DNA from: Thermoflexus hugenholtzii
GTDB taxonomy: Bacteria > Chloroflexota > Anaerolineae > Thermoflexales > Thermoflexaceae
Assembly (NCBI RefSeq): GCF_018771565.1
Contig: NZ_CP076326.1
Coordinates: 434,001 to 498,000 of the forward strand
Length of the DNA stretch: 64,000 bases
Direction: 5' to 3'
In this document: piece by piece, positions 1 to 64,000 of the stretch
Layout of the letters: each line of letters opens with the position of its first letter
Position numbering within the stretch: the stretch's first letter is position 1
Notes under the pieces: model-generated
What the model was told of the DNA's origin: nothing
What the model saw: only the letters and a program-made list of their open reading frames with translations
Databases searched by the model: none
Program-made: the position numbers and the translations under genes

Positions 1-2858
1 AGGCCGAGGCCGCCCGGTTCCGTCACCAGGAACAGCAGGCGGCCGCCGAGGCGGAGGCGGCGCGGCTTCGCGAGGAGATCCGGCGTCGGCGGGCCGCCCT
101 GCAGGAGGAAGAGGCCGCCTGGGGGAAGCTTCAGGAGGCCCTCGCCGACCTGCGCCGGCGCCAGCAGGCCCTCGAGGAGGCGCTCCGGGCCATCCGGGAG
201 CGGGAGAGGGCCCGCCGGGAGCGCTGGGAGGCGTTGCAGGAGCGTCAGGCGGCCCTGGAGGCCCGGCAACACGCGCTGGAGGAGGCCCGGGAGGCGCTGT
301 TGCGCCGCGCCCAGGCGCTGCAGGCGCAACGTCAGGAGTGGGAAGCGCGCCATGAGCCGCAGCGCGCCCGGGGCGAGGCCCTCCGTCGTCAGCTGGAGGC
401 GATTCAGGAGGCGGAGCGGCAGCGCGAGGCGGAGGCCGATCGCCTCGCCCGTCGGCGCCTCTCCCTTGAGGCGTTCTTACGCGAACTGGAAGAGCAGGCA
501 CGCGAGGAGGCCAGCCGTCGGCAGGAACGGGAAGCCCGACAGGCCGCGTTGCAGGAGGAGCGGGAGCGGCTCCGTCGGGAGGCCCAGGCCTTACAGGAGG
601 CGCGCGAGACCCTGGACCGTCAGGTCGCCCAGGCCCGTCGGTCCCTGGAGGAGGCGGAAGCGGAGGTCGCCCGCGCCCGGGAGGCCTTCGCCCGAGCGGA
701 GGCCGAGCAGGCTTACCTGGAATCCTATGCGGAGGCCCTGGCCCGACGCCGGGAGGCTCAGGAGGGATGGTCGGAGGACCTGCGGGCGATCCTCTCCGCC
801 GGCCTCCCCGGGGTCCTCGGGGTCCTGGCGGATTTCCTGGAGGTCGATCCCGGCTGGGAGGTCGCCGTGGCGGCCATCCTGGGGCCGCTGCTCCAGGCGC
901 TGATCGTGCGCGAGGCCCGCGTCCTGGAGGCGCTGCGCGCCCAGGTTCGCCACGGCCTTCCGGTGATCCTTCTGGACGCCCTGCGCTTCGAGCGGCCCCG
1001 CCCGGCCCGACATCGGTTCCTGCTTCCCGGAAGCCCGCCCGTGCCCGTCGGCCTGCTTCCGGCCGCCCGCGTCGTGCGCGCCCGTGAGCCCCGTCTGCAG
1101 GCCTGGCTCGAGCATCGTCTGCAGGGGATCTGGCTGGCGAAGACATGGGAGGAGGCCCGGGCCCTGCGGTCGCGTCTGCCCCGATCCGCCCACATCCTCA
1201 CCCCTGAGGGCGAGCGCATGAGCGGGGAAGGGATCGTGTGGATCGGCCGGCACACGGCGCCGGAGTCGGCAGGGTGGATCGAAGAATCGCAATGGCGCGC
1301 GCTGCGGGGGCAGCTGGAGGAAGCCCGACGGGCCCGACGGCGCGCGGAGGAGGCGCTGGAACAGGCGATGGGCCGATGGCATCGCGCTCGGGAGGCCCTG
1401 GCGGCCCTCGAGGAGGAGCGCCGCGCCCTCGAAGCCCGATGGGAGGCCCTTCAGCGCGCCCTCCGGGAGGTCGAGGGGCAGCTGGAGGCGGAGGCGCGAT
1501 CCCTCCAGGCCATGGCCCGGGAAGCGGCGGCCTGGGAGGCCCGGCGGGCTGAGCTGGCAGCCGAACAGGCGGACCTGACCCGACGGGAACAGGCCCTTGC
1601 CGAGGAGCGACGGGCGCTGGCCGAAGCCCGAGCCTCCCTGGAGAGGGAGCTGGCGGCCCTGGGCCTGGAGGGGATGGAGCAGGAGCTGGCCCGCCTGCGA
1701 GCGGAGGAACGGTTGCTGGAGGAGGAGCGCCGTCAGGTGGAAGAGCAGATCGCCCGCCTGATCGCCGAGCGACAGGCTCTCGAAGTCGAGCGGATGACCC
1801 TGGAGGATCCGGAGAGCGCGCCCTCATGGCAGGCCCTGGAGGCCGAGCAGGCCCAGCTTCAGGAAGCCCTCCGGGATCTGGAGGCACAGCGTCAAGCGCG
1901 GGAAGCCCGGCGGGCTGAGGAGATGACGCTCCTTCTATCCCTGGAATCGGCCTTCGAGGCCGTATGGGAGCAGGTGGAAACCCTCCGCCGCATCGGGCAG
2001 GAGCGGGAGGAAGCGGTGCACGCCGCGCGGCTGGAGCGGGTGCGCCGGGAGGGGGAGTTGCGGGCCTTTCAGCAGACGTTGCAGGAGGAGTGGCGCCACC
2101 TGGAGGGAGCTGCCGGGTCGGAGGAGGTCGGGGAGCTGAACCTGGAAGCGCTGGAGGAGATCCAGACGGAGGAGCCGCTGGAGGCCCTGGAGGCGGAAGT
2201 GGAGGCGTTGCGGCGGGCGTTGCGCCGGCTGGGGCCGGTGAACCCCGAGGCGGCCGCCGAATACGCCGCGCTCCAGGAGCGCCACGCCTTCCTGACCGCC
2301 CAGGTGGCGGATCTGGAAGCGGCGTCCGCCTCCCTGCGGCAGACCGTGGAGGCCCTGGATCAGCAGATGCAGCAGGCTTTTATGGAGACGTTCCGGGCGG
2401 TGGGCCGCGCCTTCCGGGAGACCTTCACCGCGCTGTTCGGCGGGGGCAACGCCCGCCTGGCCCTCACCCCGGCCGAGCGCTGGGATCAAGCGGGGGTGGA
2501 GATCTACGTCCGCGTGCCCGGGAAACGAACCCAGAGCCTCATGATGCTCTCAGGAGGGGAGAAAGCGCTGACGGCCACCGCCCTCATCTTCGCCCTGCTG
2601 AGCGTCCGCCCTTCCCCCTTTGTGATCCTGGACGAGGCGGATGCCGCGCTGGATGAGGCCAACATCGGCCGCTTCCGGGAGATGATCCGCCGGCTGTCCG
2701 AGCGCACCCAGTTCATCCTCATCACCCACAACCGGGGCACCGTCGAGGTCGCGGACGTCCTGTATGGGGTCACCATGCGCCCCGACGGCACCTCCCAGGT
2801 CCTGAGCCTGCGCCTGGAGGAAGCGGAACGGATGATGGCAACGCCGGCGAAGCCATGA
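1..2858 (+). CDS. smc: Chromosome segregation protein SMC (C-terminal part, 5' end outside window)
   Basis: Structural maintenance of chromosomes ATPase, which organises and segregates the chromosome as a condensin-like dimer. The frame is open to the left edge (codons from base 3), so the N-terminal Walker A head is missing here. What remains: coiled coil rich in Glu, Arg, Ala and Leu, a globular hinge at about 765-1265 (GLPGVLGVLADFL onwards), a second coiled coil to about 2140, then the C-terminal head with the ABC signature LSGGEKALTATALIF (about 2543-2590) and Walker B FVILDEADAALDEAN (about 2617-2664). Both motifs look intact. No ScpA/ScpB gene is visible in the window. Confidence 0.97.
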   Translation, partial: AEAARFRHQEQQAAAEAEAARLREEIRRRRAALQEEEAAWGKLQEALADLRRRQQALEEALRAIRERERARRERWEALQERQAALEARQHALEEAREALLRRAQALQAQRQEWEARHEPQRARGEALRRQLEAIQEAERQREAEADRLARRRLSLEAFLRELEEQAREEASRRQEREARQAALQEERERLRREAQALQEARETLDRQVAQARRSLEEAEAEVARAREAFARAEAEQAYLESYAEALARRREAQEGWSEDLRAILSAGLPGVLGVLADFLEVDPGWEVAVAAILGPLLQALIVREARVLEALRAQVRHGLPVILLDALRFERPRPARHRFLLPGSPPVPVGLLPAARVVRAREPRLQAWLEHRLQGIWLAKTWEEARALRSRLPRSAHILTPEGERMSGEGIVWIGRHTAPESAGWIEESQWRALRGQLEEARRARRRAEEALEQAMGRWHRAREALAALEEERRALEARWEALQRALREVEGQLEAEARSLQAMAREAAAWEARRAELAAEQADLTRREQALAEERRALAEARASLERELAALGLEGMEQELARLRAEERLLEEERRQVEEQIARLIAERQALEVERMTLEDPESAPSWQALEAEQAQLQEALRDLEAQRQAREARRAEEMTLLLSLESAFEAVWEQVETLRRIGQEREEAVHAARLERVRREGELRAFQQTLQEEWRHLEGAAGSEEVGELNLEALEEIQTEEPLEALEAEVEALRRALRRLGPVNPEAAAEYAALQERHAFLTAQVADLEAASASLRQTVEALDQQMQQAFMETFRAVGRAFRETFTALFGGGNARLALTPAERWDQAGVEIYVRVPGKRTQSLMMLSGGEKALTATALIFALLSVRPSPFVILDEADAALDEANIGRFREMIRRLSERTQFILITHNRGTVEVADVLYGVTMRPDGTSQVLSLRLEEAERMMATPAKP

Positions 2859-2869
2859 GCCACCCTTCG

Positions 2870-2940
2870 GTAGGAGCGGCTTCCGCCGCGATCCTTGCGT
2901 CATCGAAGACGAGGGTTCGGGGCGAAAGCCCCTCCTACAA
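2870..2940 (+). repeat. 70-bp inverted-repeat (REP-pair-like) element, best copy
   Basis: This is the cleanest copy of the dispersed element. The 18-base ends are near-perfect inverted repeats of each other, so the whole can fold as two facing hairpins or one long cruciform. It begins 11 bases after the smc stop codon. Other copies or fragments: 3063-3131, 3147-3215, 3319-3371, 3372-3441, 3457-3500, 3762-3785, 21851-21873 (opposite strand), 28335-28402 and 59279-59350. No transposase or REP-associated tyrosine transposase is encoded in the window. Confidence 0.85.
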
Positions 2941-3646
2941 AAAGATCGAGGCTCTTCCCTTCCAATGATCGGAGACTGGGAACCGGTCGGCAGCCTGCCG
3001 TGACTCTGCGTGAACCGATGGCCCAACGAGGGCAGAGCAAGATCGATGCGGGAGGCATATGGTATGGGAGCGTCTTTCGTCGCGATCCTTGCCTCATCGA
3101 AGACGGGGTTCGGGGCGAAAGCCCCTCCTACAGAAACCATCTTTTTGTAGGAGCGGCTTTAGCCGCGACCATTGCGTCATCGAGGATGGAGGTTTGGGAC
3201 TGAAGCCCTTCTTACAAAACACGGGCCGTTGCCCCGCTTGAACCGATCGTGCGACGAGAGAGAAGGTAGCCTCCGCCCCTCCTCGATCATTCGGAGACAT
3301 GAGCCAAGATCAATTTCTGTAGGAGCGGCTTCAGCCGCGACCTTGCTGTCTCGAAGACAGGGGGTCGGGTTGTAGGAACCGTCTTCGCCGCGGCCGGTCA
3401 CGAGATCGAAAACCAAGGTTCGGGGCGAAAGCCCCTCCTACAAAAAGCCCATACCTGTAGGAGTGGCTTTCGCCGCGACTTGGCGAGATCGAAGAGGATA
3501 TGGGTTACAGGCTGAAGATCATCCTTTCGGAAATAGGGCTTTCCAGTTTTCTGGGCTTAGGCCCTTCCTAATGGAGGACCTTGAGGAGATGGTAGGGTGC
3601 GAGGCCTTCCAGGTTTGTGGGCAGGCGATCTCTTTCGGCCACATAC

Positions 3647-3674
3647 GTAGGGCAACTGCGAGCAGTTGCCCTAC
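3647..3674. repeat. 28-base palindrome with GA loop
   Basis: Perfect 13-bp inverted repeat GTAGGGCAACTGC / GCAGTTGCCCTAC around a GA dinucleotide. It matches the central hairpin of the 76-bp elements at 20666-20741 and 32426-32501, except that the GGA/TCC of those stems is GGG/CCC here, a paired change that keeps the stem. The outer arms of the 76-bp element are absent. Confidence 0.75.
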
Positions 3675-3739
3675 ATTCAGGAAAAACTGGAAAGCCCTGC
3701 TCTGCGCCGGATGGGATGGCAGTCGAAATGAATTTCGAG

Positions 3740-4039
3740 CTACAATGGGAAATCGTGGTTATAGAAGTGGCTTCCGCCGCGACCCGCTGGTTCCCATGCG
3801 GCCAGCTCCTCCTCCGGCAGAGGCTCAAAAAAGCACTCCTCCAGGCGGCCGGGCACAAACCCCAGAGGGCGGCGCTCAGGCTCCTCGTAAGGCACCAGGC
3901 GGGCCACCGGGGTGCGGCCTCGAACGATCAGGATGGTCTCTCCACGGCGCACTTCCTCCAGCAGGCGGGAGAGATGGGCCCTGGCCTCTCGGACTGTCAC
4001 CACGCGCATGTTCGAACCCCCAGTCCGCTTTGTCATCAT
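3740..4039 (-). CDS. Phd/YefM-type antitoxin, orphan
   Basis: Small DNA-binding antitoxin of the Phd/YefM family. The core reads MRVVTVREARAHLSRLLEEV followed by RGETILIVRGRTPVARLVP, the usual N-terminal beta-alpha DNA-binding and dimerisation pattern; the C-terminal part is acidic (LPEEELAAWE), as in toxin-binding tails. The start at 4039 (or the next ATG at 4036) is chosen because GGAGGG lies 6 bases upstream; an internal ATG at 4009 would give just the core. No PIN or RelE toxin follows: the downstream side is repeat DNA, and the last residues (GGSHFYNHDFPL) are encoded by a fragment of the 70-bp element (3762-3785), which suggests the gene's 3' end and its partner were lost or replaced. 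Confidence 0.7.
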   Translation of the reverse strand: MMTKRTGGSNMRVVTVREARAHLSRLLEEVRRGETILIVRGRTPVARLVPYEEPERRPLGFVPGRLEECFFEPLPEEELAAWEPAGRGGSHFYNHDFPL

Positions 4040-4194
4040 TTTAAACCCTCCACGAGCTCCAGACCAGGAATGTCCGAAGGGCGTGGGAAGCCAGCTTTTC
4101 CCGCTCTCCGAACGAAGCCATCCCTTTCGGTGCGAGAGGGAGGGAGTGGCCGAGCGCGGGGGAGCCTTCCGCATGCCGTCGGGTCCTCTCCGGG

Positions 4195-4200
4195 TATAAT
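4195..4200 (+). promoter_or_regulatory. Possible -10 box TATAAT upstream of the array
   Basis: A perfect TATAAT occurs in otherwise GC-rich noncoding DNA. A convincing -35 box is not visible about 17 bases upstream. If used, the transcript would run through the hairpin array towards the TPR gene at 5093, giving a leader or an independent RNA of several hundred bases. Confidence 0.35.
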
Positions 4201-4351
4201 CGAATTGTCAGGCGGCGACCCGGAGCCTGTTTGCCCGGATGTCTCTCTCTGACCGGTGAGGGTTGCGCGACCTATGAGCTCGGGTCCGAACCGATGCACG
4301 CGAGGCGCTCGCCGGTGGGAGAGCCGGGAGGTTGGCATCTTCCGTTCTTTT

Positions 4352-5065
4352 AGCCGGCGCAGGCCGGTCGTCGGCCGAAGGCTGTTGCGCCGATTGAAAT
4401 CGGCCTTCTCAGGCGCTTGCGCGCCGGGCGTCGGCCTTCGCCGACGCAAATGGGATCTCCCGGTCGGCGCAGGCCGACCGTCGGCCGAAGGCCCCTGGAG
4501 GCCGAATTCATTCGGCGCACATGCCGACCGCCGGCCGGAGGCCTTCATGCCGATTGAAATCGGCCTTCTTAGGCGCTGCGCGCCAGGCGTCGGCCTTCGC
4601 CGACGCAAAAGGGATCTCCCGGTCGGCGCAGGCCGACCGTGGGCCGGAGGCTGTTGCGCCGATTGAAATCGGCCTTCTTAGGCGCTGCGCGCCAGGCGTC
4701 GGCCTTCGCCGACGCAAAAGGGATCTCCCGGTCGGCGCAGGCCGACCGTGGGCCGGAGGCTGTTGCGCCGATTGAAATCGGCCTTCTCAGGCGCTTGCGC
4801 GCCGGGCGTCGGCCTTTGCCGACGCAAATGGGATCTCCCGGTCGGCGCAGGCCGACCGTGGGCCGGAGGCCCTCGAAGGTCGAATTCATTCGACGCATCG
4901 GGCCGACCGCTGGCTGGAGGCCTTCCCGCCGATTGAAATCGGCCTTCCAAGGCGCTTGCGCGCCGGGCGTCGGCCTTCGCCGACGCAAATGGGATCTCCC
5001 GGTCGGCGCAGGCCGACCGTCGGCCGAAGGCCCTCGAAGGTCGAATTCATTCAACGCGCAGGCGC
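4352..5065 (+). repeat. Tandem array of hairpin units (109 or about 160 bases each)
   Basis: Five head-to-tail units begin at the hairpin GCCGATTGAAATCGGC (cores at 4391, 4551, 4660, 4769, 4930), so spacings are 160, 109, 109 and 161 bases. The basic unit is a string of palindromes: GCCGATT-GA-AATCGGC, GGCGC-TTGC-GCGCC (imperfect in some units), GCGTCGGC-CTTC-GCCGACGC and CGGTCGGC-GCAG-GCCGACCG. The longer units carry an extra module of about 51 bases with GCCGAATTCATTCGGC or GTCGAATTCATTCGAC. Units 2 and 3 are almost identical, implying recent duplication. It ends 27 bases before the TPR start codon. It lacks the unique spacers of a CRISPR array. Confidence 0.9.
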
Positions 5066-5092
5066 GCGACCCGGAAGGGAAGGGGGAACCGG

Positions 5093-7489
5093 ATGCAGGA
5101 GATCACGCTTTCCCAGTATAGCGCGGAGATCGAACGCCTGCTCCAGGACGAAGCCTACGATGAGGCCATCGCCCACTGCATGCACATCCTGAAGCGCTAC
5201 CCGAAATACCAGCGGGCCTACCGGCTGCTGGGCCAGGCTTACCTGGAGAAGGGCCAGGATGATGCGGCGATGGACCTCTTCGCCCGGGCCCTGAGCGCGG
5301 ATCCGGAGGATTTCCTCCCCCGCATCGGCCTCAGCGTGATCTACGAGCGCCGCGGGCAAATCGCCGAGGCGGCCTGGCAGATGGAACGGGCCTATGAGCT
5401 GCTCCCTTACAACGAGTTCATCCGGGAGGAGCTGGCCAAACTCTATGCCCGCCGGGACGGAGCCCCGCCGGAGTTCCTGCCCCTCACCCGGGGCGCCCTC
5501 GCCCGCCTCTACGCCCGGGGCCATCTCTACGCCGCCGCCATCGCGGAGCTGGAGAGCCTGCTCCAGGAGGCGCCCCAGCGCGCCGACCTCCGCGTCCTTT
5601 ACCTGGAGGTGCTGTGGCGGGATGGGCGGCGCCTCGAGGCCGCGCGGGTCGCGCAGAGCCTGCTCCAGGAGCTCCCCTATTGCCTGAAGGCGAACCTCAT
5701 CCTGGGTGAGTTCTGGATGGCCAGCGGCCGCGAGGCGGAGGCCCGCGAGCTGTTCCGCCGCGCCGCCGCCGTGGACCCTGAGCTCACTCTGGTCCCGGAT
5801 CTCCTCGGGCCGACGGCCTCGATCCAGCCGGCGGAGGTGCGGATCGAACGCCTGATCTATGTGCCTCCCACCCCGGCCTACGCCCGACCGCCCGTGGAGG
5901 AGGGTGAGGTCCCCGAATGGCTCCAGGCCCTGGGCCTCCCGTTGGGGGAGGAAGTCCCGACCGCACCCGCTACTGAGGAAGCCCCAGCCGCGCCGGAAGC
6001 CCTGAAAGCCGCCCCACCGGAGATCCCCCAAGCCCCATCCCCCGAGCCGGTGGCGGAGACCCTGGAATGGTTGCGATCGGTCGAGGTGACTCCGGCGGAG
6101 CTGGAGGAAGAACCTTCGGGGGCTCCGGAGGAAGTCCCGCCTCCGGAGCTGGAGTTGCCGGAATGGATACCGGAGGAGTTCTCCCTTCCCTCCGAAGCGC
6201 CTTCATGGATGGAAGGACCCGGGGAGGGGGAGGCTGGACCTTCATGGATGGAGGGTCTCTTCCCGCCGGAGATGCCCGCTCCGGTCTCTGAGGCCCCGAG
6301 CGAAGAGGCGCCGCCCGAGATCCCGTGGGAGGCTCCCGGGGAGCTCCCGCCGGCCCTGGAGGAACCGGGAGAGGTCCCGATGGAGAGGCCGGGCGAGGAG
6401 GCTGCGCCGGAGGTCGCCGGCCTGCCGCCGCTGCCGGAGTCACTGAGCCCGGAGGAGGCCCTGGCCTGGCTGGCCCGGATCGCCGAAGGCAAGGAGGAGA
6501 TGCTGCGAGCCCAGGCGCAACAGGAGGCGGAAGCCCGCCTGGCGGAGATCCTGGGCCGTCGGCCGCCGGAAGCTCCCACCCCCCCGCTTCCGACGCCGCC
6601 GGAGGAGATCCCCGAGGCTCCCACCGGTGAGGAGACGCTGGAAGCGGCTCCGGAGGCAGCGTCGGCCGAAGAGGCCGCGCTCCCGGATTGGCTGCTGGCC
6701 CTCAAGCCGCCGGAGGAGGAGATCGCCCCGGCCCTCGAGGAGGAGGAACGCCGGTTCCGAGAGCTCCTGGAGGAGGCGGCCGCCCAGCCCCTGGAGATCC
6801 CGCCGGAGTGGCAGGCGGAGATGGGGATCTTCCCGGAGGCCCTTCCGGAAGCCCCATCCGCGGAGGCGGCCCCGCTCGAAGCGATGCCTCCGGAGGAGAT
6901 CGAGACGCCACCGCTGGAAGGCGTCCTCCCCTTCCCGACGCCGGAGATCGCCCCCGAAGCCGTCGGCGAGGCGCTGCCGGAAGATCTGCAAGCCGAGGAA
7001 GTGTGGGAAGAGAGGGGACCAGCCCCGGAGGCCGTCGAGACAGCGCCCATCTGGGATCTCCTGGCTGTGGATGAGGGCCTCCCGCCGGCCGGGAAGATCC
7101 CGGAGCCCGCCCCCGCTGTGGATCCCCGCTGGCTGGAGCGCCTGCACGCGGTGCCGGTCGCCGAGACCATGGCCGGCGCGCTGCTGGGGGTCCTGGCGGA
7201 TTACGAGGCCCGCCTGAAGGCCCAGCCTCGGGATCACGAGACCCGCCTGGCGATGGCCCGGTTGCTCTTCAACCTGGGCGACACCGCCCGGGCCATCCGG
7301 GAGTATCAGCGCCTGATGCGGGTGGCGGCGATGCGGGAGCGCGTGATCGCCGATCTGGAGCAGGCGGTGCAGCTGCGCCCCGACGAATCCCGCCTGTGGC
7401 AGGCCTTGGGGGATGCCTATCAGGAGGCCGGGAAGCTGCAGAAGGCCCTGGAGGCCTATCGGCGGGCCCTGGCCCATCTGGGTTCGTAG
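5093..7489 (+). CDS. TPR-repeat protein with long acidic, Pro-rich linker
   Basis: A 798-residue scaffold-type protein. Residues about 8-235 form tetratricopeptide repeats (EAIAHCMHILKRYPKYQRAY is typical); about 255-690 is low-complexity Glu/Pro/Ala sequence with recurring short hydrophobic words (EWLQALGLP, LPEWIPEEF, SWMEG); about 695-798 returns to TPR repeats (ALEAYRRALAHLG). TPRs bind other proteins; the partner is unknown. There is no signal peptide or membrane segment, so it is probably cytoplasmic. The ATG follows GGAAGGGGGAACCGG. It lies directly behind the hairpin array, which therefore forms its upstream region. Confidence 0.85.
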   Translation: MQEITLSQYSAEIERLLQDEAYDEAIAHCMHILKRYPKYQRAYRLLGQAYLEKGQDDAAMDLFARALSADPEDFLPRIGLSVIYERRGQIAEAAWQMERAYELLPYNEFIREELAKLYARRDGAPPEFLPLTRGALARLYARGHLYAAAIAELESLLQEAPQRADLRVLYLEVLWRDGRRLEAARVAQSLLQELPYCLKANLILGEFWMASGREAEARELFRRAAAVDPELTLVPDLLGPTASIQPAEVRIERLIYVPPTPAYARPPVEEGEVPEWLQALGLPLGEEVPTAPATEEAPAAPEALKAAPPEIPQAPSPEPVAETLEWLRSVEVTPAELEEEPSGAPEEVPPPELELPEWIPEEFSLPSEAPSWMEGPGEGEAGPSWMEGLFPPEMPAPVSEAPSEEAPPEIPWEAPGELPPALEEPGEVPMERPGEEAAPEVAGLPPLPESLSPEEALAWLARIAEGKEEMLRAQAQQEAEARLAEILGRRPPEAPTPPLPTPPEEIPEAPTGEETLEAAPEAASAEEAALPDWLLALKPPEEEIAPALEEEERRFRELLEEAAAQPLEIPPEWQAEMGIFPEALPEAPSAEAAPLEAMPPEEIETPPLEGVLPFPTPEIAPEAVGEALPEDLQAEEVWEERGPAPEAVETAPIWDLLAVDEGLPPAGKIPEPAPAVDPRWLERLHAVPVAETMAGALLGVLADYEARLKAQPRDHETRLAMARLLFNLGDTARAIREYQRLMRVAAMRERVIADLEQAVQLRPDESRLWQALGDAYQEAGKLQKALEAYRRALAHLGS

Positions 7490-7554
7490 GCAGCGGGTTG
7501 AGCCCTGGGGCCCCGGCTCGCTTCCCCATCTATCCCGGACTCGGAGGCCCATCG

Positions 7555-8049
7555 ATGCGCATCGGGATCCTGAGCGACACCCACGATCATATCGAGAACA
7601 CGCGTCGGGCTCTGGAGATCCTCCGCCGGGAGGGGGTGGAGCGCCTCTTCCATTGCGGGGACGTGACCTCGCCGGAGGTGGTGGCCCTTTTCGAGGGCTG
7701 GGATGTGCTCTTCGTCCGCGGCAATCTGGACCGCCTGGAGGCGCTGGAGCCGGCGGTGGTGGCCCTGGGGCGTCAACCCTTCCTGGGGGATGAGCTGACC
7801 ACCACTCTGGCGGGCCGGCGCATCGCCCTCCTCCACGGCGACGACACGGCCCGTCTCCAGCAGCGCATCGCCTCCGGGGAGTTCGACTACGTGTTCCACG
7901 GCCACACTCATCGGCGCCGGGACGAGCGAGTGGGGCGGACCCGCGTGATCAACCCGGGGGCCCTGGGCGGCGTCCGCCACGAGAGCCGCTCGTTCTGCAT
8001 CCTGGATCTGCAGACCGACGAACTCCGCTTCATCGAGGTTGAGGAATGA
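7555..8049 (+). CDS. YfcE/MJ0936-family metallophosphodiesterase
   Basis: Calcineurin-like phosphoesterase of 164 residues, the usual size for the YfcE family. Metal-binding motifs appear in order: SDTHDH near the N-terminus, FHCGDVTS, RGNLD, LLHGD and FHGHTH. The family hydrolyses phosphodiesters with manganese or similar ions; the physiological substrate is not known. The ATG at 7555 has GGAGG 8 bases upstream, and it begins the conserved RIGILSDTH strand. Its stop overlaps the next gene's start (ATGA), so the two are probably co-translated. Confidence 0.92.
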   Translation: MRIGILSDTHDHIENTRRALEILRREGVERLFHCGDVTSPEVVALFEGWDVLFVRGNLDRLEALEPAVVALGRQPFLGDELTTTLAGRRIALLHGDDTARLQQRIASGEFDYVFHGHTHRRRDERVGRTRVINPGALGGVRHESRSFCILDLQTDELRFIEVEE

Positions 8050-8552
8050 GGGAGGAGCTCTTCCCGCCGGACACTCCGTTCCGTATGGCAGTGCCCATCG
8101 AGGTCCGCTTCCGTGATCTGGACGCGATGGGGCATGTGAACAACGCGGTGTATTTCACATATTTCGAGCATGCGCGCTTGCATTACCTCCGCCGGCTGGC
8201 TGAGGTGCCTCCCCCGCTGGAGCCCCTGGGGATGATCGTGGCCGAGGCGACCTGTCAGTATCGGGCGCCCATCACCCTGGGGATGCCGCTCCGGGTCTGG
8301 ATCCGGGTGGGGGAGATCCGTCAGCGCAGCTTTGTCTTCCTCTACCGGATCGAACGCTGCGACACCGGTCAGGTGATGGCCCTCGGTCGCTCGGTGCAGG
8401 TGGCTTACGACTACGCCCGCGGCGTCTCCGTCCCGATCCCGGAGCCGTGGCGGGAGCGCTTCCGCGCCTTCGAGGAAGGGCAGCTGGAGCTGGCCCTCTC
8501 TTCTCCCTCACGATCCGACGGGGGCAAGGATGATCATCGTGGATGCCCATGA
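8046..8552 (+). CDS. Acyl-CoA thioesterase, 4HBT/YbgC family
   Basis: A hot-dog fold thioesterase of 168 residues. The active-site pattern VRFRDLDAMGHVNNAVYFTYFEHAR (split here as RDLDAMGHVNN plus YFTYFEHAR) is diagnostic of the 4-hydroxybenzoyl-CoA thioesterase/YbgC group, the Asp of RDLDAMGH being catalytic. It probably releases acids from acyl-CoA. Start overlaps the stop of the phosphodiesterase by 4 bases, and its 3' end overlaps the dipeptidase start by 23 bases, so it lies in a tight operon. Confidence 0.9.
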   Translation: MREELFPPDTPFRMAVPIEVRFRDLDAMGHVNNAVYFTYFEHARLHYLRRLAEVPPPLEPLGMIVAEATCQYRAPITLGMPLRVWIRVGEIRQRSFVFLYRIERCDTGQVMALGRSVQVAYDYARGVSVPIPEPWRERFRAFEEGQLELALSSPSRSDGGKDDHRGCP

Positions 8553-9600
8553 AGACCTGGCCTGGAACGCCCGCTCTTTCGGCCGGGATTACACCCGCTC
8601 GGCCTATGAGACGCGGCAGCGGGAGGAGGGGACGGAGATCCCCCGTCTGAACGGACGGTGCATGCTGGGCCTGCCGGAATGGCTGGCCGGGCGGGTGGCG
8701 GTGATCTTCGCCACCGTCTTCGTGATGCCGGCGCGCCACGCCCGCTCGGCGATGGAGCGAACCTATCGCACCCCCGATGAGGCCTACGCGGAGGGGATGG
8801 CCCAGCTGGATTACTATGAGCGCCTGACCGAGACCCAGCCTCGCTTCCGGTGGATCCGCTCTCGTCGGGACCTGGAGGCCGTGCTGGAAACGTGGCGGGA
8901 ACCCCTCCCGGAGCCTGACCCGCGGTGCATCGGGATCGTCTGCCTGATGGAGGGGGCGGACCCCATCCGGCGCCCGGAGGAGGTGGAGGTCTGGTATGAG
9001 CGGGGGGTGCGGATCATCGGGCCGGCCTGGAGTGCCACGCGCTACGCCGGCGGCACCGGGGAGCCAGGCCCTCTGACCGATGAGGGACGCCGGCTGCTGA
9101 AGGTGATGCAGGACTTCCCCCTGATCCTGGACCTCAGCCACATGGCCGAGCGGAGCTTCTTCGAGGCCCTGGAGCGCTACGAGCGGCCGGTCATCGCCAG
9201 CCACTCCAACCCTCAAGCCCTGGTGCCCGGGGACCGCCAGCTCTCCGACGCGATGATCCGCGCTCTGGCCGAACAGGACGGGGTGATCGGAGTGGTTCTC
9301 AGCAATCGCATGCTCAAGAAGGGCTGGACCCGGGGGGATCCCAAGGAGGCGGTCACGGTTTGGGATGTGGTGCGGGCCATCGACTACATCTGCCAGCGGG
9401 TGGGGGACGCCCGTCACGTTGGGATCGGGAGCGATTTCGATGGCGGCTTCGGGGCGGATGAGACCCCGGCGGAGTTCGACACGGTGGCGGATCTCCCGAA
9501 GATCGCCGATGCCCTGCGACAGGCCGGCTTCGCCGAGGCCGATGTGGAAGCGGTGATGGGCGGGAACTGGTTGCGCATCCTGCGCCACGGGCTGGAGTGA
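8530..9600 (+). CDS. M19 membrane dipeptidase family protein
   Basis: Zinc dipeptidase (renal dipeptidase, M19 amidohydrolase fold), 356 residues. Metal and active-site landmarks: VDAHEDL at the N-terminus (HxD-like site; His then Glu-Asp), LMEGADPI (bridging Glu), LDLSHMAE and IASHSNP (two His), and GIGSDFDGG (catalytic Asp). It hydrolyses dipeptides or similar small amides. The ATG overlaps the upstream thioesterase, and GGGGGCAAGG provides a ribosome site. No signal peptide, so cytoplasmic. Confidence 0.93.
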   Translation: MIIVDAHEDLAWNARSFGRDYTRSAYETRQREEGTEIPRLNGRCMLGLPEWLAGRVAVIFATVFVMPARHARSAMERTYRTPDEAYAEGMAQLDYYERLTETQPRFRWIRSRRDLEAVLETWREPLPEPDPRCIGIVCLMEGADPIRRPEEVEVWYERGVRIIGPAWSATRYAGGTGEPGPLTDEGRRLLKVMQDFPLILDLSHMAERSFFEALERYERPVIASHSNPQALVPGDRQLSDAMIRALAEQDGVIGVVLSNRMLKKGWTRGDPKEAVTVWDVVRAIDYICQRVGDARHVGIGSDFDGGFGADETPAEFDTVADLPKIADALRQAGFAEADVEAVMGGNWLRILRHGLE

Positions 9601-9615
9601 GAGGAGCGCGCGGAG

Positions 9616-10563
9616 ATGTGGTCGACAGGGGAGGGGTCGGAGGAGCGGCCGGTCCTGGTGATCGGGGCCGCAGGCCTGGACCTCAAGGGATACGCCGCGG
9701 GGGCCCTCCGCCTCGGGGCGACCAACCCGGGCCAGGTGCGGCGGAGCGTCGGCGGGGTGGCCCGTAACATCGCGGAGAACCTGGCCCGGCTGGGCCATCC
9801 GGTCTTCCTGATCTCCGCCGTGGCCGACGACGAGGCCGGCCGCTGGGTGTTGGAGCGCACCCGGAGCGCAGGGGTCAACGTCGAGCATGTGGCGGTGATC
9901 CCTCAGGGCCGAACCGGCACTTACCTGGCGGTGCTGGACGAGCAGGGCAACCTGGTCGTCGCGGTGGACGACATGAGCATCCTGGAGGCCATCACCCCCC
10001 GCTATCTTCAAGCCCGCCGCGCCCTCTTCGAACAGGCGGCCATGGTGGTCCTGGATGCCAACCTCTCGCCGGCCGCCCTGCGCATGGCCGTCCGCCTCGC
10101 CCGACGGTTCGGCGTCCCGGTGGCGGCCGACCCCACCTCCCCCACCCTGGCCATGCGCCTCCGATCCATCCTTCCGGAGTTGCATCTGGTGACGCCCAAC
10201 ACCGCGGAGGCGGAGGCCCTCACCGGCCTGCCGGTCTCGAACGTGGACGAGGCCCTTTTCGCCGCGCGCTATCTCACCGCCCTGGGGGTGCGGGTGGCCA
10301 TCATCACCATGGCGGAGCTCGGCCTGGTCTACGCCGCCGGGGACCTCAGCGGGCATATCCCCGCCATCCGCACCGAGATCGTGGACTTCACCGGGGCCGG
10401 GGATGCGCTGACGGCGGCGGTGATCTTCGCCCTGCTCCACGGGATCCCGATTGAGGAGGCGGTGCGCCTGGGGGTGGCCGCCGCCGCCCTGACCCTCCGC
10501 TCCCGGGAGACGGTCTCCCCGGAGCTCAGCCTGGAGCGGCTCTACGAGCAGCTGGTGATCTGA
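9616..10563 (+). CDS. PfkB-family sugar/nucleoside kinase, probably pseudouridine kinase
   Basis: Ribokinase-fold kinase of 315 residues. The N-terminal GG motif is VGGVARNIAENLARLG and the C-terminal motif is DFTGAGDALTAA, containing the catalytic Asp and the anion hole. The N-terminal context (NPGQVRRSVGGVARNIAENL) resembles pseudouridine kinases of the YeiC/PsuK group, which phosphorylate pseudouridine at the 5' position; this substrate is inferred. The usual partner, a pseudouridine-5'-phosphate glycosidase, is not in the window. It starts 15 bases after the dipeptidase. Confidence 0.85.
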   Translation: MWSTGEGSEERPVLVIGAAGLDLKGYAAGALRLGATNPGQVRRSVGGVARNIAENLARLGHPVFLISAVADDEAGRWVLERTRSAGVNVEHVAVIPQGRTGTYLAVLDEQGNLVVAVDDMSILEAITPRYLQARRALFEQAAMVVLDANLSPAALRMAVRLARRFGVPVAADPTSPTLAMRLRSILPELHLVTPNTAEAEALTGLPVSNVDEALFAARYLTALGVRVAIITMAELGLVYAAGDLSGHIPAIRTEIVDFTGAGDALTAAVIFALLHGIPIEEAVRLGVAAAALTLRSRETVSPELSLERLYEQLVI

Positions 10564-10614
10564 GATCCCTGGGGGCGATGGCGTTTTCCATCCTCAATTC
10601 AGGAGATGCGAACG

Positions 10615-11772
10615 ATGGGCGAGGTCTGGCCGTCCCGCTGGATGGAAACCTTCCTCCGGCTTCAGGAGGAGCTGGTGGCGCTGTTGCGGGAGCTGGTCCT
10701 CCGCGAGTCGCCCACCACCGAGAAGGCGGCGGTGGACCGGCTGGGGGAGTTCGTGGCCGAACGCCTGCGGGAGCTGGGGGCTCAGGTGGAGCGGATCCCC
10801 CAGGAGGCCGTCGGGGATCACTGGGTTGCCACCTGGGGCGATCCGGAAGCCTCCACTCAAATCCTGACCCTCTGTCACCTGGACACGGTGTGGCCATTGG
10901 GGACCCTGGAGCGCATGCCCTTGCGGGAGGAGGACGGGCGCCTCTATGGGCCCGGCGTCTTCGACATGAAGGGCGGGATCGCTGTCCTCCTCGGCGCCCT
11001 TCAGGGCCTGCGGACGCTCGGCCTCCATCCCCCTCACCGCGTCCGGATGCTGTTCACCAGCGATGAGGAGACCGGCAGCGAGACCTCCCGCCCGCTGATC
11101 GAGGAGGAGGCCCGGCGCAGCCATCTGGTCCTGTGCCTGGAGCCCGCCCTCCCCGACGGCAGCCTGAAGACGTTCCGCAAAGGGGTGGGGGATTTCATCG
11201 TGATCGCGCACGGGCGCTCCGCCCACGCCGGCGCCGATCCCCAGCGCGGGATCAACGCCATCGAGGAGCTGGCGTATCAGATCATGCGCCTGCGCGCCCT
11301 GGCCGATCCCCGCCGCGGCACCACCGTGACGGTGGGGGTGATCCGGGGCGGCACCCGACCCAACGTGGTGCCGGAATACGCGGAGATGGTGGTGGACGTG
11401 CGGGTGGCGACCCGGGCGGAGATGGACCGGATGGAGAAGGCCTTCCGGAGCCTGCGGCCGGTCCTGGACGGCGCCCGTGTGGAGGTGCGGGGAGGGTTTA
11501 ACCGACCCCCGATGGAGCGGGACGCCCGGATGGTCGCCACCTTCCGGCGGGCCTGCGCCATCGCGGCCGAGCTGGGGCTGACCCTCACGGAGGGGGGGAC
11601 CGGCGGGGGGAGCGACGCGAACTTCACCGCCGCCCTGGGCGTCCCCACCCTGGATGGCCTGGGGGCGGTGGGCAACGGCGCCCATGCCCTGGATGAGCAC
11701 GTGTGGATCGCCTCCCTCCCGCAACGGGCCGCCCTGGTCGCCGCTTTGCTGGCCCGGTGGACGGTATTATAA
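10615..11772 (+). CDS. M20 metallopeptidase, glutamate carboxypeptidase-like
   Basis: Zinc peptidase of about 385 residues resembling carboxypeptidase G2. Metal-ligand segments: LCHLDTVWP (His and catalytic Asp), GRLYGPGVFDMKGG (bridging Asp), TSDEETGS (catalytic Glu), CLEPAL, and a C-terminal His in GNGAHALDEH. The dimerisation domain lies in the middle (HGRSAHAGADPQ). An ATG at 10606 sits directly on AGGAG, so the ATG at 10615, 9 bases after it, is preferred. It probably removes C-terminal acidic residues or hydrolyses N-acyl amino acids in the cytoplasm. Confidence 0.9.
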   Translation: MGEVWPSRWMETFLRLQEELVALLRELVLRESPTTEKAAVDRLGEFVAERLRELGAQVERIPQEAVGDHWVATWGDPEASTQILTLCHLDTVWPLGTLERMPLREEDGRLYGPGVFDMKGGIAVLLGALQGLRTLGLHPPHRVRMLFTSDEETGSETSRPLIEEEARRSHLVLCLEPALPDGSLKTFRKGVGDFIVIAHGRSAHAGADPQRGINAIEELAYQIMRLRALADPRRGTTVTVGVIRGGTRPNVVPEYAEMVVDVRVATRAEMDRMEKAFRSLRPVLDGARVEVRGGFNRPPMERDARMVATFRRACAIAAELGLTLTEGGTGGGSDANFTAALGVPTLDGLGAVGNGAHALDEHVWIASLPQRAALVAALLARWTVL

Positions 11773-11815
11773 ACAAGGGAGCGCGGCGCAACGGCCGAAG
11801 GGGAGGGAGGTGGGC

Positions 11816-12595
11816 ATGGAAGAGCTGGCCCGCGCGGCGGAGATGATCCGCCGGTCGCGTTATCTGGTGGCCCTGACCGGGGCCGGGATCAGCACCCCCT
11901 CGGGGATCCCGGATTTCCGGAGCGAAGGCTCCGGGCTGTGGACGATCTACGATCCGATGGAGGTGGCCTCCATCTGGGCCTTCTCCCGCCGTCCCGAAGC
12001 GTTTTTTGAGTGGGTGCGTCCCCTGGCCCGTATGATCCGGGAGGCCCGGCCCAACCCCGCCCATTACGCCCTGGCCCGCCTGGAGGCCGCCGGCATCCTC
12101 AAAGCCCTGATCACTCAGAACATTGATGAGCTTCACCAGAAGGCGGGCTCCCGTCGGGTCATCGAGGTGCACGGGCATCTGCGGGAGGCCACCTGCATCC
12201 GGTGCTACCGCAAGGTCCCCGCCGCCCCTTACCTGGACGCTTTTCTGGAGAACGGGACGATCCCGCGCTGCGAGGTGTGTGGGGGAGTGCTCAAGCCGAA
12301 CGTCATCCTGTTCGGGGAGCAGCTGCCGGCCCAGGCTTTCCTCGCCGCCCAGCAGGAGGCCCGCCGGGCGGATGTCTTCCTGGTGGCCGGCTCCTCCCTG
12401 GAGGTGGCCCCGGCGGGGGATCTCCCCATCCTGGCCAAGGAGCACGGGGCCCGCCTGATCCTGATCAATCTCTCCCCTACCGCCGCCGACCGTTATGCGG
12501 ATCTGCAGATCCGCGGGGATGTGGCGGAGATCCTCCCCCTCCTGGTGGACGCCGTGCTGGGACCCGCGCGGGAGGAGGCCTCTGCTGCGGAATGA
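11816..12595 (+). CDS. cobB: NAD-dependent protein deacetylase (sirtuin)
   Basis: Sir2-family deacylase of 259 residues. The NAD-binding motif TGAGISTPSGIPDFRS, the TQNIDELHQKAG segment and the catalytic His in EVHGH are all present; a four-Cys zinc site comes from CIRC and CEVC. It removes acetyl or other acyl groups from lysine using NAD. The ATG at 11816 follows GGGAGGGAGG. A TATTAT at 11765-11770 could be part of a promoter, but no good -35 box is placed for it. Confidence 0.95.
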   Translation: MEELARAAEMIRRSRYLVALTGAGISTPSGIPDFRSEGSGLWTIYDPMEVASIWAFSRRPEAFFEWVRPLARMIREARPNPAHYALARLEAAGILKALITQNIDELHQKAGSRRVIEVHGHLREATCIRCYRKVPAAPYLDAFLENGTIPRCEVCGGVLKPNVILFGEQLPAQAFLAAQQEARRADVFLVAGSSLEVAPAGDLPILAKEHGARLILINLSPTAADRYADLQIRGDVAEILPLLVDAVLGPAREEASAAE

Positions 12596-12613
12596 ACGTT
12601 CAGGAGGACCGGG

Positions 12614-13420
12614 ATGGCGTTGAGGGGAAACCTGCGGGATTTCCACACCACCCAGTTGCTGAACCTCATCCACCTGGCCCGGAAGACCGGGACCCTGACG
12701 GTGGAAAGCCGCAACGGCACGGCCCAGTTGTGCTTTAAGGACGGCAAGCTGATCTACGCGGCTTTAGACCGTCAGGACGGCCGCCTGGCCGATGTGCTGA
12801 TCCGGGCCGGGAAGCTCCGCCCGGAACAGCTGCAAGCGTTGGACCTCTCCCGGGTTCAGGATGACAAGGTCCTGGGGTTGAAATTGATCGAGGCCGGCTA
12901 CGTGACCCAGCAGGACATCCTCGCCAGCCTGCGGGCGCAGATGCTGGATGTGGTCTATCGGCTGTTCGCCTGGAACGAAGGCGCCTTCCGCTTCGAGCCC
13001 CACCTCCAGCCGGTCCAGAACCGCATCCCGGTCCCCGTGGACCTGGAGAACATCATCATGGAGGGGGTCCGCCGCCTCCGGGAGGTGGAGCGCCTGAAGG
13101 AGGAGCTGCCGGATCTGGACATCCCCGTCCGGCTGACCAGCCGCCCCGAAACCATCCGCAAGGTGCAGCTGAGCCCCGAGGAATGGCGGGTGATCAGCCA
13201 GGTCAACGGGCGGAACACCATCGAGCAGATCATGCGCCGTCTGAACATGGACGAGATCCAGATCCGTCGCATCATCTACGGGCTCCTCCAGGCCGGCCTG
13301 ATCGAGCTCGGCGCCCCGCCTCCGGCCGCGCCGCCGCCCGGAGTCCCGACCCCCAGGCCCGGCAGCGGCGTCTCCCGCTCCGTCGTGGAGAAGCTGATCA
13401 ATTACTTCCGCAGGCTGTGA
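12614..13420 (+). CDS. DUF4388 (PATAN-like) protein
   Basis: A 268-residue cytoplasmic protein. The N-terminal half is a DUF4388 domain (LRDFHTTQLLNLIHLARKTG, then FKDGKLIYA), which in other bacteria accompanies signalling proteins and small GTPases. The C-terminal part (about 180-235) looks like a winged helix (VISQVNGRNTIEQIMRRLNM). It is followed after 30 bases by a small GTPase, the usual partner of this family. Biochemical role is not known; regulation of a GTPase-based switch is inferred from context. Confidence 0.85.
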   Translation: MALRGNLRDFHTTQLLNLIHLARKTGTLTVESRNGTAQLCFKDGKLIYAALDRQDGRLADVLIRAGKLRPEQLQALDLSRVQDDKVLGLKLIEAGYVTQQDILASLRAQMLDVVYRLFAWNEGAFRFEPHLQPVQNRIPVPVDLENIIMEGVRRLREVERLKEELPDLDIPVRLTSRPETIRKVQLSPEEWRVISQVNGRNTIEQIMRRLNMDEIQIRRIIYGLLQAGLIELGAPPPAAPPPGVPTPRPGSGVSRSVVEKLINYFRRL

Positions 13421-13450
13421 GGTCCTATCCCCCAGGAGGGCAGACGATCC

Positions 13451-13990
13451 ATGCAGGCGGTGAAGATCGTGGTGACCGGGCCTTTCGCCTCGGGCAAGAC
13501 CCAGTTCATCCGCACCATCAGCGAGATCGAAGTGGTCTCCACCGAGCGGCGGATCTCCACGCCGGCGGAGCGGGCCGTCAAGGACCAGACCACGGTGGCC
13601 ATGGATTTCGGGCGGATCACCATCGATAAGGACCTCGTGCTGTATCTGTTCGGCACGCCGGGCCAGCGACGCTTCGATTTCATGTGGGAGATCCTGGCCG
13701 AGGGGATGCTGGGCTTCATCGTCATGGTCGATAGCACCAGACCGGAAACCTTCCGCGAGGCCCGCAACATCCTGGACACCTTCCGCCGCTACGCCCAGAC
13801 CCCCTTCGTGGTCGCCGCCAACAAGCAGGACCTTGAGGACGCCTGGGATCCGGAGGACGTCCGCATCGCCCTGCGCCTGGACGGCCGGGTCAAGGTGCTC
13901 CCGTGCGTGGCCACCCGCCGCGACAGCGTGAAGAACGTGGTCCTGGAGCTGCTCTACGCCATCCTGGAAGAGCTGTCCGCTTCCCGCTAA
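13451..13990 (+). CDS. Small Ras-like GTPase
   Basis: A 179-residue P-loop GTPase. Motifs: G1 GPFASGKTQ, a Thr-rich switch I region, G3 in LFGTPGQRRF, and G4 as NKQD (AANKQDLED). This form resembles bacterial MglA/CvnD-type GTPases that work in polarity or signalling and pair with DUF4388 or roadblock proteins. Start ATG has CAGGAGGG upstream. Co-occurrence with the preceding DUF4388 gene suggests one functional unit. No roadblock-type activating protein is seen here. Confidence 0.9.
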   Translation: MQAVKIVVTGPFASGKTQFIRTISEIEVVSTERRISTPAERAVKDQTTVAMDFGRITIDKDLVLYLFGTPGQRRFDFMWEILAEGMLGFIVMVDSTRPETFREARNILDTFRRYAQTPFVVAANKQDLEDAWDPEDVRIALRLDGRVKVLPCVATRRDSVKNVVLELLYAILEELSASR

Positions 13991-13991
13991 G

Positions 13992-14777
13992 ATGAGCTCC
14001 ATCGTTACGGAACAGGGGATCGTCCATTATGAGGTCATCGGGCGAGGCCGGCCGGTGATCTTCCTGCACGGATGGCTGGGCTCCTGGGCTTATTGGATCG
14101 ACACGATGAACGCCCTGTCCCGCCATTGCCGTTCTTACGCGCTGGATTTCTGGGGATTCGGGGAGTCCGATCGCCAGCGCGCCAGCTTCACGGTCCCCAG
14201 CTTCATCGATCTGGTGACCCAGTTCATGGATCGTCTGGGGATCGCCTCGGCCGCCCTGGTCGGCCACTCCATGGGTGGGACGGTCGCCCTGGGGGTCGCC
14301 CTGGCCCATCCGGAGCGGGTGACCCGGGTGGCGGTGGTGGGTTCCCCGATCACGGGAAGCTCCCTGAATTTCTTCCTGAAAATGGCCGGGCGGCCGTTCT
14401 GGGCCTTCCTGGCCTACACCTTCCCGGTGGCGGTGAAGGCGGGGACCTATCTGGCCTCGCCGACCATCACCCGGGCGTGGCGGACCTGGTATCGGATGTG
14501 GGAGCGGGATCTCTCCCGCACTTCATTGCGCTCGTTCTTCCAGAGCATCGGGAGCCTCCACCGCACGGACCTGCGGCCGCGGCTCCGGGAGCTGCGCACG
14601 CCCGTCCTGGGGATCTATGGGGCCCGAGATAACATCGTCAACCCTGATCAGGCGTTCGTGCTGGCTCGGGAGGCCCCCCAGGCGTCGATCTTCTGGATGC
14701 CGGAGGCCGGCCACTTCCCCATGCTCGACGAGCCCGAACGCTTCCGGCAAGCCCTCGCGGATTTCCTGCTCGCATAA
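13992..14777 (+). CDS. Alpha/beta hydrolase
   Basis: A 261-residue alpha/beta-hydrolase-fold enzyme. It shows the oxyanion motif FLHGWLGS, the nucleophile elbow GHSMGG and the late-strand acid YGARDNIV, with the catalytic His in PEAGHFPMLDEP. A lid region (about 130-180) is hydrophobic. Substrate not evident: such enzymes include esterases, haloperoxidases and C-C hydrolases. It follows the GTPase with a 1-base gap, so it is probably co-transcribed. Confidence 0.9.
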   Translation: MSSIVTEQGIVHYEVIGRGRPVIFLHGWLGSWAYWIDTMNALSRHCRSYALDFWGFGESDRQRASFTVPSFIDLVTQFMDRLGIASAALVGHSMGGTVALGVALAHPERVTRVAVVGSPITGSSLNFFLKMAGRPFWAFLAYTFPVAVKAGTYLASPTITRAWRTWYRMWERDLSRTSLRSFFQSIGSLHRTDLRPRLRELRTPVLGIYGARDNIVNPDQAFVLAREAPQASIFWMPEAGHFPMLDEPERFRQALADFLLA

Positions 14778-14870
14778 GCCGAAGGATCCGTCTGGACAGG
14801 CAAGGACCCGGAATCCTCCCCTCAGACAGAGCGTCGGTTAGCGTGCAATGACAGAGGGAAGGGGGGACTG

Positions 14871-16187
14871 ATGAATGGGAAGTTGCGGAAGGTGATCATC
14901 CGGGATCGGCGGCTGATCCCGCCCTTCAACGAGCCGGCGCGGGATCTCATGGTGCTGAACAAGCCCCTCTGGTTGCACCAGCGGGATCTGCTCGCGCCTT
15001 ACTGCGACGAGGAGCTGGAGGTGGACTCCCTGGACGAGGTGCCGGACGATCGTGTGCCGACCCTGGTGTATCGGGATAACCTCTTCTTCGATGAGCCCTT
15101 CCTGCGGACGTTCCTGGAGCGGGCGCGGCGCCTCAACAAGGCCTGCCGGGTGGCCTTCGCCCTCAACGACCCCGCCATCGTCCACCATGCCCTTCCCCTG
15201 CAGCGGGGCATCCGACGGGAGGGGGATGTCTATGTGGCCGACATGTGGTATTTCCCCTATGGGAAGGAATCCTACGCGCGCCCGCTGGTGATCGAAACCC
15301 TGGCCCGGGAGATCGGCTACTATCGGGTGCCGCGTTACATGGCGCCCCGCCAGGGGGATCTCACCTTCTGGGTGCCCTTGCGCGCCTTTCTTTCCATCGA
15401 GCACTGGGTCCATGTCTTCATGGCCAACTCCCCCTTCGGGATCTTCGCCGAGGGGGCCCGGATGGAGGACCGCATCCAGCGCCTGGACGTGAAATTGCGT
15501 ATCCTCTGGCGGGCCATGCTGGAGCGCCGTCAGGTCCTCTCGTCCTCCGCGCTGGTGCGCATCGGCCGCAACGTCCAGATCGACCCCACGGCGGTCCTCC
15601 AGGGGCCGACGATCATCGGGGACAACGTGACCATCGGGGCGGGGGCGGTGGTGGCCAACAGCATTATCGGCAACAACGTCAACATCGGCCAGGGGGTTCA
15701 GGTGCTGCTGAGCGTGGTGGGGGACGGCTGCTTCCTTCCCTTCCGGGCGGCCCTTTTCATGACCACAATGATGGAACACTCCATGGTGGCCCAGAACACC
15801 TGCCTGCAGCTGTGCGTGGTGGGGCGCGACACGTTCATCGGGGCGGGGACAACCTTCACCGACTTCAACCTGCTCCCCAAGCCGATCCGCACTCACTTCC
15901 GCGGCGAGCTGGTGGAGGCCGGCATGCCGGTGCTGGGGGGCTGCGTGGGCCACCACTGCCGCCTGGGCTCCGGGCTGGTGATCTACCCCGCCCGCATGAT
16001 CGAGTCCGACGTGGTCCTCTTCGCCACCTCCGACCATCACGTGATCACCCGGAACGTGTATTACGAGGACAGCGATCACCTGCGCATCCCGGGCGGGGCC
16101 GCCCTGTATCCGCGTTTGTATCCGCGGGAGGAAGAGGTTGGCCAGCCGGAGGCGGCCCCGGCTCTGGAGCGAGGGAACGCCCCTTAA
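14871..16187 (+). CDS. Left-handed beta-helix (hexapeptide-repeat) protein with unrecognised N-terminal domain
   Basis: 438 residues. Residues about 1-215 are an N-terminal domain I do not recognise (it includes VYRDNLFFDEPFLRTFLERA and ADMWYFPYGKES). From about 225 the sequence carries hexapeptide repeats (IGRNVQIDPTAVLQGPTIIG, then NVTIGAGAVV, NNVNIGQGV), the signature of left-handed beta-helix acyl- or nucleotidyltransferases. A strong GGAAGGGGGG site precedes the ATG. It is followed by an acyl-ACP-reductase-like gene, so a role in lipid or wax-like acyl metabolism is possible but only inferred. Confidence 0.8.
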   Translation: MNGKLRKVIIRDRRLIPPFNEPARDLMVLNKPLWLHQRDLLAPYCDEELEVDSLDEVPDDRVPTLVYRDNLFFDEPFLRTFLERARRLNKACRVAFALNDPAIVHHALPLQRGIRREGDVYVADMWYFPYGKESYARPLVIETLAREIGYYRVPRYMAPRQGDLTFWVPLRAFLSIEHWVHVFMANSPFGIFAEGARMEDRIQRLDVKLRILWRAMLERRQVLSSSALVRIGRNVQIDPTAVLQGPTIIGDNVTIGAGAVVANSIIGNNVNIGQGVQVLLSVVGDGCFLPFRAALFMTTMMEHSMVAQNTCLQLCVVGRDTFIGAGTTFTDFNLLPKPIRTHFRGELVEAGMPVLGGCVGHHCRLGSGLVIYPARMIESDVVLFATSDHHVITRNVYYEDSDHLRIPGGAALYPRLYPREEEVGQPEAAPALERGNAP

Positions 16188-16221
16188 GCGGCATCGGCGC
16201 GTGGGACCGGCGAGGTGGAGG

Positions 16222-17379
16222 ATGGGAACCTTCGCCTTCATGATCCATCCGATCGACCCGAAGCGGGATGTGCAGCGGAAGTTCCCGCTGCTGGGCCGGC
16301 TGCTGCCCGAGCCGGCCATCCACTTCTTCTCCGCCTACTTCCCCCCGGTGTATCTCTCCCGCGTCACCGGGATCCGCTCCCGGGCCACCGGGAGGACGGT
16401 GGAGGGCTGGCTGCTGGCATGCCCGCTTACCCCGCAGCGGATGCTCTCCCTGCCGCTGGAGCGGGCCTATCGCAAGATCATCGAAACGGGGCGCCTGGCG
16501 GAGCGGCTCGGCGCCCGCATCCTCGGGCTGGGGGCCTTCACCGCGGTGATCGGGGACGCCGGGGTCACGGTGGCCAAAGGCCTGCGCATCCCGGTGACGA
16601 CGGGGAACAGCTACACCGTGGCGGTGGCCCTGCAGGCCCTTCGGCAGGCGGCGGAGCGGATGGGGATCTCCCTTCCGGAGGCCACCGCGGCGGTGGTGGG
16701 GGCGGCCGGGGCCATCGGTCGGGTGGCCGCCCGGCTGCTGGCCCGGGAGGTGCCCCGGGTGATCCTGGCCGGGCGCCGGACGGAGCGGCTGGAGGCCATC
16801 CGGCTCCTCGTGGAGGCAGAAGGCGCGCGGGCGCAGGTGGCCGAAGGGCTGGAGGCCCTCCGGGAGGCCGATTTGGTCCTGGTGGTGAGCAGCTCCCCCG
16901 TCGCCATCATCGGACCGGAGCACCTGAAGCCCGGCGCGGTGGTTTGCGATGTCGCCCAGCCCCGCAACGTCTCCCCGGCGGTGGCTGCCCGGCGGGACGA
17001 CGTCCTGGTCATCGACGGGGGGATCGTGGAGGTTCCCGGGGAGGTGGATTTCGGCTTCGATTTCGGGCTCCCCCCGCGCATGGCGTATGCGTGCATGGCG
17101 GAGACCATCACGCTGGCCCTGGAAGGCCGGTATGAGCCTTACAGCCTGGGCCGCCGTCTCTCCATCGAGCGGGTGGAGGAGATCGCCCGCCTGGCGGAAC
17201 ATCACGGCTTCCGTTTAGCCGGCCTCATGTCCTTCGGGCGCCCGCTGACCGAGGAAGCGATCGCCCGGATCCGCGCGAACGCCCGCCGGGAGCTCGCCGT
17301 GGCCCGCGGATATCCCGCCGCTCCGCCAGATCATGCCGTTGCGCGATTGGGAAGGCCCGAGCTCTCATCCGGGAGATAG
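16222..17379 (+). CDS. Acyl-ACP/aminoacid dehydrogenase-like protein (AAR-related)
   Basis: 385 residues with a Rossmann domain (AAVVGAAGAIGRVAARLLARE, 18 bases of it being the glycine loop) in the middle. The segment LGAFTAVIGDAGV...TTGNSYTVAVA matches the layout of cyanobacterial long-chain acyl-ACP reductase, which makes fatty aldehydes with NADPH, as does the later IDGGIVEVPGE and the C-terminal SIERVEEIARLAEHHGFR. Whether the thioester-reducing Cys is present is unclear: candidate Cys residues lie in LLACPLTP and AYACMAE. Its upstream part may overlap the preceding gene if an earlier start is used; ATG 16222 is preferred because it begins conserved sequence. Confidence 0.65.
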   Translation: MGTFAFMIHPIDPKRDVQRKFPLLGRLLPEPAIHFFSAYFPPVYLSRVTGIRSRATGRTVEGWLLACPLTPQRMLSLPLERAYRKIIETGRLAERLGARILGLGAFTAVIGDAGVTVAKGLRIPVTTGNSYTVAVALQALRQAAERMGISLPEATAAVVGAAGAIGRVAARLLAREVPRVILAGRRTERLEAIRLLVEAEGARAQVAEGLEALREADLVLVVSSSPVAIIGPEHLKPGAVVCDVAQPRNVSPAVAARRDDVLVIDGGIVEVPGEVDFGFDFGLPPRMAYACMAETITLALEGRYEPYSLGRRLSIERVEEIARLAEHHGFRLAGLMSFGRPLTEEAIARIRANARRELAVARGYPAAPPDHAVARLGRPELSSGR

Positions 17380-17678
17380 ATCGTTTTGAAAGATCATCTC
17401 CGACCGCAAGACGGACGCTTTGACGCTTATCTTCTCCGATTCCCCTGTAGCGGAAAGTGCCGAGATCAGGTCCAGGATGATTGGGGATTGCGACGTCTCG
17501 GGGGATCTGGTCTCTCCGGAGATCCTGGATGCGTTGCAGTGGATCCCATGGTCGGATGGGATGGAACATCAAGTTCTCCCTCCGGGGCTCGGTGAAGGAT
17601 CGGATCGCCTGTCGGTCTCCACGGGGATCCCGGGTGAGCGCTTGGGTCTGCTGTAGGCGTGCTGGGATCGCCTCATCC
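17380..17678. other. Convergent intergenic region, nothing recognised
   Basis: About 300 bases between two convergent genes. I see no repeat element, RNA gene, clear terminator hairpin or credible reading frame here. Base composition is slightly lower in GC than the flanking genes. Confidence 0.5.
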
Positions 17679-19808
17679 TCACCGATCTTCCTGCGGGGGT
17701 GGGGTGGGCAGGGGGGTGAGGGGGAGGCTGTAGGCGGCCTCCAGGATCTGGCGGGCGATGGGGGCAGCGACGGCGGAGCCCTGGCCGCCGTTTTCGACGA
17801 TCACCACGACCACCCGCTCCGGCCGATCCGCGGGGGCATAGCATGCGAACCACGCATGCGGCGGCCGCCCCGGAGCCGTCTCCGCCGTCCCCGTCTTGCC
17901 CGCCACCGCAAAGGGCATCCCCCGGAAGACCCAGGTGGCCGTCCCCCGGGGATGGGTGGTCACGCCCACCAGACCCTCCCGGATGACCGCCAGGGCCTCC
18001 TCGGGAACGGGGAGACGCCCCTGGATCTCCGGGGGGAAGGTCTCCTCGGGGACCCCGGGGGCGGGGCCGATGCGCTGCACCAGCCGGGGCCGGTAGAGGA
18101 TCCCCCCGTTGGCGACTGCCGCCAGCATCCGGGCGATCTGCAATGGGGTCACCAGGAGATCGCTCTGCCCAATGGACATGTTCACCGCGTCCCCCACCGA
18201 CCAGGGTCGACCCCCTTGTTGCGCCCGCCACGCCGCGTCCGGCACCAGCCCGGCCTCCTCCGGCACCCCCCGGATCCCGGTGGGAGCGCCCAGCCCGAAG
18301 GCCCGGGCCATCCGCGGGAGGAGATCCGGATCCTGCTGATGGAGGGCGAACCCAAGTTGATAGAAGGCCACGTTGCAGGAGACGGTGAGGGCGGTGGGAA
18401 GATCCACCATGCCGTGGCCGGTCCGCAGCCAGCACCACTTCCGATAACCCGGCCCCAGGCCATCCCAGTAGCCCGGATCCTGAAAGGTGCTGCGGGCGGT
18501 GAACCCGTGGGTCAGGGCAGCGGCCATCACCACGATCTTAAAGATCGAGCCGGGGGGATACAGGCCCTGGGTGGCCCGGTTCAGGAAAGCCCCCGGTGGG
18601 GGCGGCGGCGGGTTCGGCCCGAACAGGGCGTTGGGATCAAAGGCCGGCCGGCTGACCATGGCCAGGATGTCCCCATTGCGCGGATCCATCACCACCACCG
18701 CTCCCGTCCGATCCCCGAAGATCTCCTCCACCCGAGCCTGGAGCTCCCGATCCAGGGTGGTGGTGATGGGGCGGCCCGGCGTGAAAGGCCGCTCGGCGAG
18801 CAGCCGCGAGGGACCGTCCTCCGGGCGGGAGGGCTGGATCCACAGGCGGCCGCCGTGAGTCCCGGCCAGGTAAGGCTCCCCCCATGCCTCTAAGCCCATC
18901 CGCCCCACCCACTCGTCGCCCCGATAGCCCCGGCGCCGCCACGCGTCCAATTCCTCGGCCGGGATCTTGCCCACGATCCCTACCGTCTGCGCCGCCACGC
19001 CCGCGTAGATCCGTCCGCTGCGGGAGCGCAGGACCACGCCGGGGGTGGCCTCCAGGTCGGTCAGGAACGGCGCCACCCGATCGGCGGGGAGGGCGAGGAC
19101 CGGCATATACCAGTCCGGCTGCCCGCCCGCGTAACGCGCCCGGATGGTCTCCGGAGGGAGCCCGGTGGCCTGGGTCAGGCGCGCGAGCAGTTGCCCCTCG
19201 TCGGCGATCTGCCCCGGCACCACGCCGATCTCCACCCATTCCCCCTGGACGGCCAGGCCGCGTCCTTCGCGGTCGTAGAGGTTGGCCCGCTCGGGGATCA
19301 CGTATTCCACCTGCAGCCGTTCGCCCTCCCGAAGCTCCGGCCAGAGGAGGGCATCCCGCCAGACCACCCGCCAGCCGCCGGCGGTCCAGCGCAGCTCCAG
19401 CGTGCCCTCCGCCTCGCGCTCCCCGAACAGGGCGGTCTTCCAGCGGATGCGGTAGCGGGCCCGGGCGCTCTCTCCCTCTTCGATCAGGCTCAACGGCTGG
19501 ATCTCGATGGCCTGCACCCCGGCGGCGTTGAGGGTCTCCCGCCAGCGCGCCTGGAGGTCCTCCCGGGGCATGGCCGCCTGGGAGGCAGGGGTGAGCAGCG
19601 CCCAGAGTTCGTCGATCGCTTCCCGCGTAAGGGCCTCCAGCGCCGCCGTCGCCGTCCCGGCCGGGGAAGGCCGGGGCGTGGGGGTCGGCGGCACCGGGCT
19701 CGGCGTGGGAGGGGGAGGCGAAAGAACCCGGCACGCGCTCAGCCACCCTCCCGCCGCGGCCGGAAGCGCCCGCAACAGGAAGGTCCGACGGGTCCATCCC
19801 TTCCTCAT
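17679..19808 (-). CDS. Class B penicillin-binding protein with Tat/lipobox signal and NTF2-like domain
   Basis: 709-residue peptidoglycan transpeptidase. Instead of an ordinary membrane anchor, the N-terminus reads RKGWTRRTFLLRALP and then GGWLSAC, a twin-arginine motif followed by a lipobox, so it may be exported folded and lipid-anchored. After a Pro/Thr linker come an NTF2-like domain (about 52-165), a dimerisation domain (about 175-345) and the transpeptidase domain. Catalytic motifs: SIFK (near 420), SCN and KTGTAE (near 637). GGAGG precedes the ATG. The start overlaps the stop of the upstream recombinase (ATGA), implying coupled translation. Confidence 0.93.
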   Translation of the reverse strand: MRKGWTRRTFLLRALPAAAGGWLSACRVLSPPPPTPSPVPPTPTPRPSPAGTATAALEALTREAIDELWALLTPASQAAMPREDLQARWRETLNAAGVQAIEIQPLSLIEEGESARARYRIRWKTALFGEREAEGTLELRWTAGGWRVVWRDALLWPELREGERLQVEYVIPERANLYDREGRGLAVQGEWVEIGVVPGQIADEGQLLARLTQATGLPPETIRARYAGGQPDWYMPVLALPADRVAPFLTDLEATPGVVLRSRSGRIYAGVAAQTVGIVGKIPAEELDAWRRRGYRGDEWVGRMGLEAWGEPYLAGTHGGRLWIQPSRPEDGPSRLLAERPFTPGRPITTTLDRELQARVEEIFGDRTGAVVVMDPRNGDILAMVSRPAFDPNALFGPNPPPPPPGAFLNRATQGLYPPGSIFKIVVMAAALTHGFTARSTFQDPGYWDGLGPGYRKWCWLRTGHGMVDLPTALTVSCNVAFYQLGFALHQQDPDLLPRMARAFGLGAPTGIRGVPEEAGLVPDAAWRAQQGGRPWSVGDAVNMSIGQSDLLVTPLQIARMLAAVANGGILYRPRLVQRIGPAPGVPEETFPPEIQGRLPVPEEALAVIREGLVGVTTHPRGTATWVFRGMPFAVAGKTGTAETAPGRPPHAWFACYAPADRPERVVVVIVENGGQGSAVAAPIARQILEAAYSLPLTPLPTPPPQEDR

Positions 19809-20620
19809 CCTGCCTCCTTCCCCGGGGTCGAGAAGGGAAGGCCCGGGGGCTGCCGCAACCGTTCTGGGGAAACGTCCAGGAGCCCTGCCCGCCGGCCGAG
19901 GGCCCGGATCGCCCGCCACAGGCCCTGGCGGGTAAGCGGATCCCCCCGGCGGTTGAGGAGCAGGGCCCGGTTCTCCGGGTCCCGAACCAGACGAGGGCGT
20001 CCCGTCTGGAGATACCGGATCAGGGACTCCCGAACCGGCGCCGGGAGCGTGTAGATGCGCCAGCCGGCGCGGGTCTGGATCCGCAGGCGCTCCCCCTCTG
20101 GATCGATGTCCTCCAGGGTGAGGGCAACGGCCTGGCCGGCCCGCAACCCCAGTTTGCCGATGAGATGCAAGATCAGGCGGTCTCGTAGCCCCAGGGGGGT
20201 CTCCGGAAGGGACCGGGCGAAGTCCATCAGGCGCTGGCGCTGATCCGGGGGAAGGGGGAGCCGGGAGCCCCGGGTGGGGAGGCGCCAGCTCAGCGCGAGG
20301 GCCGGGTTCTCCGCGATGGCTCCTTCCTGCGCCAGGAAGCGGAAGAAGGCCCGCAGGACAGCCAGCCGCTGATTCCATGTGCGGACCGATCCGCCGCGCT
20401 GGAGCACGTTTTCATCCAGGAAGCGTTGCAACGCCGGGGCGTCCACCTCAGCCCAGCGGCGGAAGCCCCGGGCCTCCAGGAAACGGACGAGCCGGAAGAG
20501 GACGTGTCGATAAGAGCGGAGGGTGGAAGGGGCAGTTCCCTCCGCGGCGATCCGGGCGTCCAGGAAGCGGAGGACCCAGATCCCGAGGGCTTCTGATGGA
20601 GCATCCGTTCGGGCGTTCAT
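19805..20620 (-). CDS. Truncated tyrosine recombinase (XerC/D-like), probably inactive
   Basis: 271 residues, compared with about 300 for XerC/D. The N-terminal SAM-like core-binding domain (about 12-95) and the start of the catalytic domain are clear, including the first Arg in GKLGLRAGQAVALTLEDID. The end reads VSPERLRQPPGLPFSTPGKEAG... where active enzymes have SPHxLRH, then GHxxxxTTxxY; thus the H-x-x-R box is degraded and the second His/Trp and Tyr nucleophile are missing (last 20 residues differ). The stop overlaps the PBP start. The start at 20620 is the ATG that begins recombinase-like sequence. It may be a pseudogene or a non-cutting DNA-binding relic. Confidence 0.75.
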   Translation of the reverse strand: MNARTDAPSEALGIWVLRFLDARIAAEGTAPSTLRSYRHVLFRLVRFLEARGFRRWAEVDAPALQRFLDENVLQRGGSVRTWNQRLAVLRAFFRFLAQEGAIAENPALALSWRLPTRGSRLPLPPDQRQRLMDFARSLPETPLGLRDRLILHLIGKLGLRAGQAVALTLEDIDPEGERLRIQTRAGWRIYTLPAPVRESLIRYLQTGRPRLVRDPENRALLLNRRGDPLTRQGLWRAIRALGRRAGLLDVSPERLRQPPGLPFSTPGKEAG

Positions 20621-20665
20621 CCCGAGCGCGCACCTCCGATCCACAGGCGCTGGGCTTCCCCTTGG

Positions 20666-20741
20666 GTGTATCCCAAAATTGTAGGACAACTGCGAGCAGT
20701 TGTCCTGCAAGGCGGCCAGGCCCGACAAAATCGGGACACAC
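20666..20741 (-). repeat. 76-bp inverted-repeat element (copy 1)
   Basis: Ends are near inverted repeats (GTGTATCCCAAAATTGT against GTGTGTCCCGATTTTGTC), and an internal 13-bp palindrome GTAGGACAACTGC/GCAGTTGTCC... folds with a GA loop. The reverse complement aligns almost base for base with 32426-32501. It lies 41 bases after the stop of the YgiT-like gene and in the same orientation relative to that gene as the second copy is to its own upstream gene. It may act as a transcription stop or as a mobile miniature element. Confidence 0.85.
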
Positions 20742-20782
20742 CCTTCCCCTTGGGCGGCGTGCGGGAAGGGAAGGGGACGGGC

Positions 20783-21055
20783 TCAGGCGGGACGCCGATG
20801 CGTTCCCCACCCCGGGCCCTGGGGGCGATCGGGAGGTTCCACCCCGAGGTCCTGGGCCTGCCCGCCCTCCTCGCGAGGGCCGATGAGCGGCATCAGCTGG
20901 AGCAGGGCTTCCTCGTCATACTGGCGGTTGCCGCACACATCGCAGATATAGGCGGGCATGTTCGGGATGACGATGAAGAAGTCCCCGTGGTAGCCGGCGT
21001 AGGTGATCCGGCGCGGCCGCATATAGCCGATCCGGCAGTTCGGGCAGGGCCACAT
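20783..21055 (-). CDS. YgiT/MqsA-type zinc-finger protein
   Basis: 90 residues. Two Cys pairs, CPNC near the N-terminus and CDVCGN near residue 40, form a zinc site of the YgiT type, as in MqsA antitoxins, with no HTH domain in this short version. AGGAGG lies 5 bases before the ATG at 21055. It follows deoC by 47 bases on the same strand. No MqsR-like toxin is visible. Role unknown; it may be a free-standing zinc-binding regulator. Confidence 0.75.
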   Translation of the reverse strand: MWPCPNCRIGYMRPRRITYAGYHGDFFIVIPNMPAYICDVCGNRQYDEEALLQLMPLIGPREEGGQAQDLGVEPPDRPQGPGWGTHRRPA

Positions 21056-21102
21056 CGAAACCTCCTGGTTGAATCCCTTCGACGCCCAGGCCGAGGTGCC
21101 GC

Positions 21103-21780
21103 TCAGCCGGCGCGGAGCGGCAGGGCTTCCAGGATGGCGACGGTGGCGCTGGTCCCCAATCGGGTGGCGCCAGCCTCGATCAGGGCGATGGCCTGTTCCG
21201 CCGTGCGGATGCCGCCGGAGGCCTTCACCCCGATTGTGGGGCCTACCGCCTGGCGCAGAAGCGCGACGTCCTCCACCGTCGCCCCGCCCGGCCCGAAGCC
21301 GGTGGAGGTCTTCACGAAATCCGCCCCGGCCTCGACGGCCAGGCGGGCGGCCCGGATTTTCTCCTCCGGGCGGAGCAGGGCGGTCTCCAGGATCACCTTG
21401 CAGACGGCTCCCGCGGCGTGGGCCACCGCGATGATCGCCTGCAGATCCGCCCGCACCGCCTCGATCGCCCCGGCCCGGAACAGGCCGATGGGGAGCACGA
21501 TGTCGAGCTCCTGAGCGCCCTGGGCCAGGGCCAGGCTGGCCTCGGCCACCCGCACCGCCGTGAGGCTCGCCCCCAGGGGGAACCCCACCACCGTGGCCAC
21601 CTTCACCGGGGTTCCGGCCAGCCGTTCGGCCGCGCGGGCGACATAGATGGGGTTCACACACACCGCCGCGCAGCCGTAACGCACGGCCTCCTCACACACC
21701 CGGTCGATGTCCGCCGGGGTGGCCTCCGGGCGGAGCAACGTATGATCGATCCGCGCGGCCAGCGCCTCCCGAGTCCACAT
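21103..21780 (-). CDS. deoC: Deoxyribose-phosphate aldolase
   Basis: 225-residue class I aldolase that splits 2-deoxyribose 5-phosphate into glyceraldehyde 3-phosphate and acetaldehyde, in nucleoside salvage. Landmarks: IDHTLLRP near the N-terminus, CVNP, CKVILET (second active-site Lys) and FVKTSTGF (Schiff-base Lys). The ATG at 21780 is preferred to a TTG six bases earlier. It heads a short operon with the YgiT-like gene. Confidence 0.95.
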   Translation of the reverse strand: MWTREALAARIDHTLLRPEATPADIDRVCEEAVRYGCAAVCVNPIYVARAAERLAGTPVKVATVVGFPLGASLTAVRVAEASLALAQGAQELDIVLPIGLFRAGAIEAVRADLQAIIAVAHAAGAVCKVILETALLRPEEKIRAARLAVEAGADFVKTSTGFGPGGATVEDVALLRQAVGPTIGVKASGGIRTAEQAIALIEAGATRLGTSATVAILEALPLRAG

Positions 21781-21960
21781 CGTCAAGGATCCGATCGCCT
21801 CATGAATGGCCTGCGCATGGATGGATCGCTTCCTGTTCGAGACGGGAAGGGTCGCGGCGAAAGCCGCCCCTACTTTTGGATGGCAGGATGTATGCCGAAA
21901 TGAATTTCGGCTGGCGTTGTGGGCCGCGGCCGGCGCGGCCCCTGGGGTGGCACCGGGTCC
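21781..21960. other. Intergenic stretch with repeat fragment and hairpin
   Basis: Contains a reverse-oriented half copy of the 70-bp element at 21851-21873 (GTCGCGGCGAAAGCCGCCCC onward) and, at 21894-21911, the perfect hairpin GCCGAAAT-GA-ATTTCGGC. No gene seen. It lies downstream of lepB (minus strand) and upstream of deoC. Confidence 0.7.
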
Positions 21961-22566
21961 TTAGGGCACCTCCCTCCCAAAGGGATTCCGGATCAGGCCC
22001 CAGCGGGAGGGCGGCCAGTAGATCAACCATGCCTTCCCAATGATGGCCGAGCGGGGGAGGGTCCCCCAGTTGTGGGAGTCGTTGGACGCGTTGCGGTTGT
22101 CGCCCAGGACGAAATATTCCCCAGGCCCCAGAGTCACCGGCCCATAGGTATATCCCATCGGGCCGCGGATGTAAGGCTCCTCCAGGGGATGGCCGTTGAT
22201 GAAGACCTTGCCGTCCCGGATGGCGATGGTCTCCCCCGGCAGCCCGATCACCCGCTTGATGAAATCGCGGGAGGGATCGTGAGGGAAACGGAAGACCACG
22301 ACGTCCCCCCGCTGGGGGGAACCGAACCAGTAACTGACCTTGCTGATCAGCACGTATTCCCCATCGTGCAGGGTGGGCTCCATGCTGGAGCCTTCGATGC
22401 GGAAGCGGGCAGTGGCTGTGTTGACCAGAGCCATCGCCACCAGCACGATCAGGGCGGTCTCGATCAGCTCCCGCAGGAAGGCGATCAGCGGGTGCGAGCC
22501 TCGCTCCGCCCGCTCCAGGATCGGTTCTGTGGATTCCAGCGCCACCGGTGTGCGCGGCTCCTCCAT
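21961..22566 (-). CDS. lepB: Signal peptidase I
   Basis: 201-residue membrane peptidase that removes signal peptides from exported proteins. It has one N-terminal membrane segment (IETALIVLVAMALVNTATA), the catalytic Ser in EGSSMEPTL, the general-base Lys in FIKRVIGLPGE and the family box GDNRNASNDSH. The length is normal for single-anchor bacterial forms. ATG at 22566 follows GGAGGAAGAG, and a -10 box TATAAT (22588-22593) with TGGACC 17 bases upstream lies just in front, giving a leader of roughly 15 bases. Confidence 0.96.
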   Translation of the reverse strand: MEEPRTPVALESTEPILERAERGSHPLIAFLRELIETALIVLVAMALVNTATARFRIEGSSMEPTLHDGEYVLISKVSYWFGSPQRGDVVVFRFPHDPSRDFIKRVIGLPGETIAIRDGKVFINGHPLEEPYIRGPMGYTYGPVTLGPGEYFVLGDNRNASNDSHNWGTLPRSAIIGKAWLIYWPPSRWGLIRNPFGREVP

Positions 22567-22587
22567 ACTCTCTTCCTCCGGGACCGG

Positions 22588-22616
22588 ATTATACGCCGCC
22601 TTCCCCGGGGGGTCCA
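22588..22616 (-). promoter_or_regulatory. Promoter of lepB
   Basis: Minus-strand TATAAT at 22588-22593 and TGGACC at 22611-22616, spacing 17. The -35 box matches consensus at 4 of 6 positions. It sits immediately before the ribosome site of lepB. Confidence 0.6.
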
Positions 22617-22848
22617 GTTCATCGCCCGCGGATCGAGCGGCGAGCCGGAGCGCGGACGCATGCCAGGAGCTGCCGGCTTTCCTCGAAGAGTCCGTGAAAG
22701 CCGCAGAGCCGATGGGAGGCCTTTCAAGGCCGCCCACCGAGGTCCTCTCCGCGTCGAATTCGCCCGGCTCGGGTTTGGGCGCATGTCGCGGCGTCCAGAT
22801 AATGGGAGGGAGGAGCTGCGAGGCGGATGATCTGGTGGAGCGAGGCGG

Positions 22849-24231
22849 ATGACCTTCCCGGAGCGGTTCGTCCGGCGGATGCAGGGGTGGTTGGGGCCGG
22901 AGGCGGAGCCCTTCCTTCAGGCTCTGAGCGGGCCCTACCGCACCGGCCTGCGGGTCAACACCCTCAAGATCGACCCGGAGGCCTTCCGGTCCCGTTCCCC
23001 GTTTCCGCTTTCCCCGGTCCCCTGGTGCCCGGAGGGCTTCGTCCTGGAGGACCTCGAAGCCCGGCCGGGCCTGCATCCGTATCACGCCGCCGGCCTGTAT
23101 TATCTGCAGGACCCTTCGGCGATGGCGGCGGCGATCCTGCTGGACCCCCAGCCGGGGGAGTGGGTGCTGGATCTGGCCGCAGCGCCCGGCGGAAAGACCA
23201 CCCACATCGCCGCACGGATGCGCAACACCGGGGTTCTCGTGGCGAACGAGATCCAGCCCCGGCGGGCCTCGGTGCTGGCCCTGAATGTGGAACGCATGGG
23301 GGTAACCTGCGCGCTGCTGACCAACGAGACCCCGCAGCGCCTGGCCCGGCGCTGGGAGGGGTTGTTCGACCGCGTGCTGGTGGACGCGCCGTGCTCCGGG
23401 GAGGGGATGTTCGCCCGGGACCCCGAGGCCATCCGGGCCTGGAGCATGGAGCGGGTGCGTCGCTCCGCCGGGTTGCAGAAGGCCATCCTCACGGAGGCCG
23501 CCCGGATGGTGCGGCCGGGAGGCTGGCTTCTGTATGCCACCTGCACCTTCGCCCCGGAGGAGAACGAGGGGGTGGTGGACGCCTTCCTGCGCGCCCATCC
23601 GGAGTTCGACCTGGTGGATCCCCCCCGCCATCCGGCCTTCGACCGGGGACGCCCGGAATGGATCGAGGGGGGAGATCCCCGTCTGGTCCGCGCCGTGCGG
23701 CTGTGGCCACACCGGGGGCCGGGGCACGGGCACTTCTACGCGCTCTTCCGGCGGAGGGGGGAGGAGCGGCCCCATCGTCCGGGACCGGAGAGCGATCTGC
23801 CGGGCCGGGTTCGGCGGGCTCTGGAAGCTTTCTGGGAGAAAACCCTGGAGGCGCCCCTGCCGGAGGACGGTTTGATCCTGCGAGGGGATCACGTCTATCG
23901 GACGCCGATGGCGCCGGCGTTGTGGCGGGGGTTGCGGGTGCTGCGGCCGGGATGGTGGCTGGGCCGGGCGCGTGACGATCGCTTTGAGCCGGACCACGCC
24001 CTGGCGATGGCCCTGGATCCACGGCGGGTGCGTCAGGTGCTGGAGCTCTCGCTGGACGATCCCCGGGTGGCTGCGTATCTGCAGGGGCATCCCCTGGAGG
24101 GGCCGTGGGAGGAGGGATGGACCCTCATCGCTCTGGAGGGCTTCCCGCTGGGCTGGGCCCGGGCCGAGCGCGGTCGGCTCAAAAACCTCTACCCTCGCCA
24201 CCTGCGGGCCATTGGATGGTGGGAAGCGTAA
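22849..24231 (+). CDS. rsmF: RsmF-like 16S rRNA (cytosine-5) methyltransferase
   Basis: 460-residue NOL1/NOP2/Sun-family RNA m5C methyltransferase. SAM-binding motif LDLAAAPGGKTTHIA, the motif IV Cys in DAPCSGEGMFARD and the catalytic motif VI Cys in YATCTFAPEEN are all present. The C-terminal 150 residues match the extra domain of RsmF/YebU-type enzymes (GWWLGRARDDRFEPDHALAM). It methylates rRNA in the cytoplasm using SAM. Exact target base is inferred from similarity only. Confidence 0.9.
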   Translation: MTFPERFVRRMQGWLGPEAEPFLQALSGPYRTGLRVNTLKIDPEAFRSRSPFPLSPVPWCPEGFVLEDLEARPGLHPYHAAGLYYLQDPSAMAAAILLDPQPGEWVLDLAAAPGGKTTHIAARMRNTGVLVANEIQPRRASVLALNVERMGVTCALLTNETPQRLARRWEGLFDRVLVDAPCSGEGMFARDPEAIRAWSMERVRRSAGLQKAILTEAARMVRPGGWLLYATCTFAPEENEGVVDAFLRAHPEFDLVDPPRHPAFDRGRPEWIEGGDPRLVRAVRLWPHRGPGHGHFYALFRRRGEERPHRPGPESDLPGRVRRALEAFWEKTLEAPLPEDGLILRGDHVYRTPMAPALWRGLRVLRPGWWLGRARDDRFEPDHALAMALDPRRVRQVLELSLDDPRVAAYLQGHPLEGPWEEGWTLIALEGFPLGWARAERGRLKNLYPRHLRAIGWWEA

Positions 24232-24286
24232 GCGGACGCCTGGGTCGGATCACCCGTTCGGGCCCTGGCCCTGGAGGAGACCGGTT

Positions 24287-26284
24287 TCACCGGACTTCCT
24301 CTACAGTGATCCCCATGGCTTCCAGCCAGGCCTTCAGGGCAGAGGCGTGATCGGCCCGCACCATCAGGGTGTGGGCGTCCAGGGGACGGACCCAGGGGGA
24401 AAGGGCAGGCTCCCGGCACAGCGCCTCCAGGATCTCCGGCCGATCCATCCGCAACAGGATCACCGGCTCCCAGCGCGCCCGCGGCGGATGCTCGCTCCAG
24501 GTCAGCAGCCGGGCCAGCAGCCCTGCCGGCAGCGGCCCCCGATGCACCTGTTGCAACCGTTGCAGGATCTCCGAAAGGCTTAACCCGGCCTCCCGACCTG
24601 CCTGCAGCGACGCCTCCGTGATCCGGAATCCCTCCGGGGTGCGTTCGGTGAACGGCTCCAGCAATCGCTCCACCCCCGGATGGGGGAAGGGCCCGGTCCA
24701 GCGCAAGATCCCGGAATCCTCCGCCACCACCTGATTGCGCAGATCCTCCGATCGGAACCCGCTCATCCACGGCCGGATCCCCCGCGCCCGCCAGCGGGCC
24801 GCCAGTGCCTCGGCCCGCTCCCCGGTCCAGCCCAGGCCCTCCCCCAGGGGTCGGAGGGACGGATCCGCCGGGAGCCCGTCTTCCCCGCTCCGGACCAGGG
24901 TCACCCGCCGGTAGATTCGCACCCGATTGAACCGCCGGTGCCAATCCTCCAGGGAGCGTCGCACGTTCGGCGGAAGAGGCTCGCCGCTGATCCCCTCCAG
25001 GAAGCGGATGACGCGCGGGATGTCCCAGCCCTGGGAGAGCCCTCGATACAGGGCCTCGCGGGTGATCTGATAAATGGAGATCGGCTCCCCCGGCGTCGGC
25101 TCCGTGAAGGCCTCCAGGGCGGTGCGAACCGCCTCCGAGATCGGCTCGAAAGCCAGGATCCGGAAATCGGGCTGGACGACAAGGCGCCCACCCTCCTCCG
25201 GCAGCGCCACCGGTTCCCCCACCCCCAGCATCCAGGCTCCGAAGGCGGTCAGCCGCGCCATCGTCCAGCGCCCGCCTCGATCCCCTCGGTCCAGAACGCC
25301 GAGCCAGTGCAGCGGCCAGAGGGTTTCCTCCATCAGCCAGGCTTTCCAGCGAGCGGCCCGCTCCTGACCGGCCGGGGAGAGGGGGTCCGGCGCGCGCGCG
25401 GCTGGCTCCCGCAGGGCGGCCGCCACCAGGGCGGGCAGGGGGATCCACGCCCCGGCCTCATGCCCACGCAGCCCCTGCTCGAGGCGCGCCCTCAAAAGCT
25501 CCGGGGAGAGATGCTCCCCTTCTTCCCCCTCGGAGATCCCGGCGCCCTTCCAGGCGTGGAAGGCGGCGGCCGCGCGATCGGTCGCCTCCTGCTCCCAGAA
25601 GGGGTGCAGGGTCTCCAGGATCAGGGTCGCCCCATGGGTCCGAAGCACACCCATGCGTTCCAGCAGGCGCCGGAGGAAGGTGATGTACGCGAGGTCGCGC
25701 GGGGAGCCGGCGAGGCCCAGCCAGCGCTGGAGGGCGCGAACCCACCGCGCCGGCAACCGTCCATCCCGGGTCAGGGCGATCCCAGAGGAGCGGCGGAGGA
25801 ACCGGGCCATCCGCCCGAGGTCCCGCGCCAGCCGTTGGGGAGAGGCCGGATACACGCGATCCGGTGGAAGAGACGGAAGCACCGGGAGGGCAGCGGCCAC
25901 CTCGTCCGGCAGGACCGCTTCTCCCTGGGGCCGGAGGGAGCGCACGCGCAATCCCCCGCGATGCCAGTAAATCAGACCCAGGGCCGCCAGATGGACGGCC
26001 AGCTCCTCGAAGGGGATCGCTGGGGTGTCCTCCGCCGTCGCCTCATATAAAATCGAAAGGACAAGAGCGGGCATCGATCCGCCCGCCTGCTGCAGGCCCT
26101 CCACCAGCCAGCGGCCCTCTGCCGGCAGGCCCGTCCAGAGGGCCGCCAGCCGGTCCCGATCGCTCAGGCGGGCAAGGGTCTGCTCCTCAGCGCCCGATCC
26201 CTCCTCCGCCGGCCATCCCTGCTGGCGGAGGATGTGGGCGACCAGGGAGGGATCATAGTGCGCGACCAGCTCGTTCAACCGCAT
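24287..26284 (-). CDS. Helicase-associated (Helicase_C_3, XPB/Ssl2-like) protein
   Basis: 665 residues. The C-terminal half has the helicase-associated domain seen in XPB/Ssl2-like proteins of Chloroflexota and Actinobacteria (VVQPDFRILAFEPIS, then YQITREALYRGLSQGW). The N-terminal part is helical, probably winged-helix. There are no Walker A/B or helicase motor motifs, so it is not a helicase by itself. ATG at 26284 follows GGGGGG. Function unknown; DNA binding or regulation is a guess. Confidence 0.75.
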   Translation of the reverse strand: MRLNELVAHYDPSLVAHILRQQGWPAEEGSGAEEQTLARLSDRDRLAALWTGLPAEGRWLVEGLQQAGGSMPALVLSILYEATAEDTPAIPFEELAVHLAALGLIYWHRGGLRVRSLRPQGEAVLPDEVAAALPVLPSLPPDRVYPASPQRLARDLGRMARFLRRSSGIALTRDGRLPARWVRALQRWLGLAGSPRDLAYITFLRRLLERMGVLRTHGATLILETLHPFWEQEATDRAAAAFHAWKGAGISEGEEGEHLSPELLRARLEQGLRGHEAGAWIPLPALVAAALREPAARAPDPLSPAGQERAARWKAWLMEETLWPLHWLGVLDRGDRGGRWTMARLTAFGAWMLGVGEPVALPEEGGRLVVQPDFRILAFEPISEAVRTALEAFTEPTPGEPISIYQITREALYRGLSQGWDIPRVIRFLEGISGEPLPPNVRRSLEDWHRRFNRVRIYRRVTLVRSGEDGLPADPSLRPLGEGLGWTGERAEALAARWRARGIRPWMSGFRSEDLRNQVVAEDSGILRWTGPFPHPGVERLLEPFTERTPEGFRITEASLQAGREAGLSLSEILQRLQQVHRGPLPAGLLARLLTWSEHPPRARWEPVILLRMDRPEILEALCREPALSPWVRPLDAHTLMVRADHASALKAWLEAMGITVEEVR

Positions 26285-26394
26285 CGCCCCCCTTCCCACC
26301 CCTCCGAGGCCCCCCCGGAGGACCCCCGGGGGAGATGACCAAAGTCCGGTATAAGGATTTTAACCATAGCGGTATCATAGGAGGGCAGACGGCG

Positions 26395-28299
26395 ATGGCG
26401 CCTGGGATCCCGGATCCAGGGAAGAGAGGGATGGAGACGCAGAAGCTGGACCCGACGCAGATGCCCACCTTGCTGAAGCCAGGGGAGGTGCTCCAGGGGC
26501 GATATCGGATCGAGCGGGTGCTCGGCGCGGGGGGGATGAGCACCGTGTATCTGGCCCTGGACCTCCGGTTCCCCTCGGTGCGTCGGTTGTGTGCGCTGAA
26601 GGAGATGATCAGCCATATCCCAGACCCCCGGATGCGGGCGCTGGCCCAGCAGAGCTTCGAGCGCGAGGCGGCGATGCTGGCCACCCTCAGCCATCCCGCC
26701 ATCCCCAAGATTTACGACTACTTCACAGAGGGCGAGCGCCACTACCTCGTCATGGAGTATATCCCCGGGGAGGACCTGGAGACACGGTTGCGGCGCACCG
26801 AGGGGATGCTGCCCGTGGAGGAGGTGGTGAGCTGGGCAGTGCAGATCTGCGATGTGCTGCACTATCTTCACTCTCAGCAGCCGCCGATCATCTTCCGGGA
26901 TCTCAAGCCCTCAAACATCATGGTCGACCCTTACGGGCGGGTGTTCCTGGTGGACTTCGGGATCGCCAAGGTGTTCCAGGCCGGCCAGCGGGGGACGATG
27001 ATCGGCACCGAAGGCTACAGCCCCCCGGAGCAGTATCGCGGGATCGCGGATCCACGCACGGATATCTATGCCCTGGGGGCCACGCTCCATCACCTGCTGA
27101 CGCGGCAGGACCCGCGCCTGGAGCCCCCCTTCTCCTTTCACGAACGGCCCATCCGTCGGGTCAACCCGGCGGTCCCCGAGGCCCTGGCCCAGGTGATCAT
27201 GCGCGCCCTGGAATATGACCCGGACCGGCGCTTCCAGTCGGCGATGGAGATGAAACAGGCCCTTCTTGCGGCCATGGGGATGCCAGCGGCCTCGCGCTCC
27301 CCGGCCATCCCCTCGGTCCGGGCTTCCTCCACCCCTTACCGGGTGAAATGGATCTTCGCCTGCGAGGATGAGATCCGCTCCCGCCCGGTGGCCGCGGAAG
27401 GAATGCTCTTCGTTACCTCCTACGACCACAACGTCTACGCCCTCTCGGCGGAGGATGGGAAGCTCCGCTGGAAATTCGCCGCGGAGGGCGGCATCGGCGG
27501 GGCGGTGGCGGTGGCCGGGGACCGGCTGGTGGTGGGCTCGCTGGACCGCCGGCTCTACGCCCTGCGGATCCGGGACGGTCAGTTGCTGTGGACCATGGAG
27601 GCGGGCGGGCCGATCTACACCACCCCTCGTATCGTCGCCGGGGTGGTCTTCTTCGGCGCCGATGATGGCTTCTTCTACGCCGTCGACCTGGAGACCGGAC
27701 GCGTCCTCTGGCGGGTGGATCTCGCCGCGCCCATCCGCTCCTCCGCCGGCTTCTACGGGGAGACCCTGGTGGTGGGGGTCGAGGACGGCGGCGTCTACGC
27801 CCTGGACATGCGGGGGAACATCCGCTGGCAGTTCACCGCCCGCAGGGGGGTTACCGCCTCGCCGTGGATCGACGCCGAGCTGGCTGTGGTGGGTTCCTGG
27901 GACTGGCATGTCTACGCTCTGGACGCGCGCACCGGATGGGCCATCTGGCGGTTCCGCACCGGCCGGCCGGTCCTCTCCTCCCCGGTGGCGGCCGAGGGGG
28001 TGATCTATGTGGGCTCCGCCGATGGCTTTCTCTACGCGCTGAACGCGCGGACCGGCAACCCGAACTGGCGGTTCCAGACCGGCGGACAGGTCAACGCGCC
28101 TCCCCTCCTGCTTGAGGGACAGGTCCTGGTGGGATCCACAGACGGCCGCCTTTACGCGGTGGACGCCCGCACCGGCAACGCCCTCTGGTCCTTCCAGACG
28201 GAGGGTCCCATCGTTTCCGCCCCTGAGTGGTGGGAGGGGACGCTATATGTGACCTCGATGGACCATCGGGTTTACGCCTTGAGCCCGGTGGGAGCGTAA
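26395..28299 (+). CDS. Ser/Thr protein kinase fused to PQQ-type beta-propeller
   Basis: 634 residues. The Hanks-type kinase domain is at about 35-295: glycine loop LGAGGMSTVYLA, Lys in CALKEM, catalytic loop IIFRDLKPSNIM, DFG in VDFGIAK and GTEGYSPPEQY. The catalytic loop has Phe instead of His before RD, a change that does not remove the essential Asp. Residues about 315-634 are seven or eight propeller blades (FYAVDLETGRVLWRVD, VYALDARTGWAIWRF). No membrane segment, so the propeller is likely cytoplasmic, perhaps a sensing or docking platform. GGAGGG lies 9 bases before the ATG. First gene of the signalling cluster. Confidence 0.93.
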   Translation: MAPGIPDPGKRGMETQKLDPTQMPTLLKPGEVLQGRYRIERVLGAGGMSTVYLALDLRFPSVRRLCALKEMISHIPDPRMRALAQQSFEREAAMLATLSHPAIPKIYDYFTEGERHYLVMEYIPGEDLETRLRRTEGMLPVEEVVSWAVQICDVLHYLHSQQPPIIFRDLKPSNIMVDPYGRVFLVDFGIAKVFQAGQRGTMIGTEGYSPPEQYRGIADPRTDIYALGATLHHLLTRQDPRLEPPFSFHERPIRRVNPAVPEALAQVIMRALEYDPDRRFQSAMEMKQALLAAMGMPAASRSPAIPSVRASSTPYRVKWIFACEDEIRSRPVAAEGMLFVTSYDHNVYALSAEDGKLRWKFAAEGGIGGAVAVAGDRLVVGSLDRRLYALRIRDGQLLWTMEAGGPIYTTPRIVAGVVFFGADDGFFYAVDLETGRVLWRVDLAAPIRSSAGFYGETLVVGVEDGGVYALDMRGNIRWQFTARRGVTASPWIDAELAVVGSWDWHVYALDARTGWAIWRFRTGRPVLSSPVAAEGVIYVGSADGFLYALNARTGNPNWRFQTGGQVNAPPLLLEGQVLVGSTDGRLYAVDARTGNALWSFQTEGPIVSAPEWWEGTLYVTSMDHRVYALSPVGA

Positions 28300-28334
28300 A
28301 GCGGGATCCGATGCGATTCGTGAGGGTTCGGACT

Positions 28335-28402
28335 GCAGGAGCGGTCTTCGCCGCGACCCTGTGAGATCGAAGAGGGAGGTTCGGGGCTGAAGCCCCTCCT
28401 CG
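28335..28402 (+). repeat. 70-bp inverted-repeat element between kinase and phosphatase genes
   Basis: Near-complete copy of the dispersed element (GCAGGAGCGGTCTTCGCC at the left, GGGGCTGAAGCCCCTCC at the right, ATCGAAGA in the core). It fills most of the 156-base gap in the signalling cluster and could form a hairpin in the transcript. Confidence 0.8.
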
Positions 28403-28455
28403 AAAAATCATGGGCCCGTCCGATCCCCGGACCGGGCCTCGGGGGGAGGAAAGGG

Positions 28456-29391
28456 ATGAAATGGCTGCGACGGCTGTTCGGGAAGCGCAGGATGGAGAAA
28501 GAACCCTCCGCGCCGGAGGTGGCGGAGCCGCCGGCGGCGGCCGCCCCAGCCTCCGGAGTGCCGGCGGAGGCGGCCCCACCCTCGCCGGAGCCGTCTGGAG
28601 GAACCATGCCCCTTCCCCCTATGCCCCCTCGCTCCGCCGTCGGGCTGCGCTTCGGCTGGGCCACCGACCCCGGCCTGATCCGGGCCCGCAACGAAGACGC
28701 GCTCCTGATCCTGCACACCGTTTACGAGGGGTCCGGGAGCCTGCTGCCGGTCGGGCTCTTCCTGGTGGCTGATGGGATGGGCGGCCATCGGGGGGGCGAG
28801 CAGGCCAGCGATCTCGCCGTCCGGGAGATCGCCCGTTACCTGGCCAGCCATCTCTTCATCCCGCACCTCGCCCGTCGCGTCCCGGACCATCCGATCAAGG
28901 AGCTGTTGGAGGAAGCGGTCCGCGCGGCCAACGCCCAGATCCTCCAGGCGGTCCCCGGGGGCGGAACCACTGTGGTCGGCGCCCTGATCATCGGGGACAG
29001 CGTTCACCTCATCCACGTAGGGGATAGCCGGGCCTATCTGGTCTGGCCGGACCGCCTGGAGCAGCTGACCGAAGATCATTCCCTGGTGCAGCGGATGATC
29101 TCCCTTCAGGGCATCCGCGCGGAGGAGGCAGCCGGGATCCCCCGTAACCTCCTGTATCAGGCCCTGGGGCATCCCAGCCGGCTGAGCCCGGGTTACCGTC
29201 GGATCTCCCTTCCCCCGGATGCCTGGCTCATGCTGTGTACCGACGGGCTGTGGGGGGAGGTCCCCGAGGAGCAGATCCTTCAGACGATCTGGGAGAGCGC
29301 CTCTCCGCAGGAGGCATGCGATCGTCTGGTTCAGCAGGCCCGGGCGGCCGGAGGCCATGACAACATCTCGGTGATCCTGGTCGGGCGATGA
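28456..29391 (+). CDS. PP2C-family protein phosphatase
   Basis: 311 residues. After a basic start ([11 protein letters not shown]) and a Pro/Ala/Glu linker (about 15-55), the PP2C domain begins: [44 protein letters not shown] and [10 protein letters not shown], all with metal-binding Asp residues. It dephosphorylates Ser/Thr, presumably reversing the upstream kinase. Stop overlaps the next gene's start. The basic N-terminus may bind membrane lipid or nucleic acid. Confidence 0.95.
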
Positions 29392-30878
29392 GCGGCCACG
29401 AGGAGTTCCTGGATTACTACGCCATCCTGGGCGTTCCGCCCACGGCCAGCCCGGAGGAGATCAAGCAGGCTTTCCGGGCGCTGGCGCGCCGGGTCCATCC
29501 CGATGTGATGCCCGGGGCGGAGACCTCCTTGCTGTTCCGGCTGGTCCACGAGGCCTATGAGGTCCTCTCCGATCCCGAGCGGCGGGCGGCGTATGATCGG
29601 CAGCGGCAGGCACGGTGGAGCGACCCGGGCTTCGCCCTGCGGGGGCAGCTGCTCCTCAGCCGGCCCCGGTTGCCGGCCCTGTCGACCTCCCAGATCCTCT
29701 ACGCTCTGCTCACCATTGAGATGCCCCCGGAGGCCCAACCCTCGCGCCGGCCGGTGGATCTGGCCCTGGTGATAGATCGAAGCAATTCCATGCGGGGGCC
29801 GCGTCTGGACCAGGCGAAGGCCGCTGCCCTGGAGCTGGCCGCCCATCTGCAGCCCGGGGATCGACTGGCGGTGGTGGCTTTCCACAACCGGGCGGAGGTC
29901 GTCTGGCCGTTGAGCCCGGCGGAGGAACGCCATCGGCTGCATAGTCGGCTGGCCACCCTGGAGGCCGGCGGGGGCACCGAGATCTATCGGGGGCTCCTTT
30001 TGGGGTTCCAGGAGCTCTTCCGCGCCCGGCGGGCAGGCGCTTCGGCCCATCTGATCCTGCTTACCGACGGCCGAACCTACGGAGACGAGGATCGCTGCCG
30101 GGAGCTCGCGGAGCAGGCCCGTCAGGTGGGCATCGGGATCAGCGCGTTCGGAATCGGCGAGGACTGGAACGACGAGCTGCTGGACGAGATCGCTGCCCGC
30201 AGCGGTGGGATCTCCGGTTACATCACCTCGCCGGAGGAGATCCGCCAGCGTTTCCTGGAGCACCTGCGGCTGCTGGAGGAGCTCGGCGCGGAGGACCTCC
30301 GCCTGATCGTGGAACCGGCCGAGGGCGTCCAGCTCACCGGGCTGTATCAGATCCGCCCGGAGCTGCGGGTTCCACCGCGGGAGGACACCGGCTGGTATCT
30401 GGGCTCGCTGCACCTCTCCCGGCCGATCCAGGTGCTCCTGGAGTTCGCCCTGCCTCCCCTGGAGCCCGGCTGGCGGGAGCTCGCCCACCTGGACCTGCGG
30501 GGACAGGTCCCGGGGAACCCGTCTCGCCCAATCCGGGCGCAGTGGATGGTGCAGGCGCCGGTTCTCCCGGAGGAGCCGTTGACGGTGGAGCCCCCTGGTC
30601 CGCTATGGGAGGCCCTGGCCCGGGTGGTGATCTACCGCCTGCAGGAGCAGGCCTGGGCGGCCGTGCGGGCTGGGAGATGGGAGGAAGGCGCCCGTCGGCT
30701 CCAGCAGGTGGGAACCCGCCTCCTGGAGCTGGGAGCGACGGATCTGGCCCGGGAGGCGCTGGAGGCCGCCACCCGCCTGTTGCAGGGTCAGGCGGTTCCC
30801 AGAGGCCAGCAGCTCGCCTTAAAATACAAAACGCGGATGCTGATGCTTCCGCCCCCTGATTCGGGAGGACCCTCATGA
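29388..30878 (+). CDS. J-domain/VWA fusion protein
   Basis: 496 residues. Residues about 8-75 are a DnaJ domain with the HPD motif intact (RVHPDVM), which stimulates Hsp70. Residues about 120-300 are a von Willebrand factor A domain with the MIDAS motif DRSNS ([13 protein letters not shown]) and the following TDG strand. The remainder is helical and beta-rich, perhaps a TPR-like end ([20 protein letters not shown]). The combination is uncommon. It overlaps the phosphatase (ATGA) and the following FHA gene, so all three are coupled. Confidence 0.92.
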
Positions 30879-31372
30879 TCGAGTGTCCGTTGTGCGGGCG
30901 CAAATATCCGGTCGGGGCCCTGTTCTGCCCGGAGTGCGGCGTGTATCTGCTCACGGGCGGCCCCCTGCGCACGGAACCGCTTCCGGAGGGGGTTCCTTCT
31001 CCCATCGGAACAGCCTCCGGGCGCGCCGCGGAGGCTCCCACCGCGCCGCAGAGCTTGGTGCTGCAGGTGCTCACCTCCGGCCGCCGGATTGTGATCCGCC
31101 CGGATCAGGAGGTGCTCCTGGGGCGGCTGGACGTGGGCCGCGGCATCTTCCCCCAGGTGGACCTCACGTCCGACGGGGGTCTGGAAGGCGGGGTGTCCCG
31201 CCGCCACGCCCGGGTGTTCTACCAGGACGGCCGGTTCTACATCGAGGATCTGGGCAGCACCAACGGGACGTATCTCAACGGGACGCGTCTGGCGCCTTAC
31301 TCCCCGCAGGCCCTGGGGGAGGGCGACGAGATCCGGCTGGGTCAGATCCCGATTCGGGTGGCGCTGGCGTAA
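30875..31372 (+). CDS. Zinc-ribbon and FHA-domain protein
   Basis: 165 residues. An N-terminal double CxxC zinc ribbon (CPLC, CPEC; about 4-24), a short linker, then an FHA domain (about 60-160) with the phosphothreonine-binding pattern [15 protein letters not shown] and [12 protein letters not shown] domains bind phosphothreonine peptides, so this is a likely reader of the kinase in this cluster. Start overlaps the stop of the J/VWA gene by 4 bases. Confidence 0.93.
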
Positions 31373-31386
31373 GGAGGATCTCCCAT

Positions 31387-31632
31387 ATGGCCTACACGGT
31401 CCTCATCCATCTGATCAATGCGGATCCGCTCCTGGCGGAGGTGGAACGGCTGCCCGAGCCTCAGGATCAGGTGCTGATCTGCAGCAACGTCCGCCTCCGC
31501 GATGGGAAGGAGGTGCATTACATTGACCCGGAGGCGGTGCAGGTGATCATCCCCTGGCATCGGATCTCCTTCGTGGAGGTCCTGAGCGCCCGCGAGGAGG
31601 CCGAGATCATCAGCTTCGTGCGGGAGCGGTGA
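31387..31632 (+). CDS. Small conserved protein of unknown function
   Basis: 81 residues, no recognised domain. It is a compact beta-rich sequence ([37 protein letters not shown]). AAGGAGG precedes the ATG. It is the fifth gene of the signalling cluster and overlaps the response-regulator start (GTGA), so it is likely translated with it. Function not known. Confidence 0.8.
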
Positions 31633-32405
31633 AGATGGTTCAGGCGCCGGTTCGGCCGGAAGCGCGGGAGCGTCGACGGATCCTCATCGTGGACGATGAG
31701 GCGCGGGTGCGGCAGTTCGTCCGCATGAACCTGGAGCTGGAGGGCTTTGAGGTCTTCGAGGCCTCCAACGGCCTGGAGGCCCTGGAGAAGGTCAAAGAGT
31801 TGCTGCCGGATCTGGTGATCCTGGATGTGATGATGCCGGAGCTGGACGGCTTCGAGACCCTGGCCATAATCCGGGAGGTGAGCTCGGTCCCGGTGATTAT
31901 GCTCACGGTGCGGGCGGATGAGGCGGACAAGGTCCGGGGGCTGGAGCTGGGGGCGGACGATTATGTGACCAAGCCCTTCTCGCCTCGGGAGCTGATCAGC
32001 CGCATTAAGGCTGTCCTGCGCCGGGTGGATACCCCGGCCACGGCGGGCGGGGCGGTGCAGATTGATGATTACCTGACCATCGACTTCAACCGGCGGGTGG
32101 TGATCGCCGGGGGCAAAGAGATCAAGCTGCGGCCTACGGAGTGGCGGCTGCTGTATCATCTGGTGAACAATGCGGGGCGGACCCTCAGTCACGAAAGCCT
32201 GCTGGCCAAGGTGTGGGGCTACGAATACCGGGACGAGACCCATTACCTGCGGCTCTACATCAATTACCTCCGTCAGAAGATCGAGCCGGACCCCTCCCGC
32301 CCGCGTTACATTCTCACCGAACGGGGGGTGGGTTACCGGTTCGTGGACTTCCGGGGCGGGGAGCTGGAGCGGCTGAAGCGTCAGGCGGCGGACGCCTCTT
32401 CCTGA
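31629..32405 (+). CDS. OmpR/PhoB-family response regulator
   Basis: 258 residues. Receiver domain: ILIVDDE acidic pocket, phosphoacceptor Asp in [10 protein letters not shown], Thr in TVRADEADK-like region and Lys in TKPFSPREL. The winged-helix DNA-binding domain occupies about 150-250 ([17 protein letters not shown], then RGVGYRF). It would be phosphorylated by a histidine kinase; none is encoded nearby, but it ends a cluster headed by a Ser/Thr kinase. GTG at 31629 overlaps the upstream stop; an ATG at 31635 is an alternative. Confidence 0.95.
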
Positions 32406-32425
32406 GCCCGGAGGCCTTGATCCGG

Positions 32426-32501
32426 GTGCGTCCCAATCTTGTCGGGCCTGGCCGCTTTGTAGGACAACTGCTTGCAGTTGTCCTACGATTTTGGGACACA
32501 C
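32426..32501 (+). repeat. 76-bp inverted-repeat element (copy 2)
   Basis: Reverse complement of the element at 20666-20741, with ends GTGCGTCCCAATCTTGTCGG and, on the other side, GATTTTGGGACACAC. Central stem GTAGGACAACTGC/GCAGTTGTCCTAC is perfect here, around TT. It begins 20 bases after the response-regulator stop, in the same orientation relative to that gene as copy 1 is to its upstream gene. Confidence 0.85.
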
Positions 32502-32542
32502 TCCCTTGATCCTCCTTGCTCCCCAAAATCCTCCCGGGATGA

Positions 32543-32548
32543 TATAAT
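32543..32548 (+). promoter_or_regulatory. -10 box TATAAT for the tRNA cluster
   Basis: Perfect TATAAT in a short AT-rich patch 15 bases before the first tRNA gene. A clear -35 box is not seen; TTGCTC at 32516-32521 would need a 21-base spacer. Confidence 0.6.
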
Positions 32549-32563
32549 TAAAAGCGCAAGCAT

Positions 32564-32638
32564 CGGGGCGTGGCGCAGCCAGGTTAGCGCACCACGTTTG
32601 GGACGTGGGGGTCGTCGGTTCGAATCCGACCGCCCCGA
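32564..32638 (+). tRNA. tRNA-Pro (anticodon TGG)
   Basis: Seven-base acceptor stem CGGGGCG pairs with CGCCCCG, TTCGAATCC T loop present, and the anticodon stem CCACG/CGTGG frames TTTGGGA, placing TGG as anticodon. The CCA end is not encoded. First of three clustered tRNA genes. Confidence 0.93.
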
Positions 32639-32643
32639 CTCGG

Positions 32644-32717
32644 GCGGGCGTAGCTCAGTCCGGTAGAGCGCCTCCCTTCCAAGGAGGATGTCGCGGGTTC
32701 GAATCCCGTCGCCCGCT
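32644..32717 (+). tRNA. tRNA-Gly (anticodon TCC)
   Basis: Acceptor stem GCGGGCG/CGCCCGC, anticodon stem CCTCC/GGAGG around CTTCCAA (anticodon TCC), standard GTTCGAATCCC T arm. It lies 5 bases after tRNA-Pro. Confidence 0.93.
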
Positions 32718-32739
32718 CCTCTTCAATGAGGGATAGGGT

Positions 32740-32811
32740 GGGCCCGTAGCTCAACGGCAGAGCAGCCGGCTCATAACCGGTCGGTTGCAGGTTCGAATCC
32801 TGCCGGGCCCA
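32740..32811 (+). tRNA. tRNA-Met (anticodon CAT), elongator-like
   Basis: Acceptor stem GGGCCCG/CGGGCCC; anticodon stem GCCGG/CCGGT around CTCATAA. The paired first base and usual T arm suit an elongator Met tRNA, but CAT anticodons can also belong to Ile (lysidine-modified) tRNAs. Confidence 0.88.
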
Positions 32812-32928
32812 CAAGGGGGAGGGTGCCCGCCGTCGGAGCGTGGAAAGGGGGGTGAGCACGGCGCCGTGGAGGAGGGCAGGCCCCCCGGGTTGGGCTCCCC
32901 CGCTTCATTCCATCTCGGGGAGGAAGCG

Positions 32929-34647
32929 ATGGCGAACGATCGTCCCTGGTATCGGTTTTATGATCCCCGCACCCCGAGGTCCCTGGAGTATCCCCCGATC
33001 CCCTTTTTCCGCTTCCTGGAGGACTCCGCCCGCCGGTTCCCCGACCGCCCGGCCCTGATCTTCAAGCCTGCCCATCAGGGGTTCGCCGGGAGCGTCATGA
33101 CTTACCGGGAGCTCAACGAGCTCTCGGACCGCCTGGCCGCGGCCCTCTACCATGAGCTGGGGGTGCGCAAAGGGGATCGGGTGGCTTTGATCATGCCGAA
33201 CATCCCTCAGTTCGTCATCTCCTACTTCGCCGTTCAGAAGATCGGCGGCATCGTGGTGGCCACCAACCCCATCTACACGCCCCGCGAGCTGGAATACCAG
33301 CTCGCCGACTCCGGTGCCACGGCGGCCATCGTCCTCAGCCGGATCTACGAGCGGGTGAAATCCGTCCAGCCCAACACCGCGGTGCGCCGCGTGGTGGCCG
33401 TCCACATCAAGGAATACATGAGCCCTCTCCTGAAGATCCTCTACACCCTGGCCCGGGAGCGCAAAGAGGGCGACCGCGTGGCGCTGCGGGACAACGACAT
33501 CTGGTTCCAGGACCTGCTGCGGCGCTACCGGCCGGACCAGCGGCCGGCGGTGGAGGTGGGACCGGATGACGTGGCCATCTTCCAGTATACAGGCGGGACC
33601 ACCGGCCTCTCGAAAGGGGCGGTGGCCCTCCACCGCAACATCGTGGCCAACGTTCTGCAGGTGCGGGCATGGGATCCGGAGATCCGGGACGGCCAGGAAG
33701 TGGTGATGGGCGCCCTCCCGCTGTTCCACGCCTACGGCATGATCGTGGCCCTGGGCCTGGCCATGCAGTGCGGCGCCACGCTGGTGCTGGTGCCGAACCC
33801 CCGGGATCTGCCGACGCTTCTCGATGGGCTGCAGCGTTATCGCGTGACCATGTTCCCGGGCGTGCCCACCCTCTACAACGCCATCAACAACCACCCGGAT
33901 GTGAAGGCCGGCAAATACAACCTGCGCACCATCCGCGCCTGCATCTCCGGCGCCGCGCCGCTGCTGCTGGAGATCAAGCGGCGCTTCGAGGAGATCACCG
34001 GGGCGAAGCTGGTGGAGGGCTATGGCCTCTCGGAGGCGCCCACCGCCACCCATTGCAACCCCCTCTACGGCCTGAACAAGGAGGGCAGCATCGGGATCCC
34101 GCTCCCCGATGTGGACGCGAAGATCGTCAGCCTGGAGGACGGGGTCACGGAGCTGCCGCCAGGGGAGATCGGGGAGCTGGTGCTGCGCGGCCCCCAGGTC
34201 TTCCAGGGCTACTGGAACCGCCCGACGGAGACCGAGAACACCCTCCGAAACGGCTGGCTTTACACGGGCGACATCGCCCGAATGGACGAGGACGGTTATT
34301 TCTACATCGTGGATCGCAAGAAGGAAGTGATCAAGCCGGGCGGCTATCAGGTGTGGCCGCGGGAGGTCGAGGAGGTCCTGGCCCAGCATCCCAAGATCAA
34401 GGAGGTGGCCGTCGCCGGGATCCCGGATCCGCATCAGGGGGAGGCGGTTAAAGCCTGGGTGGTGCTCCACGAGGGCCAGACGGCGACCGTCGAGGAGATC
34501 CGGGAGTGGTGCCGGGACAAGCTGGCGCCTTACAAGATCCCGCGTTTCATCGAGTTCCGAAGCGAGCTCCCCAAGAGCATGGTGGGCAAGGTCCTGCGCC
34601 GGGTACTGGTAGAGGAGGAACGGGCCCGGGGCCGGCCCGCCGAATGA
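32929..34647 (+). CDS. fadD: Long-chain acyl-CoA synthetase
   Basis: 572-residue AMP-forming ligase that activates fatty acids to acyl-CoA. Motifs: P-loop-like YTGGTTGLSKGAV, GYGLSEAPT, YTGDIARMDEDGYFYIVDR and the C-terminal catalytic Lys in PKSMVGKVLRR. ATG at 32929 lies behind GGGGAGGAAG. Followed by a strong terminator. No other beta-oxidation genes are adjacent. Confidence 0.93.
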   Translation: MANDRPWYRFYDPRTPRSLEYPPIPFFRFLEDSARRFPDRPALIFKPAHQGFAGSVMTYRELNELSDRLAAALYHELGVRKGDRVALIMPNIPQFVISYFAVQKIGGIVVATNPIYTPRELEYQLADSGATAAIVLSRIYERVKSVQPNTAVRRVVAVHIKEYMSPLLKILYTLARERKEGDRVALRDNDIWFQDLLRRYRPDQRPAVEVGPDDVAIFQYTGGTTGLSKGAVALHRNIVANVLQVRAWDPEIRDGQEVVMGALPLFHAYGMIVALGLAMQCGATLVLVPNPRDLPTLLDGLQRYRVTMFPGVPTLYNAINNHPDVKAGKYNLRTIRACISGAAPLLLEIKRRFEEITGAKLVEGYGLSEAPTATHCNPLYGLNKEGSIGIPLPDVDAKIVSLEDGVTELPPGEIGELVLRGPQVFQGYWNRPTETENTLRNGWLYTGDIARMDEDGYFYIVDRKKEVIKPGGYQVWPREVEEVLAQHPKIKEVAVAGIPDPHQGEAVKAWVVLHEGQTATVEEIREWCRDKLAPYKIPRFIEFRSELPKSMVGKVLRRVLVEEERARGRPAE

Positions 34648-34672
34648 GGCGATCGCCCCTGTAAGAAATCGA

Positions 34673-34713
34673 GGGAGCTGGGGACTCTGGGACATCCCCA
34701 GCTCCCGTTTTTT
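34673..34713 (+). terminator. Rho-independent terminator after the acyl-CoA synthetase
   Basis: Perfect 12-bp stem GGGAGCTGGGGA / TCCCCAGCTCCC with a 10-base loop, followed by GTTTTTT. It sits 26 bases after the stop codon and between convergent genes. Confidence 0.9.
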
Positions 34714-34733
34714 CCGCTTTTTCCGCCGGACGC

Positions 34734-35870
34734 TCACCGGGGGCGATCGAGGGCGTTCAGGATCGCCCCGATGACCTCCGGGGGCAGGGGCGAGTGGGAG
34801 GCCAGGGCCAGGTTGTGCGCCACATGGGCGACCCGGCTCATGCCGACCAGAGCGGTGGTGATCCCGGGGGTGGAGCGGACGAACTGGAGGGCGCGCTGGG
34901 CTTCGGAGAGGCCCTCGGGGAAGAGGCGGCGCAGCCACAGGGGCCAGCTCCGGAGCAAGCGCCCCTGCATCAGGGAAGCGCTGGCCCACACGGTGATCCC
35001 CAGATCCCGCGCCACTTCCAGGGCAGTCGCCCATCCCTCGCCCCACGGCTGGTTCCGCCGGAGGGCCGCCTCGGGCATGCTCAGGTTATAGGGAAGCTGC
35101 ACGAACCGGAAATGATGTTCGGGGCCGCCGACTTCGCGGGCGATGGCCTCCACCTCCGCCAGGGACAGCGCCTCCGGCGCATGGGCCGGAGCCCGGTAAG
35201 CCGTCCAGGTGGCGGTCCCATAGAAACGGATCCATCCCTGGGCGACGGCCTCCTCCAGGGCGGCGAAGGCCGCCCGCAGACGCGCCCGGAACTCATCCGG
35301 CGGCAAAGCGGCCCGTTGCACCTCCGGGTTGTGCAGGAAATAGACATCGATGGTCTCTAGGCCCAGGTTCCGCCGGCTCTGGGCGATCTGATGGCGCAGG
35401 TAGCCGGGGGCGATGCAGTGCCCGTCCACGAAATCCTCCGGGCGCGCGATCCCGGCCCGCAGGTAGGTCTCCTCGATGTAGCGCTGCGGATCCTCCGGCC
35501 AGTCCCCCTCATAGGGGACGTAACCGCCTTTGGTGGCGATGACCAGCTCTTCCCGGCGGAAGCCCTGGGCGAGCAACTGGCGGAGGGCCTCGCCGACGCA
35601 GCGTTCGCTGCGCTGGAAGCGGTAGTTGATGGCGGTGTCGATGACGTTGCAGCCCCGGGCCACGGCGCAGACGATGGCCTCCACATAGCGGGCGTCGGTC
35701 TCCGGGTCGGGATGGCCCAGATAGGTGCCGAGGCCGATGGAAGATAGCCACAGCCCCTGGGCCGGGCGGAAATGGCCCGGGGCCGCGGTCCCCTCGAACC
35801 GCCTCGTGTAAGCCCATGTGCCCTGCGGCGTTGCCCATCCGGGGATCGCCGCCTCCATTTCTTCATTCAC
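34734..35870 (-). CDS. Aldo/keto reductase
   Basis: 378 residues (374 from the ATG at 35858). NAD(P)H-dependent reductase with the catalytic tetrad visible: Asp and Tyr in NVIDTAINY, Lys in IATKGGY and His in YFLHNPE. The C-terminal helical tail looks somewhat longer than usual. The GTG at 35870 overlaps the DinB-like gene's stop (GTGA), suggesting coupling. Last gene of the seven-gene minus-strand operon. Substrate unknown. Confidence 0.88.
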   Translation of the reverse strand: MNEEMEAAIPGWATPQGTWAYTRRFEGTAAPGHFRPAQGLWLSSIGLGTYLGHPDPETDARYVEAIVCAVARGCNVIDTAINYRFQRSERCVGEALRQLLAQGFRREELVIATKGGYVPYEGDWPEDPQRYIEETYLRAGIARPEDFVDGHCIAPGYLRHQIAQSRRNLGLETIDVYFLHNPEVQRAALPPDEFRARLRAAFAALEEAVAQGWIRFYGTATWTAYRAPAHAPEALSLAEVEAIAREVGGPEHHFRFVQLPYNLSMPEAALRRNQPWGEGWATALEVARDLGITVWASASLMQGRLLRSWPLWLRRLFPEGLSEAQRALQFVRSTPGITTALVGMSRVAHVAHNLALASHSPLPPEVIGAILNALDRPR

Positions 35871-36340
35871 TCCAGCGCCCGCCGCAGCTCTGCCGCGTGA
35901 TCCCGCTCGTGGTTCCCCAGATGGTAGAACATCTGCTCCACCGTCATCATCGCCCCGATGGCGTGCTGGCCCTCGATGTCCAGCTGCTCCTCGCTCAAGG
36001 AGTCCAGCAGCTGCAGCAGAGCCTGGCGGGAGGCCTCCAGGTCCTTCAGGATGTCCTCGACGCGCTGGTTCTCCCGTTTCTGGATCTGGCGATCGTTCCA
36101 CACGTCCAGGTTGAAGCCCTCAGGCATATAGCGCTCCCCGGCCAGCACCCGCTGGATGCGGGACATCTGGCCGATCTCCGCTGCCGCCAGATGGGCCAGG
36201 ACCTGACGGGCGGTCCATTTGCCGTGTTCGCCCTGCACCGGCTTCTCCCAGTCGTCCTCCCGCAGCTGGGAGGCGATGGCCAGCACCTCCGCGCGGGTCT
36301 GGTCCAGATGCCTTCGGATCGCCGCCTTGCGCTCGCTCAT
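35867..36340 (-). CDS. DinB-like four-helix metalloprotein
   Basis: 157 residues with the DinB/YfiT pattern: His in VLAHLAAAEIGQ and a cluster of His near the C-terminus (YHLGNHERDHAAEL), which together bind a metal ion. The family includes thiol transferases and many proteins of unknown role. Sits between the SDR and the aldo/keto reductase in the operon. Confidence 0.85.
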   Translation of the reverse strand: MSERKAAIRRHLDQTRAEVLAIASQLREDDWEKPVQGEHGKWTARQVLAHLAAAEIGQMSRIQRVLAGERYMPEGFNLDVWNDRQIQKRENQRVEDILKDLEASRQALLQLLDSLSEEQLDIEGQHAIGAMMTVEQMFYHLGNHERDHAAELRRALE

Positions 36341-36391
36341 CGGTCCCTCCTGAAGATCGGGTTTCCCGGATGTGGGGGCATGCCCCCGGAT

Positions 36392-37120
36392 TCACGATCG
36401 TAGATGATGGCCGCCATCTATCACCAGGACGGCGCCGGTGACGTAATCCGCTTCCATCAGGTAGCGCACGGCGCGCGCCACCTCCTCGGGGGCCCCGGCG
36501 CGGCCCAGGGGCACGCGGCGGATCAGTCGTTCCCATCGTTCTTCCTCCCAGTGGACGGGCTTGAGGATGGGGCCGGGGATGACGACGTTGACCCGGATGC
36601 GGGGGGCCAGGGCGAGGGCCAGGGCCTGGGTGAGGGCCACCAGGCCCGCCTTGGAGACCGTGTGGGCCAGATAATCCGGCCAGGGCTTGAGGGCAGATCC
36701 GTCGGCGATGTGGATGATGACGCCGTCTTCCATATGGCGGGCGGCGGCCTGGGCGCAGAACATCGGCGCCCGCAGGTTCAGGGCGAGGATCTCATCCCAT
36801 TGCGCGGGCGTGATCTCGTGCCAGCGGGTGACCCGCATCACCGCCGCCGCGCTCACCAGCCCGTCCAACCGCCCGAAGCGCCGGGCCACGGCGTCGACCA
36901 GCGGGGGGATCTGCCCGGGATCCCGCAGGTCCGCCGGGAAGGCCTCGGCGTCCACCCCCAGGGCCCGGATCCGGCGGACGGTCTCCTCGGCTTCTTCGGC
37001 GGAGGTGTGGTAGTGGACGGCGATGTGAGCCCCGGCCTGGGCCAGGCCCAGGGCGATGGCCCGACCCAGACGCCGCCCCGCACCGGTCACCAGCACCACC
37101 CGTCCCCGCAGATCCATCAT
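36392..37120 (-). CDS. Short-chain dehydrogenase/reductase with altered active site
   Basis: 242 residues. The Rossmann motif VTGAGRRLGRAIA and the NAD strand AEAFPADLRD are normal. The sequence SALKPWPDYLAHTVSKAG has His where the catalytic Tyr of the YxxxK motif should be; a Tyr lies three residues earlier. It resembles pteridine-reductase-like SDRs. Start at 37120 or 37117, just behind AGGAGGG. Either a modified reductase or inactive. Confidence 0.85.
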   Translation of the reverse strand: MMDLRGRVVLVTGAGRRLGRAIALGLAQAGAHIAVHYHTSAEEAEETVRRIRALGVDAEAFPADLRDPGQIPPLVDAVARRFGRLDGLVSAAAVMRVTRWHEITPAQWDEILALNLRAPMFCAQAAARHMEDGVIIHIADGSALKPWPDYLAHTVSKAGLVALTQALALALAPRIRVNVVIPGPILKPVHWEEERWERLIRRVPLGRAGAPEEVARAVRYLMEADYVTGAVLVIDGGHHLRS

Positions 37121-37125
37121 CCCTC

Positions 37126-38085
37126 CTATGTCCGGATGCGCTGCCACACGCGTTGAGCAGCCACCAGGTCCTGCACGGCCAGACCGACGGACTTGAAGAG
37201 GGTGATCTCTTCCGGCCGCTCGCGGCCGGGACGCCGGCCCGCGGCGATCTCCCCCAGCTCCACCAAGTCGGCCTCGCGGAGGATCCCCTGTCGGATCGCC
37301 CACACCACCTCGCCGGCCTCCGCGAGGGCGGCCGCCCGGGAGTCCACCACCACCCGGGCGGCCCGGCGGAAGGTCTCCTCATCCAGTTCGCGCATCTCGA
37401 GCGTGAAGGAGCCGATGGCGTTGATATGGGTTCCGGGCCGCAGGGCCTGGCCGTCGAAGACCGGGACGGAGGAGTTGGTGGCCGTGCACACGATGTCCGC
37501 CTCCGCCACCGCGGCCTCCGGGGTGGGCGCGACGGCGATGTCCTGCGGTATGCCCTCCTGCCCCTGCATTTCCTCGATCAGGGCCTGGGCCCGGGCAGGG
37601 GTGCGGCTGTAGACCCGCACCCGCCGGAGGGACCGGACGGCGGCCACGGCCAGCAGCTGGGTGCGGGCCTGGGCCCCGGCGCCGATCAGGGCGAGGGATT
37701 CGGCATCAGGACGGGCGAGCAGATCCGTGGCCAGCCCGGAAGCCGCGCCGGTCCGCCATGCGGTGAGGAAAGCTCCGTCCAGGAGGGCTGCGGGCGCGCC
37801 CGTCTCCGGGTCCAGCATCACCACCAGGGCGGAGAGGGTAGGGAGCCCGCGGGCCGGGTTGCGGGGGAAGACGGAGACCACTTTCAGACCCAGGGCGTCG
37901 GGAGGCACATAGCCGGGCATCACGAGGGTGATGCCCTCCTGCTCCGGGATCGAGATCGAGAGCCGTTGCGGGATGTGGGCGCGTCCCTCGCTGAAGGCGA
38001 TGAAGGCCGCCCGCATGGCCTCGATGGCTTCGCGCATCGGCAGCGCCCGCCGGATGTCCTCCGCGGTGAAAAAGGGCAGCGTCAT
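37126..38085 (-). CDS. Ornithine cyclodeaminase/mu-crystallin family protein
   Basis: 319 residues with the family NAD-binding motif LIGAGAQARTQL and catalytic Arg-containing and Asp-containing loops (AWRTGAASGLA, INAIGSF). Members act as ornithine cyclodeaminase, alanine dehydrogenase or ketimine reductase. Located between the saccharopine-dehydrogenase-like gene and the SDR, 5 and 21 bases from its neighbours. Confidence 0.88.
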   Translation of the reverse strand: MTLPFFTAEDIRRALPMREAIEAMRAAFIAFSEGRAHIPQRLSISIPEQEGITLVMPGYVPPDALGLKVVSVFPRNPARGLPTLSALVVMLDPETGAPAALLDGAFLTAWRTGAASGLATDLLARPDAESLALIGAGAQARTQLLAVAAVRSLRRVRVYSRTPARAQALIEEMQGQEGIPQDIAVAPTPEAAVAEADIVCTATNSSVPVFDGQALRPGTHINAIGSFTLEMRELDEETFRRAARVVVDSRAAALAEAGEVVWAIRQGILREADLVELGEIAAGRRPGRERPEEITLFKSVGLAVQDLVAAQRVWQRIRT

Positions 38086-38106
38086 CGGAGCCTCCTTCGG
38101 GTCTGT

Positions 38107-39303
38107 TCACGCCGCTTCCCGGACCGGCTGCAGCGGCCGTTGCACGGTCTCACGGATGGGGATCCCTCGCCGCAGCCATTCGGTGAGGAAGATCTCTGGA
38201 TCGACGGCGCGTTCCACCGGCAGGGCTCCCTTTGGGGTCTGGCCCCGGGCCATCATCGTGGCCACCACAGCCGCATGCCCGCCCGTGGTCCGCTCCATGG
38301 CTGTGAAGCCGGTCTCCGGGTCGTAGAAATCCATAAGGTCCAGGGTGAGGGTCATCGGCTCCCCGCGGTGGCTTCCCTCGCAGGTCACCCGGAGCACCAC
38401 GACATCGGCGGGATCCTCCGGGAACTGCAGGCGGGGCTCGACCAGCCGGTGGAAGACCTCCCGGGGGATCACGCGGACGCCGTCGACCTCCACGGGCTCG
38501 GTCTCCAGGAATCCCAGTTCGGCGAGCAGGCGGATGCGTTCCAGATGGCCCGGGTAGCGAACGGTTTTTTCCTCATACGTTTCCAGGATCCCCTGGAAGC
38601 TCCAGGGGCAGGTGGAGGTTCCCCCTGAGGTGACGAAGGCCTCACATGTCCCCACAGGCGGTGGGAAGGTCACCGTCTCCGGTTCGCTCAGGGCCTCGAC
38701 CTCCACGATCCGTCCCTGACGGAGGAAGACCGCCTTGCCGGTGTATTCGGCCGTCAGGCCGGCGATGTGGAAGAACAGCTGGTAGCCCAGGGGACCCTTG
38801 GGGCGCTGAGGGAGCCCACCGCACCAGATGCGGACGTGCCGGGGCTGATCCATCCGGCGCATCGCATAGACCGCCAGGGTGTTGCCCAGGCCGGGCATCA
38901 GCCCGCAATCCGGGATGAGAGAGATCCCGGCCTCCCGGGCCGCCTCATCCAGGGCCAGCACTTCCCGGGTGGTGGGGAGATGCCCACCCAGATCGCACAG
39001 GGAGGTCCGAGCCCGAAGGGCGGCCCGAGCGAGGAGAGGGTTGAACCGGTAGGGGACGGCGCTGATGGCGGCGTCTGCGGTGCGCAGGAAGGCCACCGCG
39101 GCCTCCTCGTCCCGCACATCGAGGACAGCAGGTTGCACCAGGGGACGGCCGAGGAGGCGGTTGAGGCGCGCGGCGGCGCGTTCGGCCCGAATGGGATCCT
39201 GATCCGCCAGCCGGATCTCCACCGTGTCCCCGAAGCGGGCCAGATCGTAAGCGGCGGCCGTGCCCTGCATCCCCGCGCCGATCACTGCATAGCGGAAGGC
39301 CAT
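38107..39303 (-). CDS. Saccharopine dehydrogenase-like protein (lysine-6-dehydrogenase type)
   Basis: 398 residues. N-terminal Rossmann motif YAVIGAGMQGTAAAYDLARF; a conserved middle (CDLGGH, DCGLMPGLGNTLA) matches saccharopine dehydrogenase and lysine 6-dehydrogenase relatives. It may oxidise an amino acid or imino acid with NAD(P). In an operon with a cyclodeaminase-family enzyme, which could form a lysine or ornithine catabolic route. Confidence 0.85.
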   Translation of the reverse strand: MAFRYAVIGAGMQGTAAAYDLARFGDTVEIRLADQDPIRAERAAARLNRLLGRPLVQPAVLDVRDEEAAVAFLRTADAAISAVPYRFNPLLARAALRARTSLCDLGGHLPTTREVLALDEAAREAGISLIPDCGLMPGLGNTLAVYAMRRMDQPRHVRIWCGGLPQRPKGPLGYQLFFHIAGLTAEYTGKAVFLRQGRIVEVEALSEPETVTFPPPVGTCEAFVTSGGTSTCPWSFQGILETYEEKTVRYPGHLERIRLLAELGFLETEPVEVDGVRVIPREVFHRLVEPRLQFPEDPADVVVLRVTCEGSHRGEPMTLTLDLMDFYDPETGFTAMERTTGGHAAVVATMMARGQTPKGALPVERAVDPEIFLTEWLRRGIPIRETVQRPLQPVREAA

Positions 39304-39342
39304 CGCATTGCACCTCCGATGGACAGGATAGAAGCGGGTGCG

Positions 39343-39858
39343 CTATGGATCCTCCGCGGGTTCCCCGGGAGGCGGGCTGCCGGTGAGGAAGGCCTCCAGC
39401 AGCGCCAGGGCGGCCTCGACGGCGAGCTCCTTGTTCTCGATGCGGTGGAGGCCGCCCATGATGCGACGAACCTGCGTGCCGGAGGGCCCGGCCAGGGCGA
39501 TGTAGATGCGCCCCACAGGCTGTCCCTCCACCGGCTCCGGGCCGGCGACACCGGTGATGGCGAGGGCGAGGTCGGCCCCGAGCAGCCGGCGGGCGCCTTC
39601 CGCCATCTCTCGGGCCACCTGGGGGCTGACCGCCCCGAAGCGGCGCAGCGTCTCCTCTCGCACTCCGAGCAGGCGTGCTTTGACTTCGTTTCGGTAAGCG
39701 ACGATGCCGCCCAGGAAGCAGGCGGAGCTGCCCGGGACGTTGGTCAGGCGGTGGCTGAGCAATCCCCCTGTGCACGATTCGGCCACCGCCAGCCGCCAGC
39801 CCCGTTCCTTCAGTCCCTTCTCCACCCGGGCGGCGCGGTCAGGCTCCGGTTGCTCCAT
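39343..39858 (-). CDS. pncC: CinA C-terminal domain protein (nicotinamide-nucleotide amidase)
   Basis: 171 residues, the stand-alone PncC length. VAESCTGGLLSHRLT and the following YRNEVKARLLGV are the family hallmarks. It deamidates NMN in the pyridine nucleotide cycle. The usual GPGGG loop reads VAGPEPVEGQPVG here. Between the amidase and saccharopine-dehydrogenase-like genes. Confidence 0.92.
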   Translation of the reverse strand: MEQPEPDRAARVEKGLKERGWRLAVAESCTGGLLSHRLTNVPGSSACFLGGIVAYRNEVKARLLGVREETLRRFGAVSPQVAREMAEGARRLLGADLALAITGVAGPEPVEGQPVGRIYIALAGPSGTQVRRIMGGLHRIENKELAVEAALALLEAFLTGSPPPGEPAEDP

Positions 39859-39870
39859 CCCGGCGATCGC

Positions 39871-40803
39871 TCAGCGGAAGATGCTCAGAGGAAGGTAGGC
39901 GGTGACGATCCAGTTGGGCTTGTCGACCACCTCGCTGATCTTCAGGTCGACCACCACGCTGGCCAGGATGTAGGCCTCCTCCCGGCTCATGCGGTAGGTT
40001 TGGGAGATGTGATCGATCATATATCGAACGGCTTTCTTGGCTGCGACCATGAGATCAGGGGCGATGCCGGTGGTAGCGTAGTAGCCCTTCTCGTCGTATT
40101 TGGCGGTCAACGGCTTGGGACAGAGGAACTGAGGTTCCTCAATGGAGCGCCCCTTATGGAGATGAAAACGGAGGACGGCATACATGGGAGCCTCGATGGC
40201 GGTGACGCAGATCTCCCCATCCCCCTGAGCGGCGTGGGCGTCCCCAACGGAGAACAGGGCCCCTTCCACCTGCACGGGCAGGAACAAGCGGGAACCCCGG
40301 GTCAGGTGACGGATGTCCATGTTCCCGCCGAAAGGGCCGGGGGGCATCACAGGATGCTCGCCGGGTTCACGGGGCGCCACCCCCATCGTCCCACAGAAAG
40401 GATCCAGGGGGATGCGGATATCCTCACGGAAGAACGTGTGATCCCCCGGCGAGAGATCCCAGATCTTCAGATAAGGCTGTTCGAACTCCTCCGCCAGGAG
40501 CCCGTAGCCGGGGATGATCCCGGTCCACCCCCAGCCCTTCGGGTGAAGGTCCACGATCTCCACCTCCAGCACGTCGCCGGGCTGGGCGCCTTTCACAAGG
40601 AGCGGGCCAGCCAGGGGATAGATCCGGCTCCAGTCCAGGCGGGTGAGATCCTCCGCCGTCGAGGCCGGGGTGATCTGGTTGTCCGTGACATCCCGCAGCT
40701 CGTAGATCACGGTGTCCCCGGGATCAATCTCCAGGACAGGGGAGAGGGCGTTGTTCCACACGTAATGCACACGGTCGGGCGGGAACAGATGGGTTCGAGG
40801 CAT
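39871..40803 (-). CDS. Acetamidase/formamidase family protein
   Basis: 310 residues with the family's landmarks: GDTVIYELRD, the KGAQPGDVLEVEI strand and the FGGNMDIRHL loop, and VGDAHAAQGDGEI, which carries the metal-binding His and Glu. It hydrolyses short amides to ammonia and acid. ATG at 40803 follows GGAGGAGG. It is the first gene of the seven-gene operon; a TAAAAT at 40911-40916 may be its -10 box. Confidence 0.9.
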   Translation of the reverse strand: MPRTHLFPPDRVHYVWNNALSPVLEIDPGDTVIYELRDVTDNQITPASTAEDLTRLDWSRIYPLAGPLLVKGAQPGDVLEVEIVDLHPKGWGWTGIIPGYGLLAEEFEQPYLKIWDLSPGDHTFFREDIRIPLDPFCGTMGVAPREPGEHPVMPPGPFGGNMDIRHLTRGSRLFLPVQVEGALFSVGDAHAAQGDGEICVTAIEAPMYAVLRFHLHKGRSIEEPQFLCPKPLTAKYDEKGYYATTGIAPDLMVAAKKAVRYMIDHISQTYRMSREEAYILASVVVDLKISEVVDKPNWIVTAYLPLSIFR

Positions 40804-41062
40804 GGCGCACCTCCTCCGTATGGGCTGCTGCCGGGTGATCCGGCTCCAGGCTCCCACGAAGGTCTGCAGCGGCCTCATCGAAGCGCACAGGAGCCCCTTT
40901 GTCTTCTTCTATTTTAACCGGGTCGATTCCCCCTTAGATAGGGGCGGATTCGGGTAAAATAATTAATTGAAAAGAATTTTCAAAAAACGTCGTCGGCAGG
41001 CCAGCCCCTTGAGGGCCTGGCCGAGGCGGATTAGCCCCTCGCAGGAAAGGAGGTGAGGAGCC
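40804..41062. promoter_or_regulatory. Divergent AT-rich promoter region
   Basis: AT-rich patch 40905-40985 in otherwise GC-rich DNA between divergent genes, with TAAAAT on the minus strand at 40911-40916 and on the plus strand at 40955-40960. -35 boxes are weak. A GC-rich inverted repeat (AGGCCAG / CTGGCC) at about 40997-41024 precedes the small plus-strand gene. Confidence 0.5.
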
Positions 41063-41284
41063 ATGTGGAATGCCTATGTGCTGTGGGAGCTCAGCCGGAT
41101 GTGGCGAGAGGAGCGGTTGCGGGAGGCGGAGCGGGAGCGCTGGCTCCGGCAATGTCAGGCCCGCCGGGCGGAGGAGGATCGGCGGTGGCGGCGTCTCCTC
41201 GCTCTGCTTCGCAGGAAGGGGCAGGACGGGACGGGGAAAGCCTCCCCATCGTCCCCCGTGAGCCCGGCTCCTGTTTTCCCCTGA
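41063..41284 (+). CDS. Small charged protein of unknown function
   Basis: 73 residues. The ATG has a near-perfect ribosome site (AAAGGAGGTGA) 7 bases upstream, much stronger than needed for a chance frame. Residues about 1-50 are one strongly charged helix (REERLREAERERWLRQC then RRAEEDRRWRRLL), residues 51-73 a flexible Ser/Pro tail. Similar in style to small nucleic-acid-binding or protein-binding helical proteins; no family recognised. Confidence 0.7.
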   Translation: MWNAYVLWELSRMWREERLREAERERWLRQCQARRAEEDRRWRRLLALLRRKGQDGTGKASPSSPVSPAPVFP

Positions 41285-41331
41285 TCGGGGCCGGCGCATC
41301 CGCCTGCCTCCCCCCTCCGATCCTCGCGGGT

Positions 41332-42666
41332 TCAGCCTATGGAGATCCCGAACATTTCCTCCAGGAGCTCCGGGGTGTGGCGGATGATGGTTTCGGAAGT
41401 GAGGGCGTTGGCCCGACAGACCTCCGCGTAAAGATCGGCGCTGCGGCGCGGCCGCCGCGCCTGGGTCTCCGGATCCACCTCGATCAGCCCGAAGCGCAAC
41501 GTCCATCCTTCCGCCCACTCGAAGTTATCCACCAGGGACCAGTGGAAATAGCCCCGCACCGGGACGTTCTGCTGAATGGCCCGCCACATGGCATGAAGAT
41601 GGCGGACCAGAAAGCGGGGCCGCTGGTCGTCGTCCGCGTCCGGGATCCCGTTCTCCGTCACATAAATCGGCTTGCCATAACGGGCCAGGCGTTTCAGCAG
41701 CTGATAGAGGCCCTCCGGGAATACCTCCCCGTATTCCCCATCGCTGATCTCCCCCCGAGGGTTCAGGAAAGTCCGGCCGAACAGGGTGGCGGGGGAGCGC
41801 CGATCGAAGGCCGAGAGGCGTCGGGTGTAGTAGTTCAGCCCGATGAAATCATAGGTTCCGCGCAGGGCCGCCAGGGTGCGGAAAGGGGCCAGGCCGGGCT
41901 CCCGACCCACGGTCATGGCGTCCAGGACCAGGCGGTTGAACATCCGGTCGTGGAGACGGGCGATCATGCGGTCAAGGGGGGAAGCGGGATGGGCGGGCTC
42001 GAAGATCACCATGTTGTGGGCGATCCCCACCTGGGCCTCCGGCTGGAGCTCGTGGATGACATGGTAGGCCCGGGCGTGGGCCCGCATCAGGTGGCGGAGG
42101 ACCTGCATGGAGAGGCCGAAGTCTCGCTTCCCCGGCGGCCACTTCCCCTCGTTCCAGCCCATGTAGGCCAGGACGTTCGGCTCGTTGATGGTGCACCACA
42201 GACGGCAGAGGTCCTTCAGCGCGCTGACCGCGTGCCGCACGTAGCGCTCGAAGCGCTCGACGGTGAGGGGGCTCTCCCAGCCGCCTTGCTCGGCCAGCCA
42301 GAGGGGGTTGGTGAAATGGTGCAGGGTGACCATCGGCTCGATCCCCCGCTCCCGTAGCCCCCGTAGCATCTCCCGATAGCGATCCAGGGCGGCGTCGTCG
42401 AAGACGCCCTCCCGGGGCTCAATGCGGCTCCACTCAATGGAGAGGCGATGGGCATTCTGGCCCATGGCGGCCGCGCGATCGAAATCCGCCTCCGCGTTCC
42501 GCCACCAGTCGCACGCCCGGCCCGAGCGGCTCCCATCGCGGATGCGGCCCGGCTCCTGCTCCCATCGCCACCAGTCGTTGTTCGTGTTGTCCCCTTCCAC
42601 CTGATGGCTGGAGGTCGCCGTCCCCCAGAGGAAGCCGGAAGGGAAGTGAAAGGCGAACTCCACCAT
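41332..42666 (-). CDS. Glycoside hydrolase family 1 beta-glycosidase
   Basis: 444 residues. GH1 (alpha/beta)8 barrel with acid/base Glu in TINEPN and nucleophile Glu in YVTENG, and the N-terminal FLWGTATSSHQVEG. It hydrolyses beta-glucosides, -galactosides or similar. No signal peptide, so cytoplasmic. GGGAGG precedes the ATG. It is the second gene after a small membrane-protein gene on the minus strand. Confidence 0.95.
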   Translation of the reverse strand: MVEFAFHFPSGFLWGTATSSHQVEGDNTNNDWWRWEQEPGRIRDGSRSGRACDWWRNAEADFDRAAAMGQNAHRLSIEWSRIEPREGVFDDAALDRYREMLRGLRERGIEPMVTLHHFTNPLWLAEQGGWESPLTVERFERYVRHAVSALKDLCRLWCTINEPNVLAYMGWNEGKWPPGKRDFGLSMQVLRHLMRAHARAYHVIHELQPEAQVGIAHNMVIFEPAHPASPLDRMIARLHDRMFNRLVLDAMTVGREPGLAPFRTLAALRGTYDFIGLNYYTRRLSAFDRRSPATLFGRTFLNPRGEISDGEYGEVFPEGLYQLLKRLARYGKPIYVTENGIPDADDDQRPRFLVRHLHAMWRAIQQNVPVRGYFHWSLVDNFEWAEGWTLRFGLIEVDPETQARRPRRSADLYAEVCRANALTSETIIRHTPELLEEMFGISIG

Positions 42667-42717
42667 AGGGCCTCCCGGTTCGCGCGTCCCGTCCACGGCG
42701 GAAAAGCCCCCGGACCC

Positions 42718-42933
42718 TCAGCGGGATGGGCTCCAGTTGATCCAGGCCAGCCAGGCGGCCAGGAAGGCGGCCCCGAGGGAGGTCACCGGGATCATCAGAT
42801 CCCCTCCTGGAGGCAGAGATCCCCGGGCGGCGAAGGCCAGCAACATCGCCGTCGCCACGGTCCACCCCGCCGCCGAGCCGATCAGCCCGGCGAGGAACAT
42901 CCGGATCCAGCGCAGGCGAGAGGGAGGGATCAT
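42718..42933 (-). CDS. Small two-helix membrane protein
   Basis: 71 residues with two hydrophobic segments (MFLAGLIGSAAGWTVATAMLL and VTSLGAAFLAAWLAWINW, the first trimmed). GGAGG lies 7 bases before the ATG at 42933. Lies 51 bases upstream of the GH1 gene on the same strand. Function unknown. Confidence 0.7.
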   Translation of the reverse strand: MIPPSRLRWIRMFLAGLIGSAAGWTVATAMLLAFAARGSLPPGGDLMIPVTSLGAAFLAAWLAWINWSPSR

Positions 42934-43007
42934 CTCGTGGCCTCCTTTTCGCAAAGAGGGGACGCTGGGATCATCGGGCGTCTCCTGAGAGTCCGGTCAC
43001 TCCCCAT

Positions 43008-44000
43008 CTATGGTTCCTGCGGGATTTCATGGGGTGCGTAGGGGCGGCCGTCGGTGAGCCACCAGACCCCCTGGTCCCGGGCGGCCCGGGCCGCCAGTGG
43101 GTGGATCTCGGGGCCTGCCGCCACGGGGATCACCTCCGCCTCGGGCCGGGCCTTGCGCAGGATCTCCGCCCGCTCGACCGCCCGCTCCACATCGTCGGTG
43201 TCCACCTTTGCGGAGACCTCCACCACCAGGAAGGCCTCGCCGCCGGTGGCCCGGGAGCGGCCCTGGACCAGGACGTCGGCGTCCTCCAGCTCGGCGGCCT
43301 CCTCCGGGGTGAGGCGGCCGGCGGCCTCCGCCTGGCGGAGGAGCGCCTCGCGCGCTTCGGTGGAGAGGATGTGGGGGTCGAGGAGCAGGCGGCGGTAGCG
43401 GCGCGGGCGGGTGCGGTAGCGGTCCTCATGGACCCAGCCCCGGACCAGGCCGTCCAGGTTGTCCACCCGCTGGGCAAGAGCCTGGATGGCCGTGGCCAGC
43501 TCGGCGAAGCGTCGGTCGGTTTCGGCGCGGTATTCGAGGAACTCCTGGCGGTGGGCGGCGAATTCTTCATAGTGGCGGCGCTGGGCCTCGGCGAGTTCGG
43601 CGAAGCGTCGGTCGGTTTCGGCGCGGTATTCGAGGAACTCCTGGCGGTGGGCGGCGAATTCTTCATAGTGGCGGCGCTGGGCCTCGGCCAGCTCGGCGAA
43701 GCGACGATCCACCTCCGCCCGGAAGGCGGCGAAGGCCTCGTCGCGTTGCTGCTGGGCCTGGATGAGGGCCGCCACCGATTCGGTCAGGGCCTGCACGGAC
43801 TGAGCCAGGTCCTGCACCGTGGCCTTCAAGTCCTCGACCGCCCGCTCCACCCGGCCGACCCGCAGGGAGAGCCGGCGCAGGGTCTTGGGGGAATCCAGCA
43901 GCTCCCGGGTGAGCAGGCGCTGGCGCAGGGCCTCCACCCACTCCGGGTGCCGGTCCAGCAGGCGCATCAGGTCGTTGAAATCCCGCACCGTGAACCCCAT
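43008..44000 (-). CDS. Coiled-coil protein with PD-(D/E)XK-like C-terminal domain
   Basis: 330 residues. Residues about 1-55 are a small helical domain, 55-190 a coiled coil with a 32-residue unit (FAELAEAQRRHYEEF, then AAHRQEFLEYRAETDRR) present twice exactly and once in part. The C-terminal domain (about 240-325) has a nuclease-like pattern with FLVVEVSAK, as in DUF3782-type proteins of thermophiles. The DNA repeat is 96 bases long at 43505-43600 and 43601-43696. GAGGAGG precedes the ATG. Confidence 0.8.
   Translation of the reverse strand: MGFTVRDFNDLMRLLDRHPEWVEALRQRLLTRELLDSPKTLRRLSLRVGRVERAVEDLKATVQDLAQSVQALTESVAALIQAQQQRDEAFAAFRAEVDRRFAELAEAQRRHYEEFAAHRQEFLEYRAETDRRFAELAEAQRRHYEEFAAHRQEFLEYRAETDRRFAELATAIQALAQRVDNLDGLVRGWVHEDRYRTRPRRYRRLLLDPHILSTEAREALLRQAEAAGRLTPEEAAELEDADVLVQGRSRATGGEAFLVVEVSAKVDTDDVERAVERAEILRKARPEAEVIPVAAGPEIHPLAARAARDQGVWWLTDGRPYAPHEIPQEP
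43505..43696. repeat. Exact 96-bp tandem duplication within a coiled-coil gene
   Basis: Two copies of a 96-base unit (32 codons) lie head to tail with essentially no differences, followed by a degenerate third start. The multiple-of-three period preserves the frame and the heptad register changes by four residues per unit. Confidence 0.85.
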
Positions 44001-44114
44001 CGCCGCCTCCTCGAGCAATTGTATCATAACAATGATAGGCAGACCGTCTGGTCGGAGCGCGCCGTCTTTCTTCCGGGCAGCGCTGTGGCTCACATCCTCC
44101 TCCCGGAGGCCGTC
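44001..44114. promoter_or_regulatory. Divergent promoter region with small inverted repeat
   Basis: Contains AATTGTATCATAACAATGAT at about 44015-44034, in which ATTGT and ACAAT form an inverted repeat around ATCATA, in an AT-rich patch between divergent genes. It is a plausible operator or overlapping promoters (TATCAT as a -10), though unproved. Confidence 0.35.
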
Positions 44115-44867
44115 ATGACGTTTTTCCGAACGGATCGACCGCTCATCCTCGCTCATCGGGGAGCCTCCCGGATCGCCCCGGAGAACACGCTGGTGGCTTT
44201 CCGCCTGGCCCTGGAGCAGGGCGCCGACGGGCTGGAGCTGGATGTCCAGCTCTCTCGGGACGGCGTCCCGGTGGTGTTCCACGATCCGGAATTAAGCCGC
44301 ACCACGGATGGCCGCGGCCGGATCTCGGAGAAGACGCTGGCGGAGCTTCGGACGCTGGACGCGGGAAAATGGTTCGATCCTCGCTTCGCCGGGGAGCGGA
44401 TCCCCACGCTGGAGGAAGTTTTCGAGGCCTTCGGGGATCGGGCCCTTTACAACATCGAGCTGAAGGCCTTCGGGGTGCAGGACGATGGGCTGGTGCAGGC
44501 GGTGGTGGCATGCATTCGGCGCTACGGGCTGACCCATCGGACGCTGCTTTCATCCTTCAATCCGCTGACCCTGCGCCGGGCCTGGCGCTTGGCGCCGGAG
44601 ATCCCCCGTGGGCTTCTGGTGGATCTCGATCTCCCCCTCCCGTTGCGCCGGGCCTGGCTGGCCTTCCTCGCCCCTCATCAGGCTCGCCATCTCTCGTTCC
44701 GCATGATCGATGAGCGAACGGTCTCCTGGTGTCGGCGGCGCGGCCTGGCGGTGGTGGCCTGGACCGTGAACGACCTCCAGGAAGCGGAGCGTCTGATCCG
44801 CCTAAGGGTGGACGCCCTGATCACCGATGATCCGGCCCTCCTGGTCCGTTTTCTTGGGGTTCAATGA
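44115..44867 (+). CDS. Glycerophosphodiester phosphodiesterase
   Basis: 250 residues. GDPD TIM-barrel with the active-site His pair in LAHRGASRIAPENT and FHDPELSRTTDG, the Glu in GLELDVQ and IELKAF. It cleaves glycerophosphodiesters to glycerol 3-phosphate plus alcohol. No signal peptide. GGAGG lies 5 bases before the ATG at 44115. Confidence 0.95.
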   Translation: MTFFRTDRPLILAHRGASRIAPENTLVAFRLALEQGADGLELDVQLSRDGVPVVFHDPELSRTTDGRGRISEKTLAELRTLDAGKWFDPRFAGERIPTLEEVFEAFGDRALYNIELKAFGVQDDGLVQAVVACIRRYGLTHRTLLSSFNPLTLRRAWRLAPEIPRGLLVDLDLPLPLRRAWLAFLAPHQARHLSFRMIDERTVSWCRRRGLAVVAWTVNDLQEAERLIRLRVDALITDDPALLVRFLGVQ

Positions 44868-44872
44868 ACCTC

Positions 44873-44899
44873 TTCAACGGCGGGAGACCGTGCTACAAT
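44873..44899 (+). promoter_or_regulatory. Promoter of the sugar-phosphate isomerase gene
   Basis: TTCAAC (44873-44878) and TACAAT (44894-44899) with a 15-base spacer. Spacing is short but the -10 box is good, and it supports the downstream ATG at 44934 as the start. Confidence 0.45.
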
Positions 44900-44933
44900 G
44901 CGGGATTGTGATGAACGAACGGAGGAAGGCGCG

Positions 44934-46004
44934 ATGATCCATCTGGACGACCCGGCGCGTTTACGGGCGCTGGATGCGGGCCGGATGCTGGACCTGGTGG
45001 CGGATCTGCCCCGCCAGCTCCGGGCGGGCTGGGAGCTGGCGATGGCGGTGCCGTTGCCTGCCGGGTGGACAGCCTCGGCCTTCGATGGGGTGGTGATCGC
45101 CGGGATGGGCGGCTCGGCCATCGGGGCGTCCCTGGTTGCCGCCCTGACGGCCGGGGAATGCCCGATCCCTGTCACCGTGGTGCGGGATTACGCCCTGCCG
45201 GCCTTCGCCCGCGGCCCGCGGGTTCTGGTGATCGCCTCCAGCTATTCCGGGGAGACCGAGGAGACCCTGGAGGCCTTTGAGACCGCCCGGCAGCGGGGAT
45301 GCGCCCTGGCGGCCGTGGCGACCGGCGGGCGCCTGGCCGAGTGGGCGCAAGCGTGGGAGGTCCCGCTCTTCCGGTTCGAGCCGGTCGGGCAGCCTCGGGC
45401 GGCCTTGGGCTATTCTTTTTCCATCCTCCTCGGCCTGTTCCACCGGCTGGGCTTGATCCCGGATCAACAGCCCGCCATCGATGAGGCCATCGCCCTCATG
45501 GAGGAGGATCTCCAGCGGATGGCCCCCGAGATCCCGGTCGTCCAGAACCCGGCCAAGCGGATGGCCGGGCAGCTGATCGGCCGCCTCCCCGTGATCTTCG
45601 GGGCCGGGCCCCTGGCAGAGGTCGCCCGCCGCTGGAAAACTCAGATCAACGAGAACGCGAAGGCGGCGGCGGTCTTCGAAGCCCTGCCTGAGGCGGATCA
45701 CAACACCATCGTGGGGACCGAGTTCCCCGCCGAGCTGCTATCCCACGTGATGGCCCTGTTCCTGACCGCGCCTGCGGATCACCCGCGCAACGCCCTGCGG
45801 GCTCGCATCACCCGGGAGATTTTCATGAAGAAGGGGGTGAACACGGATCTCTTCGTGGGGCGAGGCTCCAGCCTCATCGCCCAGGCCTTCTCCCTGATCC
45901 TGCTGGGGGATCTCATCAGCGTGTATCTGGCCCTGGCCTACGAGATCGATCCGTCGCCGGTGCAGGTGATCGCCGAGCTGAAGGCTCGCCTGGCGGGAGG
46001 CTGA
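44934..46004 (+). CDS. Bifunctional phosphoglucose/phosphomannose isomerase
   Basis: 356 residues. Two SIS domains: VIAGMGGSAIGASLVAALT and ASSYSGETEETLEAF, then the isomerase C-terminal part with EADHNTIVGTEFP containing the catalytic Glu/His. Interconverts glucose-6-P or mannose-6-P with fructose-6-P, as known in Chloroflexota and archaea. ATG at 44934 has GGAGGAAGG 4 bases upstream; an earlier ATG at 44898 overlaps the -10 box. Confidence 0.94.
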   Translation: MIHLDDPARLRALDAGRMLDLVADLPRQLRAGWELAMAVPLPAGWTASAFDGVVIAGMGGSAIGASLVAALTAGECPIPVTVVRDYALPAFARGPRVLVIASSYSGETEETLEAFETARQRGCALAAVATGGRLAEWAQAWEVPLFRFEPVGQPRAALGYSFSILLGLFHRLGLIPDQQPAIDEAIALMEEDLQRMAPEIPVVQNPAKRMAGQLIGRLPVIFGAGPLAEVARRWKTQINENAKAAAVFEALPEADHNTIVGTEFPAELLSHVMALFLTAPADHPRNALRARITREIFMKKGVNTDLFVGRGSSLIAQAFSLILLGDLISVYLALAYEIDPSPVQVIAELKARLAGG

Positions 46005-46008
46005 GCGC

Positions 46009-46464
46009 ATGCCGCGAGGGTGGCAGGAGGTCGTCCCCGGCATACGGATCCATATGGGCCGGCTGCGCCGGGCGGCGCGCGCCCTGGGGCTCCAGGTGAT
46101 CTTCCTGTTCGGCTCCCGGGCCCGAGGCCGGCCTCACGGGGCCAGCGACGTGGATCTGGCGGTGCGCGCAGCGTCCCCGCGCTGGCGGGACTGGCGGTGG
46201 CAGCTCCGGTGCATCCGGGAGCTGGCGGAGGCTGTGGAGGGCGCAGAGGTGGACGTCGCCTTCCTGAACCAGGCTTCCCTGGAGCTGCTCTGGGAGGCGT
46301 GTCAGGGCATCCTCCTCTATGAGGACCAGCCCCTGCGGGGGGCTTCCCTTCGCTCCTATGCGTTGCGCCTCTATGAAGACCACGAGAAGCTGCGCCGCGC
46401 AGCCCTCCGCGCGCTGAGGCGAAGCCATGGCCGCCCGAAAGCCTCACGGCGTTCTGCTCGCTAA
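46009..46464 (+). CDS. mntA: MntA-type nucleotidyltransferase antitoxin
   Basis: 151 residues. Nucleotidyltransferase motif FLFGSRARGRPHGASDVDLAV, the GSx10DxD form used by MntA antitoxins, which inactivate HepT by adding AMP. 38 bases of overlap with the following HEPN gene, and 4 bases after the isomerase stop. The C-terminus is Arg-rich. Confidence 0.9.
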   Translation: MPRGWQEVVPGIRIHMGRLRRAARALGLQVIFLFGSRARGRPHGASDVDLAVRAASPRWRDWRWQLRCIRELAEAVEGAEVDVAFLNQASLELLWEACQGILLYEDQPLRGASLRSYALRLYEDHEKLRRAALRALRRSHGRPKASRRSAR

Positions 46465-46822
46465 ACTTCAGAATCTCGAGGCTTATCTCCAGGAGCTGGA
46501 ATCCCTGGTGAGGATTCCGCTTGCCGAGTTCATGGGGCGCCCCTACTACCGACGGGCTGCGGAGCGTTTGATCCAGATCATCGTGGAAGATGCCATCGAT
46601 TGCGGAACGCTTGTGCTGGACCTGCTGGGAAAGCCCATCCCCGCCGCTTCCCGGGAGGTGTTTGTTCGTCTGCATCAGGCCGGCGTTCTGGGGCGCTCGC
46701 TGGCCAATCGCTTCCAGGAATATGTGGGATTACGCAACCGGATCGTCCACGACTATGACCGGATAGAGGCTCCGCTCGCTTATCGGGTCGGGCAGCGGTT
46801 GGTGCGGGATGGCTGTTCCTAA
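46427..46822 (+). CDS. hepT: HepT-like HEPN toxin
   Basis: 131 residues. HEPN four-helix domain with the RNase motif Rx4HxY (RNRIVHDY) near residue 110. In known type VII systems this cuts tRNA and is silenced by MntA-catalysed AMPylation of Tyr in this motif. Forms a pair with the overlapping mntA gene. Confidence 0.9.
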   Translation: MAARKPHGVLLAKLQNLEAYLQELESLVRIPLAEFMGRPYYRRAAERLIQIIVEDAIDCGTLVLDLLGKPIPAASREVFVRLHQAGVLGRSLANRFQEYVGLRNRIVHDYDRIEAPLAYRVGQRLVRDGCS

Positions 46823-46930
46823 TCTAGAGGCTTTATCGCGTTGGATTCAGGGGCGGATCCGCTGATCCCTGTCATCGGCGTGAGGCAATCCATCGAGTGG
46901 ATCGCCAAGATGCTTTCTCGGGAGGATCCC

Positions 46931-48346
46931 ATGCCGCAGTATGACGTGGTGATCATCGGAGGCGGGCCGGGGGGGTATGTGGCGGCCATCCGGGCGGCCC
47001 AGCTGGGCCTGAAGGCGGCCCTGGTCGAGCGGGAGCACCTGGGTGGCATCTGCCTGAACTGGGGCTGCATCCCCACCAAGGCCTTGCTGCGCAACGCCGA
47101 GGTCATCGAACTCCTGCGCCGGGGAGAGGAGTTCGGGTTCTCTTTTGAGAACCTGAAGGTGGACTACGAGGCGGCCTACCGCCGCAGCCGTCAGGTGGCG
47201 GACCGCCTGGTGCGGGGCGTCCAGTTCCTGATGCGCAAGAACCGCATTGATGTTTACGAAGGGGAAGGCCGCCTGCGCTCGGCCAGCCAAGTGGAGGTCC
47301 GCCCCACCCAGGGGACAGCGGTGGGCGGCCAGCGCTTCGAGGGCGTCCTGGAGGCCAAATACATCGTTCTGGCCACCGGGGCGCGGCCGCGGCTGCTGCC
47401 CGGCCTCTCCCTGGATCCGCCCCGGGTGATCACCTACCGCCAGGCCCTGGAGTTGAAGCAGGTCCCCCGTTCCATCGTCATCATTGGGGCCGGCCCCATC
47501 GGCCTGGAGTTCGCTTATCTCTTCCGGGTCTACGGCGCGGAGGTCACCCTGATCGAGATGCTGCCGCACCTTGCGCCCCTGGAGGACGAGGAGATCAGCG
47601 TCGAGCTGGAGAAGCAGTTCACCCGCATGGGGATTCGCTTCATGACGAACACGCGGGTGGAGGCGGTGCGAGCGGCAGGCGAGGGGGTGGCCGTAGAGGC
47701 CGGCGGCCAGATCCTCCAGGCGGAGACCGTGCTGGTGGCCATCGGCGTCCAGCCGAACACAGAGGACCTGGGCCTGGAGGCGGTGGGGGTCCAGGTGGAG
47801 CGCGGGGCGGTGGTGGTGAACGATTTCCTGCAGACCTCAGTGCCGAACATCTACGCCATCGGCGACCTCACCGGGAAGCTGGCCCTGGCCCACGTGGCCT
47901 CGGCCCAGGGGATCGTGGCCGTCGAGCACATCGCTGCCCGGGAGGGAAAGGGGCCTATGCCGCCGGCCCTGGATTACCTGGCCATGCCTCGTTGCACCTA
48001 CTGCCGCCCGCAGATCGCCTCCATGGGGTTAACGGAGAAGCAGGCCAAAGAACAGGGATACACCGTGAAGGTGGGGAAGTTTCCCTTCCAGGCTAACGGC
48101 AAGGCCCTGGCCTTCGGGGAGCACGCGGGGTTCGTCAAGCTGGTCGTGGACGCCAAATACGGTGAGATCCTGGGGGTTCACATGATCGGCCCGGAGGTCA
48201 CCGAGCTGCTGCCGGAGCTGGTCCTGGCCCGCACCGCGGAGCTCACCCCCGAGGAGATCGTCCGCGCCGTCCACGCCCATCCCACCCTCAGCGAGGCGCT
48301 GGCCGAGGCGGCCCACGCGGCCCTGGGGGCGGCCATCCACATTTAA
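46931..48346 (+). CDS. lpdA: Dihydrolipoyl dehydrogenase
   Basis: 471 residues. FAD motif VVIIGGGPGGYVAAIRAAQLG, redox disulfide in GGICLNWGCIPTK, NAD site IIGAGPIGLEFAYLF, and C-terminal HAHPTLSEAL with the catalytic His/Glu pair. It reoxidises lipoyl groups of 2-oxoacid dehydrogenase or glycine cleavage complexes. None of the other complex genes are in the window. GGGAGG precedes ATG 46931. Confidence 0.96.
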   Translation: MPQYDVVIIGGGPGGYVAAIRAAQLGLKAALVEREHLGGICLNWGCIPTKALLRNAEVIELLRRGEEFGFSFENLKVDYEAAYRRSRQVADRLVRGVQFLMRKNRIDVYEGEGRLRSASQVEVRPTQGTAVGGQRFEGVLEAKYIVLATGARPRLLPGLSLDPPRVITYRQALELKQVPRSIVIIGAGPIGLEFAYLFRVYGAEVTLIEMLPHLAPLEDEEISVELEKQFTRMGIRFMTNTRVEAVRAAGEGVAVEAGGQILQAETVLVAIGVQPNTEDLGLEAVGVQVERGAVVVNDFLQTSVPNIYAIGDLTGKLALAHVASAQGIVAVEHIAAREGKGPMPPALDYLAMPRCTYCRPQIASMGLTEKQAKEQGYTVKVGKFPFQANGKALAFGEHAGFVKLVVDAKYGEILGVHMIGPEVTELLPELVLARTAELTPEEIVRAVHAHPTLSEALAEAAHAALGAAIHI

Positions 48347-48371
48347 GGGGGAGATCCCCTCAAGGGAAGGC

Positions 48372-48401
48372 GGGGGTGGGCGATGCGAACCGCCCACCCC
48401 C
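48372..48401. terminator. Bidirectional terminator-like hairpin
   Basis: Perfect 11-bp stem GGGGGTGGGCG / CGCCCACCCCC around 8 bases, between the convergent lpdA and lipoprotein genes. It is followed by CTTTC only, so there is no true T tract. Confidence 0.65.
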
Positions 48402-48408
48402 TTTCGAT

Positions 48409-48960
48409 TCAGGGGACGTCCACCGCCACCCGCACGTCCACATCCACCGGCCCCGCTCCGTTGTTCTGGAGCGTGAAGTAGGCGCAGCCGCCGAGCCCGC
48501 TCCCCTCCGGTCCTTTCCACATCCGTTCGACGCCTTGGGTGTTCACGGTCCATACGATCCCCTCGCCGTCCCCGGCGGTGACCTTCCAGGAGAAGGCGAG
48601 GCCGAAGCCGGCGCACGGCGGCCGTTCGGTGTAGCCGATCATCGCCGCGATCTCGTAGCCGTCGTGGGCCCACGACGCGCCACCGTCCAGGTGGAGGTGG
48701 AGACATCCCTCGGCCGCTCGCGTGGTGAAGGGGGAATTGGGTCCCGGGATCGGCGGGGCTGCGCATGAAATGCCGAAGGCAGCTGTCGGGGTCGGCGTCG
48801 GGATCAGGGGCGGGGTGGGCGACGGAACCGTCGTCGGCGTGGCCGGGGCCGGTGCCCGCGGGCCCGCTTCCTCTTCGATCCGGGTGGGCGTGGGGGTGGG
48901 CTGCTGGCATGCGGCCAGCACGACACTAAGCCCCATCAAACCGATCTTCCACTTCTTCAT
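48409..48960 (-). CDS. Secreted lipoprotein with Pro/Thr-rich linker
   Basis: 183 residues. Signal peptide and lipobox VVLAAC (Cys near residue 18), then PTPTPTRIEEE and further PTPT repeats, then a C-terminal domain of about 110 residues containing several Cys (CAAPP, GCLHLHLDGG, PPCAGFG, GGCAYF). Two of these may form disulfides. No family recognised. Last gene of the minus-strand operon. GGAGGAG precedes the ATG. Confidence 0.85.
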   Translation of the reverse strand: MKKWKIGLMGLSVVLAACQQPTPTPTRIEEEAGPRAPAPATPTTVPSPTPPLIPTPTPTAAFGISCAAPPIPGPNSPFTTRAAEGCLHLHLDGGASWAHDGYEIAAMIGYTERPPCAGFGLAFSWKVTAGDGEGIVWTVNTQGVERMWKGPEGSGLGGCAYFTLQNNGAGPVDVDVRVAVDVP

Positions 48961-48981
48961 AGGCTCCTCCTCTCATCGGTT

Positions 48982-49086
48982 TCAGGCCGGCCAAGGGGCC
49001 GCTCCCTCCCACCGGAAGAACCGCGCGGCGAGCAACCCGCCGATCGCGCCGGTTGCAATTCGGAAGAGGAGGCCCCCGTCGTTCAC
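48982..49086 (-). CDS. Possible 34-residue membrane peptide
   Basis: A GTG at 49086 overlaps the CPBP stop (GTGA). The frame runs to TGA at 48982 and encodes a peptide with a hydrophobic stretch LLFRIATGAIGGLLAARFF and a Trp-Glu-rich end. It lies between two genes of one operon. The short length and GTG start leave it uncertain. Confidence 0.35.
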   Translation of the reverse strand: MNDGGLLFRIATGAIGGLLAARFFRWEGAAPWPA

Positions 49087-49796
49087 CTCCCGCTGAAGAG
49101 AATTGGGACCAGCAGGTCCACCCAGATGTTGTTGAGAAAGTGCATCAGCACAGGCGGATAAATGGAGCGATAACGCAGATAGAGCAGGGCGGGGAAGAAG
49201 GACCAGAAGAAGATATAGAGGACGAGGCCGGGCCCGATGGCGCCGTGATAAAGGGCGAAGAGAACGTTATGCAGGAGCAGCGCCCCGAGACGGCCGATGC
49301 GTCCTTCCAGGGCCGGGAGCACATATCCCCGGAACATGGTCTCCTCAGCCGGGGGGACCAGGATCAGGCCGGCCAGGGCCGCTGTTGCGAATTCCGGGAT
49401 GGAGGCGGGCTGGATGAAGCCCCGTTGCGCGGGATCCCAGTAGAGGGGGATGCCGAGGGCTTGCCGCAGGGCGTCGAAGGGCAGCCAGATCATCGCGGCC
49501 GCCCATGCCCCCAGAACGGCCAGCCCGATGGCGTCCGGGGAGAGCCTCCCCCGCCATCCCAGATCTGCAAGGCCGATGCCTTCCCGACGGAGGATCCGCA
49601 CGAGGGCCCACGCGGTGGCAGCGGCCCACAACGCGTAGAGCAGCACGCGCAACAGGGCCGGATCGCGGATCCCGAGGGCCAGGGCCGCTCTCTCCGGAGG
49701 GAGACCCGCGGCGCGGAGGCCGGCGAGGGTCAAGGAGGTGGCGAGGACGCTGAGGAAGGGGAAGAGAAGATAGCGGCGCGGAAGGTCGGTGCGCAT
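49083..49796 (-). CDS. CPBP-family intramembrane metalloprotease
   Basis: 237 residues with about six or seven membrane segments. Family motifs: EETMFRGYVLP (EExxxR), HNVLFALYH and MHFLNN. Relatives are bacteriocin-immunity or prenyl-end processing proteases (Abi). In the middle of a regulator/membrane-protein/CPBP/lipoprotein operon; target unknown. Confidence 0.9.
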   Translation of the reverse strand: MRTDLPRRYLLFPFLSVLATSLTLAGLRAAGLPPERAALALGIRDPALLRVLLYALWAAATAWALVRILRREGIGLADLGWRGRLSPDAIGLAVLGAWAAAMIWLPFDALRQALGIPLYWDPAQRGFIQPASIPEFATAALAGLILVPPAEETMFRGYVLPALEGRIGRLGALLLHNVLFALYHGAIGPGLVLYIFFWSFFPALLYLRYRSIYPPVLMHFLNNIWVDLLVPILFSGR

Positions 49797-49823
49797 CTTT
49801 TCACCTCCCGATCTCAGGATCGT

Positions 49824-50549
49824 TCAGCTCGCCGCAGCGCGGCGGAGCTCGCGAAGCCCCAGGACGGCCATCGCCAGACCCATCAGGCCCTCCAGGGCGA
49901 AGGCGAGATCCGGCCGCCCGGCGAAGAGGGCGAGGAGGGGAACGCCGAAGGCGCAGAGGATGCCCAGCGGGAAAAAGAGGGGGACCAGGACACCGGAGAG
50001 GAAAAGGCCGATCCCGATGGCGTAGCCCCAGAGGGCGGTGGCCGCTCCGGCCGGGAGGGAGGCCGGGCTCAGGCCGGCGATCAGCACGGCCATCCCGCCC
50101 ATGAGGATCCCCCACGCCCAGCCGATCTTGGGGGCGATGGCGACCCGCAGGGGAGGCATCCCCGCCAGCCGTCCCCGACGGGCGGCGACGGTGTAGACCG
50201 CCCCGATCCCTCCGGCGGCCGTCAGCAGGACGGCGCCCAGCGTCCAGTCCGGAGAGCGGGTGAGGGTCCAGATCACGGCGGCCAGGATCCCTGCGATGGC
50301 CCACACCAGGCCGGCCGGGAGGATCCCGGCGAGGGGCGCGGTAGCCCCCCAAAAAGCCACGTAGAGGGTAGGGGCCCAGAAGGAGCGGCCGAACAGCAGC
50401 TCTGCGAAGATGTTGAAGGCGGAGTAAAGGCCGAAGGCGATCATGTAGTGGGCGAAGTGTCGGGCTTCGGACCGTCCCTTCATCGCGATCAGCCGGAGGA
50501 TGTCTACGGTGTCCAGCAACTCCTGAATCGCCTGATCATCCGACCGCAT
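49824..50549 (-). CDS. Polytopic membrane protein of unknown function
   Basis: 241 residues with about six hydrophobic helices (LYSAFNIFAELLF, AGLVWAIAGILAAVIWTL, GVLVPLFFPLGILCAFGVPL). The first 35 residues are soluble and helical (QAIQELLDTVDILRLIAMKG). No known transporter motif. Follows the regulator gene by 31 bases and precedes the CPBP gene by 27 bases. Confidence 0.8.
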   Translation of the reverse strand: MRSDDQAIQELLDTVDILRLIAMKGRSEARHFAHYMIAFGLYSAFNIFAELLFGRSFWAPTLYVAFWGATAPLAGILPAGLVWAIAGILAAVIWTLTRSPDWTLGAVLLTAAGGIGAVYTVAARRGRLAGMPPLRVAIAPKIGWAWGILMGGMAVLIAGLSPASLPAGAATALWGYAIGIGLFLSGVLVPLFFPLGILCAFGVPLLALFAGRPDLAFALEGLMGLAMAVLGLRELRRAAAS

Positions 50550-50580
50550 TCGGACCTCCTGTTCTGTGAAAAGGTGGGGA

Positions 50581-50898
50581 TCAGCGCCGGGCGCGCGCGC
50601 CGGGCTTTTTCAGGGACCGCAACAGGGCGGACAGGCGTTCCAGGTATTCCCGCAGCCGGCGGCGGCCCTCCGGGGTGAGGGTGTAGGTGGTGCGGGGTCG
50701 TCGCCCCACGAAGGCCTTGTGCACCTCGATGAGGCCGTGCTCCTCCAGCACGCGCAGATGCTGGGCCAGGTTGCCGTCGGTCACCCCCAGCTCCCGCTTC
50801 AGGGTCCCGAAATCCAGCTCCCCGGCCTGCAGGAGCAGGCTCATGATCCCCAGACGCACCCGCTCGTGGATGATGGGGTCCAGATCCAGGATCTCCAT
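50581..50898 (-). CDS. Winged-helix transcriptional regulator
   Basis: 105 residues. Winged-helix fold typical of PadR/ArsR-like HTH_34 regulators: [35 protein letters not shown] is the helix-turn-helix (quoted in parts: [20 protein letters not shown]). A basic tail ends [12 protein letters not shown] at 50898 is chosen because a longer upstream frame would run into its own promoter. It likely represses itself through the two palindromes at 50953-50987 and controls the downstream membrane genes. Confidence 0.9.
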
Positions 50899-50952
50899 AA
50901 ATGGACGCTGTCCGCCGGGAGCCCCCGGGATGCGGGGGCAGAGCTCAGGTTG

Positions 50953-50987
50953 TTTTGTCCGACAAAATACTTTGCGATACAAAGTAT
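50953..50987. promoter_or_regulatory. Two adjacent palindromic operators
   Basis: TTTTGTC-C-GACAAAA (50953-50967) and ATACTTTG-CGATA-CAAAGTAT (50967-50987) are perfect inverted repeats sharing one base. The second overlaps the -10 box of the regulator gene, and the first lies just downstream of the start point. This is the classic arrangement for autorepression. Confidence 0.75.
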
Positions 50988-51011
50988 ATGCGCCGGGTTT
51001 GGAGTTGTCAA
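50983..51011 (-). promoter_or_regulatory. Consensus sigma-70-type promoter of the regulator operon
   Basis: On the minus strand, TTGACA (51006-51011), 17-base spacer, TATACT (50983-50988). A perfect -35 box and 5 of 6 in the -10 box. Transcription should start near 50976 and leave a leader of about 78 bases. Confidence 0.85.
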
Positions 51012-51130
51012 GGGGTCGGGCCGCGGCTTCCGGAGGGGGGCAACCTTTTGGCTCCCGGGGATCCGTGTGCTACGATAGCCATGCGCGCGTTTCCCCTTCC
51101 GAAACCCGACGACGGGGAGGCAAAGCAGCG

Positions 51131-53905
<2,775 letters not shown>

Positions 53906-53958
53906 AGGGAAAGCCGAAGGGGCCAGGCTCCCACATCCTTGGATCTCAGGAGGTTGCC

Positions 53959-54390
53959 ATGGACGAGAAGCTGGCGCAGCTCATCGAAGGTCTGAACCGG
54001 GATCTCAACGCCGAGCTCAACACGATCATCCGTTACATCCGCCATGCCAGCGTCCTCAAGGGCCTGGCCGGCCACGAGGTGCGGGAGCTCCTCCAGAAGG
54101 AGGTGATGGACGAGGTCAAGCACGCGATGTATCTGGCCGACAAGATCGTGGCCCTGGGTGGAACCCCTCGGGTCCAGCCCCAGGCTCCCACGGAGGTCTC
54201 CGACTGGCGGGGCGTGCTGGAGGACTCCCTCAAATTCGAGCTCGAAGCGATCGCCGGCTATCGGGAGCGGGCGGCCCAGGCCGAGGCGGTGGGGGATATC
54301 GGCCTGAAGGCCACCCTGGAGATGTTCGCCGAGGACGAAACCCGGCACAAGGAGGAGATCGAGCGGCTCCTGGGCGGGCCAGCCTTTTAG
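53959..54390 (+). CDS. Ferritin-like/bacterioferritin-type protein
   Basis: 143 residues, four-helix bundle with two carboxylate-His iron sites: DEVKHAMYL in helix 2 and EDETRHKEEI in helix 4, plus the Glu of LNAELNTI in helix 1. Likely iron oxidation/storage or rubrerythrin-like peroxide defence. A TCAGGAGG site lies 7 bases ahead of the ATG. Downstream of aconitase by 53 bases. Confidence 0.88.
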   Translation: MDEKLAQLIEGLNRDLNAELNTIIRYIRHASVLKGLAGHEVRELLQKEVMDEVKHAMYLADKIVALGGTPRVQPQAPTEVSDWRGVLEDSLKFELEAIAGYRERAAQAEAVGDIGLKATLEMFAEDETRHKEEIERLLGGPAF

Positions 54391-54484
54391 CGCTCGGCGA
54401 AAACCAGGCGGGCCCACCGGGACCGGGATGCGAGCGCGTCCGAAGGGTCGGTCCATTCCCCGATCCCTATCGGGAGCAGCGGCA

Positions 54485-54507
54485 GGGGCGACCCACCGGG
54501 TCGCCCC
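54485..54507 (+). terminator. Terminator-like hairpin after the ferritin gene
   Basis: GGGGCGACCC-ACC-GGGTCGCCCC, perfect 10-bp stem with 3-base loop, about 95 bases after the stop. No T tract. It marks the border to the AT-richer island beginning near 54540. Confidence 0.6.
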
Positions 54508-54568
54508 TCCATCGCTCCAGATCGCGCATGATGATGCAGCGAACCCAAAAAAATAAAAAGGTCTCGCC

Positions 54569-54922
54569 ATGATTGCAGGACGCAAAATATCTCTCGAGGA
54601 AATTTACGAGGTTGTCCAGCAAATAGTCGACAAATTCCATCCACAATCTATCATTTTATTCGGATCCTATGCTGATGGACAGCCGGAACCGTGGAGCGAT
54701 GTGGATTTGCTGGTGATCATGGACACACCGCTGAAAGAAATCGATCAGGCGGTAGAGATATGTCGAAGTATCCGCTGTGATTTTCCGATAGATTTGATTG
54801 TATATAAACCAGAAAATATTAAGAAAAGGATCGATATGGGAGATTTTATGCTTACAGAAATTGTAAAGAAGGGGAAGGTTCTGTATGAACGAACTCACTC
54901 GGGAGTGGATCGAGAAAGCTGA
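54569..54922 (+). CDS. MNT-type nucleotidyltransferase (antitoxin-like)
   Basis: 117 residues. Motif ILFGSYADGQPEPWSDVDLLV is the GSx10DxD nucleotidyltransferase site. Codon use is AT-rich (aaaatatctctcgag), unlike neighbouring genes, suggesting recent transfer. It overlaps a truncated HEPN gene by 38 bases. Confidence 0.88.
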   Translation: MIAGRKISLEEIYEVVQQIVDKFHPQSIILFGSYADGQPEPWSDVDLLVIMDTPLKEIDQAVEICRSIRCDFPIDLIVYKPENIKKRIDMGDFMLTEIVKKGKVLYERTHSGVDRES

Positions 54923-55064
54923 AGGCGATTGGAGAACCAGTGCCCGGGAGCTCCGGGCTCGCAGACACCCAAATTACGATGCGGTCTGCTTCTATCTTAT
55001 AACAGAATACAGAATAAGGAGATGTAGTGATGAAGAAAAACCCGTTGATTGTTCGTTCCGATGA
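54885..55064 (+). pseudogene. Truncated HEPN toxin gene
   Basis: The frame from the ATG at 54885 begins like a HEPN protein (NELTREWIEKAEGDWRTSAR, then RHPNYDAVCFY) and would normally continue CFHAQQ...K. After CFY (about 54998) it departs from the family (LITEYRIRR onward), reaching TGA at 55062-55064, giving 59 residues instead of about 130. The later Rx4H RNase motif is missing. The break coincides with the new promoter/ribosome-site zone of the following DUF433 gene, so insertion of that module may have cut it. Confidence 0.75.
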
Positions 55065-55242
55065 AATCCTCGGCGGCACGCCTGTGTTTGCAGGCACGCG
55101 TGTTCCGATTCAGACCCTCCTGGATTACCTGGAGGCGGGCCATACTCTGGATGAGTTTCTCGAGGATTTTCCGACCGTAAGCCGGGAACAAGTCGTTGGG
55201 GTCCTTGAACACCTGAAAGCTTTATTGCTCGCTGAGGTGTAA
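55030..55242 (+). CDS. DUF433-family antitoxin
   Basis: 70 residues. DUF433 DNA-binding protein: RSDEILGGTPVFAGTRVPIQ and the segment LEAGHTLDEFLEDFP are diagnostic. AAGGAG precedes ATG 55030; a GTG three bases earlier is an alternative. Pairs with the following DUF5615 gene as a VapBC-like toxin-antitoxin set. It overlaps the truncated HEPN frame. Confidence 0.9.
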   Translation: MKKNPLIVRSDEILGGTPVFAGTRVPIQTLLDYLEAGHTLDEFLEDFPTVSREQVVGVLEHLKALLLAEV

Positions 55243-55248
55243 TATCAA

Positions 55249-55572
55249 ATGCGAATATTGCTGGATGAGTGTTTGCCTCGACGCTTAAAGACTGTATTGA
55301 TTGATCATGAGGTTCGAACAGTTCCGGAAATGGGATGGTCAGGATTGAAAGATAGGGAAATTCTGAGCAGAGCTCGGAGGCAATTTGATGTCTTTGTGAC
55401 GATTGATCAAGGTTTCGATTTTTTGAAATCTTCGTTATCTTCTTTAGCGCCCTTAACAGTGATCATCTTGAGCGCTCCAAGCAACCGTTTCGAAGATCTG
55501 CAACCACTTATGAAAGAGGTTCGTTCGATTCTGGAGAATCTTTTGCCTGGCCAGGTTGTGCGGATCGGTTGA
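55249..55572 (+). CDS. DUF5615 PIN-like toxin
   Basis: 107 residues. PIN-like fold with acidic residues MRILLDECLPRRLK (Asp), VPEMGWSGLKDREILSRAR (Asp) and FVTIDQGFD (Asp). Members are putative nucleases controlled by DUF433. The stop of DUF433 is 6 bases upstream. AT-rich codon use matches the island. Confidence 0.88.
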   Translation: MRILLDECLPRRLKTVLIDHEVRTVPEMGWSGLKDREILSRARRQFDVFVTIDQGFDFLKSSLSSLAPLTVIILSAPSNRFEDLQPLMKEVRSILENLLPGQVVRIG

Positions 55573-55579
55573 GGCGCAA

Positions 55580-56632
55580 ATGGGGTTGGCTCGTTGGGTG
55601 GTCGGTCATCGGTCGGTCATCCGCCTGCTGGAGCGCCAGCGGGCGGAAGGGCGCATCGCCCACGCGTATCTGTTCACGGGCCCGCCCCATGTAGGCCGGC
55701 GGACCCTGGCCTGGGCGTGGGGGATGGCCCTGTTGTGCGCCGAGTCCGATCCTCCCTGCGGGTCCTGTCGCGCGTGCCGCCGGATGGAGGCCGGACATCA
55801 TCCCGATGCCCTGTATGTGGCCCCGGAGGGCAACAGCCTGAAGATCGATCAGATCCGCGAGGTCCAGCGGCAGCTCGCCCTCACCCCGGTGGAGGGGCCT
55901 TATCGGGTGGTGCTCTTCGATGAGGCGGAGAAGATGACCACGGAGGCCGCGAACGCCCTGCTCAAGACCCTGGAGGAGCCGCCCTCTTACGCGGTGCTCA
56001 TGCTCATCGCGCCCTCCCCCGAGTCCCTGCTGCCCACCGTGGTCTCCCGCTGCCAGATCCTTTCCCTCGACCCCGTCCCGATCCCCGAGGTCCGCCAGGC
56101 CCTGCAGGCCCGCTGGGGCGTCCCGGCGGAGCGGGCGGATCGCCTGGCGCGGCGCTCCGGAGGGCGCCTCGGATGGGCGGTCCAGGCGGCCCATGACCCG
56201 GAGGTAGAGGCCCGCTATGAGGAGCGGATCCGCCGGATCCATGAGCTGCTGAGCCAGGGACGATGGGAGCGGTTCCGGTTCGCCGAAGCGCTGGCCGGAG
56301 AAGAGGAAGAGACCCGCCAGGCCTTTCTGGAGGCCGCCATGGCATGGTGGCGAGATGTCCTATACCGCGCGGCGGGAGCCCTGTTGCCCTTGATCCACGA
56401 GGAGGACCGCCAGCGCATCCAGCGGGTGGCGGAGCGGGTGGGCCTGGCGGGCGCCCGGACCGCGCTGGAGGCCACGCGGCGGACGTGGAACGCCCTCCAG
56501 CGCAACGCCAACGCCCGCCTCGCCCTGGAGGCGATGCTCCTGGACTGGCCCTTCCTTCCTGAGGAGGATTTTGAATCGGATCCCATGCCAGCTCCTGCCC
56601 TCTCGTCGGATGTGCCGGGAGGTCCGCCATGA
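55580..56632 (+). CDS. holB: DNA polymerase III delta-prime subunit
   Basis: 350 residues. AAA+ clamp-loader subunit: zinc site from CGSCRAC, Walker A-like segment FTGPPHVGRRTL in which the P-loop Lys is Arg, the DEAEKM Walker B-like region and the SRC motif (VVSRCQIL). This is typical of delta-prime, which does not hydrolyse ATP. The preceding toxin ends 7 bases upstream, so the island inserted directly before it. GAGGCG serves as its ribosome site. Confidence 0.93.
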   Translation: MGLARWVVGHRSVIRLLERQRAEGRIAHAYLFTGPPHVGRRTLAWAWGMALLCAESDPPCGSCRACRRMEAGHHPDALYVAPEGNSLKIDQIREVQRQLALTPVEGPYRVVLFDEAEKMTTEAANALLKTLEEPPSYAVLMLIAPSPESLLPTVVSRCQILSLDPVPIPEVRQALQARWGVPAERADRLARRSGGRLGWAVQAAHDPEVEARYEERIRRIHELLSQGRWERFRFAEALAGEEEETRQAFLEAAMAWWRDVLYRAAGALLPLIHEEDRQRIQRVAERVGLAGARTALEATRRTWNALQRNANARLALEAMLLDWPFLPEEDFESDPMPAPALSSDVPGGPP

Positions 56633-58029
56633 GCCGTCGCAGAGCGCTCCCCGGCCTCCTCCTGTTGCTCCTGTTCGTCGGGTCCAGCCCCATGCGCCCG
56701 GGTGGGATCCCTCCTGCGGACGTGGAGAACGCGCTCTGGTATGTATGGAGCCGCTACACTCCTGCCATCCCATCTCATGCCTCCCCTGCTTTCCCTTCGA
56801 TCGGGGGAGAGGCCCAGGCCGGACCGTATCGGGTCTATCTCCCTCTGGTGATGCGCGCGCCTTCGGCCGCGCCCGAGTTTCGGGCCCTTTGGGTGACGCG
56901 GTTTGACTGGACGCGGGCGGATGGGACATGGGCGCGGCCGGAGATGCTGGTGGCCATTGCGGATCAGGCGGCGGCGGCCCGTTTCAACGTTCTTCTTTTT
57001 CAGGTTCGTGGGGTGGGGGATGCGTATTACGCGCCGGGGTATGAGCCGTGGGCGGCTCGTTTGACGGGGACGGTGACGCGCACGCTGGGGGTTTCACCGG
57101 GGTTTGATCCGCTTCGGGTGCTTCTGGACGCGGCCCATGCCCGGGGGCTTCAGGTTCACGCGTATGTCAACGTGTATCCGACGTGGCTTTGCGGGGTGGG
57201 GGCGCCTCCGGACGGCCTGGACCCGCCTCATCCTTTCTGGACGTTCTCCCGGACCAACGGGCGCTCGTGGAGCGCGTGGCGGGTGTATGATGCTTCGGGC
57301 ATGCCGATGAACATGATGACCTGTGACAGCTACCTCTGGGCCACGCCGGCGTGGTCGGGGGTGCGGGATCACCTGCAGCGGGTGGTGGGGGATCTGGTGC
57401 GCCGCTATGATCTGGACGGGGTGCATCTGGACCTGGTTCGCTATCCGGGTCGGGGCTACTCTTATGATCCGTTCACGCCTTCCTTCAGCAGTTCGGCGGA
57501 GCGGGCGGAGTGGCAGCGGGAGCAGGTGAACGCCATGGTTCGGGACCTCTCGGTGGTGGTGAAGGGGATACGTCCTCAGGCCTGGGTGACGGCGGCGGTG
57601 TGGGGGGTTTATCAGAACCGGTGGGGCTGGTCGGGGTTCACGGAGGGGTATTCGGACTATTACCAGGATTCCAAGCGCTGGCTGCGGGAGGGGTGGGTGG
57701 ACGCCATTATGCCGATGATTTACCCGGCGGGGCCTTCGGGGAACTGCCCGGACACCACGGTCTGGACGCTGGATCGTTTTCGTGTTCTGGTGGCGGATTT
57801 CCTGGCGGACGCCAGCGGCCGATATGTCTTCCCAGGCATCCACGGGGGCTATGCTTGCTTCCGGGATGTCTTGGACCGTATTCAGGCAGCCCGGGCGTTG
57901 GGGGCTCGGGGGGTAGCGATCTTTGCCTACGGTCCCTTGAGCCGGCGGGGCTACTGGGATGAGCTGGCCGCCCAGGCCTTCCCACAACCCGCCCCCCTCC
58001 CGCCGTTGCCCCGTGGGAGCCGAAAGTGA
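56629..58029 (+). CDS. Secreted GHL10-family glycosidase-like protein
   Basis: 466 residues. Signal peptide LLLLLLFVGSS near the N-terminus, YRVYLPLVMRAP as a linker characteristic of some Chloroflexota surface proteins, then a GHL10 (DUF187/YngK-like) TIM barrel (about 80-430) with RALWVTRFDWTR, VDLGVHLDLVRYPG-type core (seen as YDLDGVHLDLVRYPG) and MPMIYPAGPS. Overlaps holB by 4 bases. Codons in 57000-57900 use more T and G in third positions than the neighbouring genes. Likely acts on cell-wall or environmental glycans. Confidence 0.85.
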   Translation: MSRRRALPGLLLLLLFVGSSPMRPGGIPPADVENALWYVWSRYTPAIPSHASPAFPSIGGEAQAGPYRVYLPLVMRAPSAAPEFRALWVTRFDWTRADGTWARPEMLVAIADQAAAARFNVLLFQVRGVGDAYYAPGYEPWAARLTGTVTRTLGVSPGFDPLRVLLDAAHARGLQVHAYVNVYPTWLCGVGAPPDGLDPPHPFWTFSRTNGRSWSAWRVYDASGMPMNMMTCDSYLWATPAWSGVRDHLQRVVGDLVRRYDLDGVHLDLVRYPGRGYSYDPFTPSFSSSAERAEWQREQVNAMVRDLSVVVKGIRPQAWVTAAVWGVYQNRWGWSGFTEGYSDYYQDSKRWLREGWVDAIMPMIYPAGPSGNCPDTTVWTLDRFRVLVADFLADASGRYVFPGIHGGYACFRDVLDRIQAARALGARGVAIFAYGPLSRRGYWDELAAQAFPQPAPLPPLPRGSRK

Positions 58030-58038
58030 ATTTCGGCT
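58018..58038. repeat. Short hairpin overlapping the GHL10 stop codon
   Basis: AGCCGAAA-GTGAA-TTTCGGCT, related to the hairpins at 3723-3738 and 21894-21911 and to those in the 4352-5065 array. It spans the stop codon and could act as a small terminator. Confidence 0.55.
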
Positions 58039-58107
58039 TACCATAGGGCTTGCTCGAAGGCCGCCCCGCATCCGCGATTCCCGTTCCCGTTTGTGGACAG
58101 CCTCTCA

Positions 58108-59136
58108 TCAGCCCTTCATGAACTCTTCGATGGCCGTGCGACTGATGCGATAAGTGGTCCCGATCTTGCGGGCCTTCAGCTGGCCGGACTCGATGAGTTG
58201 CACGATGTCTTCCGGGGAGACCTTCAGGTAGGCGGCGGCTTCTTCCACGGTCATGATCTCCGGGGCGGGGGTGGGGCCAGTCGGAGCGGCCGGGCGGGTC
58301 ATCCCCTGGAAGAGCTGGGTGAAGAACTGGGCCAGCCCGAAGCCGGCCCCCGCGCCCACGCCGGCCGCGGCCAGCCCGCCCAGCTCCTGCTGGGCCGCCT
58401 CGCGCAGGGCGTCCGCCGCCTGCAGCTGGGCGTAGGTCTGCACATCGAGCAGCCCCATGGCCCGCAGCTCCTCAACGGTCTTCGAGGAGGGACGCAGGGA
58501 CTGCACGTAGAAGGCTTTGAGGTCCAGCCCCAAGGCCCCGAAGTCCTCCTGAGCTTTGGCCCGCACCGCCGCGCCGAGCTCTTCGAAGAACCCGGCCAGG
58601 TCCACCACCGGGCGGTTGAAGTTCCCCACCACATCGGCCAGCTTGCTCACCAGGATGCTGCGCAGGTAGTCCACGATGCGTTCGGTCTCATACAGGCGTT
58701 GCACGCCCACGATCTTGTTGACGAAGAGCTGGGGATCGCGCACCTGAACGGCGAAGGTCCCGTGGCCCTGAAGCAGCACCACCCCCAGGCCCATGCCGGG
58801 ATTGCGCACCACGATGGGATCCGGGGTTCCCCATTTGAGGTCCACGAACTCCCGGGTGGAGACAAAGTAGACTTCGGCGGTGAAAGGGGAGCGGCCGCTG
58901 AAGAGCGGGCCCAGCAGGTTGATCAGCAGCGGGATGTTGGCCGTGGTCAGGGTGTGACGGCCCGGCCCGAACACATCCAGGGCCCTCCCGTCCCGGAAGA
59001 ACACCGCGACCTGGCTCTCCCGCACGATCAGCTGGGAGCCCAATCGGAAATCCCCGGCCCCCTCCTCCGGGAAACGGCGGACGATCTCCCGTCCGGTGTC
59101 ATCCGCCCACTCGATCACATCGAAGATGCGGGGCAT
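58108..59136 (-). CDS. SPFH-domain protein fused to excisionase-type helix-turn-helix
   Basis: 342 residues. Residues about 25-215 are an SPFH/band-7-like (virion core, YdjI-type) domain (GSQLIVRESQVAVFFRDG, then FVDLKWGTP). After an Ala/Gly-rich linker (about 255-285) comes a helix-turn-helix of the excisionase/MerR type (MTVEEAAAYLKVSPEDIVQLIESGQLKARKIG quoted as AAAYLKVSPEDIVQLIESG) in place of the usual zinc ribbon. No membrane segment. Cytoplasmic scaffold with possible DNA binding; role unknown. Confidence 0.85.
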   Translation of the reverse strand: MPRIFDVIEWADDTGREIVRRFPEEGAGDFRLGSQLIVRESQVAVFFRDGRALDVFGPGRHTLTTANIPLLINLLGPLFSGRSPFTAEVYFVSTREFVDLKWGTPDPIVVRNPGMGLGVVLLQGHGTFAVQVRDPQLFVNKIVGVQRLYETERIVDYLRSILVSKLADVVGNFNRPVVDLAGFFEELGAAVRAKAQEDFGALGLDLKAFYVQSLRPSSKTVEELRAMGLLDVQTYAQLQAADALREAAQQELGGLAAAGVGAGAGFGLAQFFTQLFQGMTRPAAPTGPTPAPEIMTVEEAAAYLKVSPEDIVQLIESGQLKARKIGTTYRISRTAIEEFMKG

Positions 59137-59539
59137 CTTCTCCTCCTAACTGAGGTTTGAAGCCGATCCGAAGGGAATCCCAGCTCGTGGCTTTCCGCTC
59201 GAAGGCTCCGGCCTCATTTTACCGGAGGAAACGGTTTGGGGAAATCCATGGGGAATCCATCAAAAAAGTAATCCTCCCGCAGGAGCGGCTTTCGCCGCGA
59301 CCATCGTGAGATCGAGGAGATGGAGGTTTGGGCTGCGGAAGCGGCTTTCAACGCAAGCCCTTGTAGGATCAAAGACATGAGCCTCCATCGTTGGGTTTTC
59401 GGCTCCATGGCGCTCCGGCATCCGCGTCCTCCGGAGTAGGCGATGAGGGGCGAAAGGGATTACAATCCAGTTAATTCAGCCACCGGCCGGCCCCGCGTCG
59501 GGGGAGCGGCCGGAAACGAATCCGTTCCGGAGGTGTGCG
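59137..59539. other. Intergenic region with a 70-bp element copy and a -10 box
   Basis: Holds a near-complete copy of the 70-bp element at 59279-59350, a minus-strand TAAAAT at 59215-59220 (possible -10 for the SPFH gene) and a plus-strand TACAAT at 59461-59466 (possible -10 for the IscA-like gene). No credible gene. Confidence 0.6.
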
Positions 59540-59932
59540 ATGGTCGAGCCGGCCCGGCGGGATGAGGAGCTCACCGTGCAGGTCCCGGTGGTGACGCTGA
59601 CGGAGGCGGCAGCCCGGCGTCTGCACGCGCTCATTCGCGAGAAGAACATCCCCGCCCGGTATCTGCGGGTGTTCGTCGCCGGCGGGGGATGCTGCGGGCT
59701 TCAGTATGGCATGGGGTTCGAAGACCAGCCCGCGGAGACGGATCACCAGCTGGAGAGCCAGGGGATCTCCCTCCTGGTGGACCCGATCAGCGCCTCGTAT
59801 CTGTGGGGCTCGACCATCGACTACGTCGAGGATCCGGCCGGGGGATTCTTTCAGATCCACAACCCCAACGCCCTTCCCTCCTGCGGCTGCGATCATTCCT
59901 CCGGTTCCGGCTGTGGATGTGGCTCCCATTGA
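59540..59932 (+). CDS. IscA/HesB-like iron-sulfur carrier with Cys-rich tail
   Basis: 130 residues. HesB/IscA fold (VTLTEAAARRLHALI, LRVFVAGGGCCGLQYGMGF) with the first Cys in GGGCCG and the two C-terminal ones in SCGC. The tail continues with GSGCGCGSH, an additional CxC and His not usual in IscA. It delivers iron-sulfur clusters. GGAGGT precedes the ATG. Confidence 0.9.
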   Translation: MVEPARRDEELTVQVPVVTLTEAAARRLHALIREKNIPARYLRVFVAGGGCCGLQYGMGFEDQPAETDHQLESQGISLLVDPISASYLWGSTIDYVEDPAGGFFQIHNPNALPSCGCDHSSGSGCGCGSH

Positions 59933-59939
59933 GAAACGA

Positions 59940-59968
59940 GGGGGCGGACGGTCCTTCCGTCCGCCCCC
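59940..59968. terminator. Terminator-like hairpin between convergent genes
   Basis: Perfect 12-bp stem GGGGGCGGACGG / CCGTCCGCCCCC with a TCCTT loop, directly after the IscA-like gene and before the end of pheT. No T tract. Confidence 0.65.
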
Positions 59969-59979
59969 TCCCCGAGCGG

Positions 59980-62517
59980 TCACATTCCCTCCTCTTTCTG
60001 ACGGACGACGGCGCCGAGCCGTTCAGCGGCTGCCCGGATGAGGCGTTCCCGCAATGTGGCGACCTCCCGGTCCGTGAGGGTGCGGTCCTCCGCTTGATAG
60101 AACACAGTGAAAGCCAGGCTGCGGTGCCCGGGCGGGATGGGCGGCCCCTGGTAGACGTCGAAGAGGTGCACCTCGCGGACCAGGGGGGTGCCGGCCTCGC
60201 GCAGCACGGCGGCCAGGGCGGCAGCCGGCACGCTCTCCGGCACGATGAAGGCTAAGTCCTCCACCACCGGGGGCACCCGAGGCACCGCCTCAAAGACATG
60301 CGCGATGGGCGCCAGGGCCTGCAGGGCTTCCAGATCCAGCTCGGCGATCAGGACGGGCTGATCCGGCAGCTCCCAGGCCCGGCGCACCAGCGGGTGCAGC
60401 TCCCCCAGGATCCCCAGGGAACGTCCACCGGCCTTCACCTCCGCTCCCCGGCCCGGGTGCAGGCTCGGATGTTCCGCCCGCTCGAAGGCCACCCCCGGGA
60501 TGTGCAGGCGCTCCAGCAGCGCCTCAACGACGCCCTTCAGATCGAAGAAGTCCATCCACCCCCGATCCACGGGAAGCCACGAGGCCGGATCCCGCGGCCC
60601 GGTGAGGGCGATGCCGATCCGCCGCGGCTCCTCCGGAAGGGCCTCTCCGGGACGGGGGAGGAACACCTTCCCAACTTCGAAGATCGCCACCCGTTCCCGG
60701 AACCGGAGGTTGGCGCGAAGGGTGCGCAGCAATCCGGGGAGCAGGGTGTGGCGGAGGACGGTGCGCTCCTCGCTGATGGGGTTGATCAGCCGGACGTAGT
60801 CCAGGGCCGTGTAGGGATTGGCGACGCCGGGAGGGGCCAGACGGGCTTCCTCGTCCGGATGGATCAGGGCGTAGGTGATCACTTCCTGGAGCCCGCAGGC
60901 CACCAGGATGTCCCGGACCCGCTCCTCGAAGGCCCAGGCGGGGTTGCCCCGCTGCGGGGGCAGGGGATCCCGGAGCCGGGTCTCCGGCATCCGGTCATAG
61001 CCCCAGATGCGGGCGACCTCCTCAATGAGATCCTCCGGGCGCTGGCAGTCCAGCCGATGATCGGGGACGGTGACCCGCCAGGCGGCCGGGGCGGAGCGGG
61101 AGCGGGCGGGAGGCCGGGCGGGCTCGACCCGGAACTCCAGGGCGCGCAGGATCCGCTCGATCTCGCGGGGCGGGATGGCGAAGCCCAGCACGCGCTCCAC
61201 ATCCTGCGCGGAGAGCGGGAGGGTCACCCGTCGGGCCTTGCGGGCGTAAGCGTCAACGACCCCGCGGGCCACGACCCCATCGGCCAGGCGCTGCATGAAG
61301 GCGGCGGCCCGCCGGGCGGCGGGGAGGGTGAGGGCCGGGTGGATCCCTCGTCCGAAGCGGGCGCTGGCCTCGCTGGGCAGCTTGTGCCGGGCGGCCGTGC
61401 GACGGATGGAGATGAAGTCGAAGTTCGCGGACTCCAGGAGGACGGCGCGGGTGGCCTCCCCGACCTCCGTCTCCGCGCCCCCCATCACCCCGGCGATGGC
61501 GATGGGACCGGCCTCGTCGCAGATCAGGAGGTCCTCCGGATCCAGGTCTCGCTCCACCCCATCCAGGGTGCGGATCCGCTCGCCGGGGCGGGCGCGGCGG
61601 ACGATGATCGTGGGGGGGCGGCCGCCGGCCCGCTCCACCAGCCGATCGTAGTCGAAGGCGTGGAGGGGCTGGCCCCATTCCAGCATCACATAGTTGGTGA
61701 TGTCCACGATGTTGTTGATGGGGCGCATCCCGCACAGCCGCAGCCGCCACTGCATCCAGTAAGGGGAAGGACCGATCCGCACGTCCCGGATGACCATGGC
61801 GGAGTATCGGGGGCAACCCTCCGGGTCCTCGATGCGGACCCTCACGAGGCGGCGGGCCGTTGGGCCGAAGGCCCTCACCGCGGTGGGAGGGTAGCGCAGG
61901 CGCTTGCCGGTGAGGGCGGCCACCTCCCGGGCCACCCCGATGATCGAGAAGGCGTGGGCCAGGTTGGGGGTGAGGTCGATCTCCAGCACCACGTCCCCCA
62001 TGTAGTCCGCCAGGGGCATCCCCACCGGCGCCTCCGGGTCCAGCAGGATGATCCCCTCGTGGTCCTCGGAGATCCCCAGCTCTTTCTCTGAGCAGACCAT
62101 GGCGTCGGAATAGATCCCGCGGATGGCCCGGCCCTGGAGGGTCATCTTCACCCAGCCCGGCTGGTGGCCGTCGTAGAGGGTGGCCCCTTCCAGGGCGAAG
62201 GCCACCTTAAGAGGGCGCTCCGGCGGACGTTCCAGGAAAGGGAACAGGTTAGGCGCGCCGGTGACCACCACCTTCGGCTCCCCCCGGCCGTAGTCCACCG
62301 TGGCCAGGAGCAGGCGGTCGGCGTTGGGATGGCGCTCCACCCGGAGGATCTGCCCGACGACGATCCGCTCCCGGTCCCATTCCAGGGGAGCGCCGGGGAC
62401 CCCGAACCGCTCGATGGCGGTCACCTCCAGGCCGGCCAGGGTCAGGCGCTCGGCCAGCTCCTCCGGCGGCAGATCGATCCTCACGTATTCCTGTAGCCAG
62501 CGCAGCGGAACCCGCAT
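59980..62517 (-). CDS. pheT: Phenylalanyl-tRNA synthetase beta subunit
   Basis: 845 residues, normal for bacterial PheT. N-terminal tRNA-binding OB domain (about 40-155), B3/B4 editing domain, B5 domain, catalytic-like core and C-terminal FDX-ACB anticodon-binding domain (VPRVPPVVEDLAFIVPE to AAERLGAVVRQKEEGM). With PheS it attaches Phe to tRNA-Phe and edits Tyr. Start ATG 62517 begins the MRVPLRWLQEYV motif. It is separated from pheS by the MNT-HEPN fusion gene. Confidence 0.97.
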   Translation of the reverse strand: MRVPLRWLQEYVRIDLPPEELAERLTLAGLEVTAIERFGVPGAPLEWDRERIVVGQILRVERHPNADRLLLATVDYGRGEPKVVVTGAPNLFPFLERPPERPLKVAFALEGATLYDGHQPGWVKMTLQGRAIRGIYSDAMVCSEKELGISEDHEGIILLDPEAPVGMPLADYMGDVVLEIDLTPNLAHAFSIIGVAREVAALTGKRLRYPPTAVRAFGPTARRLVRVRIEDPEGCPRYSAMVIRDVRIGPSPYWMQWRLRLCGMRPINNIVDITNYVMLEWGQPLHAFDYDRLVERAGGRPPTIIVRRARPGERIRTLDGVERDLDPEDLLICDEAGPIAIAGVMGGAETEVGEATRAVLLESANFDFISIRRTAARHKLPSEASARFGRGIHPALTLPAARRAAAFMQRLADGVVARGVVDAYARKARRVTLPLSAQDVERVLGFAIPPREIERILRALEFRVEPARPPARSRSAPAAWRVTVPDHRLDCQRPEDLIEEVARIWGYDRMPETRLRDPLPPQRGNPAWAFEERVRDILVACGLQEVITYALIHPDEEARLAPPGVANPYTALDYVRLINPISEERTVLRHTLLPGLLRTLRANLRFRERVAIFEVGKVFLPRPGEALPEEPRRIGIALTGPRDPASWLPVDRGWMDFFDLKGVVEALLERLHIPGVAFERAEHPSLHPGRGAEVKAGGRSLGILGELHPLVRRAWELPDQPVLIAELDLEALQALAPIAHVFEAVPRVPPVVEDLAFIVPESVPAAALAAVLREAGTPLVREVHLFDVYQGPPIPPGHRSLAFTVFYQAEDRTLTDREVATLRERLIRAAAERLGAVVRQKEEGM

Positions 62518-62565
62518 GTCCTGTGTCCTCCTCGCTGGGATCTGGAAGCCATGGGGCCCTTCGGC

Positions 62566-63435
62566 CTACTTTCCGGAGCGAAGCCCCGTTGCGACCCCGA
62601 TGGCCTGGACGAAGTCCTCGATGTCCTGCATCGCCTGGGGGATTGCTTGAAAGACGAGGCGATCATCCACTTCCCAATATCGATGAACCAGCCGATGGCG
62701 CATGCGAATCAGGTCGGAGAGACGCTGCGCGAGCGCCTCGTGGAGCACTCCATGCTCCTGGAGCACTTGAAGCGCCTCACTGTAGGTTTCCGGGGGGCGC
62801 CAGCGGTTCTGAGCGATCAGGTGCTGGGCGATATCCACAATGGCTTCCGCTGCCAGCACCAGGTGATACCGGGCGCTGCCTCGTCGGTGTGGGTCGGCTA
62901 AGAAATCCGCCTCGGGCATCCGGGCGAGGGAATCGAGGGCCCGCTGGCTTTCAAACAGTGCGGAGAGCAGGTTGCGCATGCGATCGCTTTGATAGCGGAT
63001 CATCTGGAAGACACCTCGCAGGTAAGCTTCGTGCAGGCGGCGGACCTCGAAGTATTCGGTCCAGGTCGAGGCCTCGAAGTCGGCGCGGCGGCCCTCGTCG
63101 CGGCAGAGGAGAATGCGGCGGGGCCGGATGGCGGCGAAGCGGAAGGCCGGTGGCGCGGCGTTCAGGGCCCGCACGTCCACCGGGAAGGGGAGGCCGGCCC
63201 GGCGCAGCGTCGCCTCCAGGCGGGCGGCCAGCTCCGCTTCCCGGGGCCAGGCCGGCGTGGGAAAAGGATCCAGGAACACCGCGACGTCGATGTCCCGGAA
63301 GACTTCCCCCTCGACGAAGGAGCCGTGCAGGTAAGCGAAGACTACATCGGGCTCCCCAGCCAGGGCCCCGGCCAGGCGCTCTTCCACACGGCCCTTTTCT
63401 TCCTCATGGACCCGCCAGGTCTTGATCGGCTCCAT
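62566..63435 (-). CDS. MNT-HEPN single-chain fusion (MntA-HepT-like)
   Basis: 289 residues. Residues about 1-140 are an MNT nucleotidyltransferase (AYLHGSFVEGEVFRDIDVAVF, the GSx10DxD motif) and residues about 150-285 a HEPN/HepT domain with the RNase motif Rx4HxY (MRHRLVHRYWEVDD). Usually these are separate, overlapping toxin and antitoxin genes; here they form one polypeptide, with intact motifs in both halves. It lies between pheS and pheT on the same strand, 9 bases after the pheS stop and 48 bases before pheT, and is thus probably co-transcribed. The final residues LRSGK lie in sequence resembling a repeat fragment. Confidence 0.88.
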   Translation of the reverse strand: MEPIKTWRVHEEEKGRVEERLAGALAGEPDVVFAYLHGSFVEGEVFRDIDVAVFLDPFPTPAWPREAELAARLEATLRRAGLPFPVDVRALNAAPPAFRFAAIRPRRILLCRDEGRRADFEASTWTEYFEVRRLHEAYLRGVFQMIRYQSDRMRNLLSALFESQRALDSLARMPEADFLADPHRRGSARYHLVLAAEAIVDIAQHLIAQNRWRPPETYSEALQVLQEHGVLHEALAQRLSDLIRMRHRLVHRYWEVDDRLVFQAIPQAMQDIEDFVQAIGVATGLRSGK

Positions 63436-63444
63436 CTCCGCCCT

Positions 63445-64000
63445 CTAATCGAACTGCTCTAAGAAGCGCAGGTCGTTGGCCCAGAAATATCGAATATCGT
63501 CGATGCGATGTTTGAGCATAGTGATCCGTTGCGGCCCCATGCCGAAGGCGAAGCCGGTGAAGCGGCGGGGATCGTAGCCGCCGTTTTGCAGGACCACGGG
63601 GTGCACCATCCCGGCGCCGGCGATCTCGAGCCAGCCGGTGTGCTTGCAGACCCGGCAGCCTCGCCCCTCGCAGAGGATGCAGTCGATATCCACCTCCACG
63701 CTGGGCTCGGTGAAGGGGAAATACGAGGCGCGGAAGCGGACCTTGCGCTCGGGTCCGAACATCCGGCGGGCGAAGTCCGCCAGGGTGCCCTTAAGGTCGC
63801 TCATGGTCACCCCGGGGCCCACGGCCAGTCCCTCCACCTGGTGGAACATGATCTCGGAGCGGGCGGTGATCTGCTCATAACGATAACACATCCCGGGCAG
63901 GATCACCCGGATGGGCTCCGGGCAGAAGGCCCGCATGGCATGGATCTGTCCCGGGGAGGTGTGGGTGCGCAGGATCACTCCCTCCCGGTCGGTGTAGAAC
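63445..64000 (-). CDS. pheS: Phenylalanyl-tRNA synthetase alpha subunit (C-terminal part, 5' end outside window)
   Basis: Catalytic subunit of PheRS, cut by the right edge (the frame continues to 63999). Present: class II motif 2 (VILPGMCYRYE), EIMFHQVEGLAVG, the zinc site CILCEGRGCRVCKHTGW and motif 3 with FGMGPQRITMLKH. Stop at 63445 is 9 bases before the MNT-HEPN fusion gene. Confidence 0.96.
   Translation of the reverse strand, partial: FYTDREGVILRTHTSPGQIHAMRAFCPEPIRVILPGMCYRYEQITARSEIMFHQVEGLAVGPGVTMSDLKGTLADFARRMFGPERKVRFRASYFPFTEPSVEVDIDCILCEGRGCRVCKHTGWLEIAGAGMVHPVVLQNGGYDPRRFTGFAFGMGPQRITMLKHRIDDIRYFWANDLRFLEQFD

Follow-up and report, generated by a model that had tools for sequence, protein, structure and literature searches.

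The hairpin array ahead of a TPR-repeat gene in the DNA analysed here (the window: 64,000 nucleotides, positions 434001–498000 of G000, the single-contig 3.3-Mb genome of a hot-spring Thermoflexus) is very probably a head-to-tail cluster of miniature non-autonomous derivatives, similar to MITEs or REPINs, of an element built on a TnpAY1 transposase of subclass 1.2. With less assurance, but still as the better bet, we regard this element as one member of an old cross-phylum class of REP-like elements, in which each subclass 1.2 transposase has its own family of paired double hairpins with conserved loops and freely changing stems, and which grew in Thermoflexus into dozens of tandem arrays that may have a chromosomal or regulatory role. 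The first-pass annotation of this stretch could not see that a transposase is linked to the array, that the family is genome-wide or that the unit is an inverted double-hairpin pair.

Layout of the array and architecture of its unit

The array had first been described as five head-to-tail units made of strings of perfect palindromes, and both parts of that description were borne out (Table 1). The anchor sequence GCCGATTGAAATCGGC marks the start of each of the five numbered units, with spacings of 160, 109, 109 and 161 bp, and TRF reported periods of 109 and 159–161. Between positions 4352 and 5065 we counted 17 non-overlapping perfect palindromes (stem of at least 6, loop of 2–5), whereas dinucleotide shuffles (n = 300) averaged 2.0 and never exceeded 7. 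Folding z-scores of the array were −10.2 and −11.5 for the two strands.

Table 1 Features of the hairpin array and its surroundings (window coordinates)
Feature	Position	Strand	Details
TATAAT, probable −10 box of TPR gene	4195–4200	+	Context TATAATCGAATTG
Entire hairpin array	4352–5055	+	Order H1-H2-H2'-H1' on + strand
Leading partial unit	4352–4388	+	Diverged H2' hairpin 4352–4369, then B spacer
Unit 1, 160 bp	4389–4548	+	H1 4389–4404, E 4412–4425, H2 4428–4447, G 4452–4461, H2' 4462–4479, H1' 4501–4516, then remnant of a further half-unit
Unit 2, 109 bp	4549–4657	+	H1 4549–4564, H2 4587–4606, H2' 4621–4638; without H1'
Unit 3, 109 bp	4658–4766	+	H1 4658–4673, H2 4696–4715, H2' 4730–4747; without H1'
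Unit 4, 161 bp	4767–4927	+	H1 4767–4782, E 4790–4803, H2 4806–4825, H2' 4840–4857, H1' 4879–4894 = GTCGAATTCATTCGAC (compensated variant), then remnant
Unit 5 and right end	4928–5055	+	H1 4928–4943, H2 4967–4986, H2' 5001–5018, terminal H1' 5040–5055
TPR-repeat gene, downstream of array	5093–7489	+	ATG 37 bases past array end

Across the family, the loops are GA in H1, CTNC in H2, GNAG in H2' and TC in H1'. On the plus strand, H1 (GCCGATT GA AATCGGC) is followed by a spacer carrying hairpin E, H2 (GCGTCGGC CTTC GCCGACGC) by linker G and H2' (GGTCGGC GCAG GCCGACC) by spacer B, while H1' reads GCCGAAT TC ATTCGGC. Since H2' and H1' are H2 and H1 inverted, with reverse-complementary loops, the unit joins two double-hairpin half-units in opposite orientation, H1 - spacer - H2 - linker - H2' - H1'. 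The 109-bp units lack H1', and the extra 51-base module noted earlier in some units is real, consisting of H1' plus the remnant of a further half-unit. In all of the 34 arrays examined the last hairpin is H1', and in most the first is H1, often preceded by a CTTTCRC-like motif. A whole unit can alternatively form one long imperfect hairpin (strong single-strand folding).

A CRISPR array and a coding repeat, neither of which the first-pass annotation had accepted, were rejected, the former because the units are contiguous and near-identical with no unique spacers between repeats, the latter because the period of 109 is not divisible by three. A known structured RNA was rejected as well: no family in Rfam 15 reached its gathering score, the best overlap being radC with 22.6 bits against 40. 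Elsewhere in the window, a 96-bp tandem repeat (43494–43703, 2.2 copies, 96% alike) has a period that is a multiple of three and is perhaps coding.

A dispersed family of intergenic arrays

When the array was used as a query, some 35 further arrays were found in G000; a module scan placed the whole family at about 36 arrays (24.9 kb in total, mostly intergenic), and the core 16-mer gave 86 matches with at most one mismatch. The search for units elsewhere in the genome, proposed at first pass, was therefore positive. These further arrays contradict an assembly artefact, which was also rejected on the grounds that the sister species G004 also has an array here, one whose internal units differ. 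Genes predicted from codon usage by an ad hoc caller were absent from 31 of 35 arrays; of the remaining four, three overlap such a gene and one surrounds a transposase gene. Flanking genes were arranged ++ in 11 cases, -- in 10, divergently in 9 and convergently in 4, and arrays have no fixed orientation to genes. Twelve arrays lie on the plus and 23 on the minus strand, and no replication-strand bias was found: orientation was independent of the replichores, as delimited from the position of dnaA (1.838 Mb), and GC skew was weak. Essentially no such repeats are present in G005.

Three options had been put forward for the array, namely a structured RNA, a cruciform-rich DNA site and a repeat element expanding in tandem. 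The last is the one supported here, by the many arrays in G000, the tie to a transposase, the absence of the array in four congeners and the difference in its length between sister species; the other two are rivals. Chromosome-structure sites (cruciforms or protein-binding clusters, cf. BIMEs), maintained for the shape of their DNA, would fit some three dozen intergenic clusters at sites conserved between sister species, as well as the strong single-strand folds. However, array orientation does not depend on the replichore, the site of the present array is empty in four congeners and G005 does almost entirely without the repeats, leaving this reading only a slim chance.

A second, GTAG-tagged type of palindrome (e.g. 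GTAGGGCAACTGC-GA-GCAGTTGCCCTAC, tagged at both ends) was seen in the window at 3647–3674, 3724–3743, about 20681 and 32459, and recurs in other stretches of G000.

A subclass 1.2 transposase gene inside the largest array

The largest array in G000 (1826932–1829066) contains a PF01797 gene at 1827672–1828010 (144-aa ORF). A tnpA gene is also enclosed by arrays in G008 (Ca. T. japonica HRbin22) and G003 (Thermoflexus sp. SKYG36), with one copy of this kind in each of the three genomes. The protein carries the motifs YIQRQKEHH (the Y---Q--HH signature), WQ and DHLH in 144 aa, and retains both HUH histidines, Tyr115 and Gln119. It passes the IS200 model NF033573 (58.3 bits, cut-off 55), fails the RAYT model NCBIfam NF047646 (25.4 bits, cut-off 80) and matches IS200/IS605 transposases of known structure; its SKYG36 relative has the predicted fold of the ISDra2/IS608 transposases (mean pLDDT 91). 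Assigned by motifs alone, it is a predicted Y1 (HUH) transposase of TnpAY1 subclass 1.2, a group defined by Y---Q--HH, W-Q and HUH motifs, a length of about 148 aa and no extra domain (PMC6006769). In 2018, this subclass was described as IS200-like proteins without IS properties or known function (PMC6006769).

Multiple near-identical gene copies moving as a unit, as in an IS, are absent: tnpA is single in G000, and across the class the subclass 1.2-type gene mostly gave 1–3 matches per genome. No tnpA of this kind was found in the draft genomes G001, G002, G004 and G006 despite their arrays or related repeats; as these are drafts, loss in array-bearing congeners is indistinguishable from an assembly gap. 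The tnpA-holding array lies about 10 kb from dnaA (1838122; G000 1826932–1838598), possibly near the replication origin.

The array unit corresponds to the pair of ends found on tnpA-bearing elements in many taxa (H1-spacer-H2 - tnpA - H2'-spacer'-H1'), minus tnpA. In Thermoflexus itself the gene is placed between whole units and not between H2 and H2', which makes a simple deletion origin less clear there. The dispersed arrays resemble MITEs in sharing hairpins and stem variants with the tnpA locus without having the gene, and resemble REPs and REPINs in being dispersed, mostly intergenic inverted pairs with a cognate tnpA flanked by the repeats. In the two Thermoflexus genomes that allowed the comparison, stem variants common to the dispersed arrays and those around the local tnpA were GGTCGGC and GCCGAAT in G000, and GGCCGGC and GTCGAAT in G008. 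Comparison of the sequences identifies these as pairing-preserving double changes spread through each genome. Stem pairing was counted inside arrays only, given background hits throughout a genome of 69% GC; counted in this way, genuine double changes within the genus were few, and conserved pairing is therefore argued chiefly from whole stems that differ between genomes.

The RAYT of the same genome as an internal control

G000 also encodes a true RAYT (304772–305101; NF047646, 121 bits against the cut-off of 80), which raises the question of whether the arrays are ordinary REPs owned by this classical enzyme. The RAYT, however, is flanked by a distinct GTAG-tagged repeat, GTAGGAGCGGCTTCAGCCGC, and lies in no hairpin array, and the protein that does lie within an array falls far below the RAYT cut-off, as given above. 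We consider ownership by the RAYT scarcely credible. Two Y1 proteins thus share one genome, each with its own repeat family. The GA/TC loop alone is not specific, being used by the GTAG REPs of G000 too; the distinctive part of the unit is the CTNC/GNAG hairpin.

Hairpins around the transposase gene in two phyla

A scan of bacterial genomes yielded a set of 80 loci from Chloroflexota, Cyanobacteria and others. In a separate first sample of 27 class-mates outside the genus, hairpin density was 10.4 per kb within 350 bp of the gene and 1.7 beyond 700 bp; in the 80-locus set, near and far densities were 9.6 and 1.7 per kb in Chloroflexota, and 9.5 and 1.4 in Cyanobacteria. Loops of the GA/TC, CTNC and GNAG types made up 166 of 246 hairpins near tnpA versus 18 of 178 away from it in Chloroflexota (Fisher p = 1e-34), and 139/249 versus 16/168 in Cyanobacteria (p = 1e-23), these p values being only nominal because the loci are related. 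Stems varied widely, with 21–28 distinct stems per loop class in the 27-class-mate sample. The conservation of stems in relatives, suggested as a check at first pass, accordingly took the form of hairpins kept across unrelated stem sequences.

The order of the hairpins was recurrent too. The nearest labelled hairpin was H2 upstream of tnpA in 45 of 73 loci and H2' downstream in 39 of 71, and inverted repeats of at least 35 bp flanked the gene in 51 of 80; a locus in Abditibacteriaceae (L199) has a perfect 63-bp inverted pair, H1-spacer-H2 ... H2'-spacer'-H1'. Two nucleotides from H1, the tetramer CTAC (GTAG on the other strand) was present in 36 of 62 cyanobacterial half-units, while in other taxa CAAC (GTTG) was the commonest tetramer beside H1 (29/110). 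It has been lost in Thermoflexus, whose units have no GT[AG]G foot of the canonical REP/REPIN kind. These clusters of shared-loop hairpins around the gene in Chloroflexota and Cyanobacteria contradict the statement of Quentin et al. (2018) that subclass 1.2 is without REP repeats and generally without terminal structures (PMC6006769).

A search for units by exact pattern gave four hits in Planktothrix and none in Calothrix, which establishes no high copy number for Cyanobacteria. In Lyngbya sp. CCAP 1446/10 (L256), tandem hairpin units border tnpA on each side, and there is a 265-bp inverted repeat of 77% identity; this locus is a cyanobacterial case of array growth. Another locus (L127, G198 C199:1043-2394) has two subclass 1.2 tnpA genes in tandem, 947 bp apart and with equal match scores, each between hairpins, as if the element in its entirety had undergone a head-to-tail duplication.

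Site polymorphism and the leader of the TPR gene

Eight of nine array loci examined in G004 lie at array sites of G000, with flanks mostly 93–97% identical, indicating that recent jumping is rare. Arrays at shared sites are mostly unequal in length (e.g. 386 versus 667 bp at the site of the present array). This site is filled in G000, G004 and G006 and array-free in G001, G003, G005 and G008, where the TPR orthologue has TATAATCAAATCG immediately ahead of its ribosome-binding region; from this, the array apparently occupies the 5' leader of the TPR gene, past the probable promoter and before the start codon. The TATAAT reported about 150 bases upstream of the array is present, and from its sequence context is probably the promoter of the TPR gene itself, in which case transcription may run through the array as a 5' leader. 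The upstream gene neighbourhood is unlike between filled and empty genomes, so the difference need not reflect one clean insertion. For the same reason we do not rely on a 9-bp repeat, CGACCCGGA, found on both sides of the insert, as a target duplication, which it could be.

This position, between a conserved TATAAT and a start codon, together with very stable folds and compensated stem changes, would suit functional structured RNAs, i.e. hairpin leaders or tails setting the stability or translation of neighbouring mRNAs, with the transposase accounting for their origin only. Against that stand the occurrence of arrays in all gene contexts without fixed orientation to genes, congeners that manage without the array at this site, its freely varying length, hairpins that track tnpA across phyla and the lack of any Rfam match at its cut-off. 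We judge an RNA function of this kind unlikely, and retain miniature derivatives of the subclass 1.2 element as the preferred explanation.

Proposed mechanism and implications

Comparing sequences, we infer that the units are mobilised by their cognate TnpA. The enzyme would act on single-stranded DNA, probably at replication forks, where it would read conserved loops and folds, would cut adjacent to H1 and H1', guided by the GTAG/GTTG-like tetramer where it is kept, and would insert copies into intergenic sites or beside existing copies, after which recombination or slippage could lengthen and shorten the arrays. Insertion between the TPR promoter and start codon would create a structured leader, likely as a side effect. 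For some REPs, measurements have shown recognition that depends on the loop, tolerates stem changes and uses a GTAG-type guide (PMC8266576), and a similar mode is supposed here for that reason.

Candidate hairpin substrates in at least two phyla give subclass 1.2 proteins a testable role. They add a REP-like system of a different architecture, with double-hairpin half-units, and offer natural sequence data on the features that such an enzyme reads, which would be the loops and not the stems. They also explain both the conspicuous Thermoflexus repeats and the hairpin motif beside tnpA in filamentous cyanobacteria.

Comparison with known systems

The closest parallels are the REP/REPIN (BIME)-RAYT systems, or REPtrons (PMC6006769, PMC8266576, PMC3116915), which share a single-copy Y1 HUH gene with flanking hairpin repeats that are also dispersed between genes, an inverted pair as the basic unit, a separate repeat family for each tnpA and, in many taxa of the subclass 1.2 set, a GTAG-like tetramer 2 nt from H1. 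Unlike REPtrons, the present elements have two hairpins per half-unit with a CTNC/GNAG loop in H2, and a transposase of subclass 1.2 (Y---Q--HH) instead of class 2 (Y---NP); in Thermoflexus the tetramer is missing and units follow one another head to tail.

TnpAY1 class 3 (PMC6006769) is similar in its class 1-related Y motif and in the several atypical hairpins beside the gene; these reach high copy number (about 600 in Solibacter usitatus), and the loci are described as similar to both IS and REPtrons (PMC6006769). Class 3 proteins, however, have a greater length (median 178 aa) and carry NHVH and YV..EQ motifs, and their hairpins have a CnGA foot, whereas the Thermoflexus protein has DHLH and YIQRQKEHH in its 144 aa. 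The IS200/IS605 elements (IS608, ISDra2) share the transposase fold, catalytic residues and hairpin ends, but occur in multiple copies and have a single subterminal hairpin at each end, whereas here there are usually one or two tnpA per genome, several hairpins on each side and ends made of inverted double hairpins.

In TIRtrons (TIRYT; Di Nocera et al. 2013, PMC3733652), a tyrosine transposase gene likewise lies in long inverted repeats, some doubly palindromic, that form repeat families; TIRYT proteins mostly belong to subclass 2.1 with a C-terminal HTH (PMC6006769), not to subclass 1.2. Our literature search found no paper tying repeats such as those described here to subclass 1.2. Two REP families from the same phyla, GTAG-23 of Thermomicrobium roseum and GTAG-12 of filamentous cyanobacteria (PMC3733652), were compared by description. 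GTAG-23 forms large clustered blocks and sits within a second palindrome (PMC3733652), and for neither family was a link to subclass 1.2 reported (PMC3733652). On the same descriptive comparison, the cyanobacterial half-unit may have been partly seen earlier as GTAG-12 (PMC3733652).

Follow-up and report, generated by a model that had tools for sequence, protein, structure and literature searches.

A MntA–HepT-type toxin–antitoxin pair joined into one gene between pheS and pheT in Thermoflexus

In Shewanella oneidensis, the HepT–MntA system (SO_3166/SO_3165; structures 5YEP, 6M6U, 6M6W, and 7BXO) pairs a HEPN protein bearing an RX4HXY motif with a DxD nucleotidyltransferase (MNT), the two being separate proteins. 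The HEPN–MNT system of Aphanizomenon flos-aquae (7AE2, 7AE8, and 7AE9) is likewise encoded by two genes and has tRNA as its target. A passage of PMC11586414 describes the Aphanizomenon complex as 2:2 and cites a MntA:HepT ratio of 2:6 for Shewanella. The MNT motif found in Shewanella, GSX10DXD, was defined by Yao et al. 2020 (PMC7641770). The Thermoflexus gene described here encodes the same domain pair, with RX4HXY and a DxD nucleotidyltransferase, as one chain in which the MNT motif reads GSx8DxD. Specifically, such a chain would force an MNT:HEPN ratio of 1:1 unless free HEPN is also made, in contrast to the 2:6 of Shewanella, while the 2:2 complex of Aphanizomenon, whose HEPN shares 22–27% identity with the Thermoflexus HEPN half in Foldseek alignments, is compatible with a dimer of single chains.

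Antitoxin and toxin also reside on one chain, as in Thermoflexus, in EzeT (a zeta toxin) and CapRel, in which the toxins are unrelated and inhibition is, to our knowledge, not by AMPylation. EzeT is thought to derive from an operon fusion (PMC4826407; for single-chain precedents see also PMC9712102 and PMC13423816). Within the HEPN–MNT group, Anantharaman et al. 2013 (PMC3710099) described the DUF86 HEPN domain as "occasionally fused to MNT" and considered MNT-fused HEPNs, which by their account "typically lack" the residues for RNase activity, to be probably inactive, and Makarova 2009 (PMC2701414) noted a HEPN–MNT fusion on plasmid pAgK84. The same two domains are joined in Thermoflexus. However, the Thermoflexus fusion keeps all of the RNase residues that the fusions of the 2013 survey typically lack, and, unlike both sets of earlier fusions, it can be traced to a 2-nt deletion in a genus whose sister species still carry two genes. 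The papers searched contained no experiments on a type VII system in single-chain form.

The window, that is, the whole stretch of 64,000 nucleotides analysed, comes from the single-contig, 3.32-Mb genome (G000) of a heat-loving bacterium of the genus Thermoflexus, to which Candidatus Thermoflexus sinensis, T. tengchongensis, and T. japonica also belong. As the preliminary description had proposed, and as the open reading frame and its coordinates bear out (Table 1), one frame of 289 residues carries both domains, beginning 9 bases 3′ of the pheS stop. It ends 48 bases 5′ of the pheT start. Both flanking genes are identified by NCBIfam equivalog matches (TIGR00468 for pheS and TIGR00472 for pheT).

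Table 1. Features of the fused gene and its neighbours (positions in the window)
Feature	Positions	Strand	Basis and remarks
pheS, 3′ part	63445..64000	-	Runs past the window end; TIGR00468, 299.8 bits (full gene, L001)
Fused mntA-hepT gene	62566..63435	-	289 aa, single open frame, ATG start; both domains matched (Pfam, NCBIfam); AlphaFold2
MNT (MntA-like) half, residues 1–144	63004..63435	-	NCBIfam MntA, 60.8 bits; motif invariant in alignment; dN/dS 0.23 against G004
2-nt deletion joining the frames	between 63017 and 63018	-	Aligned against the two-gene forms of four relatives
Internal Shine-Dalgarno GAGGTG, 8 nt 5′ of old hepT ATG	63012..63017	-	Retained
Former hepT ATG (Met145), from which free HEPN might be translated	63001..63003	-	Retained
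HEPN (HepT-like) half, residues 145–289 and stop	62566..63003	-	NCBIfam HepT, 101.7 bits; Foldseek HepT; dN/dS 0.096
pheT	59980..62517	-	TIGR00472, 712.9 bits

Pfam recognizes a Polbeta domain at residues 21–114 (1.3e-12) and a HepT-like domain (PF01934) at residues 166–279 (7.3e-28), and the chain exceeds the cutoff of 60 bits for both NCBIfam HepT_toxin (NF047751) and MntA_antitoxin (NF047752), the latter barely. The HEPN motif is the Rx4HxY originally reported, R246-x4-H251-x-Y253. The MNT motif had been given as GSx10DxD; its actual spacing is G38-S39-x8-D48-x-D50, which makes the MNT loop 2 residues shorter than in the motif of Yao et al. MNT domains with the x8 spacing form a subtype that recurs in the family, among them those of two-gene pairs showing no other sign of incompleteness; D87 is the probable third catalytic Asp of this half. 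Judged by their residues, both active sites of the fused protein are intact. With an HEPN domain of the PF01934 type and RX4HXY, the chain carries the HEPN signature of type VII systems (HepT–MntA, class I); another hallmark of that type, two neighbouring genes, is present in four congeners (G001, G002, G003, and G005), and G000 and G004 have a single gene.

An AlphaFold2 model built on a 57-row alignment (mean pLDDT 91.5) comprises two folded domains, the MNT domain closing in a long C-terminal helix (residues 114–143) and the HEPN bundle running from residue 151, with a weak linker at about residues 140–150; with a pTM of 0.64, the placement of the domains relative to each other is not settled. 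In Foldseek comparisons the HEPN half matched the HepT chains of 6m6w, 7bxo, and 5yep, as well as 7ae8, with a TM-score by target of ~0.9 to solved HepT, and the MNT half gave weaker matches to MntA chains. A sequence search of solved structures with a profile of the MNT half returned no match, and PADLOC holds no model for the MNT–HEPN module. The features of a single-chain nucleotidyltransferase of the aminoglycoside type, a C-terminal HEPN-like domain that lacks RX4H and a closed, ANT-like two-domain fold, do not fit the protein: RX4HXY is present, and over the whole chain ANT(4′′) aligns with a TM-score of only ~0.33 and an rmsd of 10 Å.

The named Thermoflexus genomes were retrieved from genome contigs with an alignment of the MNT half as the query, a single-sequence scan having given nothing. 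An MNT/HEPN module lies between pheS and pheT in 8/8 Thermoflexus genomes in which the locus is assembled. A comparison that had been suggested earlier, whether relatives share both the gene order and the fusion, gives a split answer, with the pheS-x-pheT order found in all eight of these genomes and the open fusion only in G000 and G004. The four two-gene genomes carry separate mntA and hepT genes in an ATGA overlap: mntA ends in ...TTTATGATCC, where TGA is the mntA stop and ATG the hepT start. An ATGA overlap also joins pheS to mntA in these relatives. Aligned with them, G000 and G004 lack 2 nt just 5′ of the junction (CTGCGGGAGG to CTGCGAGG), so that the mntA frame reads on into hepT without meeting a stop. 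By this comparison the joined gene is a real gene fusion, and the ancestral state is two genes.

Other members of the genus show the module in various states of loss. G006 has the same 2-nt deletion together with a TAG directly 5′ of the old hepT ATG, further deletions, and Cys in place of the Tyr; the gene is thus dispensable in that genome, and the module looks like a decaying copy. Because loss of the 2 nt suffices to open the frame, and a single step turns CAG into TAG, it is more likely that this stop arose later, in a decaying copy whose junction was already open. In G008 mntA is intact and hepT is mostly deleted, and in G001 the catalytic His of HEPN is replaced by Tyr with the MNT intact; loss or breakage of the toxin half beside an intact MNT would be expected if HEPN is the harmful half. 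In G005 and G002 (L013 and L014), inserted repeats with CTACTACAAACAGGGG and GTAGTAGGGCACGTAAGTGCCCG separate hepT from pheT, and in G008 (L012) the hepT deletion seems to end at a similar repeat. Outside the genus, the pheS–pheT gap measures −2 to 176 nt, i.e. it is empty, in 17 of the 18 loci of the class in which pheS and pheT are adjacent. The eighteenth (L093) has a gap of 1215 nt occupied by an oxidoreductase-like gene (named by eye) rather than a toxin–antitoxin module, which indicates that the gap accepts other insertions.

Comparison of the two fused genes reveals 30 synonymous and 11 non-synonymous changes in the HEPN half (Fisher 4e-12) and 10 and 7, respectively, in the MNT half (Fisher 0.003), a pattern that points to strong purifying selection on HEPN in its fused form. 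Synonymous divergence is 0.36 in the HEPN half vs 0.095 in the MNT half, and nucleotide divergence is 9.4% in the HEPN half vs 3.9% in pheT, as if the HEPN segment had recombined with a more distant allele. Given this higher divergence, the segment may have a recombination history of its own, and part of the selection recorded in it may predate the fusion.

The old hepT start has also been preserved. Both fused species keep GAGGTG, the 8-nt spacer, and the ATG, and a Shine-Dalgarno sequence and start codon retained at the HEPN boundary mean that free HEPN may still be translated from within the fused gene. Among fused frames of the class, a Shine-Dalgarno-like 4-mer accompanies 14 of the 22 in-frame ATGs that lie within 16 codons of the HEPN start, as against 4 of 72 other internal ATGs (Fisher 4e-8), and the enrichment persists when GGGG sites are dropped from the boundary count and the control count is kept at 4 (10/22; 4e-5) or when 5-mers are required (6/22 vs 1/72; 5e-4), although these P values are optimistic because the fused genes are partly related.

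Single-chain forms are not confined to this locus or to this genus. When 298 genomes of the class were searched with a profile, full-length, single-frame MNT–HEPN matches turned up in many families, and RX4-6HXY is kept in 20 of the 21 fused frames examined, a set picked with a profile built from motif-bearing proteins. Mapped onto a HEPN phylogeny, the fused state must have changed no fewer than 10 times if the best tree is taken, or no fewer than 3 times if well-supported branches alone are counted, so that fusion or fission has been repeated. Plasmid records yielded partial matches only, mostly to separate DUF86 and nucleotidyltransferase genes. Since single-chain MNT–HEPN proteins recur in the class and were reported in 2013, the Thermoflexus fusion is best placed as a variant of type VII toxin–antitoxin systems.

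Three fused copies are present in G000, located at pheS-x-pheT, at ftsY-x-prfB, and directly 3′ of smpB. The second (L002:1468-2340, G000:C1:1900833-1901669; also L044) overlaps the end of ftsY and is followed by prfB (RF2), in an order shared by G002, and the third (L004:1462-2322, G000:C1:1045160-1045987; L046, L048, and L050) comes directly after smpB, the gene for the tmRNA-binding protein, and is kept in several congeners. None of the four two-gene modules examined lies in such a translation operon (three fused vs four two-gene modules, Fisher 0.029, a small post hoc sample). One of these four lies in the window itself, an overlapping two-gene MNT/HEPN pair with intact motifs (46009-46461 and 46427-46819, + strand) between the gene for a bifunctional phosphoglucose/phosphomannose isomerase and lpd. 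Elsewhere in the genome, MNT and HEPN share one frame parted by a single in-frame TAA, a near-fused pair (L003, G000:C1:1662282-1663043). Outside the genus, no association of fused MNT–HEPN genes with translation operons was seen, their neighbours being metF, rnj/ftsK, hypD, ArsA-like, PHP, BMC, lysK-like, and mutS genes (named by eye).

Collectively, these observations make it moderately probable that the gene represents a type VII (MntA–HepT) module whose two genes were fused by a 2-base deletion in the Thermoflexus lineage, yielding a self-limited RNase. What the sequence itself establishes is the fusion and how it came about, the intact motifs, the purifying selection, the conserved position, and the retained internal start. 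A joined gene with both active sites probably encodes a toxin with a built-in off-switch. The HEPN half would be an RNase working as a dimer, and the attached MNT half would draw on ATP to AMPylate Tyr253, next to the active site of HEPN, on its own or the partner chain, so that the RNase is kept off. A single chain would give 1:1 dosage and thereby a ribonuclease that limits itself, to be switched on if the MNT half were lost, damaged, or starved of ATP, or if free HEPN were made from the retained internal start; the module as a whole would be an old insertion between pheS and pheT, probably translated with them. A self-silenced RNase had been suggested in the preliminary description, and, with intact active sites in one chain and purifying selection on HEPN, it is the best reading of the sequence; a strictly single product does not follow, as the internal Shine-Dalgarno sequence and ATG remain. 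Points that count against the self-limited RNase are the view of fused HEPNs in PMC3710099, the shorter MNT loop, the divergence of the HEPN half, and the decay in G006.

Loss of a stop or a shift of frame through faulty sequencing or assembly, an objection anticipated at the outset, is almost certainly not the explanation: the two-gene relatives foreseen by that objection do exist, all four of them, but the identical deletion and open junction recur in G004, whose fused protein is 94% identical, the deletion is also present in G006, and G000 is a single-contig assembly in which the gene has no other frameshift. More serious, though still unlikely, is a disarmed or domesticated remnant in which HEPN only binds substrate or dimerizes and the protein serves to transfer nucleotides to some other substrate, comparable to single-chain aminoglycoside nucleotidyltransferases. 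The opinion of Anantharaman et al. that fused HEPNs are mostly inactive, the weak whole-chain Foldseek matches to ANT(4′′), and the lost or broken toxin halves of G001, G008, and G006 would fit such a remnant; against it, neither fused species has lost R, H, or Y, the dN/dS of the HEPN half is low, the whole-chain ANT match has an rmsd of ~10 Å at 11% identity, and the nearest relatives are two-gene MntA–HepT pairs. A further possibility, to which we give somewhat more credence than to the remnant, is that the fusion was near neutral and the locus is still a two-product module, the internal start yielding free HEPN that is silenced in trans by the MNT of the long chain. It is a sub-case of the self-limited RNase, and the two are not mutually exclusive. 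The site preserved in both fused species and the enrichment of such sites at HEPN boundaries in the class speak for it; however, the site may simply be left over from a fusion that took place recently, and the ftsY-x-prfB copy, L016, and other fused families have no in-frame ATG with a Shine-Dalgarno sequence there.

It had also been conjectured that location in this operon ties RNase dose to aminoacylation capacity. The constancy of the position in all eight congeners and the overlap of pheS with mntA in the two-gene relatives are consistent with a module kept at pheS–pheT so that RNase dose tracks the level of PheRS or tRNA charging, and the translation-operon sites of the other two fused copies in G000 favour this mildly. 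However, a search for a T-box or riboswitch upstream of pheS, run over 34 kb in five loci around pheS–pheT, gave no match to any Rfam element at the gathering score, fused modules in other families adjoin metF, rnj, hypD, mutS, and other unrelated genes, and the contrast between three and four modules is small and post hoc. The dose idea is thus left with no direct support. The same location would be expected of a module that hitch-hikes on an essential operon, and its insertion into an operon both essential and strongly expressed accounts for the site equally well, so that regulatory coupling appears improbable. We are no more confident in a broader proposal, an outside chance, that Thermoflexus maintains self-AMPylating single-chain RNases in its translation operons (pheS-x-pheT, ftsY-x-prfB, and smpB-x), with the pheS copy producing both a guarded chain and free HEPN in a ratio set by translation conditions.

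Thus, this locus presents a toxin–antitoxin fusion caught mid-process, with two species fused, sister species retaining two genes, and others without the toxin. Because the two-gene, fused, and toxin-less states occupy one locus in one genus, neutralization in cis and in trans could be compared in natural pairs, which bears on how an AMPylation-based antitoxin may act at a fixed 1:1 stoichiometry. The Thermoflexus fusion qualifies the published view of MNT-fused HEPN domains as inactive. Furthermore, the retained internal start suggests a route by which a fused toxin–antitoxin may remain releasable.
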